Part shown: positions 1 to 64,000 of the stretch, in pieces
How positions within the stretch are numbered: the stretch's first letter is position 1
Layout of the letters: every line of letters starts with the position of its first letter
Assembly (NCBI GenBank): GCA_021784575.1
Contig: JAJYHX010000003.1
Span: 186,001-250,000 of the forward strand
Direction of reading: 5' to 3'
DNA from: Nitrospirota bacterium
GTDB taxonomy: Bacteria > Nitrospirota > JACRHJ01
Length of the DNA stretch: 64,000 nucleotides
Notes under the pieces: generated by a model
The model's input: the letters and a program-made list of their open reading frames with translations, nothing else
Database searches by the model: none
What the model was told of the DNA's origin: nothing
Made by a program: the position numbers and the translations under genes

Positions 1-144
1 ATCCGCCACAAGGACTCGCTTCACGCCCTCGAGTCCGTATCGTCTCATGCAAAGAAGGGGAGCGCGCTCCACGAGGCCGTGTCCTATTCCGTCCACAAGC
101 TCGCAGGGCCGGACGGCGCCGCCCTGGAGGTAAAGGATGCCTGA
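1..144 (+). CDS. C-terminal end of an unidentified protein (partial)
   Basis: An open frame enters from the left edge and ends at TGA 142-144, giving the last 47 residues of a protein whose start lies outside the window. The tail is hydrophilic and rich in Ala, His and Ser; I recognise no domain. Its stop lies 8 bases inside the following HD-GYP gene, so the two are probably translationally coupled and belong to one operon. Function cannot be said from this fragment. Confidence 0.6.
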   Translation: MRHKDSLHALESVSSHAKKGSALHEAVSYSVHKLAGPDGAALEVKDA

Positions 145-1591
145 CGTCACATCCCCGTTCAAGACCGAAGGAAGCGGCGCAATCGCCAGGAGCTCCCGCG
201 TATTCATAAACCAGATACAGGTGCTCATCCGCACCAGCCAGATACACGACATCGGCAACGTCGCGCTTGACCGCCCGGTAACGAACCTCATGGGCGCGCT
301 CGAAGGGCTTTTCAGGGCGGATACGGAGTTCGCCCTGAAATGCCGCGGCGAATACCTCTACATCGACGATACCCGCGTCCGCTACGACATCGAGGACATG
401 GCAAGCTACGAGTTCGTGTCGGGCGTTATGAAGGAAAAGAAGATAGGCTCGTTCAACTTCCAGAAGCCGGTATCTCAGGACGACCTGAAAAAATTCGCCT
501 TCGCCCTGAACTCCTTCGTCCCTCCGGGACAGGACGACCAGCCCGAGGAGGAGTTCAACGACCTCCTCAAGGAAAGAGGCATCTACTCCATCTGGGCCGG
601 GCCGTTCGAGGAGTCGGAGCAGATAAAACTGGACGACCTTGCCGACCGGCGCAAGATGGCCAAGAAGACATACTTCAAGGCAGTCTCCGTCACCAAGGGC
701 GTGATGAACAGCATCAAGAGCGAGCAGCCCACGCACTTAAAGAAGGTAAAGCGCGTCATCCAGGGCATTGTGGACATAATACTCGGCGAGGAGGCCTCGC
801 TCCTGGGCCTTACGGCAATAAAGGACTTCGACGAATACACCTACAACCACTGCGTGAACGTAAGCATCCTCGCCATGACCATAGGCCAGAAGCTCGGGCT
901 GGACAAGAACATGCTCACGAAACTGGGCATAGCGGCGCTCTTCCACGACATAGGCAAGGTGGACGTGCCTATCGAGATTCTGAACAAGCCCGCGTCGTTT
1001 ACGGAAGACGAATGGACCGTCGTCCGCAGGCACCCGGAGATGGGCGTCAAGGCAATATCGAAGATCCGCGGCCTCAACGAACTCGCCGCAAGCTCGATGG
1101 CCGTCGCCTTCGAGCACCACATCTTTTACGACCTGACCGGCTATCCCGCGACAAGGGAAAAGAAGATGCCGAACTTCTTCTCCCGGATCGTCTCCATATC
1201 CGACCAGTACGACTCCATGACCTCCGCCAGGGTCTACTCGAGGATACCTTATTCGCCGGACAAGGCCCTTTCACTGATGATGGAGCGAAGCGGCGTGCAG
1301 CTCGACCCCCTGCTCTTTAAAATTTTCGCAAACATCATAGGCGTTTATCCCATCGGGACGCTCGTCATGCTGGATACGAGGGAACTGGGGCTTGTGTTTG
1401 AATCGAACCCCAACCTCGAAAAACTCGACAGGCCGAAGGTCATACTGATAACCGACTCCTCCGGGAAGCGCGTCGCCGGCAATACTGTGGATTTAAGCGA
1501 AACCGGGCCCGCGGGGGGCTACAGGCGCAGCATAATAAAGGCCCTCGACCCCAAAAAATACCGCATAAACCTCGCCGAATATTTTCTTTAA
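137..1591 (+). CDS. HD-GYP domain protein, probable cyclic-di-GMP phosphodiesterase
   Basis: 484 residues. The C-terminal half carries an HD-GYP domain: the metal-binding HD pair is at residues 270-271 (FHDIGK) and the signature GYP at 335-337 (YDLTGYP), with the HPEMG and EHH helices between. The first ~200 residues do not match a response-regulator receiver or another sensor domain that I recognise. HD-GYP proteins hydrolyse cyclic di-GMP with two or three metal ions, and all visible ligand motifs are intact, so activity is likely. No membrane segment is seen, so the protein should be cytoplasmic. The start overlaps the upstream gene by 8 bases. The input signal is unknown. Confidence 0.88.
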   Translation: MPDVTSPFKTEGSGAIARSSRVFINQIQVLIRTSQIHDIGNVALDRPVTNLMGALEGLFRADTEFALKCRGEYLYIDDTRVRYDIEDMASYEFVSGVMKEKKIGSFNFQKPVSQDDLKKFAFALNSFVPPGQDDQPEEEFNDLLKERGIYSIWAGPFEESEQIKLDDLADRRKMAKKTYFKAVSVTKGVMNSIKSEQPTHLKKVKRVIQGIVDIILGEEASLLGLTAIKDFDEYTYNHCVNVSILAMTIGQKLGLDKNMLTKLGIAALFHDIGKVDVPIEILNKPASFTEDEWTVVRRHPEMGVKAISKIRGLNELAASSMAVAFEHHIFYDLTGYPATREKKMPNFFSRIVSISDQYDSMTSARVYSRIPYSPDKALSLMMERSGVQLDPLLFKIFANIIGVYPIGTLVMLDTRELGLVFESNPNLEKLDRPKVILITDSSGKRVAGNTVDLSETGPAGGYRRSIIKALDPKKYRINLAEYFL

Positions 1592-1620
1592 ATCTTATTT
1601 TTTTCTGATAGAATTAAACA

Positions 1621-2364
1621 ATGCAACTCGACCTCTTTGGCCGGAAGGCCGCCAACTCGTCCGTCTGGACTGTAAAAATAGACGGCAAAACAATAAGTTA
1701 CACCCTGCGCAAGTCCGCGCGGGCAAGGCATGTCTGGCTTCGGCTCGGCATCGGCACGGGCCTGGAGGTCGTCGCCCCGGAGAGGATGCCGCTTAAGGAG
1801 CTCGACCAGATACTTGCGAACAAAAGGGCCTGGATTGAGCGACACGTGGCCCTGCCGAGGACGGAGAAGCCCCTGCGCTTAAAACCCCTCGGAAACGGCT
1901 CTAAAATCAAGTACTTGGGCGAGGACCGCCTGCTGAGGGTGCGCATAAACGGGAGCGCCGGAAGCGTCCGGATGGCCGGCGAGGAGGTACTCATGGAGGC
2001 GCCGCCGGGCGGCCCGGAGGTCGTAAAAGAGCTGCTCGAAGAGTGGTACAAAAAAATGGCGCGTAAGGTAATTATTGAAAAAATAAGGAAATTATCGAAC
2101 GGCCGGGAGGTTGGCCGTATCTGCATAAGGGATCAGAAGACCCGGTGGGGGAGCTGTTCGGCCAAGGGGAACCTAAGCTTTAACTGGCGGCTTGTCATGG
2201 CCCCGCCAAGGGTCATAGATTACCTTATAATTCACGAACTTACACACCTTGAGCACCCTGACCACTCAAAGAAGTTCTGGGCCAGGGTCGCATCCCGATG
2301 CCCGGACTTCGAGGAGCGCGAGGTCTGGCTGAAGACGCACGGCCTGACCCTCTGGCCCGCGTAA
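1621..2364 (+). CDS. YgjP-like (DUF45/WLM) zinc metallopeptidase
   Basis: 247 residues with the family signature HELTH (zinc ligands His205 and His209, catalytic Glu206) followed by a third potential ligand in HPDHSKKFW. Preceding it is the conserved RWGSCS block of the YgjP/M48-like family. The N-terminal ~80 residues resemble the beta-rich part of these proteins. No signal peptide, so cytoplasmic. Substrate is unknown; the family is related to SprT/Wss1-type proteases but has few characterised members. It starts 29 bases after the HD-GYP gene, with no clear Shine-Dalgarno sequence, and ends convergent with the ComF-family gene. Confidence 0.82.
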   Translation: MQLDLFGRKAANSSVWTVKIDGKTISYTLRKSARARHVWLRLGIGTGLEVVAPERMPLKELDQILANKRAWIERHVALPRTEKPLRLKPLGNGSKIKYLGEDRLLRVRINGSAGSVRMAGEEVLMEAPPGGPEVVKELLEEWYKKMARKVIIEKIRKLSNGREVGRICIRDQKTRWGSCSAKGNLSFNWRLVMAPPRVIDYLIIHELTHLEHPDHSKKFWARVASRCPDFEEREVWLKTHGLTLWPA

Positions 2365-2450
2365 AAGTCCCCTCCCCAAGCCCCAAAAACGCCCGGAAAC
2401 CGCGCCCGCGCTATCTGCTTTTGAGCCGGAATAACGACCGCAAAAAACCA

Positions 2451-3209
2451 TTACACCGCCCTCGCAACCGTCAGGACGTAGACCTTCTCCGCGCCCGCTT
2501 TCTTCAGGACCTTCGCGCACTCGCGGACTGTCGCGCCGGTGGTGTATACGTCGTCCACAAGCAATACGCGCTTATCCCGGAACTCCTCCGGCCTCGCAAC
2601 GGCAAACGCGCCCTTCACGTTCTCCTCGCGCTCGGCAGAGGAAAGCTCCACCTGCGGGCGGGTATATCGTATCCTTGCAAGCCCGTCAAGATTGAGCGGG
2701 ATGTCGAGCGTCCGCGCCGCATATTTAGCCAGAAAAAGCGACTGGTTGAAGCCGCGCTTTGCGAGCCTGCGCCGGTGAAGCGGCACGGCGGCGGCGACCT
2801 CCGCATCCGGAAAAAACCTCCCCGCCCCGTCCGCGATTATCGGCCCAAGGAACTCCCGCATCGCCCGAAGACGCCCGTATTTGTATATATGAATCGCATC
2901 GCGCACCGTCCCCTTGTATTCCAAGGCCGCGCGGGCGGCGGTATAGCCGGGCGCATGGGAGAGGCAGTCGAAGCAGGGATGGTCGTCTCCGGAGCCGTCC
3001 GGGAACGGCGCGCCGCAGACCGTGCATAAAGGAGATTTTATGGGATGCATGTCGCCGGCGCACTTATCGCAAAAGAAGCCGGTAGACCGGCCACAGACAA
3101 TAGAGACGCCGCCGCTTTTAATTTTCCTACCGCCGTTTACCGGCCCGCCGCAGCACCGGCAGCGTTTGGGATACAGCGCATCGATGAGGATACTAAGCGG
3201 ATTCATCAT
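2451..3209 (-). CDS. ComF family phosphoribosyltransferase-like protein
   Basis: 252 residues. The C-terminal part has the phosphoribosyltransferase PRPP-binding motif VLLVDDVYTTGATV. The N-terminus has the typical ComF zinc-ribbon cysteines (RCRCCGG, then CDKC, CTVCGAPF, CFDC). ComF in naturally competent bacteria is a cytosolic factor for DNA uptake; in others the family role is unclear. The first codons are two consecutive ATGs (3209 or 3206), and the gene begins inside the 3' end of gpmI, so it is co-transcribed at the end of that operon. Type IV pilus genes occur elsewhere in the window, so a competence role is possible but not shown. Confidence 0.85.
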   Translation of the reverse strand: MMNPLSILIDALYPKRCRCCGGPVNGGRKIKSGGVSIVCGRSTGFFCDKCAGDMHPIKSPLCTVCGAPFPDGSGDDHPCFDCLSHAPGYTAARAALEYKGTVRDAIHIYKYGRLRAMREFLGPIIADGAGRFFPDAEVAAAVPLHRRRLAKRGFNQSLFLAKYAARTLDIPLNLDGLARIRYTRPQVELSSAEREENVKGAFAVARPEEFRDKRVLLVDDVYTTGATVRECAKVLKKAGAEKVYVLTVARAV

Positions 3210-4749
3210 GGCAGATGAGGCTTCGGCCCGTCATCTCGCCGGGCTTTCGGATTCCCATGATTTCGAGGATTGTCGGGGCGACGTCTCCGAGCCTGCCGCC
3301 GTCTTTGAGCGCGCGGCCTTCAAGACATAATATAAACGGGACCTTGTTCGACGTGTGGGCGGTGCAGGGTTCATCGCCGACAGGGTCGTACATCCGCTCG
3401 ACGTTGCCGTGGTCGGACATGACGAACGCCGCGCCGCCTTTGGATATGACCTCCGGGATGATGCGCGCGAGACATGCGTCCACCGTCTCGCAGGCCTTCA
3501 CCGCCGCGTCCATGATACCGGTGTGCCCCACCATGTCCGGGTTGGCGAAGTTCATTATCACGACGTCGTATTTATCGGATTCGATGCGTTTTATCACCTC
3601 GTCCGTCACCTCGACCGCGCTCATCTCTGGCCTTAAGTCGTACGTGGCGACATCGCGGGGAGAGGGAATGAGGCAGCGGTCTTCGTTTATAAAAGGCGTC
3701 TCGACGCCGCCGTTGAAGAAGAAGGTCACGTGCGCGTATTTCTCCGTCTCTGCAATGCGGAGCTGCCTGAGGCCGTTATCGGCTATGACCTTGCCAAAGA
3801 TGTTGTCGAGGCCTATAGGCGGGAACGCTACGGGGAGGTTAAACGTCCTGTCGTATTCCGTCATGCAGACGAAACGGGAAAGCTTCGGGCGTTTACTTCT
3901 TTCAAAACCCTTGAAGTCGTCAAGCGCAATCGCGCGCGTAATCTCCCGCGTCCTGTCCGTGCGGAAGTTGAAGAATATTACTATGTCGTTGTCCTTAATT
4001 AATCCGGCGGGCGCGCCGTTCCGGGTTATCACCGTCGGGACGATGAACTCGTCCGTCTGGCCTTTCTCGTATGCCTGCTTTACTGCGCCGTCCGCGGACA
4101 CCGCCTTCTCCCCTTCGCCCAGGACAACCGCGTCCCAGGCCTTCTTGATCCTGTCCCATCGGTTGTCGCGGTCCATCGCGTAATACCTGCCGGAGACCGT
4201 CCCGACGCGGGCGATATTTTCGAGATGCTCGTCCCCGATAAACCGGAGAAGCTTCTCCATGTAACCGAGGCCGCTCTGCGGCGGTGTGTCGCGCCCGTCC
4301 ATGAAGGCATGGACAATGATGTTCCGGACGCCCCTTCCGGAGGCCATCTTTATCAGCGCGTGGAGGTGCGCCTGGTCGCTGTGCACGCCGCCGTCGGAGA
4401 GAAGACCCATGAGGTGCAGGGCGGAGCCGTTTTCCCGGGCCATGTCCATCGCCCCGGTTATGACGGGGTTTTCCCGCATCTCCCCGTTTCTTACGGCGAG
4501 GTTTATCCTGGTGTAGTCCTGGTAGACAACCCTGCCCGCACCGATGTTCAAGTGCCCCACCTCGGAGTTTCCCATCTGTCCGAAGGGCAAACCCACGTCC
4601 TCTCCGGACGCGGCAAGCGCGGTATTGGGATATTTTTCGAGCAGGGAGTTGTAGAAGGGTATTCTCGCCCTGGCCTTGGCGGAATATGCCGGGTTCGACT
4701 CGACGCCCCAGCCGTCAATGATTATGAGGGTTATCGGACGGTAAGCCAT
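3193..4749 (-). CDS. gpmI: 2,3-bisphosphoglycerate-independent phosphoglycerate mutase
   Basis: 518 residues, the usual size for the monomeric, manganese-dependent enzyme that interconverts 3- and 2-phosphoglycerate in glycolysis and gluconeogenesis. Visible hallmarks are the N-terminal IDGWG, the phospho-serine site GQMGNSEVGH, the HAFMDGRDTPP block and the C-terminal metal-binding SDHGN and TAHTSN. The ATG at 4749 lies 4 bases after the stop of the LapA-LapB fusion gene, and the 3' end overlaps the ComF gene by about 15 bases, so it sits inside an operon. All key residues that can be checked are present. Confidence 0.97.
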   Translation of the reverse strand: MAYRPITLIIIDGWGVESNPAYSAKARARIPFYNSLLEKYPNTALAASGEDVGLPFGQMGNSEVGHLNIGAGRVVYQDYTRINLAVRNGEMRENPVITGAMDMARENGSALHLMGLLSDGGVHSDQAHLHALIKMASGRGVRNIIVHAFMDGRDTPPQSGLGYMEKLLRFIGDEHLENIARVGTVSGRYYAMDRDNRWDRIKKAWDAVVLGEGEKAVSADGAVKQAYEKGQTDEFIVPTVITRNGAPAGLIKDNDIVIFFNFRTDRTREITRAIALDDFKGFERSKRPKLSRFVCMTEYDRTFNLPVAFPPIGLDNIFGKVIADNGLRQLRIAETEKYAHVTFFFNGGVETPFINEDRCLIPSPRDVATYDLRPEMSAVEVTDEVIKRIESDKYDVVIMNFANPDMVGHTGIMDAAVKACETVDACLARIIPEVISKGGAAFVMSDHGNVERMYDPVGDEPCTAHTSNKVPFILCLEGRALKDGGRLGDVAPTILEIMGIRKPGEMTGRSLICHDESA

Positions 4750-4753
4750 TGGC

Positions 4754-6061
4754 TTAACAATATTTGTCCAGGTCTATGGAATAGGTGTTCCATTTGCCGC
4801 AGCGCGGACACCTGCCGGACCACTCCGTGGAGAAGTGGTCGCAGTTATTGCAGCGATAAGGCACCACGGGCTTGTCCCCGTGCGCCAGGGCCTTTTTGAA
4901 TTCAGCCGCGGCTGGCTGATACGAGCCTCTGCGGAGATAGAGGTTGCCAAGAAGCTTGTGCAGGTCGGCAAGCTGCCGGGTGGAACTGTCTATCGACGAC
5001 AGGGTGCCAAACGCCTCGTCGATCATCTCAAGGCGGTAGTAGAGCTTGCCGAGGAAGAAATTGAGCGATACGTCCTTCGGGTTCCTGCTCAGGGCGGACT
5101 TATAGAAATTTATTATCCTGGCCGGGGTCCCGAGCTTGAGGTAGAGGTCCTCAAGGCGGTGCAGGAGCGTAACCGAACCGGTCGTCCTGTACGCCTCTTC
5201 CCACAGCGACGCTGCCTCCGGGCTGCGGTTCTCTTCGAGATACACCTCGCCAAGCCCCAGGTATGCGGGCACGAAGTCCTTCTCCGTCTTCAGGATGTTC
5301 TTGAATGCGCGCTTCGCCTTTTCTATGTTCCCTTCCTCGAGCAGGACTCTGCCGGTCTCATACCGGAGACCCACGAGGCGCGCGTGCTCCGCCTCGCGCT
5401 CCTTCGGCGGCAGGGTCAGTTTCAATATCCTCTCCTGCGTCTCCTCGGCCTTCTCGAAATTGCCCGCGCCCTGGTGGATGTCTCGTATGCGGCTGAGAGC
5501 GCGCAGGTTCCCCTCGTCTTTTTCGAGTATGTCCTCAAGCGTCCGGAGCGCGTCATCCACCTTGCGCGCATCCTGTTGGTCGAGCGCCAGCGCGAAGAGG
5601 ACTTCGATATTGCCTTCGTCGGCCTGCCGGGCAAGCTGATGATACCTCACGGCCTCCTGATAATCGCCTTCCTTGTGCCTTATCGAGCCGAGCCGGAGCA
5701 GCGCGTCGGCGTGGTCCGGCTTGAGGGCCAGGACATTGCCGAAATACTTGGCGGCAAGGTCGGCCCTGCGGGAGAGGAGCGCGTTCAGCCCCTTGGAATA
5801 CAGCACCTGCACACGCGAGTCCCGCTGGCGGTCGCGGGTAATCTTCCACCTCTTAAAGAACTCCCCGGTCGCCTTTATGTACGTGCCTATCAGCACGACG
5901 AGCGCGCCGAATATCGCGGAGCCGAGCATCAGCGCCATCTTGGAAGGCTCGAAGAGCACATTTCCCGGGAGGGTTATGTTCACGTCGCCGGGGTTCAGGT
6001 AATCCACCCAGACGATGAACGCCGCAAAGACTATAAGCAGTGATATTGCGCGAATGATCAT
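4754..6061 (-). CDS. lapB: LapA-LapB fusion: membrane-anchored TPR protein with rubredoxin-type metal site
   Basis: 435 residues. The C-terminus has the LapB rubredoxin-like zinc or iron knuckle pair (Cys404, Cys407, Cys418, Cys421) and the middle has about nine TPR-like repeats, as in E. coli LapB (YciM), which controls LPS output through LpxC turnover. Unlike standard LapB, which has a single N-terminal anchor, residues 1-70 form two hydrophobic segments separated by an NxxVNITLPG-type loop. That pattern fits the LapA/DUF1049 domain, encoded by a separate gene in E. coli. I infer a natural fusion of both partners. It is first in a run with gpmI and ComF. The start is supported by GGAAG upstream. 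Confidence 0.82.
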   Translation of the reverse strand: MIIRAISLLIVFAAFIVWVDYLNPGDVNITLPGNVLFEPSKMALMLGSAIFGALVVLIGTYIKATGEFFKRWKITRDRQRDSRVQVLYSKGLNALLSRRADLAAKYFGNVLALKPDHADALLRLGSIRHKEGDYQEAVRYHQLARQADEGNIEVLFALALDQQDARKVDDALRTLEDILEKDEGNLRALSRIRDIHQGAGNFEKAEETQERILKLTLPPKEREAEHARLVGLRYETGRVLLEEGNIEKAKRAFKNILKTEKDFVPAYLGLGEVYLEENRSPEAASLWEEAYRTTGSVTLLHRLEDLYLKLGTPARIINFYKSALSRNPKDVSLNFFLGKLYYRLEMIDEAFGTLSSIDSSTRQLADLHKLLGNLYLRRGSYQPAAAEFKKALAHGDKPVVPYRCNNCDHFSTEWSGRCPRCGKWNTYSIDLDKYC

Positions 6062-6191
6062 TAATAACTTCCGGTTATAGTATCGGTCGCCATCCTGAGC
6101 TTAAACTAAAGAATCCGCTTTTAATAATCACCGTGGATTCTTCACTTCCCTCAGAATGACGGCGTTAACAAAGCCGGTTCCGCCGACCAGC
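6062..6191. other. Intergenic gap between rlmH and lapB with a short hairpin
   Basis: 130 bases without a gene. GAATCC (6110-6115) and GGATTC (6134-6139) can pair, and the segment after them, ending in CAGAATGACGG, resembles one end of the dispersed ATTCC/GGAAT-type repeats elsewhere in the window. A promoter for lapB could lie here, but I see no convincing -35/-10 pair. Confidence 0.35.
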
Positions 6192-6641
6192 TCAGTAGTG
6201 GTACGTCCGGCCCCGGATTATCGTAATGGCGCGGTAAACCTGCTCCAGCAGTATAAGCCGCGCCATCTCGTGCGTGAAGGTGAGCCTTGAGAGCGAGAGC
6301 TGATAATCCGCCCGCCCCAGCACATCCGCCGACTGCCCGAACGGACCGCCGACTGCGAAAACGATATTCCTGCCCTGTTCCAGGAGCGGGGCGAGCTTCC
6401 CGGCAAGCCCCTTTGAGTCCGGGCCTGTTCCGCGCTCATGCAGGGCGATAAGATAATCGGAAGGCGCGACTCTTTCAAGTATAGCCCGCCCCTCTTCTTT
6501 TACCGCGTCCTGCCCCGCTTTTGAAGAACCCTTTATCTCCCGGACTTCCAGCCTGACCTGCCTTTTAAGAAGCCCTATGTATTTCCCGATGCCCTCTTTT
6601 ACGAAGCCTTCCTTGGTCCTGCCGGCGAATATAAAGAGCAT
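6192..6641 (-). CDS. rlmH: 23S rRNA (pseudouridine1915-N3)-methyltransferase RlmH
   Basis: 149 residues, matching the family length of ~155. It is a SPOUT-class, knotted methyltransferase that uses SAM to methylate pseudouridine 1915 in helix 69 of 23S rRNA, acting on the 70S ribosome. Visible: the LHERG block, VGGPFG, the LTFTHEMARL(I)LLEQ segment and the invariant C-terminus ending RGRTYHY. It begins 5 bases after the rsfS stop and follows the widely conserved order proA-nadD-rsfS-rlmH, so it belongs to that operon. Confidence 0.96.
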   Translation of the reverse strand: MLFIFAGRTKEGFVKEGIGKYIGLLKRQVRLEVREIKGSSKAGQDAVKEEGRAILERVAPSDYLIALHERGTGPDSKGLAGKLAPLLEQGRNIVFAVGGPFGQSADVLGRADYQLSLSRLTFTHEMARLILLEQVYRAITIIRGRTYHY

Positions 6642-6646
6642 CGGCT

Positions 6647-6976
6647 TCAGTTCTCTGCGGGCGGAATATCAAGCCTCGGCGCGTCGCCCCAGAGGCCGTC
6701 CAGGTCGTAGAACTCGCGTGTCTCGGGCTCGAAGATATGGACTATTATATCTCCGTAGTCCATCAATACCCACCTGCACTCCGGGAAACCCTCTATGCCC
6801 AGGTAATTCTCATGCTCCCGTGAGAGCCGGAAGTCTATCTCCTCCGCTATCGCACGCACCTGCCTTCCGGAGTTGCCGGAGCATATGATGAAATAATCGG
6901 CAAGCGTGGTTATCTCCCGGACATCTAGCGCAAGGAGGTTTTCCGCTTTCTTTTCAAGGGCGGCATGCGCCGTCAA
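6647..6976 (-). CDS. rsfS: Ribosomal silencing factor RsfS
   Basis: 109 residues from a TTG start; RsfS (Iojap family) binds uL14 on the large subunit and blocks subunit joining when nutrients are low. Recognised from KKAENLLALDVRE, the DYFIICSGNS block and the GDIIVHIF segment near the end. The start is uncertain: the open frame continues upstream to about 7042, and the extra residues (LDSREKAV just before the TTG) resemble the N-terminus of many family members. There is no ATG, GTG or TTG in that stretch, only a CTG at 7000. AAAAGG lies 5 bases before the TTG and is an acceptable ribosome binding site. It lies between nadD and rlmH. Confidence 0.93.
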   Translation of the reverse strand: MTAHAALEKKAENLLALDVREITTLADYFIICSGNSGRQVRAIAEEIDFRLSREHENYLGIEGFPECRWVLMDYGDIIVHIFEPETREFYDLDGLWGDAPRLDIPPAEN

Positions 6977-7064
6977 GACCGCCTTTTCCCTGGAGTCCAG
7001 ACCCTTAAGCTGCGCTTTTGAGTATCCCGTGGCTTGTCCGAATTATTATTTGTTGTTGATAAGC

Positions 7065-7727
7065 TTAGACATACAACCTGTTTTGAATTATATACGACTC
7101 AACCTCCGGGGGCAAGAGGTATTTGACGCTTCTCCTCAGGCGCAGCCTTTCCCTTATGTCCGTGGACGAGACGTCCATCCGCACGGTCGAGACGAGCCAG
7201 AGGCCGCGCCCCGAGACCATCTCCATCTTCCCCATTGTCCGCACCTTCTGGTCGAGGGCGTCGAGAGCCGCCACGTCAACCTCGCGCACATAGCGGAACT
7301 TCGCGAGTTTCCTGTAATCCGCGCCCGGACGGAACGAGACGACAAAATCGCAGAGCTTGACAAGCTTGTCCACCGCGTGCCAGGAGCCTATCTCAAGGAA
7401 GCTGTCCATGCCCGCGATGAAAAAAAGCTGCGCACCGCTCCCGTAATTCTCCTGCATCATCTCGACCGTCCTGACGGAGTAAGACGGCCTTGGTAGAGTA
7501 AGCTCCACGTCCGAGACCTTGAAATGCGGGTTGCCCTCGCAGGCTATTCTCGCCATGTTCAGCCGGTGCTCCGGCGATACGCCCTGTTCTACCTCCTTGT
7601 GCGGCGGCATGGCCGAAGGGACGAAGACGACTTCCTTCAGGCCCATTGCCTCGCGGCACTGCTCCGCGACGTCGAGGTGCGCGATATGGATTGGATTAAA
7701 TGTCCCGCCGAAGATGCCGATTTTCAT
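7065..7727 (-). CDS. nadD: Nicotinate-nucleotide adenylyltransferase
   Basis: 220 residues. NadD joins nicotinate mononucleotide and ATP to give deamido-NAD in NAD biosynthesis. The nucleotidyltransferase signature GGTFNPIHIAHL is at the very N-terminus, and the second signature (VSSTDIRERL) is near the C-terminus. The ATG overlaps the proA stop in an ATGA arrangement, which indicates translational coupling. Together with proA, rsfS and rlmH it forms a gene order common in Geobacter-like bacteria. Confidence 0.96.
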   Translation of the reverse strand: MKIGIFGGTFNPIHIAHLDVAEQCREAMGLKEVVFVPSAMPPHKEVEQGVSPEHRLNMARIACEGNPHFKVSDVELTLPRPSYSVRTVEMMQENYGSGAQLFFIAGMDSFLEIGSWHAVDKLVKLCDFVVSFRPGADYRKLAKFRYVREVDVAALDALDQKVRTMGKMEMVSGRGLWLVSTVRMDVSSTDIRERLRLRRSVKYLLPPEVESYIIQNRLYV

Positions 7728-8980
7728 TCCCGAATCTGCCCGCTCCCCATTACTATAAACCGCTGAGTGGTCAGTTCTTCCAATCCCATCGGGCCGCGGG
7801 CGTGGATGCGCGTGGTGCTTATTCCTATCTCCGCGCCCAGGCCGAACTGCCCGCCGTCGTTGAGCCTCGTCGAGGCGTTAACGAATACGGCGGATGCGTC
7901 CACCTCGCGGAGGAACCTCTGCGCGTTGGTGTAGTTCTCCGTGACAATCGCCTCGGAGTGCTGCGAGCCGTACTTCCCGATGTGTCCCATCGCCTCTTCC
8001 ATGCTCTCGACGACCTTGAGGTTCAGGACAAGGTCGTTGTATTCCATGCGCCAGTCCTCTTCCTTCGCTTTGGTCAGGCCCTTGACGAGCTTGCGGGCTT
8101 TCGCGTCCGCGATAATCCTTACCTTCGCGTTCCTCAAGTCTTTGGTTATCCAGGGGAGGAATTCCTCGGCGATTGCCGAATGGACGAGCAGGCATTCCAT
8201 AGCGTTGCACGTGCCGGGGCGCTGGACTTTGGCATTCATGCAGATGTCGTGCGCCATGTCGAGGTTTGCGAACTCGTCCACGTACGTATGGCAGACGCCC
8301 TTGTCGTGCTTTATGACAGGTATACGGGAGTTCTCCGTAACCATCTTTATCAGGCCCTCGCCGCCGCGCGGGATGATGAGGTCGATGTATTTATCTTGTT
8401 TCAGCATCTCAAGAACGGCCTGCCTGTCCGTCATCTCTATGAAGCTCACGGCTTCCCTGGGTATCCCCGCATCCTTGAGCGAGTCCTGGAGTATCTTAAC
8501 GATTGCCGTGTTCGAGTTTATCGCCTCGGAGCCGCCGCGGAGTATCACGCCGTTCCCGGATTTCAGACACAAGGCGGCGGAGTCCGCCGTTACGTTCGGG
8601 CGCGATTCGTATACAATGCCGATAAGTCCTATAGGCACGCGTAGCCGCCCGACTTCCATCCCGTTCGGGCGCTTCCATACCTTCGTAATCTCGCCCACAG
8701 GGTCCGGCAGCGCGGCAATCTCCCGAAGGCCCTGCGCCATCGCCTCTATGCGCGAGGGGTTCAACGTGAGCCTGTCGAGCATGGCCTTGGAGAGCCCCTT
8801 CTTCTCGCCCTCCGTGATGTCCTTGTAATTCTCCTTCACGAGGTGCGCCTGGGCCGCGATGAGCCTCTCCGCCATCGTGAGGAGCGCCTTGTTCTTCACC
8901 GCCGTCGGCGTGTTGGCGAGCCTCTTCGAGGCGTCCTTGGCCTTCTGCGCGGTCTTTGTAACGTAGGATTTTATGTCCAT
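7724..8980 (-). CDS. proA: Glutamate-5-semialdehyde dehydrogenase (gamma-glutamyl phosphate reductase)
   Basis: 418 residues from the ATG at 8980, chosen because AGGAGA lies directly upstream; the open frame extends to 9076 but those 32 residues are unlike ProA. ProA reduces gamma-glutamyl phosphate with NADPH, the second step of proline synthesis. The aldehyde dehydrogenase-type catalytic Cys is in RPGTCNAMECLL, and GGSEAINSN and IPRGGEGLI are also typical. The usual partner proB (glutamate kinase) is not upstream; instead an AT-rich unknown gene ends 19 bases before the start. ProB must be elsewhere if the pathway is complete. Confidence 0.97.
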   Translation of the reverse strand: MDIKSYVTKTAQKAKDASKRLANTPTAVKNKALLTMAERLIAAQAHLVKENYKDITEGEKKGLSKAMLDRLTLNPSRIEAMAQGLREIAALPDPVGEITKVWKRPNGMEVGRLRVPIGLIGIVYESRPNVTADSAALCLKSGNGVILRGGSEAINSNTAIVKILQDSLKDAGIPREAVSFIEMTDRQAVLEMLKQDKYIDLIIPRGGEGLIKMVTENSRIPVIKHDKGVCHTYVDEFANLDMAHDICMNAKVQRPGTCNAMECLLVHSAIAEEFLPWITKDLRNAKVRIIADAKARKLVKGLTKAKEEDWRMEYNDLVLNLKVVESMEEAMGHIGKYGSQHSEAIVTENYTNAQRFLREVDASAVFVNASTRLNDGGQFGLGAEIGISTTRIHARGPMGLEELTTQRFIVMGSGQIRE

Positions 8981-8999
8981 AAAGTCTCCTAACGGAATT

Positions 9000-9461
9000 T
9001 TAATGAATCCTTGCAATAAAAGGTTTAGTTTGTGTTGATACATAAACACTAATTTTGGCAAACTTGTCTTTAACAATCTGATTTCTAAGCCCCTCGTCTA
9101 TATAGATTTTCCCCTCCCAAACTTCGCCAGAAGATAGCTTAGCTGGAAGGCTACCCTCAGTTAGAGAAATATCTTTCAGTTCTTTATTCTCTGCCGTTAT
9201 CAGCGTTATTTCTGTTATGGTTGTATCGCTGCCCCCACTATTATCAACTCTTATGGGAATATATTCACTCGTGTATACTTTATCCCCAAAAGCCGCATGG
9301 AATTTAGTGCCAATGGCACCAATATTTATAATAAGTTTTGGGCGAGATTTGTTTTGCACATATGGAGCTACCAAAATGGTAAAAAGACCGACAAGTAATG
9401 CGCCAATCGCCGACGCAGCCACATTAGGGTTAGTGGCTATTTGTATGAATAAAGTCTTCAT
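9000..9461 (-). CDS. Unknown small membrane-anchored protein, AT-rich
   Basis: 153 residues with no family I recognise. An N-terminal hydrophobic segment (about residues 12-34, ending in VAPYVQN) should anchor it in the inner membrane, probably with the remaining ~115 residues as a beta-rich domain. Base composition is clearly lower in GC than the flanking genes, and it uses many A/T-ending codons, which suggests recent acquisition. It starts with ATG after GGGGAA and ends 19 bases before proA, in the place where proB is normally found. It is divergent from the spermidine-synthase-like gene across a 63-base gap. Confidence 0.65.
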   Translation of the reverse strand: MKTLFIQIATNPNVAASAIGALLVGLFTILVAPYVQNKSRPKLIINIGAIGTKFHAAFGDKVYTSEYIPIRVDNSGGSDTTITEITLITAENKELKDISLTEGSLPAKLSSGEVWEGKIYIDEGLRNQIVKDKFAKISVYVSTQTKPFIARIH

Positions 9462-9524
9462 TATTTCCCCGTCTCTTAATTTTTTACTATCAATCCCCCT
9501 TTAAGTCAAGATAAAATAAAGAAA

Positions 9525-10334
9525 ATGGACTTTCAACCGGACAAGACGGACAAACTGCTCTGGCAGGAGCGCTCGGCCATTCAGGAGCTGAAGGTTATGG
9601 AGAAGCTCTCCGGATACCGATACCTGCTCTTAAACGGCGTCCAGCACGGCGGGAACATACCCGGACAGCCGCACAGGCTCGTCCTCCCGTATTTCAAGCT
9701 GGCGACGGCGGCGCTCGCGTTCTCGGAAAGGAAGAGCGATTTCCTGATGGTGGGCCTCGGCATCGGTGCGCTCCCGACATTCTTCCGCGGCATCCTGACG
9801 GAGGCGAGGATTGACGTCGCCGAATACGACCCGTACGTAACGAAAACGGCGCAGGAATATTTCGGGTTTCTGCGGGACGAAAACCTGCGCGTTTTCTTCG
9901 GGGACGGACGCGAATTCATAGCGTCCACGGCCAGGAAATACGACGTTATTTTCCTCGACGCATACCGGGACGTCTCAGTGCCTTCGCACATGACGAGCCT
10001 TGAATTCCTATTGAAAACAAAGGAGAAACTAAACCCCGGAGGCGCAGCCGTCTGGAACCTCTGGGGGTCTGCCGTAAACCCGCTCTTCGAGCGCTGCGTC
10101 CGGACATTCCTGGAGGTATTCCCGCACGTTTATCAATTTAAATCATATACTTACAACTACATTTTCATAGGGCACAACCAGGACGGAGGGCTCCTGCCGC
10201 ACGAAGTCCTCTCCCGCGCGAAGGCGGTGGATAAAAAATTCGCCCTGGGGTTTTCGCTTACGGATATTGTGCGGAGGGGATTCTCGAAGGCGGAGGCGCA
10301 GGACTTCGACGGCGCGGAGATAATCCGGGATTAA
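9525..10334 (+). CDS. Spermidine synthase-like methyltransferase-fold protein
   Basis: 269 residues with a Rossmann, SAM-binding-type core (FLMVGLGIGALPTFF, then DVAEYDPYVTKTAQEYF and FGDGREFI, YDVIFLDAY). These correspond to the motifs of the spermine/spermidine synthase superfamily. The classical GGGDG is replaced by GLGIG, and no AdoMetDC gene is nearby, so aminopropyl transfer is uncertain; many such proteins are uncharacterised. No signal or membrane segment. Its stop overlaps the stop of the convergent DMT transporter gene by 4 bases. Confidence 0.72.
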   Translation: MDFQPDKTDKLLWQERSAIQELKVMEKLSGYRYLLLNGVQHGGNIPGQPHRLVLPYFKLATAALAFSERKSDFLMVGLGIGALPTFFRGILTEARIDVAEYDPYVTKTAQEYFGFLRDENLRVFFGDGREFIASTARKYDVIFLDAYRDVSVPSHMTSLEFLLKTKEKLNPGGAAVWNLWGSAVNPLFERCVRTFLEVFPHVYQFKSYTYNYIFIGHNQDGGLLPHEVLSRAKAVDKKFALGFSLTDIVRRGFSKAEAQDFDGAEIIRD

Positions 10335-11197
10335 ATATTTACCGTGATTATGCCGAAAGCGACCATGGCCATGCCGAGGATAATCCTTGCATCCAAAGGC
10401 TCGCCCAATACCAGCCAGCCGGTAAGGACGCCGAGAATCGGCAGAGTAAAGCCGAATACCGAGACACGGCCCACTTCGCCGAGTTTCAGGGCCTTATACC
10501 AGGCGAGAAACGGTATCATCGTAGCGAATACAACGAGATAGCCAAGCGCGACCCACCCGGAAGGCTGCACCCCGGCCATGAATTTCCCCTCGAATTTGAA
10601 CCCCAGGGCTATCAACGGGGCGCTGCCAATGACCATCTGCATACCCGTAACCGTGAGCGTGTCGCGGCTGGCCATTATCTTTTTCGCGGCTATATTCGAG
10701 CCCGCCCAGGTGACGGCGGAGAGTGTCAGGAGCAGGGCTCCGAGCCCGTAACGGCCACGCAGGGCCTCGTATCTCCAGGACGCCGCGAGCACGCCGCCGA
10801 AGCCGGCCAGGACTCCCGCGATTCGGGGGACGGTAATGCGCGAGGCATTGAAAAAAAGCGGCGCGGCAAGTATCACGAAGAACGGCGCGGTGTTTATGAA
10901 TATCGCGGAGATGGAGGCGTTTGTATATTCCTCTCCCATGAAAAACAGCGCGTTCTGCACCCCGGTCTGGAAAATGCCGAACAGGGCGATTACCCAGATG
11001 TCCCGGATGCCGAGCTTAAGCCTTCCCATGGACGCCGCTAGGACAAGCAGGACGGCTCCGCCCGCAAAGAACCTCACCCCGGCGAATGTCAGTGGCTTAA
11101 GACCCGCGTTCAGGCCGATCTTGACGGCGACATAGACCGTGCCCCATACGGCGCAGGCGAAGAGTGCGTAAATAATGGATTTGCTTGAATCCTTCAT
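10331..11197 (-). CDS. DMT-superfamily (EamA) transporter
   Basis: 288 residues from the ATG at 11197, where the hydrophobic domain begins; the open frame runs further upstream, but that part is Arg- and Pro-rich and reads as non-coding. Ten hydrophobic segments in two EamA halves are apparent, the first with the family motif ACAVWGTVYVAVKIG. Such proteins export or import small metabolites across the inner membrane; the substrate cannot be deduced. It lies 62 bases downstream of the PilZ gene on the same strand. Confidence 0.85.
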   Translation of the reverse strand: MKDSSKSIIYALFACAVWGTVYVAVKIGLNAGLKPLTFAGVRFFAGGAVLLVLAASMGRLKLGIRDIWVIALFGIFQTGVQNALFFMGEEYTNASISAIFINTAPFFVILAAPLFFNASRITVPRIAGVLAGFGGVLAASWRYEALRGRYGLGALLLTLSAVTWAGSNIAAKKIMASRDTLTVTGMQMVIGSAPLIALGFKFEGKFMAGVQPSGWVALGYLVVFATMIPFLAWYKALKLGEVGRVSVFGFTLPILGVLTGWLVLGEPLDARIILGMAMVAFGIITVNI

Positions 11198-11259
11198 AGG
11201 CTGAAGTAAAAATGATACCGGTAAAGCGGCGGGAAAGTCAAGATACGGCGGGCGGTCCG

Positions 11260-11661
11260 CTAATTCTTGAACTGGTTCTTTATCCAGTTCTCGATATGTC
11301 GCGCCGAATCCCCCGCGTCCATGATTTTGAGTCCGTGGCGGTTCGGCCCCTCGGCTGCGACGGCGGAATTTATGCACCAGCTGACGCGCGAACGGAAGGT
11401 TACGGGGATCTCTCCCTCCACCTGAAGCGTTTCCCCGGAAAATCCCCGCCTAACCGGAAGAGCCAGGCTGAAAGTGTGCTCCCGGCCCGCTTCGCAAACG
11501 AGATAAGACATTACGAGCATACCGGAACGGCTGATGTTTCCCGCATATCCATAGAAAACCGTTCCGCCGGCGGCGAACAAATAGACCGGAACGGGCGGGA
11601 GGACAATCCTGGGTTCCAGCCTCCTTTCGATTTCGCGCAAGAGCTTAGAATCTCCTTTCAT
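11260..11661 (-). CDS. PilZ-domain protein, possible cyclic-di-GMP receptor
   Basis: 133 residues from the ATG at 11661. The (D/N)xSxxG motif of PilZ is visible as NISRSGMLV, and the segment with EIERRLEPRI before it could supply the Arg residues of the RxxxR motif, though the exact spacing is not clear. Cyclic-di-GMP binding is therefore plausible, not certain. A longer version beginning at a TTG (11727) is possible; neither start has a strong ribosome binding site. An HD-GYP phosphodiesterase is in the same window. Cytoplasmic, no other domain. Confidence 0.68.
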   Translation of the reverse strand: MKGDSKLLREIERRLEPRIVLPPVPVYLFAAGGTVFYGYAGNISRSGMLVMSYLVCEAGREHTFSLALPVRRGFSGETLQVEGEIPVTFRSRVSWCINSAVAAEGPNRHGLKIMDAGDSARHIENWIKNQFKN

Positions 11662-11801
11662 CGAACAGTCAAAATCCTGCCCGTAAACGGCGGTAAATTC
11701 TATATCACGCGAATACGGGAATGTCAATATTTCTTTTCATAATAAATATTACTCCTCATTAAAAGGCTGGCGCATTTTTAATACTTTGTCCCCCGGCGGG
11801 C

Positions 11802-11830
11802 TTTACTTGCGGCAGGAAATCATTTATAAT
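11802..11830 (+). promoter_or_regulatory. Sigma-70-type promoter for the SDR-typA pair
   Basis: TTTACT at 11802-11807, a 17-base spacer and a perfect TATAAT at 11825-11830. The transcript would start near 11837 and give a leader of about 27 bases containing GGAGG before the ATG at 11864. Confidence 0.65.
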
Positions 11831-11863
11831 TCCCGTTCGGTTTTTATATCTTACGGAGGAGCG

Positions 11864-12634
11864 ATGGAAAGCTTGAAAGGCAAAGGCGCCCTCATAACCG
11901 GGGCGAGCAGGGGCATAGGCAAGGCAATCGCAACGGCGCTCGCGAGCAAGGGAATGAACCTCGTGCTGGCGGCAAGGGGACGGGGCGAGATAAACGAGCT
12001 TTGCGCGGGGCTTATGGAGACCTACAGCATCAGGGCATACCCCGTGGTCTGCGACGTCTCGAAGCAGGCCGACCTTGAGAGGCTGGCCACGGAGGCCGTT
12101 GAGAAGCTTGGGCGCGTGGACGCGCTTATAAACAACGCCGGCGTGTCAAGCCAGCACCTCTTCCACAAGCAGCCGCTTGAGGACATACCTAAGCTTATGC
12201 AGACGAACTTCTTCGGATACGTCATGCTAACGCGCCTGCTCATAAACCACATGGTGGAAAACGGGGGCGGGAGCATCGTGAATATCGTCTCCGGCTCGAC
12301 GCTTGTGGACCCGCCGCCCAAGACGTTCATAGTCTACAGTTCCCTGAAATGGGCGCTTCGCGCGTTCACGAAGGGGCTTTTCTGGGAGATGCGCGACTAT
12401 AACATAAAGGTCACCTCGCTCCTCCCCGGCGTTACGGACACGTCGCTTACGGGCAACCTCGACCCGGCGACAATAGAACCCTCGCGGCTTATGACGACTG
12501 AGGCTATCGAAGAGGCCGTGATATTCGCCCTCACGGTGCCCAGGAACGTATGCCCGCTTGAAATATCGGTCATCAACCAGCAGACGCCCTGGAAGATGCC
12601 CGTAATACCCTACAAACAGGAGCACCCGAAATAA
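11864..12634 (+). CDS. Short-chain dehydrogenase/reductase
   Basis: 256 residues. The start at 11864 has GGAGGAGCG directly upstream. The N-terminal nucleotide motif [12 protein letters not shown], the NNAG motif (LINNAGVSS), the catalytic Ser in VSGSTL and the YxxxK pair (YSSLK) are all present, so it should be an active NAD(P)-dependent oxidoreductase of the classical SDR type. Substrate is unknown; relatives include acyl-ACP and sugar reductases. Its stop codon overlaps the typA start (TAATG), so both are translated from one mRNA. Confidence 0.88.
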
Positions 12635-14451
12635 TGAAGATGGAAAGCATGAGGAACATCGCTATCATCGCCCACGTAGACCACGGCAAGACGACGCTCG
12701 TTGACGCCATGCTCAGGCAGAGCGGGATATTCAGGGAGAACCAGTCCGTCGCCGAGCGCGTCATGGACAGCATGGATCTTGAGCGCGAGAAGGGCATAAC
12801 GATAATGGCCAAAAACACAGCCGTGCATTACAACGGCGTGAAGATTAACATCGTGGATACGCCGGGGCATACGGACTTCGGGGGCGAGGTGGAACGGACG
12901 CTGAAGATGGTGGACGGCGTGATGCTCCTCGTGGACGCATCCGAAGGCCCGCTCCCGCAGACAAGGTTTGTGCTGAAGAAGGCCCTTGAAGCCGGGCTGC
13001 CTCCGATACTTGTCATAAACAAGATAGACAGGCCGGACTCCCGCATACAGGAGGTCTTGAACGAGGTATACGACCTCTTCATAGACCTCGACGCCTCGGA
13101 GGACCAGCTCGACTTCCCCGTGCTCTATACGAACGCCAGGGCGGGAATCGCCAAAACGGACCCGACCGGCGAGACCGAAGCCGGTCTGTCGGCGGATTTA
13201 AGGCCGCTATTCGACGAGATAATCAGGACAATACCCGCGCCGAATGGAGACGCGGAGGACACGCTGCGGATGCAGGTGGCCTCGATAGACTACTCCGATT
13301 ACGTCGGCAGGCTCGGCATCGGCAGGATATTCTCCGGAACGCTTAAAAAAGGCGCGCAGGTGTCCCTGTGCAAGCTGGACGGCTCCGCTCAGCCCGGAAA
13401 GATCACGGCGCTTTATACCTATAACGGCCTTTCCAGGATGGACTCGGACGAGGCCTATGCCGGGGACATTGTCGCCATAGCCGGGGTGGAGGGATTCACC
13501 ATCGGGGAGACAATCTCGGCGCTCGACAATCCACGGCCGCTTCCGCCCATTACCGTTGACGAGCCTACGCTTTCCATGAACTTCTCCGTGAACAACTCTC
13601 CGTTCGCCGGCCGGGAGGGGAAGTTCGTCACGAGCCGGAACCTAAAGGAGCGTCTGGAGAAGGAGATACTCTACAACGTCAGCATACGTGTCGAGCCGAC
13701 GGAGAGCACGGATACCTTCAAGGTATCGGGAAGGGGCGAACTTCAGCTTGCCATACTCATCGAGACCATGCGCAGGGAAGGGTTTGAGCTTGCCGTGTCG
13801 AGGCCGGAGATTATCGAAAAAACCATCGACGGGGTTCGCTCCGAGCCCTACGAGCTGCTGCTGGTGGACGCGCCGGAGGAGCACATCGGCGTGATAACCC
13901 AGAAGCTCGGGACGAGGCGCGGCAAGATGATGAAGATGGTGAACCACGGCACGGGCCGGGTGCGGATGGAATTCGAGATGCCATCGCGCGGGCTTATCGG
14001 TTTCCGCTCCGAGTTCCTCTCCGACACGCGCGGCACGGGCATCCTAAACACGCTATTCATGGGCTATAAGCCGTGGTCGGGAGAGATTGCCGGGCGCTCC
14101 ACCGGCGCCTTGATTGCGGACAGGCGCGGCAGGGCCACGGGTTACGCAATATTCAACCTCCAGCCCAGGGGAGAGATATTCATCGACCCGGGCACGGAGG
14201 TCTACGAAGGCATGATAATCGGCGAGAACGCCCGTGAGGACGACATGGGCGTGAACGTGACAAAAGAGAAGAAGCTCACGAACATGAGGGCGTCCGGCTC
14301 CGACGAGGCGCTCCGCATAATACCGCCCCGGAAGATGAGCCTGGAGCAGGCGCTTGAGTTTCTCCGGGAGGACGAGCTGGTGGAGGTTACGCCGGTTTCG
14401 ATACGCCTTCGGAAGAAGAAGGTGGACAAGAAGATACTGGCAAGGTTCTAA
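12634..14451 (+). CDS. typA: Ribosome-associated translational GTPase TypA/BipA
   Basis: 605 residues, full family length. The P-loop is [10 protein letters not shown], with G3 DTPGHTDF and G4 NKID following, then the EF-G-like domains and the TypA-specific C-terminal region ([16 protein letters not shown]). TypA/BipA binds the 70S ribosome and aids 50S assembly and stress adaptation, particularly at low temperature. It overlaps the SDR stop by one base. It ends before two hairpins that may terminate transcription. Confidence 0.97.
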
Positions 14452-14459
14452 TTCCGTCA

Positions 14460-14526
14460 CCCCGTGCTTGACACGGGGCCCAGGAATTTTAAACTTCCGT
14501 CATTCCCGCTTTCGCGGGAATGACGG
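14460..14526 (+). repeat. Two intergenic hairpins, possible terminator after typA
   Basis: CCCCGTG (14460-14466) pairs with CACGGGG (14472-14478). A second perfect 13-base inverted repeat (CCGTCATTCCCGC at 14497-14509, GCGGGAATGACGG at 14514-14526) has a 4-base loop and is followed by TCTTTCTT. This is the widespread ATTCCCGC/GCGGGAAT repeat seen between genes in many bacteria; a related copy is at 57901-57941. Confidence 0.6.
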
Positions 14527-14545
14527 TCTTTCTTGCTACCCGGTT

Positions 14546-15058
14546 TTACTTCATTACCTTCATCGCGTCGAGCTTTTCCTGGAGGAAGTGCTGGAAATAG
14601 CCGTCGTATTTCTTCTGAAGCTCCGGCATCTTCCAGTCCTCGTCCGTTATGACGTCCCGGCAGTTCTCCGAGCCGCAGTAGCACTTCAGCCTGTAAGGCT
14701 CCACGCCTTCGGCGGCGTGCAGGATCGTCGCGTAGTCGATGCATATCTCTTCGCCCGCGTCGATGTCGCGCATTGCGACAAGGAAAATCTGGCCCTTGTA
14801 GCCCGCGTTCGGGTCGCAGGAGTGGTTGATGAATGCGTCGTTTTCCTCGGAGTAAAGGACGAGGTTTTCCGTAACGGGCAGGCCGTAGTCGTTGTAGGGC
14901 GGGGAGAGCTTCGTTTCTTCTTCGCGGGTAATAAACCACCCGCCATGTATCATCAACAGCTCGTCTTTCTCTATGTCTTCGGTTGCAAAATTCCCTTTCC
15001 CGCAATGCGGAGTCTCCCGCACCGTGAGTTTCGGGTTAATCCAGCAGAATTTTTTCAT
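14546..15058 (-). CDS. SET-domain protein (putative lysine methyltransferase)
   Basis: 170 residues from the ATG at 15058. The SET signature is clear: HGKG-like CGKGNFA near the start, NHSCDPNAGY for the SAM and active-site region, then GEEICIDYA containing the conserved Tyr, followed by the post-SET-like CYCGSENCRD cysteines. Bacterial SET proteins are thought to methylate lysines of host or own proteins, but targets are rarely known. It converges with typA. The ribosome binding site is weak; a TTG at 15109 is an unlikely alternative because it adds a Phe-rich stretch. Confidence 0.82.
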   Translation of the reverse strand: MKKFCWINPKLTVRETPHCGKGNFATEDIEKDELLMIHGGWFITREEETKLSPPYNDYGLPVTENLVLYSEENDAFINHSCDPNAGYKGQIFLVAMRDIDAGEEICIDYATILHAAEGVEPYRLKCYCGSENCRDVITDEDWKMPELQKKYDGYFQHFLQEKLDAMKVMK

Positions 15059-15149
15059 GGAAGAATGGTATACACCAAAAAAAAACCAATTTCCACAAAA
15101 AAAATTCAAAAATTAAATCCCCGGTCGGCGACGTTGAACCTTTAAAGAC

Positions 15150-15178
15150 TCCTGCCTGGCTTGGGGAGGGAGGCAGGA
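15150..15178 (-). terminator. Possible hairpin after the 94-residue gene
   Basis: TCCTGCCT at 15150-15157 is the inverted complement of AGGCAGGA at 15171-15178, with a 13-base loop. It lies 31 bases past the end of the minus-strand gene at 15209. No strong T-run follows, so termination is only a possibility. Confidence 0.3.
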
Positions 15179-15208
15179 CGCCTTTAATGTGCGGCTGGCC
15201 GGGGAATT

Positions 15209-15493
15209 CTATGCCGCCTCTTTCCAGCCCTCCATCTCTCCCTTGCCCTCCACGAAGACCTCGACTTCCATTATGCTGTCGCACGGGATGCGGAGCTCGC
15301 TCATAAACGCCTCTATGGAAAGCCTGTCCGGGCTTTTAATCACGGCATACATGCGCTTTTCTTCAAGGTTGGAGAAGGAATAAAGCACCTCCACTCCCTT
15401 CCCGGAGGCGAAATGCATTTTCCTGATTAAATCGCGGCTTATGTCGGGGACAACCTGGTGCTCGGATATGAACATCCGCATGTCTTTTTCCAT
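15209..15493 (-). CDS. Small protein, possibly a DUF4242-like ferredoxin-fold domain
   Basis: 94 residues, start ATG preceded by AAGGGGGG. The order of elements (short strand RMFISEHQV, helix, a strand with YSFSNLEEKRMYAVIKSPD, helix, final strand IMEVEVFVEG) resembles small alpha-beta sandwich proteins such as the DUF4242 family, but the match is by pattern only. No membrane segment or signal. It lies between the SAM methyltransferase and the SET gene on the same strand. Function unknown. Confidence 0.65.
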   Translation of the reverse strand: MEKDMRMFISEHQVVPDISRDLIRKMHFASGKGVEVLYSFSNLEEKRMYAVIKSPDRLSIEAFMSELRIPCDSIMEVEVFVEGKGEMEGWKEAA

Positions 15494-15509
15494 TTATGTC
15501 CCCCCTTTA

Positions 15510-15533
15510 CTTTCTTTTCGGGTGAAAAGAAAG
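15510..15533. repeat. Palindromic repeat, CTTTCTTTTC type
   Basis: CTTTCTTTTC (15510-15519) and GAAAAGAAAG (15524-15533) form a perfect inverted repeat with a 4-base loop. It is the same family as the two longer palindromes between mlaD and the TolC gene at 24057-24152. Confidence 0.7.
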
Positions 15534-15616
15534 CAAGCATATAAAACGCGGAGTAAAATTATCTTTATTTAAAATATAGCTTCAATAGGTGATATGGTCA
15601 AGGAATCGGGTCGTTT

Positions 15617-16315
15617 TCAGCGGGAGACGCGGAGCATCTTATCCCCGCCGGGGATGAATGTGAACGGGACTTTCTGCCGCCCGGCGCTGAAACACTCGGC
15701 CTTGAGCGCGGAGATAAGCCTGTCCAGGGCGGGATATTCCTTCCCGTCAAGCCCCATCAACGGGTAAATCCGCGCCTCCGGGGCCACGCGCATGAACTCG
15801 CGGATGCAGTCCATGTGGAAGGAGAAATCGAGCCTGTTGCCGTAAAGAAAGAGGAAGTGGCTTGAGAGGACAAGCTTGAACGAATCGTCCGCGAACGGGA
15901 GCTTGGGAAGCCTTGCCTGGACATAACGGCCCGCCTTCAGCCCTTCGGAAAAGTCTCCGGAGAAATTCACGAGCGCCTTCATCCGCTCCGTGGCGTGAAG
16001 CTCCGGCGTCTTGTAGAAACTCCAGTCGTAGCTGTCCCGAACCTTTTTAAACTGCTCCAGGGCGTACGCCGTGTCCTTGCAGGCCTTGTCTATAAGCCTG
16101 TCTGCGGGGGTTCCGTACTGGATGTCCGCGGCGGCAACATCGTATCCCATGAGCGCGGCCTCAGCCGTGAACGACGACGCCCCCGCCGGGCAGTCGAGAA
16201 TGTCTCCCGACTGCAATACCTTGCGGTTCAGGTTGAATAATTTCGCGTATTCCCTGAATGTGCGGCCTATGAAGGCGATACGGTTCAAGTCCATTTTCCC
16301 GGTCACGGCTCTCAT
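15617..16315 (-). CDS. SAM-dependent methyltransferase-like protein in the hopanoid locus
   Basis: 232 residues. A class I methyltransferase fold is suggested by ILDCPAGASSFTAEAALMGYDVAAADIQY (glycine-poor motif I followed by an acidic residue at the end of strand 2) and by LPFADDSFKLVLSSHFLF, which matches the motif IV region. The start is fixed by an ATGA overlap with the upstream hpnG gene, so it is translated from the hopanoid operon. Many anaerobes carry such proteins without known substrate; methylation of a hopanoid side chain is possible but is only inferred from position. Confidence 0.7.
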   Translation of the reverse strand: MRAVTGKMDLNRIAFIGRTFREYAKLFNLNRKVLQSGDILDCPAGASSFTAEAALMGYDVAAADIQYGTPADRLIDKACKDTAYALEQFKKVRDSYDWSFYKTPELHATERMKALVNFSGDFSEGLKAGRYVQARLPKLPFADDSFKLVLSSHFLFLYGNRLDFSFHMDCIREFMRVAPEARIYPLMGLDGKEYPALDRLISALKAECFSAGRQKVPFTFIPGGDKMLRVSR

Positions 16316-17097
16316 AGCGCCCCCATCATCGATTCGACGGACTCTCCCAGCCTCTCACAGGCAAGGCGGGAATTCCTGCCGAGCCTCAGCAGGGCGGGAA
16401 TACGGGCGGGATGCGCCAATAGATAAAACATAAGCCGCGCCAACCGCATTTTCCCATCGTTCATAAAGAGGTTGAAATCCACGGGCAGGTCTTCTTCCAG
16501 CGTGTCGGATATGGCGCGGATGGAGATGAACGGGATTCCCGACTCGGCGCAGGCGCGTGCCGCGCCGCCGGATTCCATGTCGAGAGCAACGGCTCCGGTC
16601 GCATCCGCCAGTTTCTTTTTTTCGGCTGAGGTTGTTATAGTCCTGGAGACCGAGGCGAACCTCCCGGCGCGGCATTCGATTTTGGCGAGGGTGGCACTAA
16701 GGCCGGGATTGCAGGGAAAAGATATATGGTTTCCGTTAGAAACCCGAAGCTCTTGGATTCCCGATGGAGCCTGCCCCGGTATGCTTAAAGCCGGGGCGGA
16801 AATAACGGCATAGGAGGTTATCTCAGTCGCGGCGATGATGTCTCCAGCCACAAGCCCCAGCGCAAGGGACGCGGAAAGGCCGACGGAGACATACGCCCGC
16901 GCATCGGGATAAAGCGCGAGTATTTCTTTCGCTTTCCGGTATGCGCTGTCCTCTCCCATCCCTGACACGGCAAGGATTGCGGAAACGCCGCCTGTCTCCC
17001 CTTCAAAACAGCAGCCTTTGGCCCGGCGGAACCTGCCGCGCCTCATTATTCCGTTGATTTCGAGAGGAAAGGCCCCGGCGAGGATTATGGGAGGCAT
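16312..17097 (-). CDS. hpnG: Hopanoid-associated phosphorylase (HpnG-like nucleosidase/phosphorylase)
   Basis: 261 residues of the purine nucleoside phosphorylase/MTA-SAH nucleosidase superfamily; the C-terminal half has the typical VALDMESGGAARACAESGIPFISIRAISD block containing the substrate-binding Met-Glu and the catalytic Asp. HpnG removes adenine from adenosylhopane to give ribosylhopane in bacteriohopanepolyol synthesis. The start at 17097 has GGAG upstream. It lies 15 bases after shc, and hpnH, which makes adenosylhopane, is in the same locus, so the assignment rests on both sequence and context. Confidence 0.85.
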   Translation of the reverse strand: MPPIILAGAFPLEINGIMRRGRFRRAKGCCFEGETGGVSAILAVSGMGEDSAYRKAKEILALYPDARAYVSVGLSASLALGLVAGDIIAATEITSYAVISAPALSIPGQAPSGIQELRVSNGNHISFPCNPGLSATLAKIECRAGRFASVSRTITTSAEKKKLADATGAVALDMESGGAARACAESGIPFISIRAISDTLEEDLPVDFNLFMNDGKMRLARLMFYLLAHPARIPALLRLGRNSRLACERLGESVESMMGAL

Positions 17098-17112
17098 AAG
17101 GCTCCAAATTTT

Positions 17113-19227
17113 TTATTCCCCGCAACCCCCGCAGAATATCTTACTATACATCCCCTTCTGGCGGTTTTCCAGCCGGATTTCATCCGTCCTCGTGCGGCCC
17201 CGCGTAATGACGGAGCGGTACATCGACAGCGCCCAGAGCGGGAAATATTTGCTGTACATGTGGTATCGGAGATAAAAAACGCGCGGGAAACCCGTGCCGG
17301 TATAGTCGTCTTCGTCCCAATACCCGTAGCGGTTCTGCGTATTCAGTAGGTATTCCACTCCGCGCCTGACTTCCGGAGACGACGCCTCGCCCGCGGATAT
17401 AAGCCCTATAAGCGCCCAGGCTGTCTGTGAGGAGGTGGAGTTGCAGTCCGGGGCGGAGAGCGGGTCGCTATAGGTGTCGCATGACTCGCCCCAGCCGCCG
17501 TCTTCGTGCTGGCGGCTTTTAAGCCACCTCACGGCCTTCCTGACATATTCCCTGTCCATGTCCTCGCCTATCAGTCTGAGCCCCGCGAGCACCGACCACG
17601 TGCCGTAGATATAGTTCACTCCCCAGCGCCCGTACCAGGAGCCGTCCTGCTCCTGCTCTCTCAGCAGGAAGTCGTGCGCCGCCTTCGCGGGGCCGTAGGA
17701 GAGGTCGAGCCCCATCAGGCCCATTATCTCCAGGGCGCGGCCCGTAAGGTCGGACGTGGACGGGTCGAGAAGCGCGCCGTGGTCGGCGAACGGGATATGG
17801 TTGAATATGAGCTTGTTGTTGTCCTTGTCGAACGCGCCCCAGCCGCCGTCGCTGCACTGCATCTTCACAAGCCACTCGAACGCGGCGGTGATGCGCCGAA
17901 GCTTCTTCTCCTCCTCGAACGTCTTTACCTTGAGGAGCGCGAGCAGAACCATCGATGTATCGTCGTTGTCGGGATAGAACTCGTTCTCGAACTGGAAATA
18001 CCAGCCGCCCGGGTCTGCGTCCGGGACCTTGACTTTCCAGTCTCCCCTCGTGGAGGTCTGCTTTCTGAAGAGCCAGTCCGCCGCATGGCGGAAACTGCCG
18101 TGGCTGGCGGGAAGGCCTGCCTCGAACAGCGCGTTTATGGCGATGGGCGTATCCCATACCGGAGAGACGCACGGCTGGAGGCACATGGAGTCGTCTCCAA
18201 GCTCCACTTCGAGGTCTTCTATCGACTTGAACGCCTGCTCAAGCAGAGGGTCTCCGTCCGGATGTCCCATAAGTTTCAGCGCGACGACGGAATTGGCCAT
18301 GGCCGGATATATCCCGCCAAGGCCTCCTTCACCCTTCATGCGCTCGACAGTCCATTTATAGGCCTCCGTAAGACCCATAGTCCGGAGAGCCTTGTTGGCG
18401 TGTCTCTCGTAGAACCTGAAGAAGCTGTCCAGGGTAATGAATGCGTTCTTCCATGTGAAGAGCTTCTTTTCTTTCTTAAACCTCTGGTCGCGGTTCCGGC
18501 AGTTATCCCGGTCGTCCCTGTCGGCAAAGAGCTCCGCGATTCCCATCTCGGGCGGGAGCGCCATTACGGGTTTCTTGTCGAATATGATAAGCAGAGGGAC
18601 AAGCACCGTCCTTGACCAGTATGATATTTCGTATATGTTGAAATAGAACCAGGAGGGCAGGAGCATTATCTCGACAGGCATACAGGGGACGCCGTCCCAC
18701 GGATACTGGCCGAACATGGCAAGCGTTATCTTCGTGAAGACGTTCGCCCGGATAAGCCCGCCGTTCTTAAGGACGTTCTCACGCGCGCGCGCCATGAAAG
18801 GCTCTTCGGCGGATACGCCCGCGAGCTTGAGAGCGAAATATGCCTTGATTGTGGCCGAAATATCGGAAGACCCGCCGCGGTAGATATACCAGCCGCCGTC
18901 TTCCATCTGGATGGATTTAATATACTCGACAAGGCGTTCTTCCCTTGCCTCGTCCACGCGGCCAAGGAAACGGCGAAGCATGAGGTATTCGGCGGGTATG
19001 GTGGCGTCCGCCTCGAGCTGGTCAACCCAGAACCCTTCCACCGGGTCCTGCACGCCCAGCAGGTATCTCATGGCCTTGTCCACCGTATTATCCAGCCCGG
19101 CGGAAATACCGCCCGCCCTGCCGACAGCCCGGCCTCCCTGCGTCAGACTTTCGGTTAACCGGTCTTCGGCGGAGTTGCCAGGCTCCCCGTCGTCATACGG
19201 CCGCCTTAGTCGGCTGAACTCGTCCAT
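17113..19227 (-). CDS. shc: Squalene-hopene cyclase
   Basis: 704 residues from the ATG at 19227, preferred over an upstream TTG because AAGGGAGGGGC stands directly before it. The catalytic DxDD motif is present as DNDDT at about residues 419-423, and several QW-type repeats are visible (GGWGAF, GSWYGRW, GGWGESCDTYSD, YGYWDEDDYTG near the end). The enzyme cyclises squalene to hopene at the inner membrane, the first committed step in hopanoid synthesis. Slightly longer than the ~630-residue Alicyclobacillus enzyme because of an N-terminal extension of low complexity. Transcribed from its own promoter, followed by hpnG. Confidence 0.97.
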   Translation of the reverse strand: MDEFSRLRRPYDDGEPGNSAEDRLTESLTQGGRAVGRAGGISAGLDNTVDKAMRYLLGVQDPVEGFWVDQLEADATIPAEYLMLRRFLGRVDEAREERLVEYIKSIQMEDGGWYIYRGGSSDISATIKAYFALKLAGVSAEEPFMARARENVLKNGGLIRANVFTKITLAMFGQYPWDGVPCMPVEIMLLPSWFYFNIYEISYWSRTVLVPLLIIFDKKPVMALPPEMGIAELFADRDDRDNCRNRDQRFKKEKKLFTWKNAFITLDSFFRFYERHANKALRTMGLTEAYKWTVERMKGEGGLGGIYPAMANSVVALKLMGHPDGDPLLEQAFKSIEDLEVELGDDSMCLQPCVSPVWDTPIAINALFEAGLPASHGSFRHAADWLFRKQTSTRGDWKVKVPDADPGGWYFQFENEFYPDNDDTSMVLLALLKVKTFEEEKKLRRITAAFEWLVKMQCSDGGWGAFDKDNNKLIFNHIPFADHGALLDPSTSDLTGRALEIMGLMGLDLSYGPAKAAHDFLLREQEQDGSWYGRWGVNYIYGTWSVLAGLRLIGEDMDREYVRKAVRWLKSRQHEDGGWGESCDTYSDPLSAPDCNSTSSQTAWALIGLISAGEASSPEVRRGVEYLLNTQNRYGYWDEDDYTGTGFPRVFYLRYHMYSKYFPLWALSMYRSVITRGRTRTDEIRLENRQKGMYSKIFCGGCGE

Positions 19228-19299
19228 GCCCCTCCCTTCACGATAATTCTTCAAATTTTATAAGCAGTTGAACTGTCCGTAAAGCTGGACGACGTTCCA

Positions 19300-19327
19300 A
19301 TTATACTTCTTCAAAAGCTTATGTCAA
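19300..19327 (-). promoter_or_regulatory. Consensus sigma-70 promoter for shc
   Basis: On the minus strand TTGACA (19327-19322) and TATAAT (19305-19300) are both perfect, with a 16-base spacer. The transcript would start near 19293, leaving a leader of about 65 bases before the shc start. It lies in the gap after hpnH, so shc, hpnG and the methyltransferase can be made apart from the upstream genes. Confidence 0.8.
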
Positions 19328-19368
19328 GTAAAGTCGCAAAAATAAAAAAAACTTAACAATTCCCTTAA

Positions 19369-20337
19369 TCAACTAAAATTCCATTTTATAAGCTCCAGGA
19401 TGTCTTTCAAATTCCTGCCGGCCTCCTCGACCGCCGTCGGTTCAACGCCGCAGTGCATCATGCAGTTTTTGCACCTCGGGTCTTTCCTCTCCACGAACCT
19501 GTCCCACTCCGTGCTCTCGATAAGCTCCCGGAAGGTCTTGTAGTGCCTGTCGGTAATGAGATAGCACGGGCCCTTCCAGCCCTGCGGGTTTACGGTAACG
19601 CTGCCCCAGGGGGTGCATTTGAGGTCGCGCTCCCCTGCCAGGAAATGCATGTAGAGCGGGGTGTTTACGAAACGGTATTTCTCCGCCAATTTGAATACTT
19701 CCCTGAACTTCTTCCTGCTTTCCCCGCGCTCAAGGAAAATGTCTTTTTCGACCGCCTCGTACGAGAAGCCGGGCGTAACGAGGAAGCCGTCCACCCCGAG
19801 CGCGGTAAGCCTATTAAACAGCTCCTCGATTTCCTTTATATCCGTTTCCTTGTAGAGCGTGGTATTTACAATCAGCCTGTGGCCCCTGGCCTTTGCCTCG
19901 GAGATAGCCTTTGTCTGGACATCGAATATGCCCTTGCGGCCTCTTGTAAATTCCTGCGTCTTCTCAAGCCCGTCGATGGAGATTGTGAACGTCAGGTATG
20001 GAGACGGAACAAATTTATCGAGCGAGGCGGACAGCTTGATGGCGTTGGTGCAGAACTGTATATGCCTTTTCATGGCGATGAGCTCGGATACAAGCTCTCC
20101 AACCTGCGGGTACATGAGCGGCTCGCCTCCGCAGACGGATATAACGGGCGCGCCGCATTCCCTTGCCGCGCCTATGCACTCGTCGAGCGTCATCATGTCC
20201 TGGAGCGTATCCTTGTATTCCCGTATCCTGCCGCAGCCGATGCAGGAGAGGTTGCACAGGTGAAGCGGCTCCAGCATCAGGACGAGGGGGAACTTTTTAA
20301 TGCCTTTTATCTTGTTCTTGACGATATACTTCGTCAT
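19369..20337 (-). CDS. hpnH: Adenosyl-hopene transferase HpnH (radical SAM)
   Basis: 322 residues from the ATG at 20337; the open frame continues to 20454 but only through a palindromic repeat. The radical SAM cysteines are Cys28, Cys32 and Cys35 (CNLSCIGC), preceded by the family-typical PLVLMLEPLHLC. GGEPLMYP follows. A C-terminal set CKNCMMHCG resembles an extra Cys motif. HpnH adds 5'-deoxyadenosyl to diploptene, giving adenosylhopane, which HpnG then processes. It lies 128 bases after the B12-type radical SAM gene and just before shc. The ribosome binding site is weak. Confidence 0.92.
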   Translation of the reverse strand: MTKYIVKNKIKGIKKFPLVLMLEPLHLCNLSCIGCGRIREYKDTLQDMMTLDECIGAARECGAPVISVCGGEPLMYPQVGELVSELIAMKRHIQFCTNAIKLSASLDKFVPSPYLTFTISIDGLEKTQEFTRGRKGIFDVQTKAISEAKARGHRLIVNTTLYKETDIKEIEELFNRLTALGVDGFLVTPGFSYEAVEKDIFLERGESRKKFREVFKLAEKYRFVNTPLYMHFLAGERDLKCTPWGSVTVNPQGWKGPCYLITDRHYKTFRELIESTEWDRFVERKDPRCKNCMMHCGVEPTAVEEAGRNLKDILELIKWNFS

Positions 20338-20405
20338 GGAAACGTTCAATTGCACCGGGTGACGCAATTCAAAACCTCCAACCACCGTGTTCGTAAAGAT
20401 AAAAA

Positions 20406-20463
20406 CCGTGTTCGTGTTCGTGGCGAAATTTAAGAATTCAGATTCCACGAACACGAAACACGG
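20406..20463. repeat. Palindromic repeat, CCGTGTTCGTG type
   Basis: CCGTGTTCGTGTTCGTGG at 20406-20423 and CCACGAACACGAAACACGG at 20445-20463 are inverted complements except for one extra base, with an AT-rich centre. Partial direct copies of the arm occur just upstream (20385-20393) and in the gap at 22437-22445; a related pair of arms flanks the repeat at 57863-57980. Confidence 0.7.
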
Positions 20464-20465
20464 CC

Positions 20466-21767
20466 TTAGTAGTAATCCACCGGGTCTTTCTTATGCCTTA
20501 CCGCCCACCAGAATATCAGGTTGCTCGGAAGCCCCTGCCACATGTACGCGTTCGGAGGGGCCAGGAACCTCCTGAAGATTTTCGGTATAGAATAGAACTC
20601 CTCGAAGCAGTTCCATACGCCGTCCTCAACCTGCTTCGGAGTCATGTTCCTGGGCGTAAACAGGCATTCCATGCCAAGATACCTGTCCGCCATCGGGTTG
20701 ATGACGCGCCCTTCCTCTTCAAGCTTTTTCCTCATGGCGGTCCCGGTGCGCGGAGTTACCGTATTGAAGAACGCCATCGGGGCCTTTACCTGTCTTAAGA
20801 AGTCCATCGTCTCGGCGAATATTTCCGGGGTATCTTCGTCGAGCCCGAAGAGGAAATTCAGGGAGTAGAATATGCCCCGCTTCTCAAGCGCGCGGAGCAT
20901 CGCGCTATATTCCTTTACGGTATTCTGCTTTTTGTTGACGGAGCCCAGGCTTTTCTGCGAGACGGATTCGATGCCTATGTTTACATGGTAGACGCCGGCC
21001 TTGATGGCGAGATCGAGTATCTCCGCGTCCCTTGAGGTATTAATCGTCCAGAGGCAGCTCCATTTGACGCCAAGCGGCGCCATCGCCCTGAAAAGCTCGC
21101 GGGCGTATTCGCGGTTGCCCGTGATGTTGTCGTCCACCACCTGTATCTTCCTTGTCGGTATCCGCTTTATATCCTCGATTACCTCCGGGACCGGCCTGTG
21201 CCGGTACGTCCCGCCGTAGAACACGGGCACTTCGCAGAAGCTGCACTTGAACGGACAGCCGCGCGTCGTCTGGAGCGGCAGGAACGGCACGAAATATTTC
21301 CTGAGGTCGAGCAGTTCCCATCGCGGGAGCGGGAGGTTCTTCAGGTCATGGAACCTGTCCGCCTTGTAGCGCCGCTTCATCCTGCCGTCTTTGAAGTCCG
21401 TAAGGAGCTGCTCCCAGACATATTCGGCTTCACCCTCGACAACGGCGTCGCAATGCTCCAGACATTCCTCCGGCAGGAGCGTCGCATGGAAACCGCCCAT
21501 AACGACCGGCACGCCTTTCTTCCTGAACCTGTCCGCAATATGATACGCGCGCGACGAACTCGCTATGGCAACCGAGAGGGCGACAAGGTCGTATCCGCCG
21601 TCGTAGTTTATCTCGGAAAGCCGGTCGTCGAGGAGCTCTATATCCACCCACTTTGGCGTCAATCCCGCCATGTAAGGCAGCGCAAGACCCATTATCCATC
21701 GGCGCGGGGTCTTGTATGGAGTGCCGTCCTTGAAGACGGTCGTCGGTTGTATCATAAGCAGCTTCAT
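20466..21767 (-). CDS. B12-binding-type radical SAM enzyme in the hopanoid locus
   Basis: 433 residues. The first ~150 form a Rossmann-like cobalamin-binding-type domain; the classical DxHxxG is not obvious, so cobalamin binding is uncertain. The radical SAM cluster cysteines are Cys171, Cys175 and Cys178 (CPFKCSFC). The last ~100 residues (PRNMTP, FYSIPKIFRR) resemble the C-terminal extension of many B12-type radical SAM methylases. It does not match the N-termini I know for HpnP (C-2 methylase), HpnR (C-3 methylase) or HpnJ. It lies 6 bases after the MlaC/HpnM gene and upstream of hpnH, so a hopanoid-modifying or lipid-modifying role is inferred. Confidence 0.8.
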   Translation of the reverse strand: MKLLMIQPTTVFKDGTPYKTPRRWIMGLALPYMAGLTPKWVDIELLDDRLSEINYDGGYDLVALSVAIASSSRAYHIADRFRKKGVPVVMGGFHATLLPEECLEHCDAVVEGEAEYVWEQLLTDFKDGRMKRRYKADRFHDLKNLPLPRWELLDLRKYFVPFLPLQTTRGCPFKCSFCEVPVFYGGTYRHRPVPEVIEDIKRIPTRKIQVVDDNITGNREYARELFRAMAPLGVKWSCLWTINTSRDAEILDLAIKAGVYHVNIGIESVSQKSLGSVNKKQNTVKEYSAMLRALEKRGIFYSLNFLFGLDEDTPEIFAETMDFLRQVKAPMAFFNTVTPRTGTAMRKKLEEEGRVINPMADRYLGMECLFTPRNMTPKQVEDGVWNCFEEFYSIPKIFRRFLAPPNAYMWQGLPSNLIFWWAVRHKKDPVDYY

Positions 21768-21773
21768 AGGCGG

Positions 21774-22406
21774 CTACTTTGCCCTTTTCCCGCCGCCGGG
21801 AGCGGCCATCTCTTCCGATTCCTGCTTCGTCTTCATCTTCTTCACCAGGTTCGCGTACGACGAGGAACGGATTATCTTGTTAAACTGGACGCGGTAGTTA
21901 TTGACCAGCGAGACGTGCTCGATTACGATATCGTATACCCACCACTGTCCGTTCTTGTTGATAAGCCTGTAATTTACAGGTATCTTCTCGTGGCGCTTGG
22001 TTATGATGTCGGAGTCCACAGTAGCGTAGCCGTCGGTAATTTTTTCTCCGGTGTAGTTAATCTTTTCGTTGGTGTATCCCTCTATCCGGTTTATATATGA
22101 GCGCTCCAGGAGGTCCGAGAAAAGCTTTACAAAGTCGTTCTTCTCCTGAGGAGTCCTCTGTCGCCAGAAGATTGCAAGCGAGCGCCTGGCCATCTCCCTG
22201 TAATCGAATACGGTGCTCGCCAGCGCCATTATCTTCTTCCTTCTCGCCATTTCGTGGGCAGGGCCTTTAAGCTTCGGGTTCTTGAGCACTGCGATTACCT
22301 TGTCTGCGGCGGTCTTCACCCTTTCCGTCGGCGCCCCGGCAAATGCGCCCTGGGCCATGGCCATAATCAAAAACACCGGCAGAACTGCATAAATCAGTTT
22401 TTTCAT
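21774..22406 (-). CDS. MlaC/HpnM-family periplasmic lipid-binding protein
   Basis: 210 residues from the ATG at 22406 with AAGGAG in front. An N-terminal signal peptide (KKLIYAVLPVFLIMAMAQGAFA) indicates export to the periplasm. The body matches the MlaC/Ttg2D family, with TVFDYREMARRSLAIFWRQ and the C-terminal VNYRLINKNGQWWVYDIVIEHVSLVNNYRVQF. MlaC ferries lipids between the outer membrane and the MlaFED complex; the hopanoid-associated version is called HpnM. Both names fit here because mlaFED lie upstream and hopanoid genes downstream. Confidence 0.9.
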   Translation of the reverse strand: MKKLIYAVLPVFLIMAMAQGAFAGAPTERVKTAADKVIAVLKNPKLKGPAHEMARRKKIMALASTVFDYREMARRSLAIFWRQRTPQEKNDFVKLFSDLLERSYINRIEGYTNEKINYTGEKITDGYATVDSDIITKRHEKIPVNYRLINKNGQWWVYDIVIEHVSLVNNYRVQFNKIIRSSSYANLVKKMKTKQESEEMAAPGGGKRAK

Positions 22407-22563
22407 GTTATCTCCTTTCTTGAAAAAGCCGTATTTCGTGTTCGTAAAAAGACAACTGTCATTCCTGGCGACTATATACGCGCTCGTCATTCCCGAATGA
22501 TTTATCGGAAATCCAGAGATTTTAAAAAGTCACTGGCCCCCCGTTCTCACGGAGGTGACAGAC

Positions 22564-24042
22564 TTATTCCCCTCCCGCCTGCTTCTCCTGCTTCTCCTGC
22601 TTCTCCTGCTTCTCCATCTCCTCCACTGCCTTCATCGGGTTTTTGTCTACTGTATAGGGTATTTCGTATGCGTCCTCCCCGGTGGCATGGTCGAGGTTCG
22701 CTATCGCCATGCGCTGGTTGAATACGGCGCGGAAGTAATCGGCGCGAATCTTGGCATATGCCTTTACGGAGTCCGCTATGTCCCTGGCGCCGCCTACGCC
22801 GAGGTCGAAATTGGAAAGGGATGCGACCACCCACTGTTTCGCCTTCGTATACGAGTCGTCAAGGGATTTAATCTGGCTATTGGCCTCGACCAGTTGGAGG
22901 TATGCCTGCTTCACCTGGAACGGCACGCCGCCCATTGCGTAAAGCTGTTTCATCTTAAGTTTCATGTATTCGGCCCTGGCCTCGGAGACCTTGCTCTTTC
23001 GTATGCCAAAGTCCATCCCCCACTTGAAGCCCACCACCGCGCCGCCGTATGCGTGGTTGAACTCGTCCGTGATGTACGGGTTGTTCAAGTGGTCCCGGTT
23101 CGTCGCCCCGGCGAGGGAATACAACCCGGCTATGAAGACCTGCGGGAAATAGTCCGCATACTTCGCTTTTATAAGATATTTTTTGGCGGCCAGCCCCTCC
23201 TTGAGTTGCAGGAACTCCAGCCGGTCTTTCATGGCCGCTTTTTTATAGGAATCGAAATCCCGGAGGTCTACCGTGGCGGGCACGAGGTATTTGTCCTTTA
23301 TGTCTATCTTCTTGCCCATGTTATTGGTCAACAACTGAAGCCCGTAGTATGCCTCGTTTATGCCCTCGTCCGCCATCGCCATATATTTCTTCAGTTCGCC
23401 CTGGTATGTCTGGAGCTTGTAGAGGTCCACTTCGTCCACGTTCGGCGCGCCCGCGTTGAGCTGGCGCTGAACCTTGTCCGTAGCCTTGTCGAGCTGGTCG
23501 CTTATGTCTTCCAGCAGCCCCTTGAGCTCCCTGCCCAGAAGCAGGCCCCAGTATGCCTCTTTAACCTGAAGAGCGACATCGGTGGCCTTCAGGCGCGCAC
23601 CGGCCTCATACGCCTTGACGCCGTGTCTTGCGGCCTCGCGGTAAGAGTCTATCTTCCCGAATGTGTAGATCGGCTGTATGAGGACAATGTCGGCGCGCCC
23701 GAATACGCCGTCGTATGACGGCCTGTTTATGTCCGTGGTGCTTTCGGGGTTTCCGTTGCTGCCGTTTAAGAGTCTCGCCCTTGGGGACAGGCTGCCGTAT
23801 GCTGTTAAATCTATGGTCGGGAATCTCGACGCGTCGGCCTGCTTCTGTTTGTCTCTGTAGACTTCGGCCTGAAATTCGGCTCCCTTTATCTCGGCGTTTA
23901 CCTTGATTGCCTGTTTTATGGCGTCGTTGAGGGAAAGTATTCTGACGTTATCCTGCGGAAATGCGGCGGGAACCGACGCGAACAACACAAGCGCGGCTGC
24001 CGCCGCGCCGAACAGAACAAGAAAAGATTTCCTCCCCTCCAT
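22564..24042 (-). CDS. TolC-family outer membrane channel protein
   Basis: 492 residues, start preceded by GGGAGGG. An N-terminal signal peptide (about residues 1-29) is followed by two long alpha-helical OEP halves with heptad-rich, coiled-coil stretches, as in TolC-type trimers that cross the periplasm. It sits between mlaD and the MlaC/HpnM gene, which is unusual: a TolC-type partner would let an MCE complex reach the outer membrane. The C-terminus ends in a Glu-Lys-Gln tandem repeat coded by 9-base DNA repeats at 22582-22617. Confidence 0.9.
   Translation of the reverse strand: MEGRKSFLVLFGAAAAALVLFASVPAAFPQDNVRILSLNDAIKQAIKVNAEIKGAEFQAEVYRDKQKQADASRFPTIDLTAYGSLSPRARLLNGSNGNPESTTDINRPSYDGVFGRADIVLIQPIYTFGKIDSYREAARHGVKAYEAGARLKATDVALQVKEAYWGLLLGRELKGLLEDISDQLDKATDKVQRQLNAGAPNVDEVDLYKLQTYQGELKKYMAMADEGINEAYYGLQLLTNNMGKKIDIKDKYLVPATVDLRDFDSYKKAAMKDRLEFLQLKEGLAAKKYLIKAKYADYFPQVFIAGLYSLAGATNRDHLNNPYITDEFNHAYGGAVVGFKWGMDFGIRKSKVSEARAEYMKLKMKQLYAMGGVPFQVKQAYLQLVEANSQIKSLDDSYTKAKQWVVASLSNFDLGVGGARDIADSVKAYAKIRADYFRAVFNQRMAIANLDHATGEDAYEIPYTVDKNPMKAVEEMEKQEKQEKQEKQAGGE
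22582..22617. repeat. 9-base tandem repeat in the TolC-family gene
   Basis: CTTCTCCTG is repeated three times in register (22582-22608) and followed by an imperfect fourth unit. In the minus-strand reading frame it codes Gln-Glu-Lys units at the extreme C-terminus. Slippage would change the number of tail units without a frameshift. Confidence 0.85.
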
Positions 24043-24056
24043 TTGCCCTCCCTTCA

Positions 24057-24152
24057 GTTACTTTCTTTTCAGGTTAAAAGAAAGTAACCCAAGAAAAGCC
24101 GGACAGTCCAGCTTTCTTTCGGTTACTTTTCTTTCACGAAAGAAAAGTAACC
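24057..24152. repeat. Two large palindromes between mlaD and the TolC gene
   Basis: GTTACTTTCTTTT (24057-24069) pairs with AAAAGAAAGTAAC (24076-24088), a perfect 13-base arm. GGTTACTTTTCTTTC (24121-24135) pairs with GAAAGAAAAGTAACC (24138-24152), a perfect 15-base arm with a 2-base loop, ending on the mlaD stop codon. A third, shorter member is at 15510-15533. Such hairpins could stabilise the upstream mRNA or lower expression of the downstream gene. Confidence 0.85.
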
Positions 24153-24592
24153 TATACTTTTCCGAATATGTAGTTTGCTATCAGACTCTCGAAATCTATC
24201 GCCGATTCGGTATCCTGGATTGTGGAACCGGCCACGAGCATCTTGCTGGAACCGCCGGGAGAGATGGAGACGTATTTCTCTCCGATCAGCCCCTTGGTCT
24301 TTATGGAGACCACGGAGTCGTCCGAGATCTTTACCCCCGGCTTCATCCTCATGCGGACAAGCGCCTGGTAGTCCTTGAGGGATATGTTCGTCACCCTGCC
24401 CACCTCCACCCCGGCTATCTCGACCTCCGCGCCCGTCTTAAGCCCGCCGATGTTGGAAAACTCGGCCTGGATGTCGTATCCCGTGTTGCCTATGACCTCG
24501 AGCTTGCCAAGCTTTATGGACAAGAAGGCCAGCGCCGCCAGGCCCACGAGAACAAAAACTCCGACAAGTATCTCAACACTGTCCTTTTTCAT
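24152..24592 (-). CDS. mlaD: MCE-domain lipid transport protein MlaD
   Basis: 146 residues. A single N-terminal membrane segment (about residues 8-25, VGVFVLVGLAALAFLSIKL) is followed by one MCE domain (GYDIQAEFSNIGGLKTGAEVEIAGVEVGRV reads as the family core). MlaD forms a hexameric ring in the periplasm through which lipids pass to or from MlaE. ATGA overlap with mlaF. Slightly shorter than E. coli MlaD (183) because it lacks the C-terminal tail. Confidence 0.93.
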   Translation of the reverse strand: MKKDSVEILVGVFVLVGLAALAFLSIKLGKLEVIGNTGYDIQAEFSNIGGLKTGAEVEIAGVEVGRVTNISLKDYQALVRMRMKPGVKISDDSVVSIKTKGLIGEKYVSISPGGSSKMLVAGSTIQDTESAIDFESLIANYIFGKV

Positions 24593-25341
24593 GCAATCCC
24601 TCCCGCCGAAACCTCTTCGGACAACCCGCGCACGAAACGCCGCACCTCCGGCACGCGCGAGTTTCTTATCTCGTCCGGCGTGCCTGTCTCTATCATGACA
24701 CCGCCGGAGAGCATCCCTATCCTGTCCGCCACTCCGAATATCTCCGGTATCTCGTGGCTTACGATAACCGCCGTAAAGCCGTACGTTTTCTTTCCCCAGA
24801 GGATGAGCCTGTGAACTGAATCCACGAGTATCGGGTCGAGCCCGGTCGTAGGTTCGTCGAAGAGCACGACCTCCGGCCTCATCACCAGGACGCGCGCAAA
24901 TGCCGCGCGTTTCTTCATCCCGCCGGATACCTCTTCGGGATATTTATGGCCCATCCCGGAGAGCCCCACTTTTTCAAGCTCCTCCTCGACACGGGCGTTT
25001 ATCTCTTTTTTCGAGAGCTTCGTCTTCTCCCTGAGCGGGAAGGCGATGTTCTCGTAAATAGTCATGGAATCGAAAAGCGCGCCTCCCTGGAAGAGATAGC
25101 CGGCGCGGTCGCGCATTTTATAAAGCGCCTGGCCCCTGAGGCCGCGGATGGACTTCCCGTCTATCAGAATATCGCCCGAATCGGCCTCCAGAAGACGCAT
25201 TATGACCTTCAGAAGGACGCTTTTACCCTGTCCGCTGCCGCCGATTACGGCGAAAATCTCGCCCGTCTCAACGGTAAGGGACACGCCTTTTAATACCGCC
25301 TGTCCGTCGAAGGACTTATGTATGTTTTTTACTTCAATCAT
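24589..25341 (-). CDS. mlaF: MlaF-type ABC transporter ATPase
   Basis: 250 residues from the ATG at 25341, where the conserved IEVKNIHKSFDG begins; the upstream extension passes through an intergenic repeat. Walker A is GGSGQGKS, the signature is VSGGMKKRAAFAR, and Walker B is LFDEPTTGLDP. It energises the MlaFEDB-type complex that moves lipids between the membranes. Its stop overlaps the mlaD start. Confidence 0.93.
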   Translation of the reverse strand: MIEVKNIHKSFDGQAVLKGVSLTVETGEIFAVIGGSGQGKSVLLKVIMRLLEADSGDILIDGKSIRGLRGQALYKMRDRAGYLFQGGALFDSMTIYENIAFPLREKTKLSKKEINARVEEELEKVGLSGMGHKYPEEVSGGMKKRAAFARVLVMRPEVVLFDEPTTGLDPILVDSVHRLILWGKKTYGFTAVIVSHEIPEIFGVADRIGMLSGGVMIETGTPDEIRNSRVPEVRRFVRGLSEEVSAGGIA

Positions 25342-25365
25342 CAATAAATCACCCAGGTTACACCC

Positions 25366-25436
25366 CCCTCTCCCGGAGGGCGAGGGGGATTTATTCAATG
25401 TCACTCTCCTCACGGGAGAGGGACCACGGGGTGAGG
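25366..25436. repeat. GC-rich inverted repeats between mlaF and mlaE
   Basis: The gap carries CCCCCTC/GAGGGGG and CTCTCC/GGGAGAG arms around TCCCGGAGGG, a CCCTCTCC/GGAGAGGG-type intergenic repeat common in many genomes. Its role here is unknown. Confidence 0.5.
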
Positions 25437-25440
25437 GAAA

Positions 25441-26226
25441 CTAAAAGTTCAGCATAACCGAGTTCAGGAAATAATCCCACACCAAAACGAGCGTCGAGGC
25501 CATCACGACCGAGGTCGTCGTGGCCCGGCTGACGCCTTCCGCCCCGTGGCCGGTGTTATAGCCTTTGTAACATGATACCCATATCATTATAACGCCGAAA
25601 CACAGGCTCTTTATCATGCCGTCCCTTATGTCCTTGTAGCCCACGAAGTCCTTTATCCCGGAGAAATATGTCCCGGCCGAAAGCCCCAGGAGCTTTACGC
25701 CTATGAGATACCCCCCGTAGATTGCGACCACGTTGAATATCGCGCCGAGAAGAGGGAACGACACGAGAGCCGCAAGCATATTCGGCACCATCAGGTACCG
25801 AAATGGCGACAGGGACATGGATTCGAGGGCGTCCACCTGCTCGGTAATGCGCATTATCCCTATCTCCGCCGACAGCGCGGAACCGGCCCGGCCTATTATC
25901 ATAAGCGCCGAAAGCACCGGCCCAAGCTCCCTTATGACGGAGAGCGCAATCGCCGGGCCAAGATATGCCTCCGCGCCGAATTTCTGGAGCGTATAGTATA
26001 TCTGGAGCCCCAGGATCATGCCCGTAAACGCCCCCGTCAGGACGATGAGCGCAGTGCTCCTGGCCCCCATGAAACCTATCTGGCGGACTACCCGGTTTAC
26101 CTTAAGCGGCGGGGTAAAAGTCCAGTACAGCGTCCTGCCCAGGAAAAGGAACATGTCTCCAGTCTCCTGGAGAACGTCCAAGACCGCCGTTCCGATGCTC
26201 CTCGGTATCGCCAGTATGTAATCCAT
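25441..26226 (-). CDS. mlaE: MlaE-type ABC transporter permease
   Basis: 261 residues from the ATG at 26226. Five to six hydrophobic segments are evident, with the family motifs FMGARSTALIVLTGAFTG, REL-GPVLSALMIIGRAGSA and the Glu of EIGIMRITEQVDALESM. This is the inner membrane permease of the MCE/Mla system. It is the first gene of the co-directional mlaE-mlaF-mlaD-TolC-MlaC-hopanoid run and is divergent from lptF. Confidence 0.94.
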   Translation of the reverse strand: MDYILAIPRSIGTAVLDVLQETGDMFLFLGRTLYWTFTPPLKVNRVVRQIGFMGARSTALIVLTGAFTGMILGLQIYYTLQKFGAEAYLGPAIALSVIRELGPVLSALMIIGRAGSALSAEIGIMRITEQVDALESMSLSPFRYLMVPNMLAALVSFPLLGAIFNVVAIYGGYLIGVKLLGLSAGTYFSGIKDFVGYKDIRDGMIKSLCFGVIMIWVSCYKGYNTGHGAEGVSRATTTSVVMASTLVLVWDYFLNSVMLNF

Positions 26227-26242
26227 TATGCTCAAGCCTTTT

Positions 26243-26271
26243 ATAATAATATCACGCGCGCTTCTTGGCAA
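26243..26271 (-). promoter_or_regulatory. Candidate promoter for the mlaE operon
   Basis: On the minus strand TTGCCA (26271-26266), a 17-base spacer and TATTAT (26248-26243). The start would be near 26236, leaving only about 10 bases before the mlaE ATG, so it is plausible but tight. Confidence 0.45.
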
Positions 26272-26406
26272 GTGTTTTTTAAAGCCACAACTTTAGGAAA
26301 GCGTGGGCATGGGCCGGCAACCGTTAAAAGTCTTTTCGCCTGCCGACCCATCACGGCTGACCCCGCGAACCCCGCATTGCCTGCCGCCCAGGCCTCTGCT
26401 TTATGT

Positions 26407-26435
26407 TTGACATACCCGCGCCATTCCTATAGAAT
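26407..26435 (+). promoter_or_regulatory. Candidate promoter immediately before lptF
   Basis: TTGACA at 26407-26412. The -10 could be TAGAAT (26430-26435, spacer 17) or TATAGA (26428-26433, spacer 15). Either places the transcript start at about 26439-26442, at or inside the lptF ATG, which would give a leaderless mRNA. Confidence 0.5.
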
Positions 26436-26438
26436 TTC

Positions 26439-27626
26439 ATGCTTGTGAAGATAATAGACCGCTATATAATAAAAGAGCTTATCCCGCCTTTTTTCCTGGG
26501 CCTGCTCCTGTTTACCTTCGTGCTCCTGATAAACAGGATATTCAAGCTGACCGACCTGATAGTTGCAAAAGGCGTGCCCATGACGGAAGTCCTGCGGCTT
26601 GTCTCATATATCATGCCTTCCTTCCTGACCCTGACTATCCCCATGGCGCTTCTCCTCGCAACCCTGGTGGCGTTCGGGCGGCTTTCCACGGACAGCGAAA
26701 TAGTCGCATTGAAGGCCACGGGGTTTTCGATCTACCGGCTCATGGTCCCGGTATTTGCCATGAGCCTCGTAACCGCCGCCGTGACGGCTTATTTCTCGCT
26801 CTACCTCGGGCCGCACAAGGCAAGGAATTTCGAGAAGGAGGTCTTCACCATCGCCAGGACTCACGCCTTCGCCGACATAGAAGAGGGGGTGTTCAACGAC
26901 TCCTTCAAGAACCTGGTAATATACGCGAACAAGGTCCCGTCGCCGAACGTTATGGACGGGGTTTTCATCTCCGACGAGAGAGACCCGAACGACCCTTACG
27001 TGATAATAGCGCGCCAGGGAATCCTCAATATGGACATGTCTACCGGCTACGCCTACCTTGTGCTGAAAGACGGCAGCATCCACAGAAAAGAGAACAAGTC
27101 CGGCTCATACCAGGAGATTAAATTCGACAACAACACGCTCTCCATAAACCTCTACCAGAAATTCCTCGGGGGTTCCGACGCGGATAAAAGGGACAAGCGG
27201 GAGATGTCGCTTGGAGAGCTTCGAGATGTCGCGCGCCGGATGGCGGAGGCGGGGAAACATAGCTACGATCTGATGACAGAGTATTACAACCGGTTCACAA
27301 TACCCCTGGCCTGCATCATCTTCGGCATTGTAGGCCCGCCGCTCGGCATGTTCTCGCGGCGCTCCGGAAAATCGTCCGGCCTGACAGTCGCGCTCGTTGT
27401 CTTCACGCTTTACTACCTGCTGATGAAGGGCGGTGAAGACATGGCCTCCGCGGGCAGGTTCCCGCCGCTCCTCGCCGCGCTGCTGCCGAACCTGGCGGTA
27501 GGCGCCCTGGGGGTTTATCTTGTCGCGTCCGCCGGAACCGAGCGCAGCATAGGATTGCAGACCGTGAAAAACCTCTACGGCCGGCTTGCGAACAGGGACG
27601 GGGCGTCCAGGAGGAGAGACAATTGA
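26439..27626 (+). CDS. lptF: LPS export permease LptF
   Basis: 395 residues of the YjgP/YjgQ family. Three hydrophobic segments in the N-terminal part and three near the C-terminus flank a large periplasmic beta-jellyroll domain (from about residue 120 to 290). The N-terminus IDRYIIKELIPPFFLG is typical. LptF, LptG and the LptB ATPase lift LPS from the inner membrane to the LptC/LptA bridge. The ATG has no ribosome binding site; GTG at 26445 is an alternative. The stop overlaps lptG by 4 bases. Confidence 0.93.
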   Translation: MLVKIIDRYIIKELIPPFFLGLLLFTFVLLINRIFKLTDLIVAKGVPMTEVLRLVSYIMPSFLTLTIPMALLLATLVAFGRLSTDSEIVALKATGFSIYRLMVPVFAMSLVTAAVTAYFSLYLGPHKARNFEKEVFTIARTHAFADIEEGVFNDSFKNLVIYANKVPSPNVMDGVFISDERDPNDPYVIIARQGILNMDMSTGYAYLVLKDGSIHRKENKSGSYQEIKFDNNTLSINLYQKFLGGSDADKRDKREMSLGELRDVARRMAEAGKHSYDLMTEYYNRFTIPLACIIFGIVGPPLGMFSRRSGKSSGLTVALVVFTLYYLLMKGGEDMASAGRFPPLLAALLPNLAVGALGVYLVASAGTERSIGLQTVKNLYGRLANRDGASRRRDN

Positions 27627-28714
27627 AGATACTGCACCGCTACATCCTGAAGGAGTTTGCCCGGTTCTTCGCCATCACGCTGTCGGCCTTCCTGGTGCTC
27701 TTTCTTATAGGCGATTTCATCGAAAAGGTGGACGACTTTGTCCGGCACAAGGCCGCGGCGCTTGATGTAATACGCTATATGCTCTGCGAGCTTCCCAACA
27801 CGGCGTTTCTGGTCATGCCTCTGGCCGTGCTTCTTTCCACGCTCCTCGCCCTTGGGCTTTTATCGAAAAACGGCGAGATAATCGCCATGAAATCAGGCGG
27901 CCTGCCGCTATACAGGATAGTCGCACCCATATTCTTTACCGCGGTGTTCCTTTCCGGGCTTCTATTCTGGGCGAACGAGACGGTTATCCCATACTGCAAT
28001 TCCAGGGCGGGATACATAAAGCAGGTGAAGATAGACAAAAAACCCGTCCGACCCGCGCTGAAACACAACAAGTTCTGGTTCCGCGGCCCCGGCAACGAGG
28101 TAATAAATATCGGCCTTGTGGATTTCAAATCGGGCCTTCCCGTCTGCTACGGCGTAACGTTCTACAGGCTGGATAGAAATTTTGACCTGTATCAGCGCGT
28201 GGACTCGAAGATGATGGCCTGGGAGTCCGGCGGCGGATGGGTGCTCCTGAACGGGATTACATACGATTTCAAGCGCGGCGGCGGCATAAGCATGAACCGC
28301 TTCGACCGGCTTCCGGTGAATCTTCCCGAGAAACCCGAGGATTTCAAGCGCATGGAAAGGGTCTCGGAGGAGATGGACTTCTCCGAGCTGCAAAGCTACA
28401 TAGCGAGGCTTCGCAGGGAAGGGTATAACCCGGTAAAGTATCTCGTGGACTTGTACGGCAAGGTGTCTTTCACTCTGGCCAACCTGATAATGGTCATAGT
28501 CGCGGTGCCTTTTTCGCTCAAGACCTCCCGGAGCGGCGGCATGGCCCTCGGCGTGGCCATATGCGTAATCCTCGCCATAAGCTACTGGTTCCTGTATTCG
28601 TTTTCCATCTCTCTCGGACATGCGGGGCGTTTCCCCCCGCTCTTCGCCGCGTGGTTCGCCAACGCCCTCTTCTGCGCCTCCGGCGTTTATCTGTATCTAC
28701 AGGCGGACAGATAA
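27623..28714 (+). CDS. lptG: LPS export permease LptG
   Basis: 363 residues, same fold as LptF: N-terminal ILHRYILKEFARFF, three membrane segments, periplasmic domain, three more segments ending in GRFPPLFAAWFANALF. The start is TTG at 27623, overlapping the lptF stop and preceded by GGAGGAGAG. Forms the heterodimeric LptFG core with the preceding gene. No lptB or lptA lies in the window. It ends 4 bases from the convergent modC stop. Confidence 0.93.
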   Translation: MKILHRYILKEFARFFAITLSAFLVLFLIGDFIEKVDDFVRHKAAALDVIRYMLCELPNTAFLVMPLAVLLSTLLALGLLSKNGEIIAMKSGGLPLYRIVAPIFFTAVFLSGLLFWANETVIPYCNSRAGYIKQVKIDKKPVRPALKHNKFWFRGPGNEVINIGLVDFKSGLPVCYGVTFYRLDRNFDLYQRVDSKMMAWESGGGWVLLNGITYDFKRGGGISMNRFDRLPVNLPEKPEDFKRMERVSEEMDFSELQSYIARLRREGYNPVKYLVDLYGKVSFTLANLIMVIVAVPFSLKTSRSGGMALGVAICVILAISYWFLYSFSISLGHAGRFPPLFAAWFANALFCASGVYLYLQADR

Positions 28715-28718
28715 GAAA

Positions 28719-29459
28719 TCAGGACTGGATTTTCCGGCAGGACGCCTCCGGGGAATAACCTTCGGCTGAAAAAAGCTTTATCCCGGAACCGCTGTTTTTA
28801 TGCACGGCTCCCTTCCCGGAATATTCCACGATATCGCCCTCGAACGCGCGTATGTCGGCGGGTTCGTGCGAGATCAGGATTACGGGGATATTGAAGCGCG
28901 CCTGCACGGCTTTAAGCTCGGCGCGCATTTTCTCGCGCAGGCTGTGGTCGAGGGCGGAAAACGGCTCGTCGAGGAGCAGGACGGAAGGGTTATTGACAAG
29001 CGAACGGGCCAGGGCGACCCTCTGTTTCTGGCCGCCGGAGAGGTCCCGGGGCAGGCTTTCAGCCATCTCGCCGAGGCCGAATATCTCAAGGAGTTCCGAG
29101 ACTTTTCCCCTGTCCGCCATAGAGAGCGGCTTAAAGAGCTTTTTAAGCCCGAAGCCCACGTTGTCTGCCACGCTTAAGTGCGGGAACAGCGCGTAGTCCT
29201 GGAACAGGTAGCCTATCCTGCGCTCGCGCACGGGCACGTTTACGCGGCCTTCGGAATCGAACAACACCCGCCTGCCTATTTCAATCCTGCCGGAGTCCGG
29301 CGTCTCGATGCCTGCGATGCACCGAAGCGTAAGGCTCTTGCCTGAGCCGGACGGCCCGGAGAGTATCGTGTAACAACTGCGGGAGGAAAACGAGACGTCC
29401 AGGTTGAATCTTCTGCTCCCGGAGGTCATTGTCTTTTTTATGCCGACGCGCGCCGTCAT
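28719..29459 (-). CDS. modC: Molybdate ABC transporter ATPase
   Basis: 246 residues. Walker A GPSGSGKS, signature LSGGQKQRVALARSL, Walker B LLLDEPFSALD, H-loop LISHEP. It is shorter than E. coli ModC (352) because the C-terminal molybdate-binding MOP domain is absent, as in many anaerobes. Its ATG overlaps the modA stop (ATGA). The mod genes close the formate dehydrogenase operon, so import follows demand for molybdenum cofactor. Confidence 0.92.
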   Translation of the reverse strand: MTARVGIKKTMTSGSRRFNLDVSFSSRSCYTILSGPSGSGKSLTLRCIAGIETPDSGRIEIGRRVLFDSEGRVNVPVRERRIGYLFQDYALFPHLSVADNVGFGLKKLFKPLSMADRGKVSELLEIFGLGEMAESLPRDLSGGQKQRVALARSLVNNPSVLLLDEPFSALDHSLREKMRAELKAVQARFNIPVILISHEPADIRAFEGDIVEYSGKGAVHKNSGSGIKLFSAEGYSPEASCRKIQS

Positions 29460-30220
29460 GGCCTGCTGAAACCGTACCGGGCGAGTATCGCCCGTCCCTT
29501 GTCGGAGAGCAGGTATTTTATGAATCTTAGCGCCGCGGCGCGGTGTCTCGTCGAAGATACGACGCCTATCGGATAGACCACGGGCTTGTGCCCCTTTACA
29601 TCGCTTACGACCTTCACCTTGTTCCTTACGATGGCCGCGTCGGTAGCATAGACAAACCCGGCGTCCACTTCCCCGCGCGAGACATACTCAAGCGCCTGGC
29701 GGACGGAGTCGGCATATATGAACTTCGGCGCAAGAACGCTCCACATCCCGGATTTCTTCAGCGCCTCTTCCGTATACAGGCCCGCGGGCACGGTCTCGGG
29801 ATTTCCCACGGCTATCCGCTTTACAGAGCCGCTCATGAGGTCTTCCAGGCCCTTGATGGCCGTCCCCTTCGGAGCGACAAGGACAAGCTTGTTGCCCGCG
29901 AAATTTACAACGGTCGAGTAGTCGATGACGCCTTTCATCCGCGCCATCCGCATGGTCTTTACGTCGGCGCTCGCGAACGCATCTACGGGCGCGCCCATGA
30001 CAATCTGCTGAAGAAGCGGTCCGGACGCGGCAAAGTTGAAGGTTACCTTCACGCCCGGGTTCGCCTTTTCAAAACCCTTGCCCGCCTGGTTGAATGCGTC
30101 CGTCAGGCTGGCCGCCGCGGAGACTATTATTTTTTCGCCGGCCAGCGCAGCCGAAGAAGACCAAGCCGACACCGCGGCAAAAACAAGCGTCAAAACCACG
30201 ACATTCCTTAGCGTCTTCAT
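29456..30220 (-). CDS. modA: Molybdate-binding periplasmic protein ModA
   Basis: 254 residues from the ATG at 30220 with AAAGGA upstream. Signal peptide of about 27 residues ending in ALAG. The oxyanion pocket motif AAASLTDAF is visible, with FNFAASGPL and GAPVDAFASAD, as in ModA. It binds molybdate (or tungstate) and delivers it to ModB. Tungstate preference cannot be excluded from sequence, and some anaerobic formate dehydrogenases use tungsten. Confidence 0.93.
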   Translation of the reverse strand: MKTLRNVVVLTLVFAAVSAWSSSAALAGEKIIVSAAASLTDAFNQAGKGFEKANPGVKVTFNFAASGPLLQQIVMGAPVDAFASADVKTMRMARMKGVIDYSTVVNFAGNKLVLVAPKGTAIKGLEDLMSGSVKRIAVGNPETVPAGLYTEEALKKSGMWSVLAPKFIYADSVRQALEYVSRGEVDAGFVYATDAAIVRNKVKVVSDVKGHKPVVYPIGVVSSTRHRAAALRFIKYLLSDKGRAILARYGFSRP

Positions 30221-30295
30221 TCTCGTTTCCTTTGCCGTCAAGGGATTAATAAAAAACCGCCTTTGAAAACGAAATCCCGTTAACCGCCTCGCGCG

Positions 30296-30964
30296 TCAGT
30301 ATTCCGTCCTCAGGAGCTTCCCGGAGAACACGAGCATCACCATGCATATCGCCGACGTGAAGATTACAAGCTGCATGGAAAGCGTGTCGCTGCCCGCCTG
30401 GACGGCGTCGTATATTGCGAGCGAGAGCGTCTGCGTCCTGCCGGGCAGGTCGCCCGCAACCATGAGCGTGGCCCCGAACTCGCCCATCGCCCTTGCGAAC
30501 GCGAGCATCACCCCGGCAAGGATTCCGCGCCATGCAAGCGGGAGCGTTACCCTGAAAAATACCGAAGTCTCCGACTGCCCAAGCGTCCTTGCGGCGTTCT
30601 CGAAGTCCTGCGGCACCCCTTCAAACGCGGCCCTCGCGGACTTTATAACCATCGGCAGAGAGACGATTGACGCCGCCACAACCGCGCCCTGCCACGTGAA
30701 CATGAGCGAGACGCCGAGATAGCGCTCAAGCCATCTCCCGATGAAGCCGTTCCTGCCCACGACTACGATGATGTAATATCCCAGGACCGTCGGCGGCAGG
30801 ACGACGGGCAGGGTAAGAAAGGCGTCGAGCCAGTCCCGGCCCGGAAAACCCTTGCGGGACAGCGCATAAGCCAGGGCCGTCCCGGCGACAAGCGCAGCGA
30901 ATGCGGCCAGACCGGCGACCTTCAAGGTAAGAAGCAGCGGAGATAATTCTATGGCATTAAACAT
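30296..30964 (-). CDS. modB: Molybdate ABC transporter permease
   Basis: 222 residues with five hydrophobic segments and the binding-protein-dependent permease loop GQSETSVFFRVTLPLA before MGEFGATLMVAG, typical of ModB. It lies 34 bases after the MoeA-like gene and 76 bases before modA. Order is modB-modA-modC, not the usual modABC. Confidence 0.93.
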   Translation of the reverse strand: MFNAIELSPLLLTLKVAGLAAFAALVAGTALAYALSRKGFPGRDWLDAFLTLPVVLPPTVLGYYIIVVVGRNGFIGRWLERYLGVSLMFTWQGAVVAASIVSLPMVIKSARAAFEGVPQDFENAARTLGQSETSVFFRVTLPLAWRGILAGVMLAFARAMGEFGATLMVAGDLPGRTQTLSLAIYDAVQAGSDTLSMQLVIFTSAICMVMLVFSGKLLRTEY

Positions 30965-30998
30965 GGGAGTTTACCTTCGCGAATGTCTTTGAATGCCG

Positions 30999-32066
30999 TC
31001 ATTTCCCGAACGGGCACAAAGGATAGACGCATTCCCGGCAGCCGAGGCAAAGACCGCCGTGCCCAATCTCCGCAAGCTCTCTCCTCCCTATGCGCTCTCC
31101 GGCAAGTATCCTTGGGAGCAGGAGGTCGAGGACGGTCGTCCTGTGATACATCCCGCAGGCGGGAACGCCGAGCACCGGTATGGTCTTCTCCCCTTCGATA
31201 TATCCGACCAGCGCCATCGAGCCGGGTATTACCGGCGAGCCGTAGACCATGTCCCTTACGCCCGCCTGCCTGAGCGCGAACCTCGTAACGTCGTCCGGGT
31301 CAACGGACATGCCTCCCGTGACTATAAGCAGATCGGCCCCGGCGTTTATTAGCTCGACAATCCTGTCCCTTATGAAAGATTCGTCGTCCGGGGCGTAATA
31401 CTTCCCTGTTATCCTGCCGCCGAAGGCCTCGATTTTGGCCTCCATGACGGCTGAAAATGCGTCCTTTTTGCGCCCGTAATACACCTCGCTGCCGGTAACG
31501 ACAATCCCGGCCAGGGGCTTCCTGACTTCCCTGACCTCTATAACGCCTCCGGCTGATTTTGCAATCCTTGCCGCCTCGTCAACCACGTCCTTCTTTATGA
31601 CAAGCGGTATCGGCCTCGCTCCCGCAACGACCTGTCCCTTCTTTACGAGCGTATTTTCGTGCAGCGTCGAGCATACGACTTCGCCGAGCATGTTCATGGC
31701 AAGGAGCGCCTCGCGGTTGACCTTCAAAAGCCCGTCCCTGGCGGCGATTAAATTCACTTTCCCTTCCCTCGGCTCGCCTTGCGCGGCGATTCCTTCGCCC
31801 GCCAGCGCCGCCGCAAGCGCGACGGCCGCGTCGTCCTCGTGCATCTCGTCGCCGGCAATCGAGAGCACGAAGAGGTTGTTTTTGCCCATGTCCCGGAGGC
31901 GCTCTATGTCCATCCGGCAGACCCTGTGCCCCCTTCTGAAGGCCCTGCCCTTGAATTCGTCCTGACGGATTTCCGTAATGTCGTGCTCAAGGAGCATTCC
32001 CACCGCCTCTTCAAGCGGCACGACCTTCACCTCGGGCCTGTTATTTCTTTCGCTGCTCTCACACAT
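30999..32066 (-). CDS. MoeA/MogA-like molybdopterin-binding protein with a C-terminal cysteine cluster
   Basis: 355 residues from the ATG at 32066. The MoCF-biosynthesis domain is at about 180-320 (GIVVTGSEVYYGR, LLIVTGGMSVDPDDVTR), with the substrate loop of the MogA/MoeA fold. The N-terminal ~80 residues are a SAF-like or linker part. The C-terminus carries four cysteines in GGLCLGCRECVYPLC, which could hold an Fe-S cluster or a metal; this tail is not in E. coli MoeA. It lies between fdhD and modB and probably inserts molybdenum or handles the cofactor, but the exact step is not known. Confidence 0.8.
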   Translation of the reverse strand: MCESSERNNRPEVKVVPLEEAVGMLLEHDITEIRQDEFKGRAFRRGHRVCRMDIERLRDMGKNNLFVLSIAGDEMHEDDAAVALAAALAGEGIAAQGEPREGKVNLIAARDGLLKVNREALLAMNMLGEVVCSTLHENTLVKKGQVVAGARPIPLVIKKDVVDEAARIAKSAGGVIEVREVRKPLAGIVVTGSEVYYGRKKDAFSAVMEAKIEAFGGRITGKYYAPDDESFIRDRIVELINAGADLLIVTGGMSVDPDDVTRFALRQAGVRDMVYGSPVIPGSMALVGYIEGEKTIPVLGVPACGMYHRTTVLDLLLPRILAGERIGRRELAEIGHGGLCLGCRECVYPLCPFGK

Positions 32067-32113
32067 AATTATCCGACCTCTTACCGCTTTAAGTAATCCG
32101 GCCTTGCCGTGGT

Positions 32114-32923
32114 CTACATCAGAATCCTGAACGGATGGGTATAAATAACCATGTCCCTGTCCCGGAGCCGGCCCACAAGGGTGCAGCCCATGCGGTCCGC
32201 CAGGTTTACGGCCAGAGACGTGGCGGCGGATATTGCCGCCACTACGGCAATCCTTGCCCTTACCGCCTTCTGCACCATCTCGAAGCTTATGCGCCCGCTT
32301 ATAAGCGCAACACACCTGCGGCAGTCTATGCCGTTCATCATCGCATGGCCTATGACCTTGTCCATCGCGTTATGCCTGCCGAGGTCCTCCCGAACCACCA
32401 TAACCTCTCCGCCGGCGTCCGCCAGCGCCACGGCGTGGGCGCCACCGCGCGTCGTTCTGAATAAATCCTGCATCTTCAGCATCTCATACTGCATCCTTAC
32501 GAGGTCTTCGGCCTTTATCTCCAGCCCGCCTTCAAGCCGCGAAAGCCTGCGGCCCAGGTCATCGAGCATCCGGACTCCGCACAGCCCGCAGCTGCTCCTG
32601 GATGTCAGGGCGCGCGGGCCGGGGCGATGTTCGTCTTCCCTCAGGCTGTTTTTGACTATCACCTGGACGACGTTTTTCAGCTCGCCGGTCTCGTCCGGAC
32701 AGAATCCCATGCTGAGAATATCCGCGAACGAATCTGCAATCCCCTCCGTCAGGCAAAACCCCGCCGCAAGCTCCATCTCGTGCCCCGGCGTCCTCATCAC
32801 GACGGCATACGGCAGGCCGTTTATCCTTATCTCAAGAGGCTCCTCGACTACAAGCGGGACGTCTTCCGAGGTCTTCGCGCCGTTTTTTAAATGAAGCGCC
32901 GGGAGTTCGATATACTGCTCCAA
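32114..32923 (-). CDS. fdhD: Formate dehydrogenase sulfurtransferase FdhD
   Basis: 269 residues from a TTG start; GGGGAG sits 7 bases in front. FdhD passes sulfur from a desulfurase to the Mo site of formate dehydrogenase, an essential activation step. The catalytic cysteine loop is SSCGLCG (family motif CxxC), and RGGAHAVALAD, REDLGRHNAMDKVIG and SGRISFEMVQKA are diagnostic. It lies 13 bases after the FmdE-like gene in the formate dehydrogenase operon, next to its target genes. Confidence 0.95.
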   Translation of the reverse strand: MEQYIELPALHLKNGAKTSEDVPLVVEEPLEIRINGLPYAVVMRTPGHEMELAAGFCLTEGIADSFADILSMGFCPDETGELKNVVQVIVKNSLREDEHRPGPRALTSRSSCGLCGVRMLDDLGRRLSRLEGGLEIKAEDLVRMQYEMLKMQDLFRTTRGGAHAVALADAGGEVMVVREDLGRHNAMDKVIGHAMMNGIDCRRCVALISGRISFEMVQKAVRARIAVVAAISAATSLAVNLADRMGCTLVGRLRDRDMVIYTHPFRILM

Positions 32924-32936
32924 TACCTATCTCCCC

Positions 32937-33500
32937 TCAGGCGTATGGAAGTCTTCCGAGACAGCCGCCGCAAAGCCCGCCGTCAGACGCGGGATACGCC
33001 TCGCCGCACTTCGGGCAGAGCCTCACGGGCCCGATTTTCATTTTCGTTATGCGATTAATGTCCACTGCTATTCGCCGCGCGCCCAGAAGTCCCGTCCCGG
33101 CGCCCTCGATTTCCGCGAGGAGGCGGTCTGAGTCCTGCTCCGCCTTTGGCTTAAGCTTCAGGAACCAGCCGTGTATCTCCGGCCACGCAGCAAGCTTCTT
33201 TGCGTCCACGAATACCCTCGCCCCCTCGCCGGTCGTCTTGTCATAAAGCGCCAGGGCGTAGCGGCCCACGTGCGCTACGTGAATCCGTCCGTTGCCGAGA
33301 GTGCATGGGGTCAGGAGCTGCACAGCATCCGGCAGGCATACGCCCGTCTCGCACAGGGCCTCGAAGAGGACGCCTTCCGGAAGCATCCGGCGCGCCATTT
33401 CGACCATGTATCCGCCTATAAGGACGCCCGGCGCCGGGCTTCCGTGAAATTCACGGACAACCTCGCAGAACTCACCGAAGCTGAACCTCCCTATTCGCAC
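32937..33500 (-). CDS. FmdE-family protein with a C-terminal zinc ribbon
   Basis: 187 residues from GTG at 33500, overlapping the SfrA-like stop by 10 bases; a longer open frame exists upstream but overlaps a real gene. FREFHGSPAPGVLIGGYM at the start is the FmdE signature (FHGHxxPGxxxG) with the central His changed to Ser; CETGVCLPDAVQLLTPCTLGNG follows. The C-terminus has CPKCG...CGGC, a probable zinc or Fe-S binding ribbon. FmdE occurs with molybdenum or tungsten formylmethanofuran dehydrogenases and formate dehydrogenases; its biochemical role is unsettled. Confidence 0.8.
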   Translation of the reverse strand: MRIGRFSFGEFCEVVREFHGSPAPGVLIGGYMVEMARRMLPEGVLFEALCETGVCLPDAVQLLTPCTLGNGRIHVAHVGRYALALYDKTTGEGARVFVDAKKLAAWPEIHGWFLKLKPKAEQDSDRLLAEIEGAGTGLLGARRIAVDINRITKMKIGPVRLCPKCGEAYPASDGGLCGGCLGRLPYA

Positions 33501-35767
33501 GGTATGAAAAGCCCCTTCCCGCGCGCGAACCGGCCTCCCCTGTAAAGCGCCGGCGTCCCCGGATGTCCTTCGTCCGGGCACGGCCACTGTATGCCGTCTC
33601 CCTCGATGCGGCGGCAGGTTATGCCCGCGAAGAGCGGCGCGAGTTTCGAGATTTCGTTATCCCATATGCCGGACGCGTTCTCCGAGGCCCACTCCTGCCC
33701 CATGCGCCCGGCAATCTCGCGGAATATCCACCAGCCCGGCTTGGCAAGCCCGGCAGGCTCCTTTACCTTACGCACCCGGCTTACCCGGCGTTCGCTGTTG
33801 GTGAAGGTGCCGTCGGCCTCGCACCATGCGGCGGACGGCAGTATAACATGGGCCATGCGGCTGGTCTCGGTGGCGAGGGTGTCCTGGCAGATTACAAGCT
33901 CGGCCCTGGCGAGGGCATCTTTAAATCCCGGCGAATCCCCCGCCGGGTCCTCGCCGAAACAATAAAAGGCCTTCAATCCGCCGCCGGCCAGGGCGCCATG
34001 AACTTCAGAGAACGCCATGCCGGGTTTCGGCGGCAGCCCCGATACCTGCCAGGCCTTGTTGAATTTCTCGAGTATCTCTATGTCCTGAACGCTCTGATAG
34101 CCGGGCAGCATGTCCGGCATTGCGCCCATGTCGCCGGCGCCCTGGGCGTTGGCGCGGCTGTGAATTATGTTTACGCCTCCGCCTTCGCCGAAGCCGCCGA
34201 GCAGCATCTGGAGGTTCGCAAGAGACGCGGCGGCGCCCGGGCCGCAGCCATGTGCCGGGACAAGGCAGATTACGGCCGGCCTGATTCCGGCAAGGCGGCG
34301 TGCGATACCGCGTATGGTTTCCGCGTCAGCGCCCGATAGCTCCGCCGCGCGTTCCGGAGTCCAGGCCGAAACGAACGCCCTGAACTCGTCGAAACCCTCG
34401 CAGCTGTCCCGCACGAAATCCCTGTCGTAAAGCCCTTCCGAGATTATTACCGACGCAAGACCGTTTACGAACGCCGCTTCGGAGCCTTTGCCGATCACGG
34501 CCCGGAGGGCGGCATGTTCGCTCATCCGGCCTGTTTCATAACCTGCGGCGATAAGTTCCGCCCCGCTCCGGACGGCGTTTTTCACAAACGTGGCCGCCAC
34601 GGGATTTTCATCGGCCATATCCGCGCCGATACAGAATATCGCCCGCGCGGAGGGAATCTCGCCGAAGGAATTTGTCGCCGCCCCGATGCCGAACGACGCG
34701 GCAAGCGCATTGGCCGAGCCGGCGTTGTCGATGTTGTTCGTGCCCGCCACCGCCCTGAAGAGCTTCTGCATGTTGTAGGCGTCTTCGTTTGTCGCGCGCG
34801 TGGAGCACAGCCCGGCCACGGCGTCCGGGCCGTGGCGTCGGATAATCTTTTCAAGGTGTGACGCCGCGAAGTTCAGCGCATCGTCCCAGGATGCCTTGCG
34901 GAGCTTCCCGCGTCTCCTTACCTGCGGCAATACGAGGCGGTCTTTGCCGTATACGAAATCGAACAGGAACCGGCCCTTGACGCAGAGCCTGCCCTTGTCC
35001 GGAGACGCGCCGGGGACTGCCGTTATCTTGGCAATCTTACCAGCCTTGACATGAACCGTCTGCTGACAGCCGACGCCGCATTGCGGACAGGTGGTGCGGA
35101 TTTTGTCGGTCTCCCATATGCGCGCGGCCCCGCGCGCGCTCTTTTCCCTAAGGGCGCCGACAGGGCAGACATCCACGCACTGCCCGCACTCGACGCACTT
35201 CGCCGGGTCCGGCAGGGGGAACCAGCCGCCGGAATCCTGATGCTCCTCCCGGCGTCCGAACGGGTTCCTGATGGCGTCGTTTACCTGCACGTCCGAACAT
35301 GCGGCTATGCACCTGCCGCAGAGTATGCACTTGCTGTAGTCGCGGATGATGAACGGGTCGTCGAAGGCCTTGGGGAACCTGTCCAGCGGCGGACACGATT
35401 CGGAAGGCGACGCCTCATGGTTATACGCTATGTCCTGAAGCCCGCAGTCCCCGTTTGCGCCGCACGCGAGACAGGCGTGTCTCCCCGACGCGAGGAGCAT
35501 GTCTATAGTGCGGCGGCGGGATATGGCAACCCGTTCCGTATTCGTCCAGACCTCCATGCCCTCGCGGACCTGCGTGCTGCATGCCGGCAGAAGTCTTTCC
35601 GCGCCCTCCGCTTCCACGACGCATATGCGGCAGACGTCGCAATGGCCGCTTTCCTTGTAATAGCAGAGCGTGGGGATGTAAACGCCCGCGGCCTGGGCGG
35701 CTTGAAGTATCGTCTGGCCGGGCGAGAACGAAACCCATCGGCCATCAAGGAGCATTGTGGAACGCAT
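33491..35767 (-). CDS. SfrA-like / FdhA-like molybdopterin oxidoreductase subunit lacking the metal-ligand Cys
   Basis: 758 residues from ATG 35767 (GGAGG upstream). N-terminal 2Fe-2S domain (YIPTLCYY, HCDVCRICVV), His-type cluster (HACLACGANGDC), two 4Fe-4S sets (CILCGRCIAAC, CVECGQCVDVC), then the molybdopterin oxidoreductase domain beginning CPQCGVGC. In active formate dehydrogenases a Cys or Sec stands in the stretch after GTNN, for example CARVCH in the neighbouring fdhA; here that stretch reads DNAGSANALAASFG, with neither Cys nor His. It may be an electron-transfer subunit like NuoG or SfrA of Geobacter. It pairs with the SfrB-like gene upstream. Confidence 0.85.
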   Translation of the reverse strand: MRSTMLLDGRWVSFSPGQTILQAAQAAGVYIPTLCYYKESGHCDVCRICVVEAEGAERLLPACSTQVREGMEVWTNTERVAISRRRTIDMLLASGRHACLACGANGDCGLQDIAYNHEASPSESCPPLDRFPKAFDDPFIIRDYSKCILCGRCIAACSDVQVNDAIRNPFGRREEHQDSGGWFPLPDPAKCVECGQCVDVCPVGALREKSARGAARIWETDKIRTTCPQCGVGCQQTVHVKAGKIAKITAVPGASPDKGRLCVKGRFLFDFVYGKDRLVLPQVRRRGKLRKASWDDALNFAASHLEKIIRRHGPDAVAGLCSTRATNEDAYNMQKLFRAVAGTNNIDNAGSANALAASFGIGAATNSFGEIPSARAIFCIGADMADENPVAATFVKNAVRSGAELIAAGYETGRMSEHAALRAVIGKGSEAAFVNGLASVIISEGLYDRDFVRDSCEGFDEFRAFVSAWTPERAAELSGADAETIRGIARRLAGIRPAVICLVPAHGCGPGAAASLANLQMLLGGFGEGGGVNIIHSRANAQGAGDMGAMPDMLPGYQSVQDIEILEKFNKAWQVSGLPPKPGMAFSEVHGALAGGGLKAFYCFGEDPAGDSPGFKDALARAELVICQDTLATETSRMAHVILPSAAWCEADGTFTNSERRVSRVRKVKEPAGLAKPGWWIFREIAGRMGQEWASENASGIWDNEISKLAPLFAGITCRRIEGDGIQWPCPDEGHPGTPALYRGGRFARGKGLFIPCE

Positions 35768-35778
35768 CTGTCCTCCGT

Positions 35779-37680
35779 CTATCCAAGAGCCGCAATGGCT
35801 ATGCGGTAACAGCGAAGGCAGCGGCCTGCCTCCTGTCTCGCCTCGGCCGGCGAGAGACATCCTTCCACCTCTTCAAAGCTGCGGACGCGCGTCTCCGGGT
35901 CGGTCATGGGCGGGTGATGCCTGTGTGTAAGGACGGCGAACGGCGCGTCGTCCGAATGGCCCGGCCTGCTCAGGGATGAAACCGCCTGGTCGAGCCAGTC
36001 CTCCGGGCGGGGCGCGCTGTTGCCCGTCTCAAGATAATCCATTATGGAATGCGCCGCGCGCCTTCCCGCCGCCAGCGCCGCGACAAGTGTGCTCGGGCCG
36101 GTCACGCAGTCACCGCCGCCGAAAATATGCGGCGTGCCGGAGCGCATGGTGACGGGGTCTACCGCAAGCGTCCGGTTTTTGTTTATGCCGGCGCCGTCCG
36201 GCAGCAGCCTGTCCACCTCGCAGGACTGGCCGATGGCGGGCACGATGGCGTCGCAGTCTATCAGAAAATTCGATTTTTCTTCCGGGATAGGTTTCCTTCT
36301 GCCGGATGCGTCGGGCCTGCCAAGGGTCATCCTGACGCATTCGAGGGCCGTTACGCGCCCGCCGCTCGCGTGGATCTTGACAGGCGCGACGAGCGTGTGG
36401 AAATTTACCCCTTCGTCCTTGGAATCGGCTATCTCGAAGGGGTCCGCGGGCATCTCCTTCTCCGTGCGCCTGTAGAGCAGATTCACGTCCGTGAAGCCGA
36501 GCCTGCGGGCGGAACGGACGCAGTCCATTGCGACATTGCCGCCGCCGATTACCAGTATCTTCCTGCCTGAGAGCGGCTTCTCGCCGAAAGCCACCTTCCT
36601 GAGGAACTCAACCCCCGGCATGTAACCCCTGTAGCCGGCGTCCTCCCCCTCGCAGCCCATCGCGGATGAATTGGGCGCGCCGGCGGCTATGAAGACCGCC
36701 TTGTAACCCTCTTCGAGCATCTGCGGGATTGTTATGTCTTCGCCCACCTTCACGCTGTAGCGTATCTCGGCGCCCGCGGCCTCGACCCGCGCGGCCTCTC
36801 CGCGCAGAATATCGCGCGGGAGGCGGTAATCCGGTATGCCCACGGCGGCCATGCCGCCCGGCTCCGGCAGGGCCTCGAAGATAGTGGAACGATACCCCTG
36901 GAGGCCGAGATAATACGCGCACGAAAGGCCCGCGGGGCCCGCGCCGACAATGGCAACTTTTTCATCCCGCGGCGGCCTTTCGGGGATGGATGCGCCGCCC
37001 GCCTTAATCTCAAAGTCCGCAGCGACCCTCTTCAAGTGCCTTATGGCAATCGGTTCGTCGATTGCCCCGCGCTTGCACTTGAACTCGCAGTCCTTGACGC
37101 AGACGCGGCCTATGGTGCCGGGCATACAGCAGGTATTGCGCACAATCTTTATGGCCTCACTCCAGTGTCTCATCCTTATTTTTTCGACGTATCCGGGAAT
37201 ATCGACGCGGGTGGGACACGCGCTGATGCACGGGGCCGTCACCTGGCAGACGTATTCCCCGCGCGGCACGGGCCTGGCCTCGCGGATTGCTTCCACGAAC
37301 CTGTCGCGGAAGCTGTATATCGCGTCGAGTATAGGGTGCGGGGATGTAAGGCCGATGTCGCAGCGCGAGGACTCGTGGACGTATCCCGCCACCGCCTCCA
37401 GCCTGTCGATGTCCTCCATCACGCCGCGCCCGCCGCAGATCCGCTCCATTATCTCCGCCATCTCCTCCGTCCCCATGCGGCAGGGAAAACACTGGCCGCA
37501 GGACTCCGCCTTCGCGCGCGAGGCGTATTCGCGCGTCATGTCCACAATATCGACGGATTCGTCGCGGATGATAAGCCCGCTCCAGCCCATCAGCGCCCGG
37601 ATGGGCAGTTCCTGAGGGAACGAGAGGGGAGCGCCGACGCCGGACGGGCCGTCCGTCCCCCATGTAGAAAAAACCGTCAT
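35779..37680 (-). CDS. SfrB-like NAD(P)H oxidoreductase subunit (NuoF C-terminus plus GltD-type)
   Basis: 633 residues; start ATG 37680 with AAGGAG. The N-terminal ~130 residues match only the C-terminal Fe-S part of NuoF (ESCGQCFPCRMGT and SSRCDIGL), with no FMN/NADH Rossmann part. Then comes the GltD-like Fe-S segment (CISACPTRVDIPGY, GRVCVKDCEFKC) and a two-dinucleotide-binding reductase domain (VGAGPAGLSCAYYLG, VIGGGNVAMDCVRSAR). This matches SfrB of Geobacter (soluble NADPH oxidoreductase). It lies between fdhA and the SfrA-like gene, so it could pass electrons between NAD(P)H and either subunit. Confidence 0.85.
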   Translation of the reverse strand: MTVFSTWGTDGPSGVGAPLSFPQELPIRALMGWSGLIIRDESVDIVDMTREYASRAKAESCGQCFPCRMGTEEMAEIMERICGGRGVMEDIDRLEAVAGYVHESSRCDIGLTSPHPILDAIYSFRDRFVEAIREARPVPRGEYVCQVTAPCISACPTRVDIPGYVEKIRMRHWSEAIKIVRNTCCMPGTIGRVCVKDCEFKCKRGAIDEPIAIRHLKRVAADFEIKAGGASIPERPPRDEKVAIVGAGPAGLSCAYYLGLQGYRSTIFEALPEPGGMAAVGIPDYRLPRDILRGEAARVEAAGAEIRYSVKVGEDITIPQMLEEGYKAVFIAAGAPNSSAMGCEGEDAGYRGYMPGVEFLRKVAFGEKPLSGRKILVIGGGNVAMDCVRSARRLGFTDVNLLYRRTEKEMPADPFEIADSKDEGVNFHTLVAPVKIHASGGRVTALECVRMTLGRPDASGRRKPIPEEKSNFLIDCDAIVPAIGQSCEVDRLLPDGAGINKNRTLAVDPVTMRSGTPHIFGGGDCVTGPSTLVAALAAGRRAAHSIMDYLETGNSAPRPEDWLDQAVSSLSRPGHSDDAPFAVLTHRHHPPMTDPETRVRSFEEVEGCLSPAEARQEAGRCLRCYRIAIAALG

Positions 37681-37705
37681 AATCTATGACTCCTTAGAGA
37701 AAACC

Positions 37706-40417
37706 TTAGCCAATCTTCTCCACTCGGACGGCGCAGACCTTGTATTCCGGGCACTTGACCACGGAGTCGTATGTGCTGTTGGTTACAAGGTTCGTAAGCG
37801 CGTCCTGGTAATGGAAAGACATCCAGACCGTGCCAATCGGGGACTTGTCCGTTACCGCGGCCCTGACCTGCACCTCTCCGCGCCGGGATACGACCTTCAC
37901 GGCCTCGCCGTCAATGATGTTCAGGCGCGACGCGTCGTACGGGTTCATCTCGACGGTCTCGTGGTTCCACGCTTCATATATTCCGGTGCGGCGGGTCATG
38001 GAGCCGTTGTTGTAGTGCTCCCGCCTGCGCCCCGTGCTCAGGATAAACTCAAATTCGGAATCCGGCCACTCCGAAGGCTCCTGGAAGTCTATCGGCGTGA
38101 ATACCCCAAGGCCGTCCGGATGGGGCGAGAACCTCTCGGTATACATGGTTTCCGTGCCCTTGGAACCCGGCGGGCAGGGCCACTGAATTCCCTTCTCCCT
38201 CAGGCCCTCCCATGTGCAGCCGCCGATGAAGTGTTCGGCGACTTTCGTCATCTCGTCAAATATCCCGGAGGCGTGGGAGTATTTCGGGCCGTCGTAACCC
38301 ATCCGCTCCATAACGTCGCAGATTATCTGCCAGTTCTCCTTGCCGGAAAGCGGCGGGATGGCCTGGTTTACGAGTTGTATGCGCCGCTCCCCGTTGGCGT
38401 ATGTGCCGTTCTGCTCGGCGAACGACGACGCCGGAAGGACGACGTGCGCGAACTTCGCCGTCTCGGTCATGAACATCTCCTGCACGACGAGGAAGTCGAG
38501 CGCGGAAAGGTTCTTCCTGATGTGCGAGATGTCGGGGTCGGTGTGCGCGGGGTCTTCGCCCAGTATGTAGAAGCCCCGGATACGCTTGTCCGCCATCATG
38601 CCGAGCATGTCCGTCGAGCGAAGGCCGACCGCCTCCGGCATTTTTGTCCCCCAGGCCTTCCCGAACTTCGCCCTGACAGCCGGGTCGGCGACTTTCTGGT
38701 ATCCGATGAAGATGTCCGGCAGGGCGCCCATGTCACATGCGCCCTGGACGTTGTTCTGGCCGCGAAGGACGTTGACGCCCGTGGACGGACGACCGACGCT
38801 ACCCGTGAGGAGCGCGAGGTGTCCCAGGCTCATGACGCCCTGCGTGCCCCAGGCGTGTTCCGTGACGCCGAGGCTGTAATATATCATCAGGTTCCTGGCA
38901 TTGCCGAGCATCCTCGCCGCCTCGACTATCTTCGACGGGGACACCCCCGTTATCCTCGCGGCATACTCCGGCGTGAACTTCTCGAGGTTCTTCGCAAACG
39001 CCTCGAAGCCCTTCGTGCGCTTCCCGATAAACTCCCTGTCGTGCAGGCCCTCCTTAACGATTACATGCATCAGGCCGGAGAACAGCGCGACGTTCGTGCC
39101 GGGGCGAAGCGGGAGGAAACAGTCCGAATGCCTGACAAGCTCTATCTTGCGCGGGTCGGCGACTATGAGCTTCGCGCCGTTTTTCACGGCCCGCTTTATG
39201 TTCATGCCTATTATCGGGTGCGCCTCGGTGGTGTTCGAGCCCGTCACAAAGAGCACGTCCCCGCCTGAGATCTGGTCGAAGGAGTTCGTGGCCGCGCCCG
39301 TTCCGAATACCGCCGAAAGCCCGGCGACGGAGGGCGCATGGCATACGCGGGCGCAGTTGTCCACGTTATTCGTGCCGAACACCGCGCGGGCAAGCTTCGT
39401 AAGCAGGTAATTGTCCTCGTTTACCGAGCGGGAGCAGGCGAAGACGCCAAGGCTGTCCGGGCCGTATTTATCCTTTATTTCCTTGAACTTCATGGCGATA
39501 AGGTCGTACGCTTCGTCCCATGTCGCCGGGGAGAACTCGCCGTCCTTCTTTATGAGCGGCGTGGTTATGCGCTCCGGGCTGTGGACAAATTCGTATCCGA
39601 ATCGCCCCTTGACACACGTTCTGCCCCGGTTTACAGGCCCCTCTTTTGAACCTTCGGCCCTTACAACCCTGTTGGTCTTCGGGTTAACATACAGGTCTAT
39701 GTTGCAGCCGGTGCCGCAGTACGGGCAAGTCGTGCGGACTTTTTTGAGGTCCCAGCTCCTGCCGCAGAGCTTCTCGCGCTTCCCCATGAGGGCACCGGTC
39801 GGACAGGCCGCTATGCACTGGCCGCAAAGCTCGCAGTCCGCAAGCGTGCTGTCCTTGTCCTTCGGGACGTCGGCGATTGCCGTAAAACCCTTTACGGAGT
39901 CGCAGCCTATGGCTCCCCGGACGACTATCTCGCTACAGGCGCGCACGCATCGGTTACACATGATGCACTTGTTCCTGTCCCACTCTATGAGCGGGTTGTT
40001 GTCCTCGATGGGGTAGTTGTTCTTCGCCCGGCCCCAGTCGGAGGTTATTTCGCCCGCCGGGAGGTATTTGTGGGCAAGCGTTTCAAGCTCGCACCTGCCG
40101 TTTTTTTCGCAGACCATGCAGTTGTTCGGGTGGTTGGACAGGATAAGCCTCAGGACGCTCCGCCTCGCCGCGAGTATGTCGTCGTCTTCCGTTATCACCC
40201 GCATCCCCTTATAAATCCGCGTGTTACATGCCGGGATAAGCCCTGAGGCGGAATCGACTTTCACAACGCATACCCTGCAAACCCCAAGTGGTTTCAGGCC
40301 GTCCAGGTGGCACAGCGTGGGGATGAAATACCCTGCCTCTTTGGCCGCTTCGACTATGGTCCGGCCCTCTTCGGCAACAACCTTTTCGCCGTTTATCGTT
40401 ATAGTTATTTCAGCCAT
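37706..40417 (-). CDS. fdhA: Formate dehydrogenase catalytic subunit, Mo/W-type, with N-terminal Fe-S domains
   Basis: 903 residues from ATG 40417 (GAGGGG upstream). Domains: 2Fe-2S ferredoxin (TLCHLDGLKPLGVCRVCVV region), NuoG-type cluster (CMVCEKNGRC), two 4Fe-4S sets (CIMCNRCVRAC, CELCGQCIAAC), the Mo-domain 4Fe-4S CPYCGTGC, then the pterin-binding domain. The Mo ligand is Cys, coded TGC, in NCARVCHAPSVAG; it is not selenocysteine. This cytoplasmic form has no Tat signal. It oxidises formate or, with a suitable donor, reduces CO2. First gene of the nine-gene operon, downstream of a Moco-type riboswitch. Confidence 0.93.
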   Translation of the reverse strand: MAEITITINGEKVVAEEGRTIVEAAKEAGYFIPTLCHLDGLKPLGVCRVCVVKVDSASGLIPACNTRIYKGMRVITEDDDILAARRSVLRLILSNHPNNCMVCEKNGRCELETLAHKYLPAGEITSDWGRAKNNYPIEDNNPLIEWDRNKCIMCNRCVRACSEIVVRGAIGCDSVKGFTAIADVPKDKDSTLADCELCGQCIAACPTGALMGKREKLCGRSWDLKKVRTTCPYCGTGCNIDLYVNPKTNRVVRAEGSKEGPVNRGRTCVKGRFGYEFVHSPERITTPLIKKDGEFSPATWDEAYDLIAMKFKEIKDKYGPDSLGVFACSRSVNEDNYLLTKLARAVFGTNNVDNCARVCHAPSVAGLSAVFGTGAATNSFDQISGGDVLFVTGSNTTEAHPIIGMNIKRAVKNGAKLIVADPRKIELVRHSDCFLPLRPGTNVALFSGLMHVIVKEGLHDREFIGKRTKGFEAFAKNLEKFTPEYAARITGVSPSKIVEAARMLGNARNLMIYYSLGVTEHAWGTQGVMSLGHLALLTGSVGRPSTGVNVLRGQNNVQGACDMGALPDIFIGYQKVADPAVRAKFGKAWGTKMPEAVGLRSTDMLGMMADKRIRGFYILGEDPAHTDPDISHIRKNLSALDFLVVQEMFMTETAKFAHVVLPASSFAEQNGTYANGERRIQLVNQAIPPLSGKENWQIICDVMERMGYDGPKYSHASGIFDEMTKVAEHFIGGCTWEGLREKGIQWPCPPGSKGTETMYTERFSPHPDGLGVFTPIDFQEPSEWPDSEFEFILSTGRRREHYNNGSMTRRTGIYEAWNHETVEMNPYDASRLNIIDGEAVKVVSRRGEVQVRAAVTDKSPIGTVWMSFHYQDALTNLVTNSTYDSVVKCPEYKVCAVRVEKIG

Positions 40418-40554
40418 CAATCCCCTCTTTCTTAGGAAAATTTACAACGGCGGGACGGCCAAAACGGCTCTTGGGGCGCATCCCATGCTTGCCAGTACGA
40501 CTAATGTAAGTATTTATAAAATTTTAAAAAACCGAAATACCTGGACTTTTGAGA

Positions 40555-40692
40555 CACGGGTACCGGCACCGCGCGGAGCACTCCTTTCCAAGGTAGCGGG
40601 AGACCATGCGCTTTCGGGCATGACCCTGTCGGCCGGCGCCCGTGGCCGTGCGAATGGCTTTAGGAAGCGCGGGCTTCGGAGTATGGTTTTCC
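40555..40692 (-). promoter_or_regulatory. Moco (molybdenum cofactor) riboswitch, probable
   Basis: Reading the minus strand, the leader contains CTCCGAAGCC, CTAAAGCCATTCGCACGG, CCACGGGCG, CAGGGTCATG and CTCCCGCTACCTTGG followed by AAAGGAGTG. These line up in order with the conserved blocks of the Moco RNA motif known from moaA and other molybdenum genes. It lies about 140-275 bases upstream of fdhA, just downstream of a strong promoter. The ends of the element are approximate. The match is from memory of the motif, not a covariance search. Confidence 0.75.
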
Positions 40693-40699
40693 GAATTGC

Positions 40700-40728
40700 A
40701 GAATACCGTATCCAAATACCATTGTCAA
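40700..40728 (-). promoter_or_regulatory. Sigma-70 promoter of the formate dehydrogenase operon
   Basis: On the minus strand TTGACA (40728-40723), a 17-base spacer and TATTCT (40705-40700). The transcript would begin near 40693, at the edge of the riboswitch, and have a leader of about 275 bases before fdhA. Confidence 0.75.
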
Positions 40729-40740
40729 GAGTCAAAAAAA

Positions 40741-40936
40741 GGCCTACCAAAACCCGTCAGCAGCGCCCTTAAAACCGCCCTTGCCCCCTGAAAAAACCCC
40801 GTAAAACACCCGGAAATTCCTGAAAATGGAAAATAGGGACACACCACTATTTTTTCATTGGTTTTCATTTTCAGAAAGGCGGCGGGGGCGCCGGCAAGAT
40901 TCCCGGTTGAGGCGTTCGGGGATGACGGGCGGCGGT
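40741..40936. repeat. Non-coding stretch with a nested palindromic repeat
   Basis: The rest of the only long gene-free region. TGAAAATG (40821-40828) pairs with CATTTTCA (40866-40873), and AAAATAG (40830-40836) pairs with CTATTTT (40847-40853), around GGGACACACCA. This GGACACACC-centred form resembles repeats associated with REP-type transposases, but no transposase is present. The rest is C-rich with no open frame I would call. Confidence 0.45.
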
Positions 40937-40965
40937 TTGACAGCTTCCGTGCCGGACACTATATT
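40937..40965 (+). promoter_or_regulatory. Sigma-70 promoter of the Cys-rich small protein gene
   Basis: TTGACA at 40937-40942, a 17-base spacer and TATATT at 40960-40965. The leader would be about 40 bases, containing GGAGGG before the ATG at 41012. Confidence 0.75.
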
Positions 40966-41011
40966 TATGGTAACGTCTCTAACATATCAACCGGAATATA
41001 GGAGGGCGCAC

Positions 41012-41122
41012 ATGTGCCAGTCATGCGGATGCACGCCATGCAAGGTATGCGGCAAGGAGATTAAAAACGGAGTTTGTTCGGGGTGCAACCAGCCGTCCAG
41101 CAAATGCACCTGCAAGAAATAG
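41012..41122 (+). CDS. 36-residue cysteine-rich protein, probably metal-binding
   Basis: 36 residues with nine cysteines (positions 2, 5, 7, 10, 13, 22, 25, 32, 34). It reads as two or three short knuckles: CQSCGCTPCKVC, CSGC and CTC. The ATG at 41012 is chosen because GGAGGG stands at 41001-41006 and an own promoter precedes it; the longer open frame upstream runs through a repeat. No family function is known to me; zinc, iron-sulfur or copper binding like a small metallothionein is inferred from composition only. It stands between the formate dehydrogenase and glutamine synthetase operons, with its own terminator. Confidence 0.8.
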   Translation: MCQSCGCTPCKVCGKEIKNGVCSGCNQPSSKCTCKK

Positions 41123-41140
41123 CCGGTCGAACCGGCAAAT

Positions 41141-41173
41141 AAAAAGCCCCTCCGGAAAACAGAGGGGCTTTTT
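41141..41173 (+). terminator. Bidirectional rho-independent terminator
   Basis: AAAAAGCCCCTC (41141-41152) and GAGGGGCTTTTT (41162-41173) are perfect 12-base inverted complements with a 9-base loop. Both strands end in a T-run, so it ends the Cys-rich gene transcript on the plus strand and can also stop the glnA operon coming from the right. Confidence 0.9.
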
Positions 41174-41214
41174 AAATACGTATTCTTCGCGTTGCTCAGA
41201 GACAGTTTACCTTC

Positions 41215-41241
41215 ATCCCCCTCTTAAGATAAGAGGGGGAT
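41215..41241. repeat. Palindromic repeat, CCTCTT/AAGAGG type
   Basis: ATCCCCCTCTT (41215-41225) and AAGAGGGGGAT (41231-41241), perfect 11-base arms. A near copy lies upstream of aroC at 47336-47369; both are followed by a G-rich run and GTTATG. Confidence 0.7.
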
Positions 41242-41257
41242 AGAGGGGGCGTTATGT

Positions 41258-42670
41258 TTATATATCGTAATACAGGAAGAACTCGTAGGGATGCGGACGG
41301 AGCCTGAGCGCGTCCACTTCCTTGCTCCTCTTGTACGAGATCCAGGTCTCGATGGCGTCGTCCGTGAAGACGTCGCCCTTCATGAGGAAGTCGTGGTCGT
41401 TCTCGAGGTTGTCGAGCGCGTCCTCAAGGGAGCCGGGCATCGACGGCACGTTCGCGAGCTCTTCCGGAGCGAGATCGTAGATGTCCTTGTCGAGCGGCTC
41501 GCCGGGGTTTATCTTGTTCTCTATGCCGTCCAGGCCGGCCATGAGCATGGCGGCGAAAGCTATGTAGGGGTTGCAGGACGGGTCCGGGAAGCGCACCTCG
41601 ACGCGCTTCGCCTTCGGCGAGGGCGAATACATCGGGATGCGTATCGACGCGCTCCTGTTCCTGCCGGAGTAGGCGAGGTTGACGGGGGCCTCGAAGCCCG
41701 GCACGAGCCTCTTGTAGGAGTTCGTCGTCGGGTTCGTGAGCGCGGCCAGGGCCGGGGCGTGTTTCAGAATTCCGCCGATATACCAAAGGGCCATCTTTGA
41801 AAGACCCGCGTATTCGTTCCCGGCGAAGAGGGGCTTGCCGCCTTTCCAGAGGGACTGGTGCGTGTGCATCCCGGAGCCGTTGTCTCCGAAGAGCGGCTTC
41901 GGCATGAAGGTGACCGTCCTGCCGTTACGTTTGGCGACGTTCTTTATGATGTATTTGAAATACATGAGCTGGTCGGCCATCTTCAACATGCTGTTGAAAC
42001 GCATGTCGATCTCGGCCTGCCCGGCGGTCGCAACCTCGTGGTGCTGGCGCTCGACGTATATGCCCACCTTCTGCATCTCCAGTACCATCTCGGTGCGGAT
42101 GTCTTCCTGGGAGTCCGTCGGCGGAACGGGGAAGTAGCCCTCCTTGTGGCGCGGCTTGTAGCCCAGGTTCGGCCCTTCCTCGCGCCCGGAGTTCCAGATG
42201 CCCTCGACGGAGTCAACGAAGTAGTAGCCGGAGTTCGGGGTCTGGTCGAACATAACGTCGTCGAAGATGAAGAACTCGGCCTCAGGGCCGAAGTAGGCGG
42301 TGTCGGCGATCTTGGAGGACTTCAGATACGCCTCGGCCTTCTGGGCGATGTAGCGCGGGTCGCGGGTGTATTTCTCCTTCGTGATGGGGTCTACGACGTT
42401 GCAGATAAGGCTGATGGTCGGATATTCCGTGAACGGGTCCATGACCGCGGTGTCGGCGTCCGGCACGACAAGCATGTCGGAGGTGTTGATGGACTTCCAG
42501 CCCCTTATCGAGGAGCCGTCAAAACCCAGGCCCTCCTTGAAAATGCCCTCGGTAAGCTCGTCTATCGGGCACGAGAAATGCTGCCACAGGCCGGGAAAAT
42601 CCATGAACTTCATGTCGAACATAGCAGCCTTGTTCTTCTTCGCCATCTCCAGTACTTCTTTTGGTGTCAT
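41258..42670 (-). CDS. glnA: Glutamine synthetase, type I
   Basis: 470 residues, the type I (GSI-beta) length. Joins ammonia to glutamate with ATP as a dodecamer. The nucleotide motif [17 protein letters not shown] is present. Tyr in [10 protein letters not shown] corresponds to the adenylylation site of E. coli (Tyr397), so control by adenylylation is expected. The start at 42670 is 18 bases after glnB, and amt lies upstream, giving an amt-glnB-glnA nitrogen assimilation unit. Confidence 0.97.
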
Positions 42671-42688
42671 CTCTTTCCTCCTTGTTAA

Positions 42689-43051
<363 letters not shown>

Positions 43052-43119
43052 TCATGCATTTCGGATAAAAACCAACAATATCATCCGTATTCGGATATGG
43101 CAAGGATTCCCCCACGGCT

Positions 43120-44364
43120 TTAGACCTGCCCGACATGCACGCTCTCCTCGGGATAGGCGTCGATGCTGTGAATCGCGAGGTCCGCGCCCCTCATTTCCTG
43201 CTCCTCGGAAAGCCTGAAGCCTATCGTCTTATTGATAATGAAATACACTATCCCTCCGACGGCGAGCGCGTAAACAACCGCCATAAGGCTCCCGGCAAGC
43301 TGGGAAACGAAACTTACTCCGCCCATGCCGCCAAAAAAGCGGCTACCGAATATGCCCGCCGCTATGCCGCCCCAGGTGCCGGTAACCCCGTGAAGCGGCC
43401 ATACGCCTAGCACGTCGTCGATCTTCAATATCTCCTGCTCGATAGTAAATCCTTTTACGAATATGGCCGCCCCAACGCCTCCTGTAACGAGCGCGCCCAG
43501 GGGATGCATTATATCCGAACCGGCGCATATGGCTATTAGGCCCGCCAGGGCGCCGTTATGCACAAAACCGGGGTCGGCCTTCGTCATTATCAGCGCCACG
43601 AGGATGCCGCCGACCATCGCCATCAGGGAGTTCAGCGCAACAAGGCCGGATATGCCGGTAAGGGACTGCGCGCTCATTACGTTAAAACCGAACCAGCCTA
43701 TGGCAAGTATCCAGCTGCCGAGCGAGAGAAACGGTATGCTGCTGATGGGTATGGGATAGCTCTTGCCGCCCGCGCCGTATCGCCCAAGCCTCGGGCCGAG
43801 TATAAGTATCGCCGGAAGCGCCAGCCAGCCGCCCATCGAGTGTACCACCACCGAACCGGCGTAGTCGTGAAAACCGCAGCCGAATATACCCGAGAGCCAG
43901 CCCTGGACGCATATCGCCTGGTGCGACTCGTTGGCCGAAAACCTGCCCCAGATGAGCGACTCGAAGAACGGATAGGCCAGCCCGACGAATATGCCGCCCG
44001 CCAGAACCTGGGGCCAGAACCTCGCCCGCTCGGCGATCCCGCCGGAGATAATCGCCGGTATGCACGCCGCGAACGTCAGAAGGAAAAAGAAATGCACGAG
44101 GTCGAAACCCTGTAGACGCATCAGTTCCGCCGCCGGCCTCAGGAAGCTTATTCCATAGGCGATAGGGAAACCAACCAGGAAATACACTACCGTGGATACC
44201 GCCCAGTCGGAAAGTATCTTCACAAGCGCGTTCACCTGGTTCTTCTTCCTCACCGTGCCAAGCTCAAGAAACGCAAATCCCGCATGCATGGCGAAAATCA
44301 TTACCGCGCCAAGCATCATAAAGAGCACGTCACCGCTTTGCTTCAAGCTTGTAATCTGGTCCAC
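43120..44364 (-). CDS. amt: Ammonium transporter Amt
   Basis: 414 residues from GTG 44364; GGAGGAGGAA directly precedes it, so the upstream ATG-like extension is rejected. About eleven hydrophobic segments. The conserved Asp is in FHDYAGS, the first pore His in VVHSMGGW, and the second in PLHGVTGTWGG. It transports ammonium across the inner membrane. Transcribed ahead of glnB and glnA. A sigma-54-like site stands 36-49 bases upstream of the start, fitting nitrogen control. Confidence 0.96.
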   Translation of the reverse strand: MDQITSLKQSGDVLFMMLGAVMIFAMHAGFAFLELGTVRKKNQVNALVKILSDWAVSTVVYFLVGFPIAYGISFLRPAAELMRLQGFDLVHFFFLLTFAACIPAIISGGIAERARFWPQVLAGGIFVGLAYPFFESLIWGRFSANESHQAICVQGWLSGIFGCGFHDYAGSVVVHSMGGWLALPAILILGPRLGRYGAGGKSYPIPISSIPFLSLGSWILAIGWFGFNVMSAQSLTGISGLVALNSLMAMVGGILVALIMTKADPGFVHNGALAGLIAICAGSDIMHPLGALVTGGVGAAIFVKGFTIEQEILKIDDVLGVWPLHGVTGTWGGIAAGIFGSRFFGGMGGVSFVSQLAGSLMAVVYALAVGGIVYFIINKTIGFRLSEEQEMRGADLAIHSIDAYPEESVHVGQV

Positions 44365-44399
44365 TTCCTCCTCCCAAAGAAAGCTGATAATAAGATAAG

Positions 44400-44413
44400 G
44401 CAAGAAACATGCC
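44400..44413 (-). promoter_or_regulatory. Sigma-54 (-24/-12) promoter of the amt-glnB-glnA unit
   Basis: On the minus strand GGCATGTTTCTTGC has the GG-N10-GC spacing of sigma-54 promoters, with GGCA and TTGC matching the core. The start would fall near 44388, giving a leader of about 25 bases before the amt GTG. An NtrC-type site was not identified. Confidence 0.6.
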
Positions 44414-44541
44414 CGCCGATTCACTGAATAAAGTTATTGAAATAGAAGGAAAGACGAGCAATTATAATCGGATTTGACTATAATTTAAACAATATTTTGA
44501 TTAAAAAAAGACATCTGAATAAAAAAACGGCAAATTACTTC

Positions 44542-45627
44542 TTATCCCAGCGCCCCGGTCAGTTTCTCATCGTCCCATTTCTTCGTTATCACAACCCTCC
44601 CGATTCTCTCCGGGAGAACGAACTTCACCCTGCCGCCTTCGGCCTTTTTGTCGTGCCCGATGGACACAAGCACGGAATCCGGCGAGATGTTTTTCGGGAA
44701 CTCCGTCGGCAGGCCGAACCGGGAAAGGAGCGCTATCAGGCGCTCCGGGACATCGGCGCCGCAAAGACCCTGCGCATGGGCGAGCCTCGCAGCCGCGGCC
44801 ATCCCTATGGACACCGCCTCGCCGTGCCTGTATCCGGTGTAGTCCGTAAGGGACTCAACGGCATGGCCGACGGTATGGCCGAAGTTCAGTATCGCCCGCA
44901 GGCCGCCTTCGCGCTCGTCCGCCCCCACGACCTCCGCCTTTATCGCGCAGGAGGTCTTTATAAGATGCGCGAGCGCCTCCGGCTGCATAGTCAGCACGGC
45001 CTCCGCGTGTTCTTCCAGCCATTCAAAGAACTCCGCGTCCCGTATCACGCCGTACTTAACAACTTCCGCAAGACCGGAGACGAACTCCGCCTTCGGGAGG
45101 GTATTCAGCACGTCTACGTCCGCCAGCACGAGCCTCGGCTGGTGGAACGCGCCGACCATGTTCTTCCCGAGCGGGCGGTTGACGCCGGTCTTGCCGCCGA
45201 CGGAGGAATCCACCTGGGCAAGGAGCGTCGTCGGAACCTGTATGAAGTCTATGCCGCGCATGAAGGTCGCGGCGGCAAAGCCCGTGATGTCCCCTATCAC
45301 TCCGCCGCCGAGGGCGACGAGAAAGGACTTCCTGTCGAAACCTTCCGCGAGGAGCCAGTCGTAGATGCGCGCCATGCTCTCGATTGTCTTGAACTTCTCG
45401 CCGTCGGGGAGGGAAAACATCGAGACCTCGTATCCCGCGGCGCGCATGGACTCTCCTGCCTGCTTGCCGTATATCGGGCCGACGATTTCGTTGGTCAGTA
45501 TCCCGGCGCGGCCTTGAAGCCCGGCGCGGTTGATCCTCTCGCCAAGAGAGCCAAGAAGCCCCTGGCCGATGAATATGTCGTATGAACGCGAGCCGAGTTC
45601 GACCCTTACGGTTTCCAAGAATCCCAC
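44542..45627 (-). CDS. aroB: 3-Dehydroquinate synthase
   Basis: 361 residues. Converts DAHP to 3-dehydroquinate in the shikimate pathway, with NAD and zinc. LALGGGVIGDITGFAAATFMRG is the NAD-binding block and GHAVE supplies a zinc ligand region. The GTG at 45627 begins 1 base after the aroK stop; a TTG at 45618 has a better spaced AGGTGGG and may be the true start, which would shorten it by three residues. Order aroC-aroK-aroB. Confidence 0.95.
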   Translation of the reverse strand: MGFLETVRVELGSRSYDIFIGQGLLGSLGERINRAGLQGRAGILTNEIVGPIYGKQAGESMRAAGYEVSMFSLPDGEKFKTIESMARIYDWLLAEGFDRKSFLVALGGGVIGDITGFAAATFMRGIDFIQVPTTLLAQVDSSVGGKTGVNRPLGKNMVGAFHQPRLVLADVDVLNTLPKAEFVSGLAEVVKYGVIRDAEFFEWLEEHAEAVLTMQPEALAHLIKTSCAIKAEVVGADEREGGLRAILNFGHTVGHAVESLTDYTGYRHGEAVSIGMAAAARLAHAQGLCGADVPERLIALLSRFGLPTEFPKNISPDSVLVSIGHDKKAEGGRVKFVLPERIGRVVITKKWDDEKLTGALG

Positions 45628-45628
45628 C

Positions 45629-46135
45629 TCATCGGTTTGCCGTGAGCCTGATTATTTCTTCCGCGACGTCCCTGGGCGTCATGGCCGTGGTGTCGATGGT
45701 AAAATCCGCCTTACTGTAGAACCGCTCCCTCGCGCCCATAAGCTCGACAATCCTCGACATCGGGTCCGGCACGTTAAGGAGCGGCCTGTTGGCGGAGTTC
45801 CCGACCCTTTTCACTATGGCGTCGGGCGCCGCCGTAAGGCATACAATCACCCCGCCCGCTCTCATCGCCTCGATATTCCGCTCGTCGATTACGGCCCCGC
45901 CACCGGCGGAGATTACAAGCCCCGGCCTTCCGGACAGCTCGTTTATCTTCTCCCGTTCCAGCGTCCGGAAATAAGCCTCGCCCATCTCGGAGAATATGCG
46001 CGGGATGGAGACGCCCTGCTCGCGCTCTATCTCCTCGTCCACGTCTGCGAAAGCGTATCCGAGCCTGCGGGCGAGGATCCTGCCCGCCGTCGTCTTGCCC
46101 GTTCCCATGAAGCCGACCAGAGCTATGTTACGCAC
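45629..46135 (-). CDS. aroK: Shikimate kinase
   Basis: 168 residues. P-loop GFMGTGKTTAGR, with the substrate-binding DVDEEIEREQG and GGGAVIDERN motifs. Phosphorylates shikimate with ATP. GTG start immediately after the TAA stop of aroC, so translation is coupled by re-initiation. AroK and aroB are commonly next to pilMNOPQ in proteobacteria, and here the pil genes lie on the same strand further upstream. Confidence 0.95.
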   Translation of the reverse strand: MRNIALVGFMGTGKTTAGRILARRLGYAFADVDEEIEREQGVSIPRIFSEMGEAYFRTLEREKINELSGRPGLVISAGGGAVIDERNIEAMRAGGVIVCLTAAPDAIVKRVGNSANRPLLNVPDPMSRIVELMGARERFYSKADFTIDTTAMTPRDVAEEIIRLTANR

Positions 46136-47293
46136 TTAGAATTTTCTCACCTGCTCCATATACCCGTCGTAGTTCCGCCTCATCTCCGCCAGGCTGTCTC
46201 CGCCGAACTTCTCGCGCATGGCCTGGGCAATAACAAACGCCGCTGCGGCCTCGCCGACCACAGCCGCAGCGGGCACGGCGCAGGTGTCCGAGCGCTCCAC
46301 GGACGCCTTGAATGCCCGATGGCTTTTCGTGTCAACGGAACTAAGCGGCTTGTAGAGTGTCGGTATCGGCTTCATCGCGGCCCGGATTATTATCGCCTCT
46401 CCGTTGGACATCCCGCCCTCTATGCCGCCGGCGTTGTTCGTCCTGCGGAAATACCCATTCCGGCCGTGGAATATCCCGTCGTGCACCGCCGAGCCGGGCA
46501 GCCTCGCCGCCTGGAAACCAATGCCGATTTCGACCCCCTTTATCGCCTGTATGCTCATCAACGCACCGGCCAGCATACCGTCCAGGGTCAGATCCCTCGA
46601 AGCGAATGTCCCAAGTCCCGGTGGAACGCCGAGCGCTGTCACCTCGAACACCCCGCCCAGCGAATCCCCGTCTTTTTTCGCGCGGTCTATAACCTCCACC
46701 ATGTTCATGGAGGCCCCTTCGTCCGGGCACCGCACCGGCGATGCCTCCGCGCGACTGAAAAGCGCGGACGGCTTTCCTTTAATCTCCGCGCGTATCCCGC
46801 CTATCTCCAGCACCCAGCTTACCACGGAAATACCGAACGGGGCGAGCATGGCCCTGGCCGCCGCGCCCACGGCTACGCGCATCGCGGTCTCGCGGGCGCT
46901 TGCGCGCTCAAGCACGTTCCTCGCGTCGTCATGGCCGTATTTCATCATGCCGGAGAGGTCTGCATGGCCCGGACGGGGGCGCGTAACGGTCTCGGCCTTC
47001 CCGAAGTCCGAAGCGTCCGGCGACATCCGCTCTTTCCAGTTCTCCCAGTCCCGGTTCTTAACGACCAGGCCTACAGGCGCGCCGGTGGTCTTTCCCCACC
47101 GGACTCCGGAGACTATGCGCGCGGTGTCGGATTCTATTTTCATCCTGCCGCCGCGCCCGTGGCCCTTCTGCCTGCGGGCAAGCTCGCGCGATATGGCCTC
47201 CTCCGGCAGTTCGACTCCGGCGGGAAGGCCGTCGATTATCCCAAGGAGCTCCTGCCCGTGGGATTCGCCTGAGGTTAAATAACGTAGTGTCAT
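46136..47293 (-). CDS. aroC: Chorismate synthase
   Basis: 385 residues from ATG 47293; the longer open frame includes an intergenic repeat. SGESHGQELLGIIDGLPAG at the N-terminus, RPGHADLSGMMKYGHDDARN and the C-terminal FVIAQAMREKFGGDS are typical. It makes chorismate from EPSP with reduced FMN. First gene of the aroC-aroK-aroB run. AAGGAA lies upstream as the ribosome binding site. Confidence 0.95.
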   Translation of the reverse strand: MTLRYLTSGESHGQELLGIIDGLPAGVELPEEAISRELARRQKGHGRGGRMKIESDTARIVSGVRWGKTTGAPVGLVVKNRDWENWKERMSPDASDFGKAETVTRPRPGHADLSGMMKYGHDDARNVLERASARETAMRVAVGAAARAMLAPFGISVVSWVLEIGGIRAEIKGKPSALFSRAEASPVRCPDEGASMNMVEVIDRAKKDGDSLGGVFEVTALGVPPGLGTFASRDLTLDGMLAGALMSIQAIKGVEIGIGFQAARLPGSAVHDGIFHGRNGYFRRTNNAGGIEGGMSNGEAIIIRAAMKPIPTLYKPLSSVDTKSHRAFKASVERSDTCAVPAAAVVGEAAAAFVIAQAMREKFGGDSLAEMRRNYDGYMEQVRKF

Positions 47294-47335
47294 ATATTCG
47301 GGTTCCTTGTAGTAACGCCCCCGCCTTCGGCACCA

Positions 47336-47369
47336 CCTCTTAAGATTAAGAGGGGGTTGGGGGGAGTTA
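47336..47369. repeat. Second copy of the CCTCTT/AAGAGG repeat
   Basis: CTCTTAA-GATT-AAGAGG inverted arms followed by GGGTTGGGGGGAGTTATG. It matches the element at 41215-41250 in arms and in the following G-rich run, though it is less perfect. Confidence 0.55.
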
Positions 47370-47371
47370 TG

Positions 47372-47404
47372 AAAAAAAATGCGCCCCACTCAAGGGCGCA
47401 TTTT
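47372..47404 (-). terminator. Rho-independent terminator of the pil operon
   Basis: AAAATGCGCCC and GGGCGCATTTT are inverted complements around a 7-base loop; on the minus strand the stem is followed by a run of T. It lies 28 bases after the pilQ stop. Confidence 0.85.
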
Positions 47405-47431
47405 AAACCGTCGCATGTCAATTTGCAAGGG

Positions 47432-49864
47432 CTAAAGCTCTGTAGGCGCCACCAGTTTAGGAGTAATGAATATCAGCAGTTCCGACTGGGGCTGGTTCAC
47501 GGTCTGGCTCTTGAACAGCCATCCCAGCAGCGGTATCTTGCCGAGTATCGGGACCTCGGACACGGACCTGTCGTTGGTTTTTGTGAAGACCCCGCCCAGG
47601 ACAATGGTATCGCCGTTCTTGACTATGACGCTGGTAGTGACGGACTTTGTGTCTATTGACGCCACCGCAGAAGACCCGGTAGGCGGAGACGAAGGGGTAT
47701 TGTCCGTAGCGACTATGTCCATGTTTATGAGGTTGTTGCCGGTTACGCGCGGCGTGACGGTAAGGCTCAGGTTCGCGTTTAACGGCGATGGCGCCGTTCC
47801 CGCCGCCGACGTGGTCTGGACATACAGGGTCTCGCCGGATACTATCATGGCGGGCTTGTTCTCAAGCGTCATAACCTTCGGCGCGGCGAGCGTCTCAATC
47901 TTGTTTATCGATTCCAGGGCCTGTATCGTGAGGTCCAGGTTGACTCCTTTTATGAGATGGCCCCAGGCGAAACTTCCCGCGGCGCCTCCGCCGGCCAGCG
48001 CTGCAAGTTCCGACGGTAAATTCAGCTGATAGGTCTCCGGGGTGCCGGATACGGGAGTGATCCCCATCTGTCCCGTGGTGATTCCATTGCCGGCGGCTCC
48101 GCCAAGCACACCGATATTGGGGTTGTGGCTTGAGTCTTTCGTAAGGCCCCATGTTACGCCGAGCGACCTGCTGTATCCCACGTCAACCGTCACTATCTTG
48201 GCTTCTATCAATACCTGTTTCACTTCCCTGTCGAGTATCTTAATCAGGGTCTTGACCTTTTTGAGGTTCTGAGGTATGTCCGTTACAATAAGCTCGTTGG
48301 TGCTTTCGTTTGCTATTATGTCGCCCCTTGAAGAAAGGACCTTCTTTATCTTCGGTTCGAGATCCGACGCCTTGGAGAAACTGATCTTGAACGTCTCGGT
48401 ATACAGGTTTTCCGCCTGCATCTCCAGTTTTTTCTGCGCCGCCTCCTGCTGAAGCTCGCGCCTCCTCTCGGCATCGAGCTTAGACTTCGAGGCGACCCTC
48501 ATGACGTTTCCCTGTATAACCTTGTCGAGGTTGTAAATCCGAAGCAGGGTGTCCAGCGCCTGGTCCCACGGCACATTGTCCAGCTTCATTGTCACCTTCC
48601 CTTTGACGTCCGACGGATCCATTATCAGGTTCATGCCCGCCACGTCCGCCAGAAGCTTTATAACCTTGTCGAGGTCGGCGTCCTGGATGTCGAAGGAAAT
48701 CTTGCCGCCGGTATATTTCTTCTTGGGAATGCCCATGACTTCATCGCTGTCCGCAGGCACGGAATCGGCTGTCTGTTTCGATGAAATGGTCGTCTTCCCG
48801 GCCGTCCTGGAAATATATATATTGACAGGCTTCGCCTCGCTCTCCGCGGCCCGGTTCGGGTTTTTTACCGGCACGGGACTGGCGGCGGGTTTGACAACCT
48901 CCGCCGGCTGAGCGGCTGCGGCAGGCGAAAGCTTCTTCGCGCCGGGCGGGAATACGCTTATTGTAAGAGTACTGCCTTCGTTTTTCACGTCGTATTCGTA
49001 TGGCCCTTTGACGTCGAGCACTACCCTGACCTTGCCCGGCGGCTCCCTGTGCAGGGCCATGCGGACATCCCTTAGCACCTTCGCATGGACGTCAAAGGTT
49101 TCCTTCGGCTTTACCGACCCCATGCCTGCAAGGTCAACCACGAGCCTGTCCGAGCCGAGCCTGAATATATCCGGGTTTTTTATCGCGCCGTCCCCTTCGA
49201 GGCGCACACCGGATATGTCGCCCTCCTTAAAGAAGGATATGCCTGTCAGCGTCCTGGCCTCAGGGAGCGCGGGTTTGACGGCTGGAGGCGTCACGGCGGG
49301 TTTATTAGTGGCGGGGCCGGGAGTCTCCGTTATGCCCGCGGCAGGCGCGGTTTGTTCCGCCGTCTTGGCCTCGGCTATTTTCTTCTGCTGGTTCTTCGCC
49401 GCCTCCACATCCGGCTTCGCGCCCGGCAGGATATACTTTTTCGTCTTGCTCAAGAGGATATGTATGGTGGACTTGTCCTGGGTTACGATATGTTCTGCGT
49501 TTGTGTTCAGAATTATCTTTATCCTGGTAACATCCTTCGCGTTTTTCGCCTTGTGAGTGAGGATGTAGAACACGGGCCCCTTGTCCACGTCCATCCTGCG
49601 CGGTGTTGCGCCGGGTTCGACCCCGGCCAGGTCTACCGTGAGCGTGGGGGGTTCCTGTTGTCTCGATATGGTGAATATCACGGGTTTGTCCGTGGTGATG
49701 ACTACGTCGGCGCTCTTTTTATGGTCAACGACGTCCACCTTCTTCAGGACAGCGAGACCCTTCCCTCCGGCTTCATACTCCCGGCCCCCTGCGCATGCCG
49801 AAAGGAACAGGGCGCAGAAAAGTAAAAACAGAAAAGATTTTTTAATCCGTCCGGCGTCCGCCAT
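47432..49864 (-). CDS. pilQ: Type IV pilus secretin PilQ
   Basis: 810 residues. Begins with a lipoprotein-type signal (FLLFCALFLSAC, lipobox LSAC). Two AMIN-type domains occupy about 40-330, then a secretin/STN domain (ISFDIQDADLDKVIKLLADVAGMN), an N1 domain and the secretin pore (EAKIVTVDVGYSRSLGVTWG; VPILGKIPLLGWLF near the end). Forms the multimeric outer membrane pore for the pilus. One-base overlap with the pilP stop. Final gene of pilM-N-O-P-Q. Confidence 0.95.
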   Translation of the reverse strand: MADAGRIKKSFLFLLFCALFLSACAGGREYEAGGKGLAVLKKVDVVDHKKSADVVITTDKPVIFTISRQQEPPTLTVDLAGVEPGATPRRMDVDKGPVFYILTHKAKNAKDVTRIKIILNTNAEHIVTQDKSTIHILLSKTKKYILPGAKPDVEAAKNQQKKIAEAKTAEQTAPAAGITETPGPATNKPAVTPPAVKPALPEARTLTGISFFKEGDISGVRLEGDGAIKNPDIFRLGSDRLVVDLAGMGSVKPKETFDVHAKVLRDVRMALHREPPGKVRVVLDVKGPYEYDVKNEGSTLTISVFPPGAKKLSPAAAAQPAEVVKPAASPVPVKNPNRAAESEAKPVNIYISRTAGKTTISSKQTADSVPADSDEVMGIPKKKYTGGKISFDIQDADLDKVIKLLADVAGMNLIMDPSDVKGKVTMKLDNVPWDQALDTLLRIYNLDKVIQGNVMRVASKSKLDAERRRELQQEAAQKKLEMQAENLYTETFKISFSKASDLEPKIKKVLSSRGDIIANESTNELIVTDIPQNLKKVKTLIKILDREVKQVLIEAKIVTVDVGYSRSLGVTWGLTKDSSHNPNIGVLGGAAGNGITTGQMGITPVSGTPETYQLNLPSELAALAGGGAAGSFAWGHLIKGVNLDLTIQALESINKIETLAAPKVMTLENKPAMIVSGETLYVQTTSAAGTAPSPLNANLSLTVTPRVTGNNLINMDIVATDNTPSSPPTGSSAVASIDTKSVTTSVIVKNGDTIVLGGVFTKTNDRSVSEVPILGKIPLLGWLFKSQTVNQPQSELLIFITPKLVAPTEL

Positions 49865-50706
49865 TACTCCGCCTCCTTGTGCAATGGTAAGACTACGTTA
49901 TTGGTCTCCACGTCGCCAAGGATGTCCTTGATCTTTTCGGTAACGTAGACCCTGCTTCTTGTAATCCTGGCAATCCAGCCACCCTTGTCGCCCACGTGCT
50001 GGCCCGGCCTGACGGTATAGGCCCGCCCGTCGGGGGTAAACATCAACGCCCTGAAGCCCTTCCTGTTCCAGAGTATGGCCTCCACCCTTAGATTCTCTGC
50101 CGGCACTCTTTCGAGAGGCCCGGCATTCGGCGGTATCGGCGGATATACCTTCGGCACCTTGAACGGAGACATGAAGGGGTCTCTTTTGTTGAGCGGGGAA
50201 TAGACGTAGGTCACTGCCGGGCCTGAAAGCACTGTCGTCTTCAGGAGCTGCGCGGCCTTCCCGTAAAGATCTATCTCCTTCTGCGCGATGTCCACGGCGG
50301 CGGCGTCCTTTTTGCTTTTGGCCGCAGCGAGGGCTTTCTGCTCGTCGCCCAGCTTAAGCTGAACGTACGACTCGGCGTCGGTCTGGGAGAGCTTCGTGTT
50401 TTTTACGAAGTCTTCCGCCGAAGCGTATTGCACTTCCTTGCCCCCTTCCACCGTCTTTATCACAGCCGGCCCAGCAGGTTTTCCGGGCGCCGGCTTATTC
50501 CCGTGCGCGCCCACGGGCGCGGCGGGCTTCTTGGCGGCGGCAGGTTTTTGTCCCTTGTGCCCTGGGCCTGTCGGCGCGCCCAGCTTCATCGTAATTTTTG
50601 TCTTTGCGGCATTCCGGGCCTGAAATCTCCGGTAAAGGTAGGACCCGGCGGCCGCGACAACAATAACCGCCAGCAGAACTATCAGTATCTTGGTCCTCTT
50701 TTCCAC
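49864..50706 (-). CDS. pilP: Type IV pilus lipoprotein-like protein PilP
   Basis: 280 residues, GTG start directly after the pilO TAA. One N-terminal membrane segment (LIVLLAVIVVAAAGSYLYR), a Pro-Ala-Lys-rich linker and a C-terminal beta domain with RDPFMSPF and VRPGQHVGDKGGWIARI, typical of PilP. It lacks the usual lipobox and is anchored by a membrane helix instead, which differs from Pseudomonas PilP. Links the PilMNO complex to PilQ. Confidence 0.85.
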   Translation of the reverse strand: MEKRTKILIVLLAVIVVAAAGSYLYRRFQARNAAKTKITMKLGAPTGPGHKGQKPAAAKKPAAPVGAHGNKPAPGKPAGPAVIKTVEGGKEVQYASAEDFVKNTKLSQTDAESYVQLKLGDEQKALAAAKSKKDAAAVDIAQKEIDLYGKAAQLLKTTVLSGPAVTYVYSPLNKRDPFMSPFKVPKVYPPIPPNAGPLERVPAENLRVEAILWNRKGFRALMFTPDGRAYTVRPGQHVGDKGGWIARITRSRVYVTEKIKDILGDVETNNVVLPLHKEAE

Positions 50707-51285
50707 TTATTTACCTCCGCCGGACGTATATGCCAGCACTGTGAACTTTATCGGGAGGTCCATTTTTACGCCCTTTACCTTCCCGGACGAAATGTCGAGT
50801 TCGGAAACAGCGAGCATCCTCGTCATGTTATCGAGCTGCTCCATAAATTTTCCCAGGTCGTGATAGCCGCCCTCGGCCTGCACGTTTACGGGAGTCTCGA
50901 TATAGAGTCCGCCCGGCCCGGTATTGTTGGCGCCGGCCTGAACGGATTTCACGGTGAGGCCGCTCTCAATGGCCGCCTTCTTTATGGTGTCCGGGGCTCC
51001 CACGCCTTCCGAGGGCGAGGGGAGTTTGTCCGTGGCCAGTTTCAGCTCCTGCTGTAGGGTTACGTTTTCGGCCTTGAGCTCCGGGAGCTTGCTCTCCATA
51101 AGCCGGCTCTTGGATATTTCGCTCTGGTTCTTCTGGATTTCCGCGTTAAGACTGGAGATCACCTTCTCGCCCGGCATATAGACCAGGTAGACGAACAAAC
51201 CCGCTATGACAAGAGGGATGACAAGCAGAAGGAGCGCCTGCTGCTTCGGCGGAATCTTTTTTAATTTGTCCTGGATTGCGCTCAT
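50707..51285 (-). CDS. pilO: Type IV pilus inner membrane protein PilO
   Basis: 192 residues; AGGAGG precedes the ATG. One N-terminal membrane helix (LLLLVIPLVIAGLFVYLVYM), a coiled coil, then the alpha-beta PilO domain (VQAEGGYHDLGKFMEQLDNM). Pairs with PilN as the periplasmic alignment complex. Confidence 0.92.
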   Translation of the reverse strand: MSAIQDKLKKIPPKQQALLLLVIPLVIAGLFVYLVYMPGEKVISSLNAEIQKNQSEISKSRLMESKLPELKAENVTLQQELKLATDKLPSPSEGVGAPDTIKKAAIESGLTVKSVQAGANNTGPGGLYIETPVNVQAEGGYHDLGKFMEQLDNMTRMLAVSELDISSGKVKGVKMDLPIKFTVLAYTSGGGK

Positions 51286-51293
51286 GTTCCCTC

Positions 51294-51908
51294 CTACTTC
51301 TTTTTGGGCGCGGGTTTTTTCGCAGGAGCAGGAGCCGGCGCCGTGGCGGGCGGCAAGTCCTCATACCCCGCAAGTTTGCCCGTCAGTGTGAAGGAATACC
51401 TTTCCTTTGTTCCCTTGGATATATCCTTTATATCCCCCATCTTGACATTGGTGAAAGTCGGAAGCGCCTGCAGAGCGTTAGCGAACGCCTCCGCGTTCTT
51501 CCTGCTGTCGCTGGCTATGCCCGTGATGCTGAATTCCGGGCCATTTACGGACAGCGCAGTCAGCCATACGTTCTGTGTTATAGCGGCGTTGACGCCGTTT
51601 AAAAGCGGTGTCATGGGGATTCTTCTCTTGTTCAGTTCCTGGATGGTCTTCAGCTTCTGCTGAACCTCAAGCCTGCTCTTTTCGTAGCCCTCCGCTTCCG
51701 CGGCCTTCTTCTTAAGGACGTCCAGCATTTGTGTGGTAGCGGCGGCCTTTTTCGTCAGGGCCGATTTCATGGAATATATGTGCACCGTCTCATAGCCGAG
51801 CCCCAGCGCCACCAGGACGATAACGACGATGACTAACGCCCGGAGCCTCGTTACGGCCTTGTCTACCTGTTTTATCTTCTTGTGCGGCAGGAGGTTTATT
51901 TTTATCAT
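51294..51908 (-). CDS. pilN: Type IV pilus inner membrane protein PilN
   Basis: 204 residues. The N-terminal cytoplasmic tag MIKINLLPHKKI is the conserved PilM-binding INLLP motif, followed by a membrane helix (ALVIVVIVLVALGLG), a coiled coil and the ferredoxin-like PilN domain. A low-complexity Ala-Pro-Lys tail ends the protein. ATGA overlap with pilM. Confidence 0.94.
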   Translation of the reverse strand: MIKINLLPHKKIKQVDKAVTRLRALVIVVIVLVALGLGYETVHIYSMKSALTKKAAATTQMLDVLKKKAAEAEGYEKSRLEVQQKLKTIQELNKRRIPMTPLLNGVNAAITQNVWLTALSVNGPEFSITGIASDSRKNAEAFANALQALPTFTNVKMGDIKDISKGTKERYSFTLTGKLAGYEDLPPATAPAPAPAKKPAPKKK

Positions 51909-52966
51909 TCTCTGAGCCTCCTCAGGGCAAGCCCGACCGCCACGGCAGCCGAAGGCGCGGAGCCCTGCGCCGCTTCAGAATCCAGTTTTGAGTCGATATT
52001 GATGTTCCTGAGAGGGTTTGCCAGTTCCACTTCCACGCCGACCCTTTCGGCCAGCCGCTCCGTGAAACCCGCCATAAGAGCGGCGCCGCCGGAAAGTATC
52101 ACCCTGTCCACGTTCTCTATGCCGGTAGTGGCGCGGAAGAAGTCTATGGACCTCGCGGCTTCCGAGGCGACGTCTTCGGTCGCCGAACTGATTATCGTCT
52201 GCGCCCGCGAGGCGTCCACCCCTGAGGAGTCTTCGCCTCTCTTGATGCTCTCGGCCGCCGCGAAGCTTATGCCGAACTCCTTCTGGAGGGATTCGGTATA
52301 AAGGTTGCCGCCGATGGAGCTGTCCCTGGTGAAGACGGACATTCCGTCTTTCAGTATGTTGATGTTGGTTACCGACGCGCCGATGTTGACGAGGGCGTCC
52401 ACCCTGCCGGGGACAATCTCGTAATTGACCTCGAACATGTTCTCGAGCGCGAAGGCGTCGACGTCCATTATCACGGGGTTCAATCCCGCCTCCGTGACGA
52501 GCGAGAGGTAATCGTTAATCTTGTCCTTCTTCGCGGCCACGAGGACGACGTCCATCGTGTTGGCGCCTTCCTTGGTGGACGGGCCGAGTATCTGGAAGTC
52601 GAGGTTTACGTCGTCTATGGCGAACGGGATGTACTGCTCGGCCTCCCAGTTGATGGACTCGGACAGCTCGTCCTCGCTCATCTCCGGGATTGTTATGCGC
52701 TTGATTATTACGGAGTTCCCGGAAATGCCGATAACCGCGTCCTTTACCTTCAACTGGGCCTCGGCGAGCAGATCGCCTATAACCCCCGCGACCTGTGAAC
52801 GGTCCATAATAGCGCCGTCGACTATCGCCTCGGGGTCCAGTTCCCTGGCTGCGAATTTCGTCAGGACAAGGTCTTTTCCGCGCTCCACTATCTGTGCGAG
52901 CTTCACGGTATGAGACCCTATGTCAAGCCCCACTATCTGTGTCTTTCTGCTTAGGAACACGCGCAC
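51905..52966 (-). CDS. pilM: Type IV pilus assembly ATPase-fold protein PilM
   Basis: 353 residues, GTG start. An actin-like fold protein; IVGLDIGSHTVKLAQI is the first phosphate-binding motif and GGAALMAGFTERLAERVG the adenosine motif near the end. Binds the PilN N-terminus on the cytoplasmic face. The gene starts 15 bases after a small HTH gene and overlaps pilN. Confidence 0.95.
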   Translation of the reverse strand: MRVFLSRKTQIVGLDIGSHTVKLAQIVERGKDLVLTKFAARELDPEAIVDGAIMDRSQVAGVIGDLLAEAQLKVKDAVIGISGNSVIIKRITIPEMSEDELSESINWEAEQYIPFAIDDVNLDFQILGPSTKEGANTMDVVLVAAKKDKINDYLSLVTEAGLNPVIMDVDAFALENMFEVNYEIVPGRVDALVNIGASVTNINILKDGMSVFTRDSSIGGNLYTESLQKEFGISFAAAESIKRGEDSSGVDASRAQTIISSATEDVASEAARSIDFFRATTGIENVDRVILSGGAALMAGFTERLAERVGVEVELANPLRNINIDSKLDSEAAQGSAPSAAVAVGLALRRLRE

Positions 52967-52981
52967 CTCTGGTTTTGGAAG

Positions 52982-53185
52982 TTACTGTTTCTGCCTTATT
53001 ATCCGCTCTATTTCCTTTAAGTTGCCCGCATGATAGAGCCGCCAGCCCCTCCAGTCCCTCTGCACGCCAGTGATGAGCCCCTCACTCTCCCATCTGAAAA
53101 GCGTGGATCTCGAGATGTCGTAGAGCTTGCAGATCTCCCTTGTCTTGTAGATCTTTCTTACCGTCTCCCTTCTTATCATGCTCAT
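52982..53185 (-). CDS. Small helix-turn-helix DNA-binding protein before pilM
   Basis: 67 residues from ATG 53185 (or 65 from 53179). The whole protein is one MerR-like/excisionase winged HTH: YKTREICKLYDISRSTLFRWESEGLI, then DWRGWRLY. It has no effector or dimerisation domain. It lies 15 bases before pilM and is transcribed with the pil genes, so it may regulate the operon, but this is inferred only from position. Other reading: a phage-type excisionase remnant. Confidence 0.75.
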   Translation of the reverse strand: MSMIRRETVRKIYKTREICKLYDISRSTLFRWESEGLITGVQRDWRGWRLYHAGNLKEIERIIRQKQ

Positions 53186-53244
53186 ATGACACCCGTTTTG
53201 TAAAATTAATTTCAATTAATATTTAAACACGTCTTGTTATACTT

Positions 53245-53271
53245 ACTATACTCAAAATATTCGATTGTCAA
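53245..53271 (-). promoter_or_regulatory. Promoter of the HTH-pilMNOPQ operon
   Basis: On the minus strand TTGACA at 53271-53266, then either TATAGT (53250-53245, spacer 15) or TAGTAA (53248-53243, spacer 17). It lies about 60 bases upstream of the HTH start in an AT-rich 220-base gap. Confidence 0.55.
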
Positions 53272-53435
53272 GAAAATAATTAATACCCAACGCTTTGTTT
53301 TATTTGGCAAAAAAAGCCGGCTGCACACTAAGGGAAGTTCCGTGGAGAGACGCGCTCCACAATATTTAGCGGTTTTACGGCAAAATAAGGGGGCGGAAAA
53401 AAATCGGGAGAATATTAAATATGGTTAACCGTTTT

Positions 53436-54047
53436 TCAGAAAGAGCGCCTGTTGGAAAGTCTTTTGGCGGTCGTGCGAATGACCTCCGGCACGCCCTTGT
53501 TCCTTGCGACGAAGCGCAGGTCGCGCGTCATAAGCTTCGACAGGAAGGTCAGGCACATCGGCACGGGTGTCTTGGGGTTGTTTACGAGCGCCAGGATTAC
53601 CGAATAGGATTTTATCCAGTCCTTGTTCCCGGCAATCTCCCGGAGAATCTCCTCGTTTACGTTCCTCGACGCGGCGAACATCTCGATTTCGTGGAGTGTG
53701 AGTTTCGGGTTCTGGAGCACGCCAAGCGCGACGAGCTTGTTCGAGTCCCTTATAAGTATCATCCGGGTTTCCTGGTCGCCGCCCCTCGCGTGTTTTGCGC
53801 GCTCGCCGACATCGAGGCGCTGGAGCTTCGCCTGAAGGCCCAGTTTGTGCGCCTCGGCCTCCGTTTTTCTCTCCCGCTCCTCGCGGTCTTTCCTCGCGCG
53901 CATGGCGGCAATGGCCGAAGCGGACATACTTTGGGCGTCTGCATCCGGGACACCGTTTCCGGCAGTGTGAGCCGATTTGCCGTCCGGTTCCATATCCTCC
54001 GGCAGGTCTGAGGCCTGCTCGTCGTCTATTCCCTTTTCCTCGATCAT
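53436..54047 (-). CDS. Conserved protein of unknown function with HEAT-like C-terminus
   Basis: 203 residues. N-terminal ~85 residues are charged and probably disordered or coiled coil (MRARKDREERERKTEAEAHK). The rest has repeated helix pairs such as LTLHEIEMFAASRNVNEEILREIA and KDWIKSYSVILALVNNPKTP, followed by LRFVARNKGVPE, a pattern I have seen in several deltaproteobacterial hypothetical proteins. ATG overlaps the tlyA stop (ATGA), so it is in the dxs operon. Function unknown. Confidence 0.75.
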   Translation of the reverse strand: MIEEKGIDDEQASDLPEDMEPDGKSAHTAGNGVPDADAQSMSASAIAAMRARKDREERERKTEAEAHKLGLQAKLQRLDVGERAKHARGGDQETRMILIRDSNKLVALGVLQNPKLTLHEIEMFAASRNVNEEILREIAGNKDWIKSYSVILALVNNPKTPVPMCLTFLSKLMTRDLRFVARNKGVPEVIRTTAKRLSNRRSF

Positions 54048-54787
54048 TCCACACCTCGCCCGAGATAAAGCAGGTATTCGATATTTCCCTTTGCGCCTTT
54101 TATCGGCGACTCCATCCGGCCAAGCGCCTTGAAACCAAGATTTCCGGCAAACTCGCTTATCTCCCGCACCGCCCTTTCACGCGCGCCCTCGTCCCTTACT
54201 ATTCCGCCCTTTCCCACGCTGCCGCGCCCGGCTTCAAACTGCGGCTTTACAAGGGCAACGACCGCCCCCCGTGGCTTCAGGTTCGGAATTATCGGGGGCA
54301 GGATGAGCCTGAGCGAGATAAAGGAGACGTCCACGGAGGCGAAATCGACAAGCTCGCCCAGGAACCCGGGCCCGGCATGGCGGAAGTTCACCCGCTCCAT
54401 AACGCTCACGCGAGGGTCTTCGCGCAGTTTCTGGTCGATGAGCCCGTATCCGACATCGACGGCGTAGACCTTCTTTGCGCCTTCTTTCAGAAGACAGTCC
54501 GTAAAACCGCCCGTGGAGGCGCCTATGTCGGCGCAGACAAGCCCTGAAACGGATATATTGAAACCGTCAAGGGCCGCCTTTAATTTCAGTCCCCCGCGAG
54601 AGACATACGGCAGGCCCTCGATTACCTCAATTCTCGATTCTTTGGTTATCGCCTCGCCGGCCTTCTCCGCCCGCCTCCCCTCGACCGTCACCTGCCCGGC
54701 GATTATCAGCGCCTGCGCCTTCTGTCGGGAGTCTGCCAGGCCGCGGCGGAAAAGCTCAAGGTCGAGTCTGTTTTTTACTTCCTTCAA
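54044..54787 (-). CDS. tlyA: TlyA family RNA methyltransferase (S4 domain plus FtsJ-like)
   Basis: 247 residues, TTG start with GGAG. The S4 RNA-binding domain is at residues 1-60; the Rossmann methyltransferase has the SAM motif ADIGASTGGFTDCLL and acidic DVGYGL, then KPQFEAGRG. TlyA proteins methylate ribose 2'-OH in rRNA (in mycobacteria 16S C1409 and 23S C1920). Follows dxs by one base. Confidence 0.92.
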   Translation of the reverse strand: MKEVKNRLDLELFRRGLADSRQKAQALIIAGQVTVEGRRAEKAGEAITKESRIEVIEGLPYVSRGGLKLKAALDGFNISVSGLVCADIGASTGGFTDCLLKEGAKKVYAVDVGYGLIDQKLREDPRVSVMERVNFRHAGPGFLGELVDFASVDVSFISLRLILPPIIPNLKPRGAVVALVKPQFEAGRGSVGKGGIVRDEGARERAVREISEFAGNLGFKALGRMESPIKGAKGNIEYLLYLGRGVE

Positions 54788-54788
54788 G

Positions 54789-56687
54789 TCACTCCGCCAG
54801 GACCCGCTCCGAGATGAACGCCTCCGCCGCCTGGAATATCCCTTCCGCGTCGAGGCCGAGCCTCTTTCTTATCTGCGCCTGCGTCCCCTGCTCGACATAC
54901 GTATCCGGGACGCCGATGCGCTTCACCGGGATGTTCGTTATCCCGGCCTCCTCCAGCGCCTCCAGCACCGCGCTCCCGAATCCGCCCGTGAGGACGTTCT
55001 CCTCGACCGTGAGGATACGCCGGGACGAAGACGCGGCGGCGATTATGGCGTCTCTGTCAATCGGTTTTATGAACCGGGCGTTCATCACGCCGACGGAATA
55101 TCCGGACCCGGAGAGCGCGTCCGCCGCCTGGAGCGCGGGATTTACGGTGTTTCCGACGGCGACTATGCAGAGGTCGGAACCTTCCGAAATTACCTCCGCC
55201 CTGCCCAGGGGAATCTCTTCAAACCCGCGGTCGAGCGGCGCTCCGACACCCTTGCCGCGCGGGTAGCGGAGCGCGACGGGGCAGTTCAGCTTCAGCGCCG
55301 TATACAGCATGTGCCGAAGTTCGTTCTCGTCCTTCGGGGCCATGAAGACAAGGTTCGGCACATTTCGCATGAAGGATATGTCGAAGAGCCCCTGATGCGT
55401 CTCGCCGTCCTCGCCCACGACGCCCGCCCTGTCCATTGCTATAACAACCGGCAGGTTCTGCATGCACAGGTCGTGAACGACCTGGTCGTAGGCGCGCTGC
55501 ATGAAGGTGGAATAGACCGCGGCGACCGGCTTCTTCCCGCACGCCGCCAGGCCGCAGGAGAACGTAAGGGCGTGCTGTTCGGCAATGCCGACGTCGAAGA
55601 ACCTCTCCGGGAACTCCTTTGCGAATTTCGCAAGGCCAGTCCCTTCGGGCATCGCTGCGGTTATGGCTATTATGGACGGGTCTTCCCTCGCAAGCTCGGC
55701 AAGCGCGTCGCCGAATACGCCGGTATACGACACCCCCCCGCCGCCTGGCGACCGGCTTCCCGCAGTCTCTCCGGATTCGACGTCGAAAGGAGGCGTTCCG
55801 TGGAACGCCGTGGGGTTGTTCTCGGCGTGTTCGTAACCCTTGCCCTTTGTGGTCATGACGTGCACGAGCGCCGGGCCTTTCCTTGCCCGCGCGTCGCCCA
55901 GCGCCTCGGTCAGCATCCTTATGTCGTGGCCGTCAATCGGCCCCATGTAAGAAAACCCCATTTCCTCGAAGAGCATACCCGGCGTAAGAAGCCCCTTCAC
56001 CCGCTCCCCTGTCTTCGAGGCGACCTTGAGCACCTGTTCGCCCACCCTCGGGAGCTTTTTCAAGAACTGCTCCGTCTCGCGCCTCAGCTTCTCCGCCCGG
56101 ACTCCCGTTATGATGCGGCTTAAGTAGTTCGAGAGGGCGCCGACATTGGCCGCGATGGACATCTCGTTGTCGTTCAGCACGACGACAATGTCCCGCCCGA
56201 GGTGCCCGGCCTGGTTCATGCCCTCGAACGCAAGGCCCGCGGTCATGGAGCCGTCGCCGATTACCGCGGCGATTTTATAATCTTCTCCTTCCATATCGCG
56301 GGCGACGGCCATGCCGAGCGCGGCGGATATGGATGTGCTTGAGTGGCCGACGTCGAATGGGTCGAAGGGGCTTTCCGAGCGTTTCGGGAATCCGCTTATG
56401 CCGCCCTCGCGCCGGAGCGTCGAAAACCTCTTGCGCCTGCCGGTGAGGAGCTTGTGGGCGTACGCCTGGTGGCCCACGTCCCAGATTATTTTATCCTTAG
56501 GCGCGTTGTAGACATAGTGTAGCGCGATGGCGAGCTCGACCACGCCGAGAGACGAGGCAAGGTGGCCCCCGTTAACGGAGACGACGGCTATTATTTCCTC
56601 CCTTATCTCCTCCGCAAGGAGCGGCAGTTCCTTAAGCTTCAGCGTCTTTAAATCCTCAGGCGACCCGATGCTGTCAAGATATGCCAT
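54789..56687 (-). CDS. dxs: 1-Deoxy-D-xylulose-5-phosphate synthase
   Basis: 632 residues from ATG 56687, preceded by GGGAGG. Thiamine diphosphate site GDGSMTAGLAFEGMNQAG and NDNEMSI, and catalytic His in HQAYAHKLLTGR region. First enzyme of the MEP isoprenoid pathway. Immediately follows ispA, so precursor supply for hopanoids and quinones is made in one operon. Confidence 0.97.
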   Translation of the reverse strand: MAYLDSIGSPEDLKTLKLKELPLLAEEIREEIIAVVSVNGGHLASSLGVVELAIALHYVYNAPKDKIIWDVGHQAYAHKLLTGRRKRFSTLRREGGISGFPKRSESPFDPFDVGHSSTSISAALGMAVARDMEGEDYKIAAVIGDGSMTAGLAFEGMNQAGHLGRDIVVVLNDNEMSIAANVGALSNYLSRIITGVRAEKLRRETEQFLKKLPRVGEQVLKVASKTGERVKGLLTPGMLFEEMGFSYMGPIDGHDIRMLTEALGDARARKGPALVHVMTTKGKGYEHAENNPTAFHGTPPFDVESGETAGSRSPGGGGVSYTGVFGDALAELAREDPSIIAITAAMPEGTGLAKFAKEFPERFFDVGIAEQHALTFSCGLAACGKKPVAAVYSTFMQRAYDQVVHDLCMQNLPVVIAMDRAGVVGEDGETHQGLFDISFMRNVPNLVFMAPKDENELRHMLYTALKLNCPVALRYPRGKGVGAPLDRGFEEIPLGRAEVISEGSDLCIVAVGNTVNPALQAADALSGSGYSVGVMNARFIKPIDRDAIIAAASSSRRILTVEENVLTGGFGSAVLEALEEAGITNIPVKRIGVPDTYVEQGTQAQIRKRLGLDAEGIFQAAEAFISERVLAE

Positions 56688-56709
56688 TGATGCCTCCCTT
56701 CCGGGCAAA

Positions 56710-57618
56710 TCAGTTCTTCCTTGATACTATATACCGAGCAATCTCCCTGAGCGGCTCTGCCCTGTCCCCGAAAACGGAGAGCGCATCCACCGCCGAGGCC
56801 TGAAGCTCCCTGGCGCGGCTTTTGGACTCCTCAAGCCCGAACATGGCGGGATACGTCTTCTTTCCCTTTTCGACGTCGCTCCCGACATCCTTGCCAATCT
56901 CTTCCTTCGTCCCCGTAATATCCAGTATATCATCGGCAATCTGGAACGAAAGGCCCGCCTCTTCGCCGTAGCGTGTAACGGCTCTTAACTGCTCGTCGTC
57001 CGCGCCGGCGGAAATAGCGCCCATCCGCACCGACGCGCGGATAAGCGCACCGGTCTTCCTCGTGTGGATATATTCGAGCGTGACGAAATCTATCTCTCTG
57101 CCCTCGGACTCCATATCTACGGCCTGTCCTCCCACCATGCCCATGCTGCCGGAGGCGCACGCCAACTCGTGGATTATTTTAATCCGCCTTGCCGCGTCCA
57201 TGCCGTCCATATACGCCGGGGACGAAAGAAGCTCGAACGCGAAAGTCAGCAGGGCGTCTCCGGCGAGTACGGCGGCGGCCTCTCCGAACACCTTGTGATT
57301 GGTGGGCTTGCCGCGGCGGAAGTCGTCGTTGTCCATCGCCGGGAGGTCGTCGTGTATCAGCGAATATGTGTGGATAAACTCAAGCGAGCTTGCCACGGCG
57401 ACAAGACCGGGTATATCCGCGGCATCCCGTCCGGCGACAGCCTCGGCGGCGGCGATGGCAAGTATGGGCCTGACGCGCTTCCCGCCGGCCTCAAGGCTGT
57501 ATCTCATGGCGGAGTGAAGCGCCGACGGCATTGCGTCCGCCTTCGGCGCCGCCTGGTCGATAAAACCTTCCACAAGCCGCCGCCTGTCGTTAATATATTT
57601 CTTTAAGTCGAAACTCAT
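56710..57618 (-). CDS. ispA: Polyprenyl synthase, farnesyl diphosphate synthase type
   Basis: 302 residues. First aspartate-rich motif HDDLPAMDNDD and second QIADDILDITG are intact. Makes farnesyl diphosphate (or geranylgeranyl) from IPP and DMAPP; two farnesyl units are needed per squalene for Shc. ATGA overlap with xseB. Confidence 0.95.
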   Translation of the reverse strand: MSFDLKKYINDRRRLVEGFIDQAAPKADAMPSALHSAMRYSLEAGGKRVRPILAIAAAEAVAGRDAADIPGLVAVASSLEFIHTYSLIHDDLPAMDNDDFRRGKPTNHKVFGEAAAVLAGDALLTFAFELLSSPAYMDGMDAARRIKIIHELACASGSMGMVGGQAVDMESEGREIDFVTLEYIHTRKTGALIRASVRMGAISAGADDEQLRAVTRYGEEAGLSFQIADDILDITGTKEEIGKDVGSDVEKGKKTYPAMFGLEESKSRARELQASAVDALSVFGDRAEPLREIARYIVSRKN

Positions 57619-57848
57619 TCCCCCTCTTCCGGTTCAAAGGGCACGGTTTTTGCGCCGATGGAGTCGTCCTTCACAAGTATTTCGACCCGCCTTTCGGCCT
57701 CTTCGAGCTGTTTAGACAGCGAGCGCGTAAGCTTGATACCTTCCTCGAAGAGTTTAACGGACTCCTCCAGTGGCATCTCGCCCTTCTCCATCCTGCTTAC
57801 AATATCCTCAAGCCGCTTAAGCGACTCCTCGAATCCTTCTTCCGCCAT
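57615..57848 (-). CDS. xseB: Exodeoxyribonuclease VII small subunit
   Basis: 77 residues with FEESLKRLEDIVSRMEKGEMPLEESVKLFEEGIKL, the full-length XseB coiled-coil pattern. Partner of XseA, which cuts single-stranded DNA. The large subunit gene xseA is not upstream; a repeat-rich gap and rlmN follow instead. Confidence 0.95.
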   Translation of the reverse strand: MAEEGFEESLKRLEDIVSRMEKGEMPLEESVKLFEEGIKLTRSLSKQLEEAERRVEILVKDDSIGAKTVPFEPEEGE

Positions 57849-57862
57849 AAATCCTCTAAGGA

Positions 57863-57980
57863 CGTGTTCGTTATTCGTGGTTAGTGTTCGTCAGGTTGTC
57901 GTTCCCGCGCAGGCGGGAATCCAGAAATTTCGGGAATGACGGTCTTTGCTTTTCCACGAAACACAAACACGAATCACGGC
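57863..57980. repeat. Nested palindromic repeats between xseB and rlmN
   Basis: Outer arms GTGTTCGTTATTCGTGGTTAG and CACGAAACACAAACACGAATCACG are related to the CCGTGTTCGTG repeat at 20406-20463. Inside lie GTTCCCGC/GCGGGAAT arms (57901-57920) and CGGGAATGACGG (57931-57942), a member of the repeat seen after typA. One element has therefore inserted into another. Confidence 0.6.
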
Positions 57981-57998
57981 TTTTTACGTAATTGTGAA

Positions 57999-59111
57999 TT
58001 ATACACCCGGCTTCTCTTCCGTCAAGGTTTTTCTGGCAGATAAGCCCCGGAGCTGTCCGCACGCGGCGAGTATGTCCGCACCGCGGCTTTCGCGTATGAA
58101 CGCCGTGTAGTTCATCGAATGCAGCCTCTCCTGGAAGGTCAGGACGGAGGCCGCTTCCGGCCTCTTGAATATGCTTCCCGCGTGTTCATTGAACGGGATC
58201 AGGTTTATCTTGCACTTAAGGCCCCGCAGGAGCCTTCCGAGCTCCGCCGCGTGCTCCGGCCTGTCGTTTATTCCTCCCAGCATGACATATTCGACGGTTA
58301 TGCGCCTCCTCGGCGCGAGCGGATAATCTTTGAGCGCCTTCACAAGGGCCTTCAACGGATATTTTCTGTTAACCGGCATTATACTGTCCCGGATTTCGTC
58401 GTTCGGGGCGTTGACCGAGACGGCCAGGTTCACGCCAAGGCCGCTGTCGCCCAGGGCCTTGATTCCCGGCACGACGCCCGCCGTGCTCAGCGTAATCCGC
58501 CTGGGGGATATGTTGAACATCCTGGGGGATATGAGCCTCCTGAGCGCCTCGACGACGTTTTCCGTGTTCAGAAGCGGCTCTCCCATGCCCATCAGGACGA
58601 TATTCGTGATGCGCCGTCCCTCGTGAGCCTGCCGGTCCGGCGCGGCGCCGGACACCGCCAGACGCTCGGCGACAAGCGCCTGTCCCGTTATCTCGTGCGG
58701 CAGGAGGTTCCTCCTCATTCCGCCCGCGCCTGTCAGGCAGAACCGGCATCCGAGGGCGCACCCCGCCTGCGAGGATATGCAGAGGGTCAGCCGGCCCTCG
58801 TCCGGTATCAGGACGGACTCCACCTTCTCTCCGTCCTGTAACGAAAAGAGATATTTTTCCGTCCTATCATGCGAGACAATGCGCTTAGACAGCTCTGGCG
58901 GACGTATCTCTGCGGTTTCGCTAAGCTTTTCGCGGTCGGTCTTCGATATGTCCGTCATGGCGGAGAATGAATCCGCGCCCGAGGAGTAAATCCACCGGCA
59001 TATCTGGGCCGCGCGGTAAGGCTTCATGCCGAGTCCCCCGACTACCGCCCCGAGGTCTTCTGCGCCAAACTCGAGCAGGTTTATTTTGTTGTTTTTTCCC
59101 TTAATATCCAT
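57999..59111 (-). CDS. rlmN: 23S rRNA (A2503-C2)/tRNA (A37-C2) methyltransferase RlmN
   Basis: 370 residues. Radical SAM motif CALGCRFC, N-terminal HhH-like RNA-binding domain, and the C-terminal LGRLLRGLKCKINLIPFNEH segment; the second catalytic Cys is in the AACGQL end. Adds a methyl to C2 of adenine 2503 in 23S rRNA and A37 in some tRNAs. Confidence 0.96.
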   Translation of the reverse strand: MDIKGKNNKINLLEFGAEDLGAVVGGLGMKPYRAAQICRWIYSSGADSFSAMTDISKTDREKLSETAEIRPPELSKRIVSHDRTEKYLFSLQDGEKVESVLIPDEGRLTLCISSQAGCALGCRFCLTGAGGMRRNLLPHEITGQALVAERLAVSGAAPDRQAHEGRRITNIVLMGMGEPLLNTENVVEALRRLISPRMFNISPRRITLSTAGVVPGIKALGDSGLGVNLAVSVNAPNDEIRDSIMPVNRKYPLKALVKALKDYPLAPRRRITVEYVMLGGINDRPEHAAELGRLLRGLKCKINLIPFNEHAGSIFKRPEAASVLTFQERLHSMNYTAFIRESRGADILAACGQLRGLSARKTLTEEKPGV

Positions 59112-59138
59112 TACCCTTTGGCTTGCGGGTTTTTTCTT

Positions 59139-59166
59139 TTGTTATAAAATCCTATTATGCTATAAT
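59139..59166 (+). promoter_or_regulatory. Extended -10 promoter of the TonB-like gene
   Basis: TTGTTA (59139-59144), spacer 16, TATAAT (59161-59166) with TG two bases before it. The leader is about 19 bases and contains AAGG before ATG 59192. Confidence 0.7.
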
Positions 59167-59191
59167 TTCTAAGCAAATAAAAGGTTTTTTG

Positions 59192-60079
59192 ATGAATAAG
59201 GGTCTTTTCTTCCACTGCCTCATAATATCTCTGATTCTTCACATTGCGGTAGTGCTTATGGTAGAGCTAAAAAAACCCAAGGAACGCAGGCGCGAGGAGC
59301 CGATAGCAATCGACCTGCTCGGGCCGGTCAGGGAGGGGGCCAAAACCGCCCTGCCTCCGAAGCCCAGGTACAGGCCCCATATTCAGTTTCCGCAGAGGAT
59401 GGCGGCGGCTTCGACGCCCGGGAATATGCCTGAAAAGGCCTTCCCGCGCAGGCATTTTCTGCCCTCTTTCGCCGCCCCTGAGCCTTCAAAAACGGCCACG
59501 GCGCCGCCCGGTTCCACGGCCGGCATGAAAGTCCCGCCCGCAACACCGGCCGGCACGCCGAATGCGCCGCGTCCCGCCGCTTCGACCGCAGCCTCGACCA
59601 GGCGGGGGACTCCGTCCGCCCAGTCGGCAGGCTCGGCGGGAAGGGAGCAGGTGATCCCACGGAAGCTGAAGCTCCCGACGATGAAGGACCTTGAGCGCTA
59701 CGCGGAGGTGGACAAGGAGATCGAGCGCACGAGGGACCCGAATGCGGTAACGCTCGACACGACGGATTTCCGGTACTGGTCATACCTCCAGGGCCTTAAA
59801 AACCGCATAGAATATATATGGAAGTATCCCGGGGAGGCGCGGCGGGAAGGGATAGAGGGGGAGCTTTTGATGAGGTTCACGATTGAGAAGTCCGGCAAGG
59901 TGACGGACGTAAAGGTGCTTAAGTCATCCGGCTATCCGATGCTCGACGCGGCGGCGAAAAAGGCCCTCTACGACGCAAGCCCGGTCAATCCCCTGCCGGA
60001 CAACTGGAAGAAGAACTCGTTTACGATAACGGGCAATTTTGTATACAGGCTTTATTATGCAAAGCCTTTCGTAGAGTAA
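59192..60079 (+). CDS. TonB-like energy transducer protein
   Basis: 295 residues from ATG 59192. N-terminal membrane anchor (FFHCLIISLILHIAVVLMVEL), a long Pro/Ala/Arg-rich periplasm-spanning linker, then a C-terminal TonB domain (about 215-295): IEYIWKYPGEARREGIEGELLMRFTIEKSGKVTDVKVLKSSGYPMLDAAA. Couples inner membrane proton force to outer membrane receptors; ExbB/ExbD are not in the window. The linker has many Pro-Ala repeats, typical of TonB or TolA. Four bases before the histidine kinase gene. Confidence 0.85.
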   Translation: MNKGLFFHCLIISLILHIAVVLMVELKKPKERRREEPIAIDLLGPVREGAKTALPPKPRYRPHIQFPQRMAAASTPGNMPEKAFPRRHFLPSFAAPEPSKTATAPPGSTAGMKVPPATPAGTPNAPRPAASTAASTRRGTPSAQSAGSAGREQVIPRKLKLPTMKDLERYAEVDKEIERTRDPNAVTLDTTDFRYWSYLQGLKNRIEYIWKYPGEARREGIEGELLMRFTIEKSGKVTDVKVLKSSGYPMLDAAAKKALYDASPVNPLPDNWKKNSFTITGNFVYRLYYAKPFVE

Positions 60080-60082
60080 GTT

Positions 60083-61738
60083 ATGACGCCAAGACTCAAC
60101 AAGATTCTCGCAATATGGTGGCTGCTCGCGTTCGCCGCCGTAATACTGGCGCACATCGCAACCGACCATTTCGGCATAAACGGGATAGCGAAGGAATCGT
60201 TGGAGGCCTTCATAATCGCCAGCCTCCTGCTAGTGCCCTTCTTCCTCGTGCGCCATACGGTGCTCCGCCCGCTCCGCGCGATACACGAGGCGGCACGCAG
60301 GATCATGGCCGGAGACCTTTCCGCTCGCGCCGCCGTTACGGGCCAGCCGGAGCTGAAGGAACTCTCGGGGACTTTAAACGCGATGGTCTCCAAGCTCGAC
60401 TCCGCCTACCGCCAGCTCATCGAGGCCAACGAGGGCCTTGAGAGGACGGTAGCCGAGCGGACGCGGGAGCTGACCGTCGAGCACGGCAAACTCTCCGCGA
60501 TATTCAAGAACATCCCGGACGGCGTCATCTTCGTCTCCATGTCGGGCGAGATAATCGAGATAAACCCCATGATGAGCGTAATATGGGGTGTCCCTGCGGA
60601 AGACCTCAAGGGGAAGACCGTAGCCGAACTGCCGGAAGGCCCCGTCAAGGAGTCCCTGATATTCCGGTGCGACGGCTCAAGGGGCGGCAAGCGCTGCTGG
60701 GAGGCGTTCAACTGCATCCACAAGAGCTGCCCGGCCTACATGTCTGACGACATGCGCTGCTGGCTCATATCCGGGACATACTGCCACTCGGAAGTCCAGA
60801 CAAGCGTGAAACGCAAGCTTGAGGACGTTTGCAGCCAGTGCGAGGTATACAAAGACATCATAGAAAGATACGGCCAGATGACCGAGGCGGAGATAAACGG
60901 GAGGCAGTTCAAGATAGGCAGCTCGCTGGTGCTGGACGAAAATAACAAGGTGATGGGCGAGATAAAGACGTTCTATGACGTTACGGAGCAGAAGCTCCTC
61001 GAAAAAAGAAAGGCGGATTTCATCTCGCTCCTGACGCACGACCTGAAAAGCCCGCTCACCAGCATACTCGGCTATTCTGACCTCTTCCTCCAGAGCGCGG
61101 ATGCAAAACTGAACGGCGACGAAAGAGACTGCATGGGCTCCATAAAGACAAACGGCGCAAGACTCCTGGATATGGTGGAGCAGTACCTCGACCTTACGAA
61201 AATCGAGGCGGGGATGCTTACGCTCAGGCCGGAGGACACCGACATCGCGGTTCTCCTGACGGAGGCCGTCTCCGGACTGGACGTCCAGGCGATGGAGAAA
61301 AATATAAAGATAGATTTATATACTCAGGAGGGGCTGCCGAGGATCAGCGTGGACAGGGAAAAAATCTTCCGGGTTGTCACGAACCTGCTGTCCAACGCGA
61401 TAAAATATACGCCGAAGGACGGCAGGATAGACGTCCATGCGGAGGCGGCGCCGGGCAAAAACCCGGAAATAGACCGCCCGAAAACCGGTTTCCCGGCGTC
61501 CGTGGAGATTACGGTCGAGGACAACGGATACGGCATTTCGGCCAAGGACCTGCCGCATGTATTCGACCGTTACTGGCGCTCGAAGTCCGCCTCCGGAATT
61601 CGCGGCACGGGCCTCGGGCTCGCCGTGGTAAAGTCCCTCGTAGACGCCCACGGTGGCGAGGTGGTCGTAACGAGCGAGCAGGGCAAGGGCAGCAGGTTTA
61701 CGGTGCGGATACCCCTGAAAACCGCTCCCGTGGCATAA
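60083..61738 (+). CDS. Membrane histidine kinase with HAMP, PAS and a Cys-rich two-CW insert
   Basis: 551 residues. Two membrane segments (about 5-25 and 38-55), a HAMP domain (VLRPLRAIHEAARRIMAGDLSARA), a PAS-type domain (from about 130), a cysteine-rich block at residues 196-256 (eight Cys; CWEAFNC, CPAY, CW, GTYC, CSQC), then HisKA with phospho-His319 (LTHDLKSPLTS) and HATPase_c (NLLSNAIKYTP, GTGLGLAVV). The block matches the two-CW domain seen with PAS kinases in anaerobes and may hold a metal or Fe-S centre for redox sensing. No cognate response regulator is adjacent. Follows the TonB gene by 3 bases. Confidence 0.92.
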   Translation: MTPRLNKILAIWWLLAFAAVILAHIATDHFGINGIAKESLEAFIIASLLLVPFFLVRHTVLRPLRAIHEAARRIMAGDLSARAAVTGQPELKELSGTLNAMVSKLDSAYRQLIEANEGLERTVAERTRELTVEHGKLSAIFKNIPDGVIFVSMSGEIIEINPMMSVIWGVPAEDLKGKTVAELPEGPVKESLIFRCDGSRGGKRCWEAFNCIHKSCPAYMSDDMRCWLISGTYCHSEVQTSVKRKLEDVCSQCEVYKDIIERYGQMTEAEINGRQFKIGSSLVLDENNKVMGEIKTFYDVTEQKLLEKRKADFISLLTHDLKSPLTSILGYSDLFLQSADAKLNGDERDCMGSIKTNGARLLDMVEQYLDLTKIEAGMLTLRPEDTDIAVLLTEAVSGLDVQAMEKNIKIDLYTQEGLPRISVDREKIFRVVTNLLSNAIKYTPKDGRIDVHAEAAPGKNPEIDRPKTGFPASVEITVEDNGYGISAKDLPHVFDRYWRSKSASGIRGTGLGLAVVKSLVDAHGGEVVVTSEQGKGSRFTVRIPLKTAPVA

Positions 61739-61890
61739 CAATAATCTCTCTTTTCGAGGCCCCCCGGAAGAATCCGCAGTTGCCCACAGTCCCCGAATGC
61801 TTTAATCGGGGATACAGGTCTTGACATTAAATTTCCGGATTCCCGCTTCCCACGGGGATTACGATATGTTTGCCTTGGAGGGAATTATCT

Positions 61891-63267
61891 TTGATTATCG
61901 ACACGCACGCGCATCTCGACATGGAACAGTTCAGGGACGACCTGCCCTCGGTTCTCGCCCGCGCCCGGGACGCCGGAGTAAGATACATCATTACCATAGG
62001 CTCGGATATTAAGTCCAGCCGGGCGGCAAGGGACATCGCCGCCGCGCACGAGGAAATATTCTTCTCCCCCGGATTCCACCCGCACGACGTAAAGTCCGCG
62101 ACCGAAGCCGACTACGGGGAGATGGAAGAACTACTTAAGTACCCCAAGGCCGTCGCGGTGGGCGAGATCGGCCTCGACTACCACTACGACTACTCCCCCA
62201 GAGATACGCAGACGGAGCATTTTAAAAGACAGCTTGCGGTTGCGAAAAAGGTAAACAAGCCGGTAATAATCCATTCCCGCGAGGCCGAAACCGAAACCAT
62301 GGACATCATCGCATCCGCCGGGCTTCCGGAGGCGGGCGGGACACTCCACTGCTTCTCCGGCGGGCCGGGAATGGCAAGGCGGGCGCTGGAACTCGGCATG
62401 TACCTGTCAGTCGGCGGGACGCTCACGTTCAATAACTCCGGCGCGCTCAGGGACGTCATAAAGACGGCGCCAATAGAAAAGCTTCTCCTTGAGACGGACT
62501 GCCCGTACCTGGCCCCGAAGCCGCTCAGGGGCAAAAGGAACGAGCCGTCATACCTCAAATACATTGCAGAGGCGCTCGCGCAGCTGAAGGGACTCTCGCC
62601 CGAGGACGTTATGCGCATAACCAGCCTCAACGCATCGCTCCTATTCGGAATATGCGAGCCGCCAAAAGACGGCGCAATCGTGTATCCCATACGGGATTCG
62701 CTCTACCTGAACATCACGAACCGGTGCACGAACGCCTGCGTGTTCTGCGTAAGGAACTCCACGGACTTCGTAAAAGGCCATAACCTCCGGATTAGAAACG
62801 AGCCGACAGCGCGGGAGATAATATCCGCGATGGAACGGGCTGATTTCACGCGCTACAGGGAGGTCGTTTTCTGCGGGTACGGGGAGCCGTTTTTGCGGCT
62901 GGATGTTATAAAGGAGGTTGCCAGGGCGGTAAAGGCGCGGGGGGTTAAGGTGCGCATAAACACGAACGGCCACGCCCTGCTCATAAACGGCGACAGGTTC
63001 ATGCCGGAGCTCAAGGGACTAATCGACGCCGTCAGCGTCAGTCTGAACTTCCCGACGGAAGCGGAATACGAAAAATATTGCAGGCCGCAAAGGGAAGGCG
63101 CGTACAAGTCCCTGAAGGAATTTGTGAGGCGCGCGAAGGAATACATCCCCGAGGTGGGCGTTACGGCCCTGGCCATGCCGGGCGTGGATATTGAGGAATG
63201 CCAAAGAATCGCCAAAGACGAGCTTGGCGCAGACCTGAGGGTCAGGAAATACGACGAGGTGGGATAG
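61891..63267 (+). CDS. TatD-family nuclease fused to a radical SAM domain
   Basis: 458 residues from TTG 61891 (GGAGGG upstream; an earlier TTG at 61870 adds seven unlike residues). Residues 1-260 are TatD: IDTHAHLDM (metal ligands His6 and His8), GEIGLDYHYD and ETDCPYLAPKP. Residues 265-458 are radical SAM: Cys279, Cys283, Cys286 (CTNACVFC) with GYGEPFLR. TatD cleaves DNA 3'-5'; the radical SAM part is known as a TatD-associated family, with unknown product. Both active sites look intact. Confidence 0.92.
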   Translation: MIIDTHAHLDMEQFRDDLPSVLARARDAGVRYIITIGSDIKSSRAARDIAAAHEEIFFSPGFHPHDVKSATEADYGEMEELLKYPKAVAVGEIGLDYHYDYSPRDTQTEHFKRQLAVAKKVNKPVIIHSREAETETMDIIASAGLPEAGGTLHCFSGGPGMARRALELGMYLSVGGTLTFNNSGALRDVIKTAPIEKLLLETDCPYLAPKPLRGKRNEPSYLKYIAEALAQLKGLSPEDVMRITSLNASLLFGICEPPKDGAIVYPIRDSLYLNITNRCTNACVFCVRNSTDFVKGHNLRIRNEPTAREIISAMERADFTRYREVVFCGYGEPFLRLDVIKEVARAVKARGVKVRINTNGHALLINGDRFMPELKGLIDAVSVSLNFPTEAEYEKYCRPQREGAYKSLKEFVRRAKEYIPEVGVTALAMPGVDIEECQRIAKDELGADLRVRKYDEVG

Positions 63268-63293
63268 TATTATGAGACGAACTTACACTTTTA

Positions 63294-63302
63294 TGATATA
63301 AT
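63294..63302 (+). promoter_or_regulatory. Extended -10 promoter before the GAF gene
   Basis: TGATATAAT gives a perfect -10 with the TGN extension; no good -35 at the usual distance. It lies 70 bases before the TTG start of the GAF protein. Confidence 0.45.
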
Positions 63303-63319
63303 GACGTAAAATTTGCTTG

Positions 63320-63342
63320 TCATCCCGCGCGCTTCGGGATGA
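63320..63342. repeat. Short hairpin in the GAF gene leader
   Basis: TCATCCCG (63320-63327) pairs with CGGGATGA (63335-63342) around a 7-base loop; same style as the other CATCCCG/CGGGATG intergenic hairpins. It could end the preceding transcript or lie in the leader of the GAF gene. Confidence 0.5.
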
Positions 63343-63371
63343 TGTCTGCGAGGTTTCAGCGGAGATGCGGG

Positions 63372-64000
63372 TTGAAGGACAAGAACTCCATAGATGACTT
63401 GAAGAGAGCCAACAGGGACCTCCTTGCCCTATACGACATCAACCGCCTGCTTCAGACCCAGCTTCCCACCGAAGAAAAGCTTTACATAATCCTTACATCG
63501 CTTACCGCCGACGATGCCTTCGGCTATCTGCGCGCATATCTTCTGCTCGTGAACGACCAGCAGAACACGCTCGAAGGCTGGCTCGGCGTCGGGGCGCTCA
63601 AGGGAGACGAAGCCAGGGAGATATGGGAGTGCGTAACGGCGATCGAGGAGGAGGACACGGATCCCGGGCGCAGGAACATCGCCGAGCTCCTTGAACGCGC
63701 GCCTTTCGACATAAATGTCCGTTCTTTCGTGGTCCCTATATCAAGGGGGCAGGGGCATCCGGTTCAGACGGTCATAAACCGTCGTCCAAAGCTCATAAAG
63801 GACATAAGAAGCGGAAAGGAACCCCTGCACCCGGACTTTTTAAAGCTCCTCTCGTCCAACGAACTGGCCATCATACCCATGCTCTCGAAAAAGCGCGTCA
63901 TGGGCGCGATAGCTGTGGAATCTCCCGACGGGAAGCGCTCCATAGACGAACAACGCTTAAGGACACTGACGATATTCGGGAACCTGGCGGCTATCGCCCT
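63372..64000 (+). CDS. GAF-domain protein (N-terminal part, runs off the right edge)
   Basis: At least 209 residues, open to the end of the window, starting at TTG 63372 with GGAG 7 bases before it. The visible part begins with a coiled-coil (IDDLKRANRDLLALYDINRLLQTQLPTEEKLYIILTSL) leading into a GAF fold (FGYLRAYLLLVNDQQNTLEGWLGVGA, then ELAIIPMLSKKRVMGAIAVESPDGKRSIDEQRL). Such N-termini head histidine kinases, diguanylate cyclases and HD-GYP proteins; the output domain lies outside the window. No membrane segment so far. Confidence 0.8.
   Translation, partial: MKDKNSIDDLKRANRDLLALYDINRLLQTQLPTEEKLYIILTSLTADDAFGYLRAYLLLVNDQQNTLEGWLGVGALKGDEAREIWECVTAIEEEDTDPGRRNIAELLERAPFDINVRSFVVPISRGQGHPVQTVINRRPKLIKDIRSGKEPLHPDFLKLLSSNELAIIPMLSKKRVMGAIAVESPDGKRSIDEQRLRTLTIFGNLAAIA

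Follow-up and report, generated by a model that had tools for sequence, protein, structure and literature searches.

A TolC-family protein as probable MlaA stand-in in an Mla-type gene cassette of Nitrospirota, in some genomes beside hopanoid genes

A cluster of ten genes in a Nitrospirota genome encodes what is probably a complete Mla-type lipid-transport system, mlaEFD-tolC-mlaC, in which an unrelated TolC-family protein has taken the place of the outer-membrane lipoprotein MlaA; in the family of this genome (f1) the cargo probably includes hopanoids, the bacterial counterparts of cholesterol. The evidence consists of gene content and order, the TolC fold of the protein, its mutual exclusion with MlaA, the dependence of MlaC on the presence of one or the other, the finding of MlaA in the same operon slot in family f20 and a repeated linkage to the squalene-hopene cyclase gene, shc. 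The cluster lies in a stretch of 64,000 nucleotides, here called the window.

Gene content of the cluster

The ten genes are all on the minus strand and run from 26271 to 15617 in the order mlaE, mlaF, mlaD, tolC, mlaC, a B12 radical SAM gene, hpnH, shc, hpnG and a methyltransferase-like gene. An earlier note on this DNA had placed them there, and their identity was confirmed when the cluster proteins were scored against Pfam and NCBIfam profiles with the model cut-offs. The features are as follows:

15617..16315, minus strand, methyltransferase-like protein (PF08241, 20.8 bits, borderline against a cut-off of 21.2)
16312..17097, minus strand, hpnG-like nucleoside phosphorylase (PF01048, 66 bits; best model HpnG, 122 bits but under its cut-off of 187)
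17113..19254, minus strand, shc, squalene-hopene cyclase (TIGR01507, 767 bits, cut-off 431)
19300..19327, minus strand, predicted sigma-70-like promoter TTGACA-16-TATAAT, upstream of shc, between hpnH and shc
19369..20454, minus strand, hpnH, adenosylhopene transferase (TIGR03470, 415 bits, cut-off 225)
20466..21767, minus strand, B12-binding radical SAM protein (PF02310 and PF04055)
21774..22490, minus strand, mlaC (HpnM-like), putative periplasmic lipid shuttle (PF05494, 160 bits)
22564..24042, minus strand, TolC-family outer-membrane protein, proposed MlaA stand-in (OEP, PF02321, 108 bits)
24121..24152, no strand assigned, near-perfect 14-bp inverted repeat between mlaD and tolC
24152..24592, minus strand, mlaD, short, with a single MCE domain (TIGR04430, 163.5 bits, which passes the cut-off of 135)
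24589..25413, minus strand, mlaF, ATPase (ABC_tran; best NCBIfam model MlaF, 201 bits)
25441..26271, minus strand, mlaE, MlaE-type permease of an MCE ABC transporter (PF02405, 256 bits)
26439..28714, plus strand, lptF and lptG, divergent from mlaE; context, outside the system

The probable start of mlaE is the ATG at 26226 and that of mlaC lies near 22412. Nearest to the MlaC protein among the NCBIfam models was HpnM, at 90 bits well under its cut-off of 160. The mlaD product has 146 aa and carries neither a C-terminal extension nor a barrel, and none of the ten cluster proteins matched the MlaB STAS subunit in Pfam. Other members of the genus and family retain orthologous clusters (L033-L036), and mlaE is syntenic in L033-L040; the genes that we take to be lptF and lptG, named from sequence and general knowledge, stay beside it in the genus (synteny in L033, L034 and L160). 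Among the relatives read, the B12 radical SAM gene occurs only in the genus of the window and is missing in L035; HpnR, HpnJ and BchE were rejected as identities of its product, each model scoring far under its cut-off. The methyltransferase-like protein is not hopanoid-specific because a relative of it (226 bits) is present in the shc-less genome of L089.

The genes do run in one direction, as had been noted earlier, but they may not form a single operon. The predicted promoter between hpnH and shc is a perfect match and is invariant across four genomes of the genus, and because of this conserved promoter-like sequence the cluster may consist of two transcription units, shc, hpnG and the methyltransferase gene possibly having their own in the genus of the window. 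The inverted repeat between mlaD and tolC was also found in one other member of the genus (G002).

The host assembly (G000; Nitrospirota, 2.1 Mb, 97% complete) contains one squalene-hopene cyclase, one MlaC, two further TolC-family genes and, elsewhere, a second MCE locus with a long MlaD (358 aa). No match to MlaA (PF04333) was found in it, and the absence of mlaA reported for the cluster in the earlier note holds for the assembly as a whole. In the controls, the MlaA model found the proteins of E. coli and Caulobacter together with those of 67 other Nitrospirota.

The TolC clade and its place in the mla cassette

The TolC orthologues form a sharp group with 36-93% identity, below which values fall to about 24%, and constitute a distinct orthologous clade separate from the two other TolC-family genes of the host. 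The AlphaFold2 model of the protein is a confident TolC fold (pLDDT 90.7) that matched TolC in Foldseek with E 1e-19, probability 1.00 and TM 0.70; the best matches were all TolC, OprM or CusC. Both periplasmic tips (residues 197-203 and 414-418) are conserved within the clade, unlike those of nine adaptor-type TolC paralogues. Also conserved is an extracellular loop (residues 314-329), by its position in the model the outer loop of the second beta-hairpin, which holds most of the motif GATNRDxxxNPYIxD; this motif is degenerate in distant clade members. No adaptor (membrane fusion protein) gene was found among the cluster proteins or between the cassette genes of the relatives.

When 84,980 species genomes were scanned with TolC motifs and nothing else, 80 loci emerged, and because the search used only these motifs the synteny across phyla is unbiased by neighbouring genes. 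The order mlaE-mlaF-mlaD-tolC-mlaC was seen in every TolC orthologue with sufficient flanking sequence, and the same five genes recur in the cassette-bearing clades of Nitrospirota, Rokubacteria, other Methylomirabilota and Geobacter and in a Desulfuromonadaceae genome. In Geobacter locus L084 other genes intervene between tolC and mlaC, Nitrospirota locus L093 holds a lone, divergent TolC, and three loci (L096, L100 and L103) have tolC-mlaC pairs with no adjoining MCE gene. Members of the clade also adjoin HpnN-like RND genes (L091, L099 and L106). Judged from this conservation, which extends over genus and family for the cluster and over three phyla for its mla-tolC-mlaC part, the gene set is not due to chance and the TolC-family protein belongs to the mla cassette, in agreement with the part that the earlier note had given it.

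Exchange of TolC and MlaA

The search for MlaA covered the cassette genomes as well as genomes of the same families that lack the TolC. In this Nitrospirota sample, 36 genomes carry the cassette TolC and 67 carry MlaA, none carries both and 17 carry neither. MlaA was also absent from 22 more cassette genomes reached via their loci, some of which may duplicate assemblies of the sample. Genome G304 (apparently the same assembly as G097), which has a non-cassette TolC relative together with MlaA, was set apart from the exclusion count. Both types occur inside single families, with TolC:MlaA counts of 19:4 in f11, 2:10 in f23, 3:10 in f26 and 1:7 in f20, and in these families the two fall in different genera. 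All 51 genomes tested that carry TolC or MlaA also have MlaC, as against 1 of the 17 with neither, the exception being G174, where mlaE-F-D-mlaC is found. Five f20 genomes show the order mlaE-mlaF-mlaD-mlaA-mlaC (L156 is truncated at the mlaE end), so that MlaA occupies exactly the slot of TolC.

Based on a tree of MlaE, MlaF, MlaD and MlaC, the partner switches at least eight times. Four independent contrasts are well supported; in these MlaA was as expected or unchanged and never the opposite, a result that is not significant alone. Outside Nitrospirota, TolC and MlaA coexist in 10 of the 14 genomes from Methylomirabilota and the Geobacter group, which may possess additional Mla systems. The best reading of the gene distribution is that the TolC-family protein would be a non-homologous, exchangeable outer-membrane partner of MlaC and MlaEFD.

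Linkage with hopanoid genes

Among 396 Nitrospirota genomes, shc was found in 191, HpnN in 35 (all with shc) and the cassette TolC in 45. TolC and shc occur together only in five genomes of f1, in all five on the same contig, and the overlap outside f1 is 0 of 390. Since the other 40 of the 45 TolC genomes lack shc, complete ones included (G017 and G051), hopanoids cannot be the general cargo of the cassette. HpnN (TIGR03480) was absent across f1, the best score in the host genome being 24.6 bits. This absence weighs little because 156 of the 191 shc-bearing Nitrospirota are devoid of HpnN, and on the same count the idea that it proves a takeover by the cassette was ruled out.

As long as the link was defined by TolC alone, shc appeared to avoid the cassette outside f1. 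This was overturned by a search with MlaE, which showed the link to be very common in genomes without TolC. In the Nitrospira family, shc and mlaE lie on the same strand, about 905 bp apart, in 92 of the 93 genomes with both positions listed, and the two loci read fully have the order shc-hpnG-mlaE-F-D-mlaC followed by an Omp85-type barrel. This family, the largest shc-MCE group, has no TolC, and its MlaA lies elsewhere in the genome (7 of 7 tested). Linkage of MCE genes and shc was also present in family f39 (3/3), in two f18 genomes and in f1. The order is shc-mlaEFD-tolC-mlaC in Rokubacteria, and in Geobacter shc and hpnN precede the cassette. The neighbourhood comparison that the earlier note had proposed thus finds the association of MCE genes and MlaC with shc recurring in these groups.

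In other Nitrospirota the shc locus carries HpnN instead; of nine genomes checked, all have mlaC within 1.4 kb and seven have mlaA within 2.5 kb. Further combinations were tolC-HpnN-like RND-mlaC-shc-hpnA-x-hpnH in Desulfobacterales, tolC-HpnN-like-mlaC in Syntrophorhabdales and, in Methylomirabilota locus L075, mlaEFD-tolC-mlaC with an HpnN-like gene, a second mlaC and, one gene further, shc. MlaC is constant throughout, whereas either MlaEFD or HpnN supplies the engine and either MlaA or TolC the outer-membrane end; all four pairings were seen.

Concerning the history of the linkage, the TolC tree groups f1 with Rokubacteria (91, not starred), the shc tree places it with other Nitrospirota and Methylomirabilis, away from Rokubacteria, and the MlaEFD-C tree leaves its position open. 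Parsimony gives at least four changes in shc linkage. Because the three trees disagree on f1, the number of linkage origins is uncertain, and one origin or a joint transfer of the hopanoid-linked cassettes was rejected on this disagreement. Gene neighbourhood makes hopanoids a plausible cargo in the family of the window.

Relation to known systems

The cluster resembles the proteobacterial Mla system (MlaFEDB, MlaC, MlaA-OmpC/F) in that MlaE, MlaF, a short MlaD and MlaC clearly belong to their families and are encoded in one cluster; in E. coli that system carries phospholipid in the retrograde direction to maintain the asymmetry of the outer membrane. It differs in the genome-wide absence of MlaA, in the TolC-family protein encoded between mlaD and mlaC and in that no mlaB was seen in the cluster. 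TolC proteins of tripartite pumps and type I secretion share the OEP domain and the fold, but here no adaptor or pump gene is present, the tips are divergent and the GATNRD..NPYI.D loop is conserved. According to the accessible text of a study on Veillonella parvula (PMC10665443), mlaEFD is followed by a tolC homologue in all Negativicutes, with a long MlaD and with neither MlaC nor MlaA. This mlaEFD-tolC-tamB arrangement is like the present one in having tolC directly after mlaEFD and no MlaA; yet there the long MlaD has a beta-barrel and tamB comes next, whereas here MlaD is short and mlaC comes next. The same text gives TolC no Mla role and poses as an open question whether absent components are "replaced by non-homologous proteins".

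That hopanoids can be transported by way of HpnN is already established (Doughty et al. 2011, cited in PMC6394551). HpnN and HpnM, the latter of the MlaC family, resemble our system in the presence of an MlaC-family gene in a hopanoid locus, but here an MCE ABC transporter serves as the engine and HpnN is absent (best score about 25 bits). The BstABC sterol transport of Methylococcus (PMC10942540) and AmeABCD (PMC6394551) likewise combine a lipid-type transporter with periplasmic and outer-membrane parts beside the metabolism genes of the lipid; they differ in their RND engine (HpnN-like or HAE3) and in their unrelated periplasmic and outer-membrane proteins. A literature search, preprints and most subscription journals aside, retrieved no report of a link between MlaEFD and shc or between TolC and the absence of MlaA. 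The adjacency of mlaEFD and tolC is already known from Negativicutes, and for the exchange with MlaA and the linkage with shc no literature precedent was found. The TolC member, which the earlier note had considered the unusual part, makes more sense as a replacement for MlaA, and its position after mlaEFD is not new.

Proposed mechanism and alternative explanations

In known Mla systems, soluble MlaC carries lipid between the MlaD ring and MlaA. In the system described here, MlaE, MlaF and MlaD would load or unload lipid at the inner membrane in an ATP-driven manner, MlaC would ferry it across the periplasm and dock at the periplasmic end of the TolC-type trimer, and the trimer would hand the lipid on to the outer membrane or receive it from there, in delivery or in retrieval. 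We infer physical contact between MlaC and TolC, passage of lipid through or along TolC and hopanoids as cargo. A hand-over between MlaC and TolC, in either direction, is suggested by the TolC/MlaA exclusion, the shared slot and the MlaC dependence, and in f1 the cargo would probably be hopanoids and phospholipids because shc and hpnH adjoin the cassette and HpnN is absent. A point against lipid passage is that TolC in known structures is a water-filled tunnel, and we know of no established case of lipid passing through a TolC-type tunnel.

The bridging of TolC onto the MCE ring that the earlier note had put forward would form a continuous conduit like that of a tripartite pump, with MlaC as accessory. 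Tripartite pumps and type I secretion provide the precedent, tolC comes directly after mlaD and the TolC tips are family-specific. Still, we regard it as decidedly unlikely: even with one MCE ring added, a TolC tube of about 100 A falls short of the width of a usual periplasm, and a shuttle is favoured over a direct tube because MlaD is short and devoid of an extension, mlaC is always kept, an adaptor gene was not found and tolC-mlaC pairs exist with no adjoining MCE gene. Very improbable, in our judgement, is an ordinary drug or type I efflux TolC that serves other pumps and is co-transcribed with the mla genes by accident. The protein has the same fold as TolC, which is a shared component in E. 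coli, but the host genome has two other TolC-family genes and the cassette protein belongs to a separate clade that has retained its place between mlaD and mlaC in different phyla and that shows the exclusion with MlaA.

Two further alternatives touch the cargo and the exclusion itself. A dedicated hopanoid exporter, in which MlaEFD, MlaC and TolC would have evolved together for bringing hopanoids to the outer membrane, would agree with the position of shc, which adjoins the cassette in every f1 locus read as well as in Rokubacteria, Geobacter and a further Methylomirabilota genome, and with the lack of HpnN in f1. We consider it quite improbable, as the 40 cassette-bearing Nitrospirota genomes that lack the cyclase speak against its strong form, TolC and shc show no overlap outside f1 and the largest shc-MCE group, Nitrospira, has no TolC; the word "dedicated" in the earlier note does not survive this comparison. 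The TolC/MlaA exclusion could also reflect lineage history or another envelope trait, such as the Lol lipoprotein pathway, in place of a replacement. The presence of both types is strongly clade-structured, only four well-supported independent contrasts are available and PMC10665443 ties the absence of MlaA to that of Lol. This explanation deserves some weight but is unlikely given that single families contain both types, that MlaA sits in the same operon slot in f20 and that MlaC is absent where both TolC and MlaA are absent (G174 excepted).

The exchange of MlaA for the TolC-family protein, which we prefer, can be extended into a wider and more tentative proposal: MlaC-type carriers would be a constant hub with exchangeable ends (MlaEFD or HpnN on one side, MlaA or a TolC-clade trimer on the other), and in the family of the window MlaEFD-MlaC-TolC would have replaced HpnN in hopanoid transport, the lipid being carried by TolC. 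We hold this to be possible, with doubt somewhat outweighing belief.

Biological significance

For one large group of bacteria, the TolC/MlaA exclusion and the MlaC dependence give a concrete, testable answer to how an MCE route could reach the outer membrane without MlaA. If this is true, TolC proteins would be lipid-handling partners, beyond their role as efflux ducts. The linkage of MlaEFD-MlaC with shc in nearly all Nitrospira-family genomes sampled, and of HpnN with MlaC and MlaA elsewhere, points to a candidate second hopanoid route beside HpnN, in bacteria that are important to nitrification and to the fossil record of hopanes. The TolC-type Mla machine encoded beside hopanoid genes may represent a route for hopanoids across the cell envelope in some bacteria.

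Elements of the window cluster

20466-21767, gene for a B12 radical SAM protein
19327-19254, region preceding shc, with a perfect sigma-70-like promoter and a leader that is strongly conserved
24121-24152, spacer from mlaD to tolC, holding a near-perfect 14-bp inverted repeat

Among the relatives read, the B12 radical SAM protein was confined to the window's genus, and it is possibly a lipid-modifying enzyme. Model scores gave no support for its identification as HpnR or HpnJ. The promoter and leader preceding shc were conserved in four genomes of the genus. Half-sites of the inverted repeat also occur in a second member of the genus (G002), and no further copy of the repeat was found within the window.

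Other arrangements of the mla and tolC genes

The host genome carries a second MCE locus (L052, contig C8 near 82.7 kb) composed of mlaE, mlaF and a gene for a long MlaD of 358 aa, which is perhaps of the barrel-ended transenvelope type. Clusters without MCE genes still pair tolC with mlaC (loci L102 and L098, both at 10-13 kb, and L096 at 1-3 kb): in Bdellovibrionales the two genes flank a CDP-alcohol phosphatidyltransferase gene, and in Latescibacterota and Caldithrix they adjoin a gene for a DUF3047 protein, that of Caldithrix giving a weak MlaC match as well. In two Bdellovibrionales loci (L117 and L118) an ABC ATPase gene precedes mlaC and tolC in place of mlaEFD; in L117 an M23 peptidase gene and an unnamed ORF resembling a membrane protein likewise lie ahead of them.

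Outer-membrane partners in Nitrospirota

Only one of the tested Nitrospirota genomes (G174, family f11; locus L158) had mlaEFD-mlaC with neither MlaA nor the cassette TolC, the TolC-family protein encoded between mlaD and mlaC. In two Nitrospira-family genomes (L140 and L168), an Omp85-type beta-barrel gene lies downstream of shc-hpnG-mlaE-F-D-mlaC, and a DUF3187 gene also follows in L140. An Omp85 gene comes after shc-hpnG in L143 too, and this barrel may be a further outer-membrane partner. In the HpnN loci of Nitrospirota, as seen in L133, L134 and L136 and in genome coordinates, the immediate neighbours of hpnN are mlaC and, in most cases, mlaA, an adjacency which suggests that HpnN functions together with MlaC and MlaA.

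Follow-up and report, generated by a model that had tools for sequence, protein, structure and literature searches.

A P3-lacking RF01055 riboswitch, probably responsive to tungsten cofactor, ahead of a nine-gene formate dehydrogenase and oxyanion-import operon in a genus of Nitrospirota

The window analyzed here is a 64-kb stretch of DNA (G000:C5:186001-250000) from the 2.1-Mb, 96.7% complete genome of an uncultured member of Nitrospirota. On its minus strand, nine co-directional genes, each assigned by Pfam or NCBIfam profiles, run from 40417 to 28719 behind a riboswitch of the RF01055 family, in the order fdhA, sfrB-like, sfrA-like, fmdE, fdhD, a gene for a MoCF-domain protein, modB, modA, and modC, with overlaps or gaps of at most about 75 nt at the junctions. 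An earlier note on this DNA had proposed nine genes in one direction behind a switch, and the profile assignments, along with the recurrence of the arrangement in four other genomes of the genus, bear this out; its coordinates agree with ours to within a few bases, except that the true starts of the sfrA-like, fmdE, MoCF-domain, and modA genes lie inside the open reading frames that it listed.

The first gene, fdhA (37706-40417; this and all other features located below in the window are on the minus strand), encodes a 903-aa, Cys-type catalytic subunit of formate dehydrogenase with NuoG-like FeS domains, recognized by its Pfam domains and by TIGR01591 (827.9 bits, cut-off 666.25). The next two genes form a module of the SfrAB/Stn type as judged from Pfam domains and PDB relatives, that is, a GltD/NfnB-like NAD(P)H reductase combined with an FdhA/NuoG-like subunit, as in Geobacter SfrAB and Sporomusa StnABC. 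In the SfrB-like NAD(P)H subunit (35779-37680; 633 aa; PF10589, PF14691, and PF07992), a NuoF C-terminal FeS domain is fused to Fer4_20 and a GltD-like reductase, and the PDB relatives of this protein include Stn-type and Nfn-type chains. The SfrA-like subunit (33491-35767) appears to be derived from FdhA, with Molybdopterin and FeS domains retained and the Molydop_binding domain missing; it aligns with FdhA at 35%, with a gap exactly at the active-site segment. Given that both the active-site Cys/Sec-His segment and the C-terminal dinucleotide-binding domain (PF01568) are absent according to the FdhA alignment and Pfam, this protein is probably a non-catalytic, electron-transfer subunit, comparable to SfrA and to the C-terminal half of StnC, and the module might form a complex with the formate dehydrogenase. 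The likeness to the Sporomusa system is incomplete: StnC holds both parts in one chain, whereas in the window they are split over two genes, with the catalytic fdhA as a further gene next to them, and the operon includes no genes for StnA or StnB (NuoE/NuoF).

The remaining genes encode maturation and import functions. An fmdE-like gene with a GTG start and an FmdE zinc finger (32937-33500; PF02663, 111.2 bits) is followed by fdhD, the formate dehydrogenase accessory sulfurtransferase (32114-32923; PF02634, 237.1 bits; TIGR00129, 179.1 bits), and by a gene for a MoCF_biosynth-domain protein (30999-32066; PF00994, 64 bits) that probably handles molybdopterin. The importer consists of modB, a molybdate-type ABC permease (30296-30964; TIGR02141, 228.8 bits, cut-off 182.6), modA, a molybdate/tungstate-binding protein (29456-30220; TIGR01256, 202.8 bits), and a modC-type ABC ATPase (28719-29459; PF00005, 105.4 bits; TIGR02142, 182.1 bits, below the equivalog cut-off). 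The modA and modC genes overlap by 4 nt, and modA is single-copy in the source genome and in each genome of the genus.

Upstream of fdhA lies a sigma-70-type promoter, TTGACA-17-TATTCT (40700-40728), in which TTGACA starts at 40728 and, after a 17-nt spacer, TATTCT ends at 40700. The hexamers match the consensus at 10 of 12 positions and are invariant in the leaders of five congeneric species, in agreement with the promoter identified earlier; as a mere pattern, such a match occurs no more often than expected by chance (5 found vs 4.3 +/- 2.6 expected). The riboswitch aptamer (40565-40693) was detected with cmscan against all Rfam families as a full-length match to RF01055 (model positions 1-135; 51.2 bits, E 2.5e-9, gathering score 36), so that the riboswitch claim of the earlier note passed the covariance search proposed there as its check. 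It is the sole Rfam match in the window and the sole RF01055 match in the 2.1-Mb genome. The model columns for the P3 stem are deleted in the alignment, where the P2 strand GGCC passes directly into GACAGGG (GGCCGACAGGG), which places the aptamer outside the P3-containing Moco class and gives it the defining absence of P3 of the Tuco class; in the control, the E. coli moaA leader, P3 is retained (103.6 bits). The genes downstream (fdhA, fdhD, fmdE, MoCF, and modBAC) are of the kinds expected behind RF01055 leaders, namely, those for Mo/W cofactor, enzymes, and transport. The window RNA shares with the E. coli moaABCDE leader its covariance family, the conserved multistem-junction core, the GAAA loop, and the location in a leader ahead of genes related to Mo/W cofactor but differs in the lack of P3, in the long gap to the first gene, and in the control of an enzyme and importer operon rather than molybdopterin (MPT) synthesis.

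The absence of P3 bears on the identity of the ligand. Regulski et al. (2008) split RF01055 into P3-containing (Moco) and P3-lacking RNAs, with 58 of the 176 RNAs in the latter group, found tungsten-cofactor genes in 17 of the 19 organisms with P3-lacking RNAs, and proposed Tuco sensing (PMC2408646). The description of the element in the earlier note as a Moco switch on a Mo enzyme holds at the level of the RF01055 family, but the RNA belongs to the P3-lacking subclass that the literature links to the tungsten cofactor. The missing P3, the link made by Regulski et al., and a P3-less switch ahead of tupABC (tungstate import) in the sister genus (G005) together make "Tuco" likelier than "Moco", and tungsten cofactor rather than molybdenum cofactor is the ligand that we consider likely. 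The TupA-like protein of the sister genus scores 208.6 bits and so falls short of the equivalog cut-off (400); TupA was found in the sister genus and not in the genus of the window. The source genome also carries a gene of the AOR family, a tungsten enzyme family.

The alternative leaves the operon and its switch unchanged but takes the ligand to be molybdenum cofactor, or cofactors of both metals, with the loss of P3 as a trait of the lineage. P3 is missing from every Nitrospirota RF01055 copy that was aligned or read as sequence, and because some of these copies precede apparent molybdate transporters, of the ModA and MOT1 types, the absence of P3 may indeed be lineage-specific; furthermore, the closest PDB chains of the window ModA are molybdate-binding ModA proteins. 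This argument is tempered by the report that one member of the ModA-type transporter class does not discriminate against tungstate (PMC2408646), and the published segregation of P3 with Tuco, the tupABC genes under a P3-less switch in the sister genus, and the AOR-family gene all count against molybdenum, leaving this alternative less probable than tungsten sensing. The ModA and FdhA sequences do not discriminate between Mo and W. The P3/Tuco rule itself is a correlation: the E. coli RNA lost regulation when P3 was deleted and did not switch specificity (PMC2408646), and direct proof of tungsten-cofactor sensing by P3-lacking RF01055 RNAs was not found in the literature searched. Pelobacter carbinolicus offers a direct precedent for a P3-less switch on molybdate-type transport: a P3-lacking RNA of this species is listed with a predicted molybdate transporter (PMC2408646). 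The window RNA resembles such members of the subclass in the lack of P3 and in heading genes for W-enzymes, MPT, or oxyanion transport, in contrast to which a single operon of the window combines formate dehydrogenase and the Sfr-like module with fdhD and mod.

Directly 3' of the aptamer lies a candidate terminator hairpin, GCCGGTACC..GGTATTTCGG followed by T6 (40526-40567), a putative expression platform that is kept in five species: all five congeneric leaders have the form GCCGRTACC ... GGTATTTCGG and then at least six T. In the window, this hairpin has a bulge and is weak (-8.9 kcal/mol, compared with -8.5 to -11.5 kcal/mol in the other congeners), and a nearly perfect terminator occupies the equivalent position ahead of tupABC in the sister genus (-24.1 kcal/mol). 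A simple terminator scan did not detect the leader hairpin, owing to its long loop and bulge, and unconstrained folding was uninformative, with the whole-leader fold no better than shuffles (z 0.90). Given the location of the hairpin and T-run immediately behind the aptamer, we take transcription termination to be the probable mode of control, and the hairpin energy suggests that such control is of low strength in the window. Under translational control, the bound aptamer would instead alter access to the fdhA ribosome site with no termination involved. The weakness of the window hairpin would fit such a mechanism, and in three other genomes of the phylum (G010, G019, and G027), where MoCF homologues with about 51% identity directly follow P3-less switches, the 3' strand of P1 is located at a start codon, as would suit translational control. 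In the window, however, the fdhA start lies about 150 nt beyond the aptamer, and the maintenance of the hairpin and T-run in five species, together with the strong terminator that the sister genus has at this position, renders translational control of this operon unlikely.

Our main reading, to which we assign a probability of roughly 0.7, is that the P3-lacking RF01055 switch, most likely sensing tungsten cofactor, controls the nine-gene operon by terminating transcription before fdhA. Transcription would start just downstream of 40700. When a molybdopterin-type metal cofactor, most likely the tungsten form, is abundant, it would stabilize the aptamer; formation of the short hairpin and T-run after P1 would then stop part of the polymerases before fdhA. 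When the cofactor is scarce, read-through would yield formate dehydrogenase, the SfrBA-type NAD(P)H-linked electron-transfer module, the maturation proteins FdhD, FmdE, and the MoCF protein, and the only ModABC oxyanion importer of the cell.

The other four congeneric genomes have the same nine genes in the same order behind the same P3-less switch: G001, G002, and G004, and likewise G003, where they extend over two contigs. A MoCF-profile scan of genome contigs identified 80 loci, 76 of these outside the genus; none of the 76 contains the nine-gene operon, and a relaxed motif regular expression found no switch in them. RF01055 itself was found in few genomes of the phylum (at least 18 of 396, a lower bound obtained with strict filters), and, combined with the absence from the 76 loci, this makes the nine-gene set under one switch look like a recent, genus-specific arrangement within the limits of these searches. 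Elsewhere in the phylum, P3-less switches precede tupABC, ModA-type transporters, a MOT1-type molybdate transporter, and MoCF genes. In G036 (L032 146-1477), the P3-less switch is immediately ahead of the open reading frame for the MOT1-type (PF16983) transporter and overlaps its 5' end.

Both the RNA class and the P3-less subclass were already known, as was the link to W/Mo enzymes and transporters. The exact gene set, which was unfamiliar to the author of the earlier note, was likewise not found under one switch in any report in the literature searched, and the titles and abstracts of the papers found on Moco riboswitches together with formate dehydrogenase do not describe the arrangement.

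Comparison within the genus revealed a second P3-less RF01055 switch, here denoted element B, between modB and modA in G003 (L023 3248-3392) and G004 (L025 11996-12157). Element B has a promoter, TTGAC(A/G)..TATACT, and a terminator of its own. In G001, a switch of this type precedes not modA but a gene for an OprO/P-like porin (PF07396; L020/L070, G001:C12:31090-30944). The window genome lacks element B at both sites, the modB-modA gap and the porin leader. An internal start, which the earlier note had named as a finding that would refute its single transcript under a single switch, is thus present between modB and modA in two sister species and apparently was lost from the window genome; a single transcript fits the window sequence, but this condition appears to be secondary. 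The sister-species promoters raise the possibility that modA and modC in the window are expressed mainly from an internal start, outside the control of the fdhA switch; with the internal promoter absent, only about 75 nt between modB and modA, and modA overlapping modC, we regard this as improbable.

The modB-modA gap retains a candidate scar of the lost second promoter and riboswitch, AAAGGCG-G-TTTTTTATTAATCCC (30242-30265), which corresponds to the G004 element-B terminator in its 3' arm and T-run. Taken alone, the scar is a weak local alignment, with the best segment in the flank and the score reached by 6 of 2000 shuffles, and, being short, it was judged together with the flanking synteny. 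In the porin leader of the window genome, the element-B terminator and the sequence that follows it survive as a clear remnant (score 85, compared with 29 for the best of 1000 shuffles). Across the porin leaders (L067, L164, L165, and L166), the switch is gone in four of the five species with different breakpoints: G002 and G003 retain the terminator without the aptamer, and G004 retains the promoter without the aptamer. Repeated loss of element B is the simplest reading of these remnants, separate gains being the alternative, and with repeated loss the operon under one switch, as found in the window, is probably a derived state.

The same series nominates the OprO/P-like protein as a candidate tungstate/molybdate porin of the outer membrane. 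In the Pelobacter genome paper, outer-membrane channel genes were noted near molybdopterin riboswitches, and aorA genes were linked to the RF01055 class. More tentatively, tungsten-cofactor riboswitches might cover an entire regulon that comprises formate dehydrogenase, the electron-transfer module, cofactor insertion, inner-membrane import, and the OprO/P-like oxyanion porin, in which copies of one second switch before modA and before the porin are being lost species by species, fusing import to the enzyme's own switch. The genus and its sister form a natural set of related P3-less switches on fdhA, modA, tupA, and the porin, with copies kept or lost in each species; the series illustrates how small deletions can rewire a riboswitch regulon and makes the Mo-versus-W question testable.

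Two further features of these loci were observed. In the sister genus (L026, G005), the switch and tupABC are closely preceded by a gene for a homologous porin. Between the MoCF gene and modB, G001 (L021 12114-12300) and G004 (L025 11063-11248) have a segment of about 185 nt that is absent from the window, G002, and G003.
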